Below, in pieces: positions 1 through 8,661 of a DNA stretch of 8,661 nucleotides. The translations under genes and the position numbers were made by a program. This DNA comes from an uncultured Atopobiaceae bacterium (lineage in GTDB: Bacteria > Actinomycetota > Coriobacteriia > Coriobacteriales > Atopobiaceae), in NCBI GenBank assembly GCA_944321005.1, contig CALUJT010000080.1, forward strand, positions 1-8,661. Direction: 5' to 3'. Position 1 is the first letter of the stretch, and each line of letters begins with the position of its first letter. The notes beneath the pieces are model-generated. The model worked only from the letters and a program-made list of their open reading frames with translations. It did not search any database and was not told the origin of the DNA.

Positions 1-795
1 GGAGCTGGGGAAGGTCACCTTGGCCGTGGACGCGAACTCGTAGACGAGGTTCTTCTCGCCCCCCTGCTCGGCGAGGGCGTCGAAGATGTTCATGAGGGGG
101 TCGCCCTCGCCGCGGAAGGTGTGAACGGCATAGGCGTTGTCCCAGTAGATGCGGAAGTCGGGGGCAGCCGGCCTGAGGGCCACGAAGGCGCGCACGACGT
201 CGTCGGAGTAGGTCACGCCCGTGGGGTTGGCGTAGCGCGGAACGCACCAGATGCCCTTGACCGCGGCGTCCTTCTCGACGTACTCGCGGACCACGTCCAT
301 GTCCGGGCCGTCCTCGCGCATGGGCACGGGCACGTTCTGGATGCCAAAGCTCTCCGTCACGGTGAAGTGGCGGTCGTAGCCGGGCGCGGGGCAGAGGAAC
401 TTGACGGTCCCCTGCTGGCACCAGGGCCTCTCCCCGCCGATGCCATGGACGTAGCCGTTCTCCACGCAGTCGTACATGAGGTTGAGGCTGGAGGAGCCCA
501 TCACGGAGACGTTGGCCGGGTCCACGCCGAGGAGCTCGGCCGCGAGCGCGCGGGCCGAGGGCAGGCCGTCGGGGGCGCCGTAGTTGTCCGCGTCCGCGCC
601 GTTGTCCGTGAGGTCGCTCTGGGAGGTCAGGAGGTCGAGCATGGGCCTGGAGAGCGCGGTCTGCTCGGGGCTCGGCTTGCCGCGGGCCATGTCGAGCTTG
701 AGGTCGAGGGCGCGCAGCTCGTCCGCCTGGCGCTCGAGGTCTGCGAGGGCGGCGTCGAGCTCGGCGTCGGTCATCTTCTGAAACGCGGAAGTCAT
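1..795 (-). CDS. PLP-dependent class I/II aminotransferase, aspartate aminotransferase-like (partial, 3' end outside window)
   Basis: The first 265 codons of a fold-type I aminotransferase, which transfers an amino group through pyridoxal phosphate; a cytosolic aspartate-type role is likely but not proven. An acidic helical N-terminus is followed by MARGKPSPEQ (37-45), DNYG (70-73) and a phosphate-loop region near MGSSS (99-103). The family hallmarks ANPTG (189-193) and YWDNAY (217-222, with the PLP-contacting Asp and Tyr) follow. EFASTAK (253-259) supplies the Schiff-base lysine, Lys259. The pattern fits the actinobacterial aspartate aminotransferase group (Pfam Asp_aminotransf) better than classical AspC. 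Full-length members have about 420-440 residues, so about 40% is missing at the window edge; the frame is intact to base 1. The ATG at 795 is preceded by AGAGGAGG with good spacing. It is transcribed divergently from the small gene at 918. Confidence 0.9.
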   Translation of the reverse strand, partial: MTSAFQKMTDAELDAALADLERQADELRALDLKLDMARGKPSPEQTALSRPMLDLLTSQSDLTDNGADADNYGAPDGLPSARALAAELLGVDPANVSVMGSSSLNLMYDCVENGYVHGIGGERPWCQQGTVKFLCPAPGYDRHFTVTESFGIQNVPVPMREDGPDMDVVREYVEKDAAVKGIWCVPRYANPTGVTYSDDVVRAFVALRPAAPDFRIYWDNAYAVHTFRGEGDPLMNIFDALAEQGGEKNLVYEFASTAKVTFPSS

Positions 796-846
796 GGGTC
801 CTCCTCTGGGTCTCCCACCTCACGGCAGCGTCCTTTGGTCCCGCCT

Positions 847-852
847 AGTATA
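847..852 (-). promoter_or_regulatory. Putative -10 box for the aminotransferase gene
   Basis: On the minus strand the hexamer TATACT (5 of 6 to TATAAT) lies about 50 bases upstream of the aminotransferase ATG, predicting a leader of about 45 nt. No good -35 hexamer is seen at 16-18 bp, so the assignment rests on the -10 alone. Confidence 0.45.
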
Positions 853-873
853 GATGCAAACCGCACGGCGACT

Positions 874-881
874 GCTACCAT
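874..881 (+). promoter_or_regulatory. Putative extended -10 for the 918 gene
   Basis: TGC followed by TACCAT forms an extended -10 element about 37 bases upstream of the GTG start at 918. It is back to back with the minus-strand -10 at 847-852, so the 122-bp gap would hold two divergent promoters. No clear -35 is visible, as is usual for extended -10 promoters. This is pattern-based only. Confidence 0.4.
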
Positions 882-917
882 GTTCCAGACGAAAAGAAGC
901 GCTTACAGGGAGGGACC

Positions 918-1178
918 GTGTTCGAGTTTCGCTCAGATGACTACGGCGAGCTGCAGCGCCTGGTGGACGCCCTCTTTGCGCCGGGGGTCTCGAGCCGCGC
1001 CACCGTGAGCAAGATCGACGTCCTCGTGCGCGCCGAGGCGTACGACCTCTGCGACGACCTCGCGGAGGTGGTGGACCTGCTCCCCTCCGGAAGCTTCACG
1101 CGCATGCGCCTCTGCGACCAGATCAACTCCATCCTCGTGGGCCACGGTTGGGCCGGGGTCTACGGCACCGTGGAGTAG
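918..1178 (+). CDS. Small hypothetical protein, 86 aa
   Basis: I do not recognise this protein. It starts at a GTG at 918, just after CAGGGAGGGACC, a good ribosome binding site, and ends at TAG 1176-1178. The predicted product is small, acidic and soluble, with no signal peptide or membrane segment. Residues about 5-22 and 34-55 look like amphipathic helices. Two cysteines (about positions 44 and 66) are not arranged as a metal-binding motif. The C-terminal part around GHGWAGVYG is glycine- and aromatic-rich. The reading frame has actinobacterial GC3 bias and a strong start, so it is probably real although short. It is divergent from the aminotransferase and convergent with yebC. No function can be inferred from context. 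Confidence 0.7.
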   Translation: MFEFRSDDYGELQRLVDALFAPGVSSRATVSKIDVLVRAEAYDLCDDLAEVVDLLPSGSFTRMRLCDQINSILVGHGWAGVYGTVE

Positions 1179-1216
1179 GGACAGGGCGGTCGGCGACCTT
1201 TCGGCCCCTACGACAC

Positions 1217-1290
1217 GGGCGCCCCCGTTCTTCTCGCCCGGCGATTTCTGCGCGCGGCGCAGTGAGCCGGAGAGAAGAACGGGGGCGCCC
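1217..1290. repeat. 19-bp perfect inverted repeat between convergent genes
   Basis: Arms 1217-1235 and 1272-1290 are perfect reverse complements (outer GGGCGCCCCC, inner GTTCTTCTC), with a 36-base spacer. The spacer has its own 6-bp hairpin (1248-1253 with 1257-1262), and CCGGC 1238-1242 can pair with GCCGG 1266-1270, so the whole element could fold into one long stem. It lies 38 bases after the stop of the 918 gene and 28 bases after the stop of yebC. It may terminate both transcripts, but neither side has a U-run, so a dispersed palindromic repeat is equally possible. Confidence 0.8.
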
Positions 1291-1318
1291 CTTCAGGTGC
1301 GTATGAGACGAGCGCTGC

Positions 1319-2116
1319 CTACTCCTCGTCGAGAGCGGCCACGATCTCGTCGGTCATGTCCATGGTGTGGTAGACGTTCTGGACGTCCTCCAGCTCGTCG
1401 AGGCGGTCGACGAGGCGCTGGACCTTCTTGGCGTCGGCCACGGAGACCTGCGTCGGGGTCGTGGGGACCATGGTGAGCTCGGAGCCCTTGACCTCGATGC
1501 CCTGCTCCTCGAGGCCCTTCTGGACCTCCTGCATCTTGTCGTAGGCGGTCCAGACGATCCACTCCTCGCCGGCGTCCTCGTAGTCCTCGCCGCCCGCCTC
1601 GGCCACGGCGAGCATGAACTCGTCCTCGTCGACGGCGTTCTCCTTGTCGGCGATCTTCTTGTCCTCGGACTTGATGATCTTCTCGACGGCGATGGATCCC
1701 TTGCGCTCGAACTGGAACGCGACGGAGCCGGAGGTGCCGAGCGAGCCGCCGGAGTGGGAGAAGGCGGAGCGCACGTCGGCGGCGGTGCGGTTCTTGTTGT
1801 CCGTCAGGCAGTCCACGTAGACGGCCACGCCGGCGGGACCGTAGCCCTCGTAGGTGATCTCGGCGTAGTTGGCGGCGTCGGCGCCGGAGCCGAAGGCCTT
1901 GTCGATGGCAGCCTTGATCTTGGCGTTGGGCATGGAGACCATGCGGGCGCGGGCAACGGCAGCCGCGAGGGTGGCGTTGTTGTCCGGGTTGGGGTCGCCG
2001 CCGAGCTTGGCCGCAACGGTGATGTTGCGGGAGAGCTTGGAGAAGAGCGACGAGCGCTTGGCGTCGATGGCGGCCTTCTTGTGCTTGGTGGTTGCCCACT
2101 TAGAGTGTCCGGACAT
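1319..2116 (-). CDS. yebC: YebC/PmpR/TACO1 family protein, 265 aa
   Basis: A YebC-family protein. Members were long annotated as DNA-binding regulators; more recent work on YebC and mitochondrial TACO1 assigns them to the ribosome, easing translation through proline-rich stretches. The hallmark N-terminus SGHSKWATTKHKKAAIDAKR (2-21) is present, followed by DPNPDNNATL (41-50), MPNAKIKAAIDKA (62-74) and YEGYGPAGVAVYVDCLTDNKNRT (89-111, read in pieces). The ATG at 2116 is preferred because AAGGAG sits 6 bases upstream; an ATG 6 bases earlier overlaps that site. At 265 residues it is slightly longer than the usual 240-250, with extra charged sequence around 150-182 (EDKKIADKEN, then DEDEF). Unlike in many bacteria, no ruvC/ruvA/ruvB genes are adjacent on either side within the window; it looks monocistronic. 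Confidence 0.95.
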   Translation of the reverse strand: MSGHSKWATTKHKKAAIDAKRSSLFSKLSRNITVAAKLGGDPNPDNNATLAAAVARARMVSMPNAKIKAAIDKAFGSGADAANYAEITYEGYGPAGVAVYVDCLTDNKNRTAADVRSAFSHSGGSLGTSGSVAFQFERKGSIAVEKIIKSEDKKIADKENAVDEDEFMLAVAEAGGEDYEDAGEEWIVWTAYDKMQEVQKGLEEQGIEVKGSELTMVPTTPTQVSVADAKKVQRLVDRLDELEDVQNVYHTMDMTDEIVAALDEE

Positions 2117-2178
2117 GTACATCTCCTTCTTGCCCCGCTCGCGGCGCTCTGCCAGCCGCTCGGGAGCCCTCGACTCAC

Positions 2179-2193
2179 GGCATGAAACATGCC
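2179..2193. repeat. Small palindrome at the predicted yebC transcription start
   Basis: GGCATG and CATGCC are separated by AAA (6-bp arms), placed where transcription from the 2195-2223 promoter should begin. It could be an operator or a short 5' hairpin in the yebC leader. Short palindromes arise by chance in GC-rich DNA, so confidence in a function is low. Confidence 0.35.
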
Positions 2194-2194
2194 T

Positions 2195-2223
2195 ACGATA
2201 GCCAAGTGCCGTCACGTTGTAAA
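2195..2223 (-). promoter_or_regulatory. Predicted sigma70-type promoter of yebC
   Basis: On the minus strand, TTTACA (2218-2223, 5 of 6 to TTGACA) and TATCGT (2195-2200, 4 of 6 to TATAAT) are separated by exactly 17 bases. The predicted start near 2188 gives a leader of about 72 nt before the ATG at 2116. This is the best two-box promoter in the window. It lies between yebC and the 233-bp inverted-repeat element, so yebC need not depend on anything inside that element. Confidence 0.6.
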
Positions 2224-2282
2224 GGGCCGCCTCCGATTCCGGCAGTCGAGGCCCCAGGACGCCTCCGAGGACGAGTCATACT

Positions 2283-2515
2283 TGCGAGGTTTGGCCGCTC
2301 GTGCGATGCCGGCGCGGGCCGTCGCGGGGTTTCGCGCTTCGTGCGATGCGAGAATCGGGCGAGACGGGCCGTCACGCCACGGTCTTGCGGCGTTTTCCAA
2401 GATATCGATATCAAGTATCAAACCAAAATTCGTCGGAGGCCGAAAAACGCATCGCACGAAGCGCGAAACCCCGCGACGGCCCGCGCCGGCATCGCACGAG
2501 CGGCCAAACCTCGCA
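2283..2515. repeat. 233-bp element with perfect 68-bp inverted repeats
   Basis: Arms 2283-2350 and 2448-2515 are perfect reverse complements over 68 bases. They enclose a 97-bp core (2351-2447). Each arm holds two imperfect direct copies, 40 bases apart, of a unit running from GCGRGGTTT to TCGTGCGATGC (21 of 27 bases identical), so the element has four copies of TCGTGCGATGC in all, two per strand. The core has an AT-rich patch (about 2392-2432) with the 12-bp palindrome GATATCGATATC at 2401-2412, unlike the surrounding GC-rich DNA. No convincing open reading frame or transposase is inside, and no target-site duplication is visible at the edges. It fills the gap between the S component gene (stop 2541) and the yebC promoter. 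It may be a MITE-like element, an invertible segment, or a very large hairpin ending S component transcription. Confidence 0.9.
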
Positions 2516-2540
2516 CCCAGCACCTCGTCAGCCGCGACGC

Positions 2541-3251
2541 TCACAGGTCGTACTTGGCCACCACGCGCCGGACGGCCCTCCCCCACGGCAGCCAGATCGC
2601 AGCCAGGAACGCGACCGTCGCCACGCCGTGCGTCACGTCGAGCGGCAGGCTCGCCGCACAGGCTGCGAGCGCCGCCGGCCAGGTGAGGGGCTGCACGTAG
2701 CCGAGCACGTGATAGCCGTTGAGAATAAGCCCGTAGACGATGCCGGAGAGAAAGCCCCAGCCGTAGAGAGCGGGAGCGTGATTCAGCAGGCCCTTCTCAC
2801 CAAGCACGCCGCCGACGTAGCCGACGAGCCCCCAGGCATACATCTGCCAGGGCGTCCAGGGGCCCTGCCCGAAGAAGACATTAGAGAGGAGCGCCGCGAG
2901 CGCGCCCACCACGAAGCCGCTCCTGCGCCCGAGCGCCGCGCCCGCCACGATGGCAATGGCAGACACCGGCTTGACGTCGGGCAGCGGCGCAAAGAGCACG
3001 CGGCCGGCAGCCGCCAGGGCGGCGAGGACGGCGGTGGGCATGAGCTGGCGCAGCGCCGGCCGCGAGGCCTCGAACCCCACAAGGAGCAGCGCCACGCAGA
3101 GCAGCGCCACCACGAGCGAAACGCCCGCCGTGGCGCGCACCCCCGCCAGCGCGAGGCACGCCATCGCCGCCGGAACCGCCGCGAGCGCAAGCGGCTCGGC
3201 GGCCGTCAAAACCCGGGCGAGCGGCCGGCGTGTTTGCTTCTCCCCAATCAT
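2541..3251 (-). CDS. ECF transporter S component (substrate-binding membrane subunit), 236 aa
   Basis: A hydrophobic protein with about six membrane segments (roughly 18-37, 43-60, 70-90, 95-124, 135-152 and 163-220 in part), the size and layout of an energy-coupling-factor S component. S components bind a vitamin and are energised by EcfT plus two ATPases. The stretches PLPDVKPVSAIAIVAG (89-104), GRRSGFVVGALAALLSNVFF (108-127) and GQGPWTPWQMYAWGLVG (128-144) resemble S components that accompany DUF4430 lipoproteins and are predicted to import cobalamin-like compounds; the substrate is inferred. The ATG at 3251 gives the expected short cytoplasmic N-terminus, but no Shine-Dalgarno is visible (GGTACCC precedes it), so initiation may be leaderless or weak. 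The frame stays open upstream only as the antisense of the acidic gene. Its start faces that gene's start, 45 bases away. The matching A and T subunits are at 3817-6200. Confidence 0.85.
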   Translation of the reverse strand: MIGEKQTRRPLARVLTAAEPLALAAVPAAMACLALAGVRATAGVSLVVALLCVALLLVGFEASRPALRQLMPTAVLAALAAAGRVLFAPLPDVKPVSAIAIVAGAALGRRSGFVVGALAALLSNVFFGQGPWTPWQMYAWGLVGYVGGVLGEKGLLNHAPALYGWGFLSGIVYGLILNGYHVLGYVQPLTWPAALAACAASLPLDVTHGVATVAFLAAIWLPWGRAVRRVVAKYDL

Positions 3252-3296
3252 GGGTACCAGTTTGCCATACCGCCGGCGATGCGCGAGGAGGACACC

Positions 3297-3734
3297 ATGC
3301 TGTACATCGGCAACTTCAGCTACAACGACGACTCGGACAGCAAGGACAACTACTGCCTCATGCCCTGCATCGTCGAGGCGGAGGACGCGGACGAGGCGAT
3401 GCAGAAGTTCGCCGACCACTTCCAGCAGATTCGCAAGAGCTCCGACCTCCTGGACGGCGCCCACGAGATCTTCCTCGACTCCCTGTGCGAGCTCGAGAGC
3501 GTCCCCGAGGAGCCGGTCATCTGCCAGTGGCAGAAGATCGTGCCGGCTATGGACGGACTCTGCAGCATCACGAGCGCGCTTCCCGTCGTGGACGAGGACA
3601 GCGACTTCGCCAACGCCTACGCCTGGGGCGACGAGGAGGACGAGCACGACCACGCCGAGGACATCGACTTCGAGGAGCTCGACGACCTCGATGACGACGA
3701 CCTCGTGTCCCAGGAGCCGTTCCTGCTGTTCTAA
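3297..3734 (+). CDS. Acidic hypothetical protein, 145 aa
   Basis: I do not recognise the family. The ATG at 3297 follows GAGGAGG with ideal spacing; the stop is TAA 3732-3734. Residues 1-100 look like a compact mixed domain: MLYIGNFSYN, then CLMPCIVEAEDADEAMQKFADHF, a pattern typical of small proteins whose N-terminal strand is followed by a helix, and ICQWQKIVP (75-83). Residues 99-138 form a strongly acidic, disordered-looking tail (GDEEDEHDHAEDIDFEELDD among them), ending in hydrophobic PFLLF. There are four cysteines (20, 24, 64, 76), the first two as CLMPC. There is no signal peptide or membrane helix. It stands alone on the plus strand between the S component gene and the rest of the ECF operon, and its promoter would lie inside the S gene's 5' end. 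A role in the transporter is not implied. Confidence 0.8.
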   Translation: MLYIGNFSYNDDSDSKDNYCLMPCIVEAEDADEAMQKFADHFQQIRKSSDLLDGAHEIFLDSLCELESVPEEPVICQWQKIVPAMDGLCSITSALPVVDEDSDFANAYAWGDEEDEHDHAEDIDFEELDDLDDDDLVSQEPFLLF

Positions 3735-3742
3735 CGGAGAGC

Positions 3743-3821
3743 GGTGACCCAAGGGGGGACAGGACCAAATTGGGACACAGTCCGCGTGTCCCAATTTGGT
3801 CCTGTCCCCCCTTGGGTCACC
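3743..3821. repeat. 36-bp perfect palindrome with 7-base loop, spanning the ecfA stop codon
   Basis: Arms 3743-3778 and 3786-3821 are perfect reverse complements (36 of 36), with loop AGTCCGC. The inner arm reads CAAATTGGGACAC and the outer arm GGTGACCCAAGGGGGGACAG. It begins 8 bases after the acidic gene's stop and includes the TGA stop (3817-3819) of the ATPase gene, so both convergent transcripts run into it. It is stable enough to act as a two-way terminator, although there is no U-run. Its CAAATTGGG core is shared with the palindrome at 6875-6905, which points to a dispersed repeat family. Confidence 0.9.
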
Positions 3822-5238
3822 AGAGCCACGAGTTGGCGAAGAACTCGTCGGTGGGCTCCGTCACCGTGACGCCGCCGTCGAACATGAGCGAGACGCTGTC
3901 AGCCACCGCACGGACGAACCCCGTGTCATGCGTGGCAACAAGGATCGTCGTCCCCTCGTCGCGCGTGGAGATCAGGCGCCGGGCCACCCGCTCGCGCGCC
4001 GCACGGTCGAGCCCCTTGGTAGGCTCGTCCAGAAGGAGCAGCCGCGGGCGCACGAGCAGCAGCTTCTCCAGCGCGAGCAGCTGCTGCTGGCCTCCCGAGA
4101 GGTCATAGGGGTGACGCTCCGCGGCGCCCGCGAGACCCAGCCGTCCCAGGGCGGCGCCCGCCTCCGCGCGCCCGTAGCCCCCGGCGCGCGACCACTCCAT
4201 GAGCTCGTCAATTACGGTCTCCCGGGAGAGGAGGGCCTTGGGCGACTGCGGCAGGAGCGCCTGGCTCGCCGCGGCGGCGTTGCGCACGCGACCGCGAGCC
4301 GGGCGCAGCATGCCGGCGAGCACGGTGAGCAGCGTGGACTTGCCGCAGCCGTTGGACCCCACGATCGCCCGGACCTCTCCCTCCCCCGCCGCAAGGTCGA
4401 GCTCCCGCAGAACCCAGCGGCCGTCCCTGCCATAGCGGTACCAGACGTCATCCGCGGCGATCGCCGCATGAGAGCGTGAGTTTCTGGCACTTTCCGCCCC
4501 GAATCGGGGGTCAAAAGTGCCAGAAACGCACGCTATGTCATGAGACCAGGACGCCAGCTCGGCCAGCGGGACCCCGCGCGCCGCACCGCCCTCGAGCGCA
4601 AGCGCGCACGTGGCGTAGTCGAGCATGGGGGCGGGCGTGTGCGTGGCCACCACCACGGTGATGCCGAGCTCTCGGTTTGCCCGGAAGAGCAGCGCGAGGA
4701 AGTTCTTCTCGGCCAGGGGGTCGAGCATGCTCGTGGGCTCGTCCAGCAGAAGGACGCGCGGACGCATCACGAGCGCGGAGGCGAGCGCCAGCACCTGCCG
4801 CTGGCCGCCGGAGAGCTCCGCCGTGCGCATGCGGAACCACGGCTCTATTCCCAGGAAGTTGCAGCACTCCGCCACGCGGCGGCGCATCTCCCGCTCCGGA
4901 ACGCCGAGGTTCTCGAGCCCAAAGGCCATCTCGTGCCAGACCGTGTCGCAGACCATCTGCGCGTCGGGGTTCTGGAAGACGTAGCCCACGGCGCGCGCGG
5001 AGGCGAGCGGGTCGAGCGTGCGGACGGACTCCCCAAGGGCGCGGACGTCGCCGACGAGATCGCCGACGGGGGATATCTCGGGCTTTGCCAGGCGCAGGAG
5101 CGTGGACTTGCCCGACCCCGTGGCACCCACGAGCAGGGCGAAGGCTCCCTCGGGGACCTCGAGGGACGCGCCGAGAAGGACGGGCGAGGACGCGCCGGCA
5201 TACGTGAAGGACACGCGGTCGAACTCGAGCGCGCTCAT
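3817..5238 (-). CDS. ECF transporter ATPase, fused double-domain EcfA (A-A'), 473 aa
   Basis: Two complete ABC ATPase domains in one chain, powering an ECF vitamin importer at the cytoplasmic membrane face. Domain 1 (about 1-225): Walker A GATGSGKST (38-46), Q-loop VFQNPDAQ (87-94), signature LSGGQRQ (142-148), Walker B VLLLDEPTS (162-170), switch His200. Domain 2 (about 258-473): Walker A GSNGCGKST (294-302), Q-loop LLPQSPK (328-334), signature LSGGQQQ (380-386), Walker B LLLLDEPT (400-407), switch His437. Both sites look catalytically intact. In many bacteria EcfA1 and EcfA2 are separate genes; here they are fused. The linker (235-256) is encoded by a palindromic element. The ATG at 5238 overlaps the upstream ecfT stop as ATGA, so the two are translationally coupled. 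The stop codon lies in the palindrome at 3743-3821. Confidence 0.95.
   Translation of the reverse strand: MSALEFDRVSFTYAGASSPVLLGASLEVPEGAFALLVGATGSGKSTLLRLAKPEISPVGDLVGDVRALGESVRTLDPLASARAVGYVFQNPDAQMVCDTVWHEMAFGLENLGVPEREMRRRVAECCNFLGIEPWFRMRTAELSGGQRQVLALASALVMRPRVLLLDEPTSMLDPLAEKNFLALLFRANRELGITVVVATHTPAPMLDYATCALALEGGAARGVPLAELASWSHDIACVSGTFDPRFGAESARNSRSHAAIAADDVWYRYGRDGRWVLRELDLAAGEGEVRAIVGSNGCGKSTLLTVLAGMLRPARGRVRNAAAASQALLPQSPKALLSRETVIDELMEWSRAGGYGRAEAGAALGRLGLAGAAERHPYDLSGGQQQLLALEKLLLVRPRLLLLDEPTKGLDRAARERVARRLISTRDEGTTILVATHDTGFVRAVADSVSLMFDGGVTVTEPTDEFFANSWLW
4473..4534. repeat. In-frame palindromic element inside ecfA
   Basis: Arms 4473-4493 and 4514-4534 are inverted over 21 bases with one mismatch (arm core TTTCTGGCACTTT). 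The 20-base loop holds a second palindrome, CCCCGA-A-TCGGGG (4498-4510). It lies in the DNA for the linker between the two ATPase domains and codes for residues 235-256 in frame, without stops. The sequence resembles an intergenic repeat rather than a coding constraint, so I read it as an insertion tolerated in a flexible linker. Confidence 0.85.
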
Positions 5239-6200
5239 GGCCGCCCCCCGTTCCGTTGACAGTCTGCCCGCGGTTGACAGATTCCCCGGGTCAAACTGTC
5301 AACCCCAACAGGTTGACAGTTTGACCCGGGGAATCTGTCAACCGCGGGGAATCTGTCAACCACCGACGCAAGGCCGGGCAGCGCAACGAGGACGGTCCAC
5401 GGGAGGTAGGCCCACCAAGGGCCGATGCCGGACATCGTGGGATAGAACCGCCAGCTCGCACAGGTCGTCCATGCGCACGCGGCACAGAGCGCGAGCAGGC
5501 CAGCGATCCCCGCCAGTGCCGCCGCGTCCCGACCGCGGAAGCGCTCGAGCCGGTAGCAGGTGCGAGACATGCCGGACTCCCAGCCCCGGGCGCGCATGGC
5601 GTCCGCGCGCTCGACGGAGTCCTCGAGGGACCAGGAGAGCAGCATCGTGGAGGTGCGGACGAGCTGGTCGCGCAGCCCCCCGCGCTCCCCCGCCGCCGTG
5701 CACGCCCCGAGCGTCGCGCGAACGGTCCGCGCCCGCCCGAGCATCTGCGGCACGAGCTGCGACGCCATGGAAACCACCACAGGGAGCGACCGCGCGCGCC
5801 CGGGCGAGAGCGCGAGGAGGCGGTCCTGCGTGAGGACGGTCGCGGCGCCCTCGAACCACAGGACCACGGCCACCATGAGCGCGCCCATCGTCGCGCCGCA
5901 CGCGAGGCTCTCCGCGTAGACGCTGCGAGGGCCCACCTTGAGAAGCAGCGTGGAGCCAGAGGCCGAGAAGAACGGGTTGGCCAGGCACACGAGCGCGAGC
6001 AGCGGAAGTTGCCAGGCAAGCCCGCGCGCCGTCGCGCGCACGCCGCGCACGAGCAGCGAGAACGAGAGCGCGCCCACGAGCGAGAGAACAACGTGGACGG
6101 GCTGAACCGCGAGCATCGAGAGCAGGGTCGTCCCCGCGAGGAGCGTCGCGGGGACGACCGCGTGCAAGGAGCCGAAGGGTATGGGACGCCCGGGCGCCAC
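5235..6200 (-). CDS. ecfT: ECF transporter transmembrane protein EcfT (CbiQ family), 321 aa
   Basis: The transmembrane coupling subunit that links the S component to the ATPases. Membrane segments lie at about 17-49, 63-78, 97-117, 142-155 (weaker), 228-246 and 262-281. The coupling helices carry the family's two Ala-Arg-X motifs: GRARSLP (134-140) and AMRARGWES (201-209). The start is a GTG at 6198-6200, with GAGGAGG 10 bases upstream; 23 bases separate it from the DUF4430 stop. The stop overlaps the ecfA start (ATGA). EcfT proteins usually have about 250-280 residues; the excess here is the tail, residues 281-316, encoded entirely by a cluster of inverted GTTGACAG repeats (see 5255-5360). 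The tail repeats VDRFP twice and CQP twice. Only the last few residues before the overlap look native. Confidence 0.9.
   Translation of the reverse strand: MAPGRPIPFGSLHAVVPATLLAGTTLLSMLAVQPVHVVLSLVGALSFSLLVRGVRATARGLAWQLPLLALVCLANPFFSASGSTLLLKVGPRSVYAESLACGATMGALMVAVVLWFEGAATVLTQDRLLALSPGRARSLPVVVSMASQLVPQMLGRARTVRATLGACTAAGERGGLRDQLVRTSTMLLSWSLEDSVERADAMRARGWESGMSRTCYRLERFRGRDAAALAGIAGLLALCAACAWTTCASWRFYPTMSGIGPWWAYLPWTVLVALPGLASVVDRFPAVDRFPGSNCQPVGVDSLTRGICQPRADCQRNGGRP
5255..5360. repeat. Palindromic repeat cluster forming the EcfT C-terminal tail
   Basis: Arms 5267-5304 and 5311-5348 are perfect 38-base reverse complements, with loop CCAACA. Further partial copies extend the cluster on both sides. 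The octamer GTTGACAG or its complement occurs six times (5255, 5273, 5296, 5312, 5335, 5353). The arms also contain ATTCCCCGGGTCAAA. The cluster sits in the last 40 codons of ecfT, in frame and without a stop, and leaves the downstream ATGA overlap with ecfA intact. Confidence 0.9.
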
Positions 6201-6223
6201 GTTCTTCTCGCCTCCTCCCCGGG

Positions 6224-6691
6224 CTACTCGGTGAACTCGGTCACGTAGGTCCAGGTGATGGCGTCGCCGTCAGCGACCTCGAGCTGGGAGCAGCCGACCT
6301 CGGCCATCTTTCCGTTGACCTCGAACATCCAGCCGCTCATGTCGCCGAAGTCGCCGCCGGCGAGGCCGTTGATGCCCGCCACGTACATGCCGTAGTCGGA
6401 GTCGCTCGCGTTGACGTCGGCGCCGGTCGCGACCAGCGCGTCGTAGACCGTGGAGCCCTCCGGGACGTCGACGTCCACGGTGGTGGACTCGCCCTCGCCC
6501 GCCGTGGCGTCGATGGTCACGCTCGCGGAGACAGTGGCCTGCTGCTCCTGGCCGGCGTCGGCCGACGCGTCACCGGATCCCGTCGCCGGCGTGCCGCCGC
6601 AGGCCGCGACGGTCAGCGCGAGCGCGAAGGCCGCCGCGCCGGCGGCGAGCCTCGTGAGAAGGCTCTTCTCGATAGGGTTGCGCTTGGTCAT
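6224..6691 (-). CDS. DUF4430 (transcobalamin-like) lipoprotein, 155 aa
   Basis: A predicted surface lipoprotein. The N-terminus MTKRNPIEKS leads into a hydrophobic stretch (14-30) with lipobox TVAAC, lipidated Cys31, then a Gly/Ala/Asp-rich linker (32-52). The rest is a DUF4430 domain: VPEGSTVYDALVATG (76-90), YGMYVAGINGLAGGDFGDMSGWMFEVNG (99-126, read in pieces) and DAITWTYV near the end. DUF4430 corresponds to the C-terminal domain of transcobalamin and intrinsic factor, so a substrate-capturing role for the adjacent ECF importer, possibly for cobamides, is plausible; the ligand is not shown by sequence. The ATG at 6691 is preferred over an upstream in-frame ATG (6796) because it gives a proper signal peptide and follows GCGAGG. 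It heads the DUF4430-ecfT-ecfA operon. Confidence 0.9.
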   Translation of the reverse strand: MTKRNPIEKSLLTRLAAGAAAFALALTVAACGGTPATGSGDASADAGQEQQATVSASVTIDATAGEGESTTVDVDVPEGSTVYDALVATGADVNASDSDYGMYVAGINGLAGGDFGDMSGWMFEVNGKMAEVGCSQLEVADGDAITWTYVTEFTE

Positions 6692-6863
6692 GTTGCCTCG
6701 CTCTCTCCCGGAATCCGGGCGTCGGGAGGGCAAGGCGGGGCGGACGACCACGCGGTCGCCGTCCCAAGACACAGCCGTGTGCTGATCCGGAGTCAAACCG
6801 GAGCCGTTTTCAACATGACGTGACAGCTGTTCGAGCCGTGCCCTCTATGCAAATGGAGACCCC
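6692..6863 (-). other. Leader region of the DUF4430-ecfT-ecfA operon
   Basis: If the promoter at 6864-6872 is used, the transcript has a leader of about 165 nt. It can form small hairpins: CCGGTTTGACTCCGG-type pairing near 6784-6800, ACAC/GTGT near 6769-6780, and the palindrome CCCGGA-A-TCCGGG at 6707-6719, just upstream of the ribosome binding site. A cobalamin riboswitch would be expected in this position, but I cannot find its conserved B12-box or core. No known riboswitch class was recognised. Confidence 0.3.
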
Positions 6864-7538
6864 AGTGTAGCAGTCTGCAAATTGGGGACTGTCCCCAATT
6901 TGCAGAAGCGCGGGACGCATGAGGTCGGCCAGGCGGCGGAAGCCCTCCTCGGTAAGGTGCAGCCCGTCGGCGTAGAGCTCGGCGCGCGTGCGACCGCTCT
7001 CGTCGAGAAACGCGTCGAAGACGTCCAGGAAGCTCACGCGGTCGTCGCGAATGAGCTCGCGCTCCTGGGGCAGGATCATGCGCAGAAGGTCATTGCTTCG
7101 GGCGCACGGCTTGGCGCGGTATCCGTCGACATCCTCGACGCACGGCAGGGGGCTCCACAGCAGCACGCGCGCCTCCGGCAGGTTGCCCAGGATGAGGTCG
7201 ACGAGGTCGCACACGTTGCGAGCCACGTCGCGCGGGCTCGCCATGACGGTGTTGCCCAGGTCGTTGGTGCCCACCATGAGCACCGCCAGGCGCGGGCTAC
7301 GCTTGATGACGGCCTCGTCCGCAAGCCAGAGAAGCTCCTCGGAGACCGCTCCCGCCACGCCGCAGTTCTGGGCGCCCGGCAGCTCCGGGAAGAGGCGCTC
7401 CACGGGGAAGAGCTGCGTCAGCGAGTCACCGTAGAAGACCACGCCGCCCGGCTCCGCCGACTCGGTGGCGCGCACGATGTCGAGCATTCGCTCCAGCTGC
7501 GGACGGCGCAGCTGGAAGAAGCGCGGGTTATATGCCAT
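6810..7538 (-). CDS. SGNH/GDSL-type hydrolase with extended C-terminus, 242 aa
   Basis: A serine esterase or acyl hydrolase of the SGNH superfamily. Block I is VVFYGDSLTQ (33-42, nucleophile Ser39), block II has Gly60 in NCGVAGA, block III is VGTNDLG (89-95, Asn92), and block V is DGLHLTEEGF (191-200, Asp191 and His194). No signal peptide, so probably cytosolic; the substrate is unknown. The domain should end near RPALLQ (208-213), as in relatives. Residues 212-222 are encoded by a 31-bp palindrome, and 223-242 are read from what looks like former intergenic DNA including a promoter. The start is uncertain: ATG 7538 has GGAGG 14-15 bases upstream (far), and an in-frame GTG at 7550 has it only 3 bases away. 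It is divergent from the GNAT gene, 146 bases apart. Confidence 0.88.
   Translation of the reverse strand: MAYNPRFFQLRRPQLERMLDIVRATESAEPGGVVFYGDSLTQLFPVERLFPELPGAQNCGVAGAVSEELLWLADEAVIKRSPRLAVLMVGTNDLGNTVMASPRDVARNVCDLVDLILGNLPEARVLLWSPLPCVEDVDGYRAKPCARSNDLLRMILPQERELIRDDRVSFLDVFDAFLDESGRTRAELYADGLHLTEEGFRRLADLMRPALLQIGDSPQFADCYTGVSICIEGTARTAVTSC
6864..6872 (-). promoter_or_regulatory. Putative extended -10 promoter for the DUF4430-ecfT-ecfA operon
   Basis: TGC plus TACACT on the minus strand is a textbook extended -10 element. The same nonamer occurs upstream of the SGNH gene at 7586-7594. It lies 172 bases upstream of the DUF4430 ATG and inside the SGNH reading-frame extension. No consensus -35 is seen; the expected -35 region falls in the palindrome at 6875-6905. 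Confidence 0.4.
6875..6905. repeat. 31-bp perfect palindrome at the end of the SGNH gene
   Basis: Fifteen-base arms 6875-6889 and 6891-6905 around a single T (CTGCAAATTGGGGAC and its complement). The core CAAATTGGG recurs in the palindrome at 3743-3821. It is in frame with the SGNH gene and directly upstream of the putative operon promoter, so it could also act as an operator. Confidence 0.9.
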
Positions 7539-7585
7539 GTCCTGACGCACGTTCCTCCCCCTCACGGTGCGGGCGATTCGCGGAG

Positions 7586-7594
7586 AGTGTAGCA
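7586..7594 (-). promoter_or_regulatory. Putative extended -10 promoter of the SGNH gene
   Basis: TGC plus TACACT on the minus strand, 48 bases before the ATG at 7538, predicting a leader of about 40 nt. There is no good -35, as expected for this promoter type. It is identical to the nonamer at 6864-6872. Confidence 0.5.
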
Positions 7595-7648
7595 CGCACA
7601 GGCCCGAGGGGCGCGCCGCTGCGGACGGCGCGCCAACGGGATGTCAGC

Positions 7649-7654
7649 TAGCAT
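7649..7654 (+). promoter_or_regulatory. Weak candidate -10 for the GNAT gene
   Basis: TAGCAT (4 of 6 to TATAAT) lies 31 bases upstream of the GNAT ATG. No -35 is visible. It is the only AT-containing hexamer in the right place, so the call is tentative. Confidence 0.25.
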
Positions 7655-7684
7655 CGAAGCGGGCGACACAGAGGGGACGGAGCC

Positions 7685-8146
7685 ATGGAGATGCGGCAGG
7701 TAGCGGACGACGGCGAGAAGAGGCGCATCACACGCCTCGTCCTCGAGGCACTCCCTGAATGGTTTGGCATACCCGAGGAGCGGGAGAGGTACGTCGCGGA
7801 ATGCGCGGGGCACCCCTTCTTCTGCGCCTGTGACGACGAGCGCCCCATTGGGTTTCTCTGCCTGAGGGAGACGGGTGACGCCACCGTGGAGCTGTACGTG
7901 ATGGGCGTCCTGAGAGAACATCACCGGCAGGGGGTCGGGCGGGAGCTCTTCCATCGCGCCCGGGAGGCGGCGGCGGGGCTGGGCTACGCCTTCATGCAGG
8001 TCAAGACCGTCCAAAGCGGCCATTACGAGCAGTACGACCACACCAACGAGTTCTATCGCTCGCTCGGCTTCCGGGAATTCGAGGTCTTCCCCACGCTCTG
8101 GGACGCATGGAACCCCTGCCAGGTGTACGTCATGGCCATCGGGTAG
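7685..8146 (+). CDS. GNAT family N-acetyltransferase, 153 aa
   Basis: A cytosolic acetyl-CoA-dependent acetyltransferase of full family length. The central strand and motif A, VELYVMGVLREHHRQGVGRE (68-87), include the pyrophosphate-binding RQGVGR loop (81-86). The C-terminal motif B region has YDHTNEFYRSLGFREFEVFP (117-136) with the usual NEFYRSLGF helix, then LWDAWNPCQVYVM (138-150). The substrate is not predictable; the tail resembles GNATs often annotated only as putative acetyltransferases. The ATG at 7685 follows GAGGGGACGGAGCC, a good ribosome binding site; a second in-frame ATG two codons later is less well placed. It is divergent from the SGNH hydrolase and has no operon partner. Confidence 0.93.
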   Translation: MEMRQVADDGEKRRITRLVLEALPEWFGIPEERERYVAECAGHPFFCACDDERPIGFLCLRETGDATVELYVMGVLREHHRQGVGRELFHRAREAAAGLGYAFMQVKTVQSGHYEQYDHTNEFYRSLGFREFEVFPTLWDAWNPCQVYVMAIG

Positions 8147-8371
8147 CGGACCCACTTGGGAGAGGGAGTCGCAGGCGCAGGAACGGGGCTCGGGGGACTG
8201 CGCCGGGCCCACCTGTCCCAAAACGTCTGAACGAAAAAACACGTCCCCCTTTGCGCGTTCAGCCACCCGACAGCGATGCGCGGTTATCGTGTGCGCCGCA
8301 TGGAGGGGAGATGTGCGGGTACATCAGTGGCATTTGTCCCCATGTCCCCACGTCACGGAATCGAGGCCCGC
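8147..8371. other. 225-bp gap with hairpins, no gene recognised
   Basis: No convincing reading frame. Two stem-loops can be drawn: GGCGCAG 8174-8180 with CTGCGCC 8198-8204 (17-base loop), and CTGAACG 8228-8234 with CGTTCAG 8257-8263 (22-base loop with six A's). TGTCCCA (8214-8220) and a doubled GTCCCC (8337-8349) recall fragments of the palindromes elsewhere in the window. The promoter of the VWA gene must lie here, but no clear boxes were seen. A small RNA cannot be excluded. Confidence 0.35.
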
Positions 8372-8661
8372 ATGCGTCGCCAGCCGTCACGCCCGTCCGT
8401 CCTTCTCGCCGTCCTTCTTGCCGTGCTGCTCGCCCTCTCCCCGCTCGCGGCGGGCGCGGCGGAGGTCCAGAAGCTCGCGGACCCGGACACCTCGGGCCGC
8501 TGGGAGGAGCTCTTTGGGTCGGGCGCGGGCAGCTACTCGACCGCGCAGGCCGGGCGCATCTGGGCGGACAAGTCCGTCTACGCCAGCGCCGACGAGGCGC
8601 GCGCAGCCGGGCTCCCCGTGAGGCTCGACGCGCCCGACCACGGCTTTGTCGTGGGGCTCTC
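8372..8661 (+). CDS. Secreted VWA-type surface protein (partial, 5' end only)
   Basis: The first 96 codons of an exported protein running off the window. The N-terminus MRRQPSRPSV has three arginines, followed by a leucine/alanine-rich core (9-25) and a likely signal peptidase I site near LAAGAA (25-30). The mature start contains DTSGRWEELFG and AGRIWADKSVY, then HGFVVGL; the pattern 'TSGRW...GRxWxDKSV...' is typical of the segment before the von Willebrand factor A domain in large Gram-positive surface proteins and pilus-type adhesins. The VWA domain itself (MIDAS motif) lies beyond the window. The ATG at 8372 is chosen because GAGG lies 6 bases upstream and it starts the signal peptide properly; an in-frame ATG at 8342 lacks a ribosome binding site. 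Confidence 0.7.
   Translation, partial: MRRQPSRPSVLLAVLLAVLLALSPLAAGAAEVQKLADPDTSGRWEELFGSGAGSYSTAQAGRIWADKSVYASADEARAAGLPVRLDAPDHGFVVGL

What the first reader, a model, noticed from the sequence alone, without database searches (positions are those of the whole stretch)
1217..6905. Six strong palindromic elements in 8.7 kb, three inside reading frames
The elements at 1217, 2283, 3743, 4473, 5255 and 6875 have largely unlike sequences but similar architecture. All lie at gene ends, in linkers or between genes, none in a folded domain, and every in-frame one keeps its frame open. This may be an undescribed set of small palindromic elements compatible with coding DNA, concentrated around the SGNH-ECF block.
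Basis: inference. Interest (0 to 1): 0.75.

Follow-up and report, generated by a model that had tools for sequence, protein, structure and literature searches.

The report
Palindromes paired with their own transposases
Four of seven palindromes in this stretch of bacterial DNA match the inverted repeats beside particular transposase genes in the same genome or its genus, so they are likely small mobile elements moved by those enzymes; in sampled DNA such palindromes rarely sit inside an open reading frame, which speaks against a design that fits them into genes.

Summary
The six palindromes are real. In 605 kb of the same genome, inverted repeats of score 16 or more occur about 1.1 per 10 kb; Markov controls gave 0-1 per 233 kb. 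The window holds 6; none of 238 sampled windows holds more than 4.

They are not one new coding-compatible set. The four such genes in this genome each have a different flanking repeat. In the genus, 62 of 67 such genes have long inverted repeats around them (same-method test: 38 of 50 against 11 of 3000 random intervals). Repeat sequence correlates with transposase phylogeny, and copy number with presence of the cognate transposase (9 genomes with it 22-115 copies, 22 without 0-28).

The frame idea fails: 3 of 127 sampled palindromes sit in an open frame with coding on both sides. Only at 4473, an ATPase linker, does function demand the frame.

Of the rest, 1217 is a conserved hairpin beside yebC, 4473 a small repeat family, 2283 a very regular 233-bp element of unknown mechanism.

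Transposition itself is inferred. Closest known: TIRtrons/TIRYTs (Di Nocera 2013), RAYT subclass 2.1.

The parts
1217..1290 (.). E1: conserved hairpin between yebC (minus) and a convergent small ORF
   Evidence: Inverted repeats of score 18 or more with differing stems in 8 of 38 relatives' loci, all 8 at the site where the window's flanks map; aligned in L040, L009, L010; only a 14-nt match in the flanks of 70 RAYT genes
2283..2515 (.). E2: four 26-bp units, two per arm 40 bp apart, around a middle of about 101 nt with a 16-bp core; dispersed family
3743..3821 (.). E3: 36-nt perfect arms, 7-nt loop; RAYT R2 family; contains the stop codon of the ECF ATPase gene
   Evidence: 23 nt at 95.7% to the flank of RAYT R2; 74 nt at 88% to the flank of RAYT L234; four empty orthologous sites
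4473..4534 (.). E4: stem-conserved, loop-variable element in the linker between the two ABC domains of the ECF ATPase
   Evidence: 12 pattern hits (7 elements) in own genome, 0 in 30 other genus genomes; a diverged relative in the orthologous linker of L046; no match in the flanks of 70 RAYT genes at E 0.05
5255..5361 (.). E5: inverted pair of TTGACAG...CTGTCAA units plus a half unit, at the 3' end of the ECF T-component gene; RAYT R4 family
   Evidence: 15 nt exact to the R4 flank; one pattern hits window 5274-5302 and 5313-5341 and both flanks of RAYT R4 (C161:4119-4147, C161:5033-5061); L040 holds a single unit at the same site
6874..6906 (.). E6: TCTGCAAATTGGGGACTGTCCCCAATTTGCAGA at the 3' end of the SGNH hydrolase gene
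   Evidence: 31 of 31 nt identical to the upstream flank of a RAYT in genome G008 (L244) and 27 nt at 96% to that of L246, which has the core on both sides; 28 copies of the core in own genome; covarying stems in L040 and L010
8211..8248 (-).
   Evidence: 38 nt at 94.7% and 92.1% to the two flanks of RAYT R3
3817..5238 (-). ECF transporter ATPase with two ABC domains
   Evidence: PF00005, two stretches; TIGR04520 best NCBIfam hit, below its cut-off
5235..6200 (-). Putative ECF T component (named by position; no Pfam or NCBIfam hit)
   Evidence: tblastn relative before the ATPase in 38 of 38 relatives' loci, some partial
6810..7538 (-). SGNH/GDSL hydrolase; its reading frame runs through E6
   Evidence: PF13472
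2541..3251 (-). ECF S component
   Evidence: PF07155 and PF12822

Best explanation
Four of the seven palindromes in the window (3743-3821, 5255-5361, 6874-6906 and 8211-8248) match the inverted repeats that flank Y1 (RAYT/TIRYT-type) transposase genes in this genome or its genus, and they are likely non-autonomous mobile elements that these enzymes move. Shown here: each of the four such transposase genes found in the genome carries its own flanking repeat family; repeat sequence correlates with transposase phylogeny across the genus; copy number correlates with presence of a cognate transposase; and orthologous sites occur empty, filled, or filled with a different palindrome. Inferred: the transposase (conserved HUH pair and tyrosine) recognises its palindrome as a single-stranded hairpin, cuts it out and joins it elsewhere, probably at the replication fork. 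Inferred: the two arms stay identical because one templates the other, which would explain symmetric substitutions in both arms and an inverted loop. Copies would persist where they do least harm: between convergent genes, at gene 3' ends, and in one variable protein linker. The other three palindromes are of other kinds: 1217 a conserved hairpin beside yebC, 4473 a small repeat family, 2283 a separate regular element.
For:: 4 PF01797 genes in the genome; each has copies of one repeat family on both sides, a different family each; R2, R3 and R4 families match window 3755-3777/3787-3809, 8211-8248 and 5289-5303; one search finds the R4 pattern in both R4 flanks and in 5274-5302/5313-5341; window 6874-6906 matches the flank of a RAYT in G008 over 31 of 31 nt; 62 of 67 RAYT genes with at least 300 bp held on both sides have inverted repeats of score 16 or more., one method for both sets: 38 of 50 RAYT genes (those of 73 loci that a motif search recognised) against 11 of 3000 random 780-bp intervals; 70 RAYT proteins keep the HUH histidines (97%, 99%) and the tyrosine of RYxHxNP (100%). 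Mantel rho 0.36 between protein and repeat distances, highest of 999 permutations 0.17, 63 genes; copies of the 6874 core are 22-115 in the 9 genomes with that RAYT clade (drawn by me from the tree) and 0-28 in the 22 without (Mann-Whitney p = 6e-6); with the stricter rule of the core in both flanks, 7 genomes, p = 1e-4; 8211 family 20-55 hits in 7 genomes with a cognate, 0-52 in 24 without (p = 8e-4); the 3743 site is empty in L016, L017, L027 and L043, filled in the window and L040 with inverted loop and a symmetric arm change; 17 of 51 own-genome palindromes match a RAYT flank, arm-shuffled palindromes 0 of 204; GGGGWSAS in 28 of 63 repeats (shuffled mean 0.8).
Against: No movement was observed and no enzyme was tested. 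34 of 51 sampled palindromes match no RAYT flank, so the RAYTs in hand explain a third; random intervals matched in 12 of 204 cases, presumably through neighbouring genes. R2 itself scores below the inverted-repeat threshold (12, 0): its upstream copy is imperfect and reaches into the reading frame. L244, the exact match of 6874, carries the repeat on one side only. Cognates can be missing where copies are many: 6874 family, 28 in this genome (85% complete) and 13 in G016 without one found; 5255 family, 62 pattern hits in G001 but not within 400 bp of its four fetched RAYT genes; 8211 family, 13-52 in five genomes without a found cognate. Density does not track RAYT number simply: G028, G006 and G029 (2, 3 and 5 RAYTs) show 0-1 palindromes of score 30 or more in 80-120 kb. 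The GTAG tag of classical REPs is not enriched.
Confidence: 0.82

Rival explanations
1. One reading: one undescribed set of palindromes adapted to stay in frame inside coding DNA.
For: Three of six lie in open frames in this window, and all 37 ATPase linkers compared are in frame.
Against: Sample of own and genus DNA: 3 of 127 in open frame against 2674 of 5000 random intervals; 4 of 10 in phase where both sides look coding. L040 has a stop inside the 6874 orthologue. The elements belong to different families.
Confidence: 0.04
2. They are primarily RNA hairpins (bidirectional terminators or mRNA 3' end stabilisers) kept by selection at gene ends, and their sequence variety is compensatory drift.
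For: Location between convergent genes and at 3' ends; stems covary between species at 1217 and 6874.
Against: Families match transposase flanks nearly letter for letter, the 6874 core varies from 0 to 115 copies per genome, and orthologous sites can be empty. Among the 13 Rfam matches with E up to 1 all are microRNA or plant SRP models below their gathering scores. It remains the best reading for 1217 alone.
Confidence: 0.12
3. The palindromes arise in place by template switching (quasi-palindrome mutation, a process recalled, not looked up) without any transposition; the RAYT link is a shared tolerance for repeats.
For: Perfect arms, a symmetric arm change and an inverted loop between the window and L040 at 3743.
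Against: In-place formation does not give the same 21-38 nt sequence at dozens of loci or its tie to one transposase clade.
Confidence: 0.07
4. Metagenome assembly or amplification artefact that makes false inverted duplications.
For: The window is one contig of a 294-contig assembly, 85% complete.
Against: Elements of the 3743, 5255, 6874 and 1217 kinds occur at orthologous sites in L040, an isolate assembly, and the 6874 core occurs 57 times in G008, a genome of 3 contigs.
Confidence: 0.02

Closest known systems
TIRtrons and TIRYTs (Di Nocera et al. 2013, PMC3733652; sections 15 and 16 and passages read)
   Same: RAYT-like Y1 transposase genes flanked by long terminal inverted repeats, many sharing GGGGWSAS, some also dispersed as moderately abundant families; several transposases with different repeats in one genome.
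   Different: Here one bacterial genus shows many transposase-repeat pairs, up to 115 core copies of one family per genome, and a copy-number link to the cognate transposase. A search of that text for Actinobacteria, Slackia and Eggerthella gave 0 occurrences.
TnpAREP/RAYT subclass 2.1, matched there to RAYT group 1 (Quentin et al. 2018, PMC6006769; section 20 and passages read)
   Same: HUH-Y core and a long C-terminal extension; the flanking-repeat motif GGGG[AT][CG]A[CG].
   Different: That paper reports no REP-like sequences near subclass 2.1 genes; here many flanking repeats are themselves palindromic and have dispersed relatives. Subclass membership was not proven here.
REPINs (Bertels and Rainey 2011, PMC3116915; passages read)
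   Same: Two inverted hairpin units forming a longer hairpin, one family per RAYT, non-autonomous.
   Different: No GTAG enrichment here; several elements are one long palindrome and not a REP doublet.
REP recognition and cutting by TnpAREP (PMC8266576; passages read)
   Same: Same enzyme superfamily; cleavage and strand transfer on single-stranded cognate hairpins shown in vitro.
   Different: The REPs tested in the passages seen carry the GTAG tag.
Rickettsia palindromic elements (RPE; seen only as cited in PMC3733652)
   Same: Palindromic repeats that can lie in reading frames.
   Different: In-frame copies are rare here (3 of 127).

Membership tests
TIRYT / TIRtron | Y1 HUH transposase gene of RAYT type | tested here: met
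   PF01797 above cut-off in all four own genes; HUH and tyrosine conserved in 70 proteins; NCBIfam REP_Tyr_transpos is the best hit but below its cut-off, 62-78 against 80 bits
TIRYT / TIRtron | Terminal inverted repeats around the transposase gene | tested here: met
   62 of 67 genes; 38 of 50 against 11 of 3000 controls; R2 of this genome falls below the threshold, though both its flanks carry the family
TIRYT / TIRtron | GGGGWSAS motif in the repeats | tested here: met
   28 of 63 repeats, shuffled mean 0.76; GGGACRG 48 of 63. Met by fewer than half; the original text says some TIRs share it
TIRYT / TIRtron | Dispersed copies of the repeat in the genome | tested here: met
RAYT subclass 2.1 / group 1 | C-terminal helix-turn-helix extension (Bac_DnaA_C, HTH_23 or HTH_28) | tested here: inconclusive
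   Only sub-threshold HTH-type hits (E 0.02-0.26) in 3 of 4 proteins; HTH_23 and HTH_28 in one; no profile of the subclass was available
REP (GTAG superfamily) | GTAG at the foot of the hairpin | tested here: not met
   GTAG anywhere in 11 of 63 repeats with 6-nt margins, shuffled mean 17
REPIN | Two REP units in inverted orientation forming one hairpin | tested here: inconclusive
   5255-5361 has this form and L040 has a single unit; 6874 is one palindromic unit; units lack the GTAG tag
Mobile element | Movement or excision | not testable with these tools
   Only empty and filled orthologous sites; no reads or assays
Rickettsia palindromic element type | Insertion in genes in frame | tested here: not met
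   3 of 127 palindromes, as a general habit; 4473 alone behaves so

The most novel reading that the evidence does not exclude
This genus carries a living radiation of private transposase-palindrome pairs: RAYTs of the kind reported without REP-like partners each drive their own palindrome family, and different families colonise the same landing sites in different species while each copy keeps its two arms identical by self-templated repair. The 2283-2515 element is a second, undescribed mobile or DNA-binding design: four 26-bp units at fixed 40-bp spacing around a 91- or 102-nt middle with a core at a fixed distance, amplified in one species.
Probability: 0.35. Interest if true: 0.72.

Novelty: new variant of a known kind. 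Interest (0 to 1): 0.52.

Why it matters
RAYT subclass 2.1 is described in PMC6006769 as the second largest subclass of its family (14.9% of strains), with flanking inverted repeats but no REP-like partner found. A genus where many RAYT genes each sit between, and scale with, their own palindromes gives natural enzyme-substrate pairs to test how a domesticated single-strand transposase recognises and spreads a hairpin. It also accounts for much of this cluster of dissimilar palindromes without a coding-compatible element.

Tried and rejected
Coding-compatible set: rejected on the frame test. A first version of that test called strands wrongly because it ranked frames on third-position and second-position GC alone; it was replaced, and its numbers are not used. 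The 5'-end against 3'-end split is not interpreted, because a gene that stops before the palindrome cannot be called by that method.

Known RNA: Rfam gave only microRNA and plant SRP models below gathering scores.

RAYT cognates for 1217, 2283 and 4473: none in the flanks of 70 RAYT genes beyond 14-nt matches for the first two.

Target duplications at 2283-type copies: none seen by eye in 13.

RAYT-free genomes as natural controls: direction as expected (score 30 or more: 1 in 326 kb of G002, G005 and G014 against 36 in 1325 kb of seven RAYT-bearing genomes, summed), but uneven between genomes and confounded by lower GC, so used only as weak support.

Literature: no description of such palindromes or RAYT partners in Coriobacteria-related taxa was seen. 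Searches (4 papers; 0 papers) were listed whole, (TIRYT) gave two papers; searches are capped lists (25 of 112, 15 of 247, 8 of 2618), so absence from print is not established. Bertels et al. 2017 is not held; what is said of its groups comes from PMC6006769.
Full report
WHAT WAS CHECKED. The window is a complete contig (C80, 8661 bases) of a 2.24-Mb, 294-contig genome estimated 85% complete. Orthologous ECF loci come from Olsenella, Thermophilibacter, Tractidigestivibacter and other Atopobiaceae, with a few Eggerthellaceae (L009-L046 used, five remote loci L047-L051 left out). The closest is L040, Olsenella sp. An285. An inverted-repeat scan finds the six elements at the stated places. In the sampled genome, score 18 or more occurs 33 times in 372 kb (20 largest contigs, up to 20 kb each) and 18 times in 233 kb (36 contigs, every seventh from C24 to C283, leaving out the window's contig and one RAYT contig); five Markov controls of the second set gave 0, 0, 0, 1 and 0. 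The four RAYT contigs, 27 kb, hold 9.

FAMILIES. The own-genome palindromes fall into recurring sequence families. Four Y1 transposase genes were found in the genome. Each has copies of one family on both sides: R1 TTGACAGGGGGACAGTCCCTTTGTCA, R2 GGGGACAGGACGAAATTGGGACAT and relatives, R3 GGGGACGTGTTTTTTCGTTCAGACTATTTGGGACAGGT, R4 TTGACAGTTTGCTCAGGTCAAACTGTCAA. R2's upstream copy is imperfect and reaches into the reading frame, so R2 fails the automated repeat threshold. The 6874-6906 element matches, over 31 of 31 nt, the upstream flank of a RAYT in another genus member (L244).

GENUS-WIDE TEST. In 31 genus genomes 28 have PF01797 genes, 76 matches in all. I held loci for 73; 3 of these (L116-L118) did not align to the four own proteins, leaving 70, of which 67 had at least 300 bp on both sides. 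Of these, 62 have an inverted repeat of score 16 or more between the flanks (seed 11). With one method for genes and controls (seed 12) the figures are 38 of 50 genes, 50 being those of the 73 that a motif search recognised, and 11 of 3000 random intervals. Repeat similarity correlates with the protein tree (Mantel rho 0.36 against at most 0.17 in 999 permutations). For the 6874 core, the 9 genomes with the corresponding RAYT clade, which I drew from the tree, have 22-115 copies and the 22 others 0-28, the exceptions being this genome (28) and G016 (13). With the stricter rule that both flanks contain the core, 7 genomes qualify and p is 1e-4. For the 8211 family the 7 genomes with a cognate have 20-55 pattern hits; of 24 without, 19 have fewer than 10 and five have 13-52. 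One of those five (G009) has an unfetched RAYT match at C33:115537-115806 with family copies at 115427, 115505 and 116276. For 5255, hits occur only in this genome (71) and G001 (62), although none of the four fetched RAYT genes of G001 carries it. The 3743 pattern occurs in 5 of 31 genomes, a few copies each.

ORTHOLOGOUS SITES. At the ATPase 3' end, four relatives (L016, L017, L027, L043) have no element and the two convergent genes abut; the window and L040 have the 79-bp palindrome. Other relatives carry different palindromes there: L009, L012, L037 and L046 within about 25 bp of the end of the ATPase match, L013 57 bp beyond it. Between the window and L040 the loop is inverted and a G/A difference appears in both arms. 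At 6874 the stems read TCTGCAAATT, TCTGTGAATT and TCTGTCAATT in window, L040 and L010 with matching right arms; L009 lacks it and its gene ends at its own stop. At 5255 L040 has one unit, L010 a different large palindrome, L009 a small hairpin. My reading, that one arm templates the other, is inference.

FRAMES. 3743 contains the ATPase stop codon. 5255 and 6874 sit at gene ends. 4473 lies in the linker between the two ABC domains, which varies from 23 to 84 residues in 37 sequences (36 relatives and the window), all in frame. L046 carries a relative of the 4473 element in that linker, and L013 and L037 an inverted repeat there that shares TGACAAAGGTG with RAYT repeats. In the sample of own and genus DNA, 3 of 127 palindromes are in an open frame with coding called on both sides.

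THE OTHER THREE. 1217-1290: a hairpin beside yebC with differing paired stems in 8 of 38 relatives' loci, terminator-like in position; function inferred. 4473: stem GTGAGTTTYTGGCASTTTT with variable loops, 12 pattern hits only in this genome among 31, though L046 shows a diverged member. 2283-2515: dispersed family, 21 pattern matches here, 1 in G001, none in 138 other family genomes. In 13 copies with all four units recognisable, the left units are exactly 40 bp apart, the right ones 40 (11) or 41 (2), and the middle is 101-103 (10) or 91-92 nt (3). A 16-bp core lies 44-45 nt from an inner unit in 15 of 15 loops (one from G001), with information content 14.8 against 10.3-10.5 bits in four shuffles that had fewer restarts. 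Eight of the 13 begin with TG and end with CA. A miniature element with paired transposase sites at each end, or a fixed protein-DNA assembly, would fit; neither was tested.

KNOWN WORK. Di Nocera et al. 2013 (sections 15 and 16 and passages read) describe TIRtrons with GGGGWSAS repeats and intragenic REPs. Quentin et al. 2018 (section 20 and passages) equate TIRYTs mostly with subclass 2.1 and report no REP-like sequences near those genes. Cleavage of cognate hairpins by other TnpAREP proteins is in PMC8266576 (passages); REPINs in PMC3116915 (passages). The present case meets four tested TIRtron features and fails the GTAG test of classical REPs.

VERDICT. Observation confirmed; interpretation largely replaced. 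The transposase link is strong for four of seven elements; mobility is inferred; two thirds of the sampled palindromes of this genome (34 of 51) remain without an assigned enzyme.

Noticed in passing
window 2283-2515 and L265, L269-L288, L322-L327: A dispersed element of about 210-235 bp with four 26-bp units at fixed 40-bp spacing, a 91- or 102-nt middle and a core at a fixed 44-45 nt offset; 21 pattern matches in this genome, 1 in G001, none in 138 other genomes of the family. Mechanism unknown.
   Followed up: partly
   Followed up: yes
L058:9905-9981, L070:4173-4241; L040 and L009 ATPase linkers: Another palindrome family (TTCATCGCGC...CGACCA) in this genome; similar letters fill the ATPase linker in L040 and L009.
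   Followed up: partly
L061:295-367, L062:14717-14793, L084:4153-4231; L082:8241-8324 and 9353-9436: Further palindrome families with 16-43 nt loops (GTAGTACGCACAGTTC; CGACCATACAACACCC); those scored 18 or more have no RAYT flank match.
   Followed up: no
window 1217-1290, 5962-5975, 6201-6210: The word GTTCTTCTCG/CGAGAAGAAC recurs here and in relatives, often near gene ends; possible terminator or binding-site component.
   Followed up: no
G001:C1:213357-213530: A partial RAYT match (164-residue frame) with a 3743-type palindrome at 214096-214153, possibly a decaying transposase beside its repeat.
   Followed up: no
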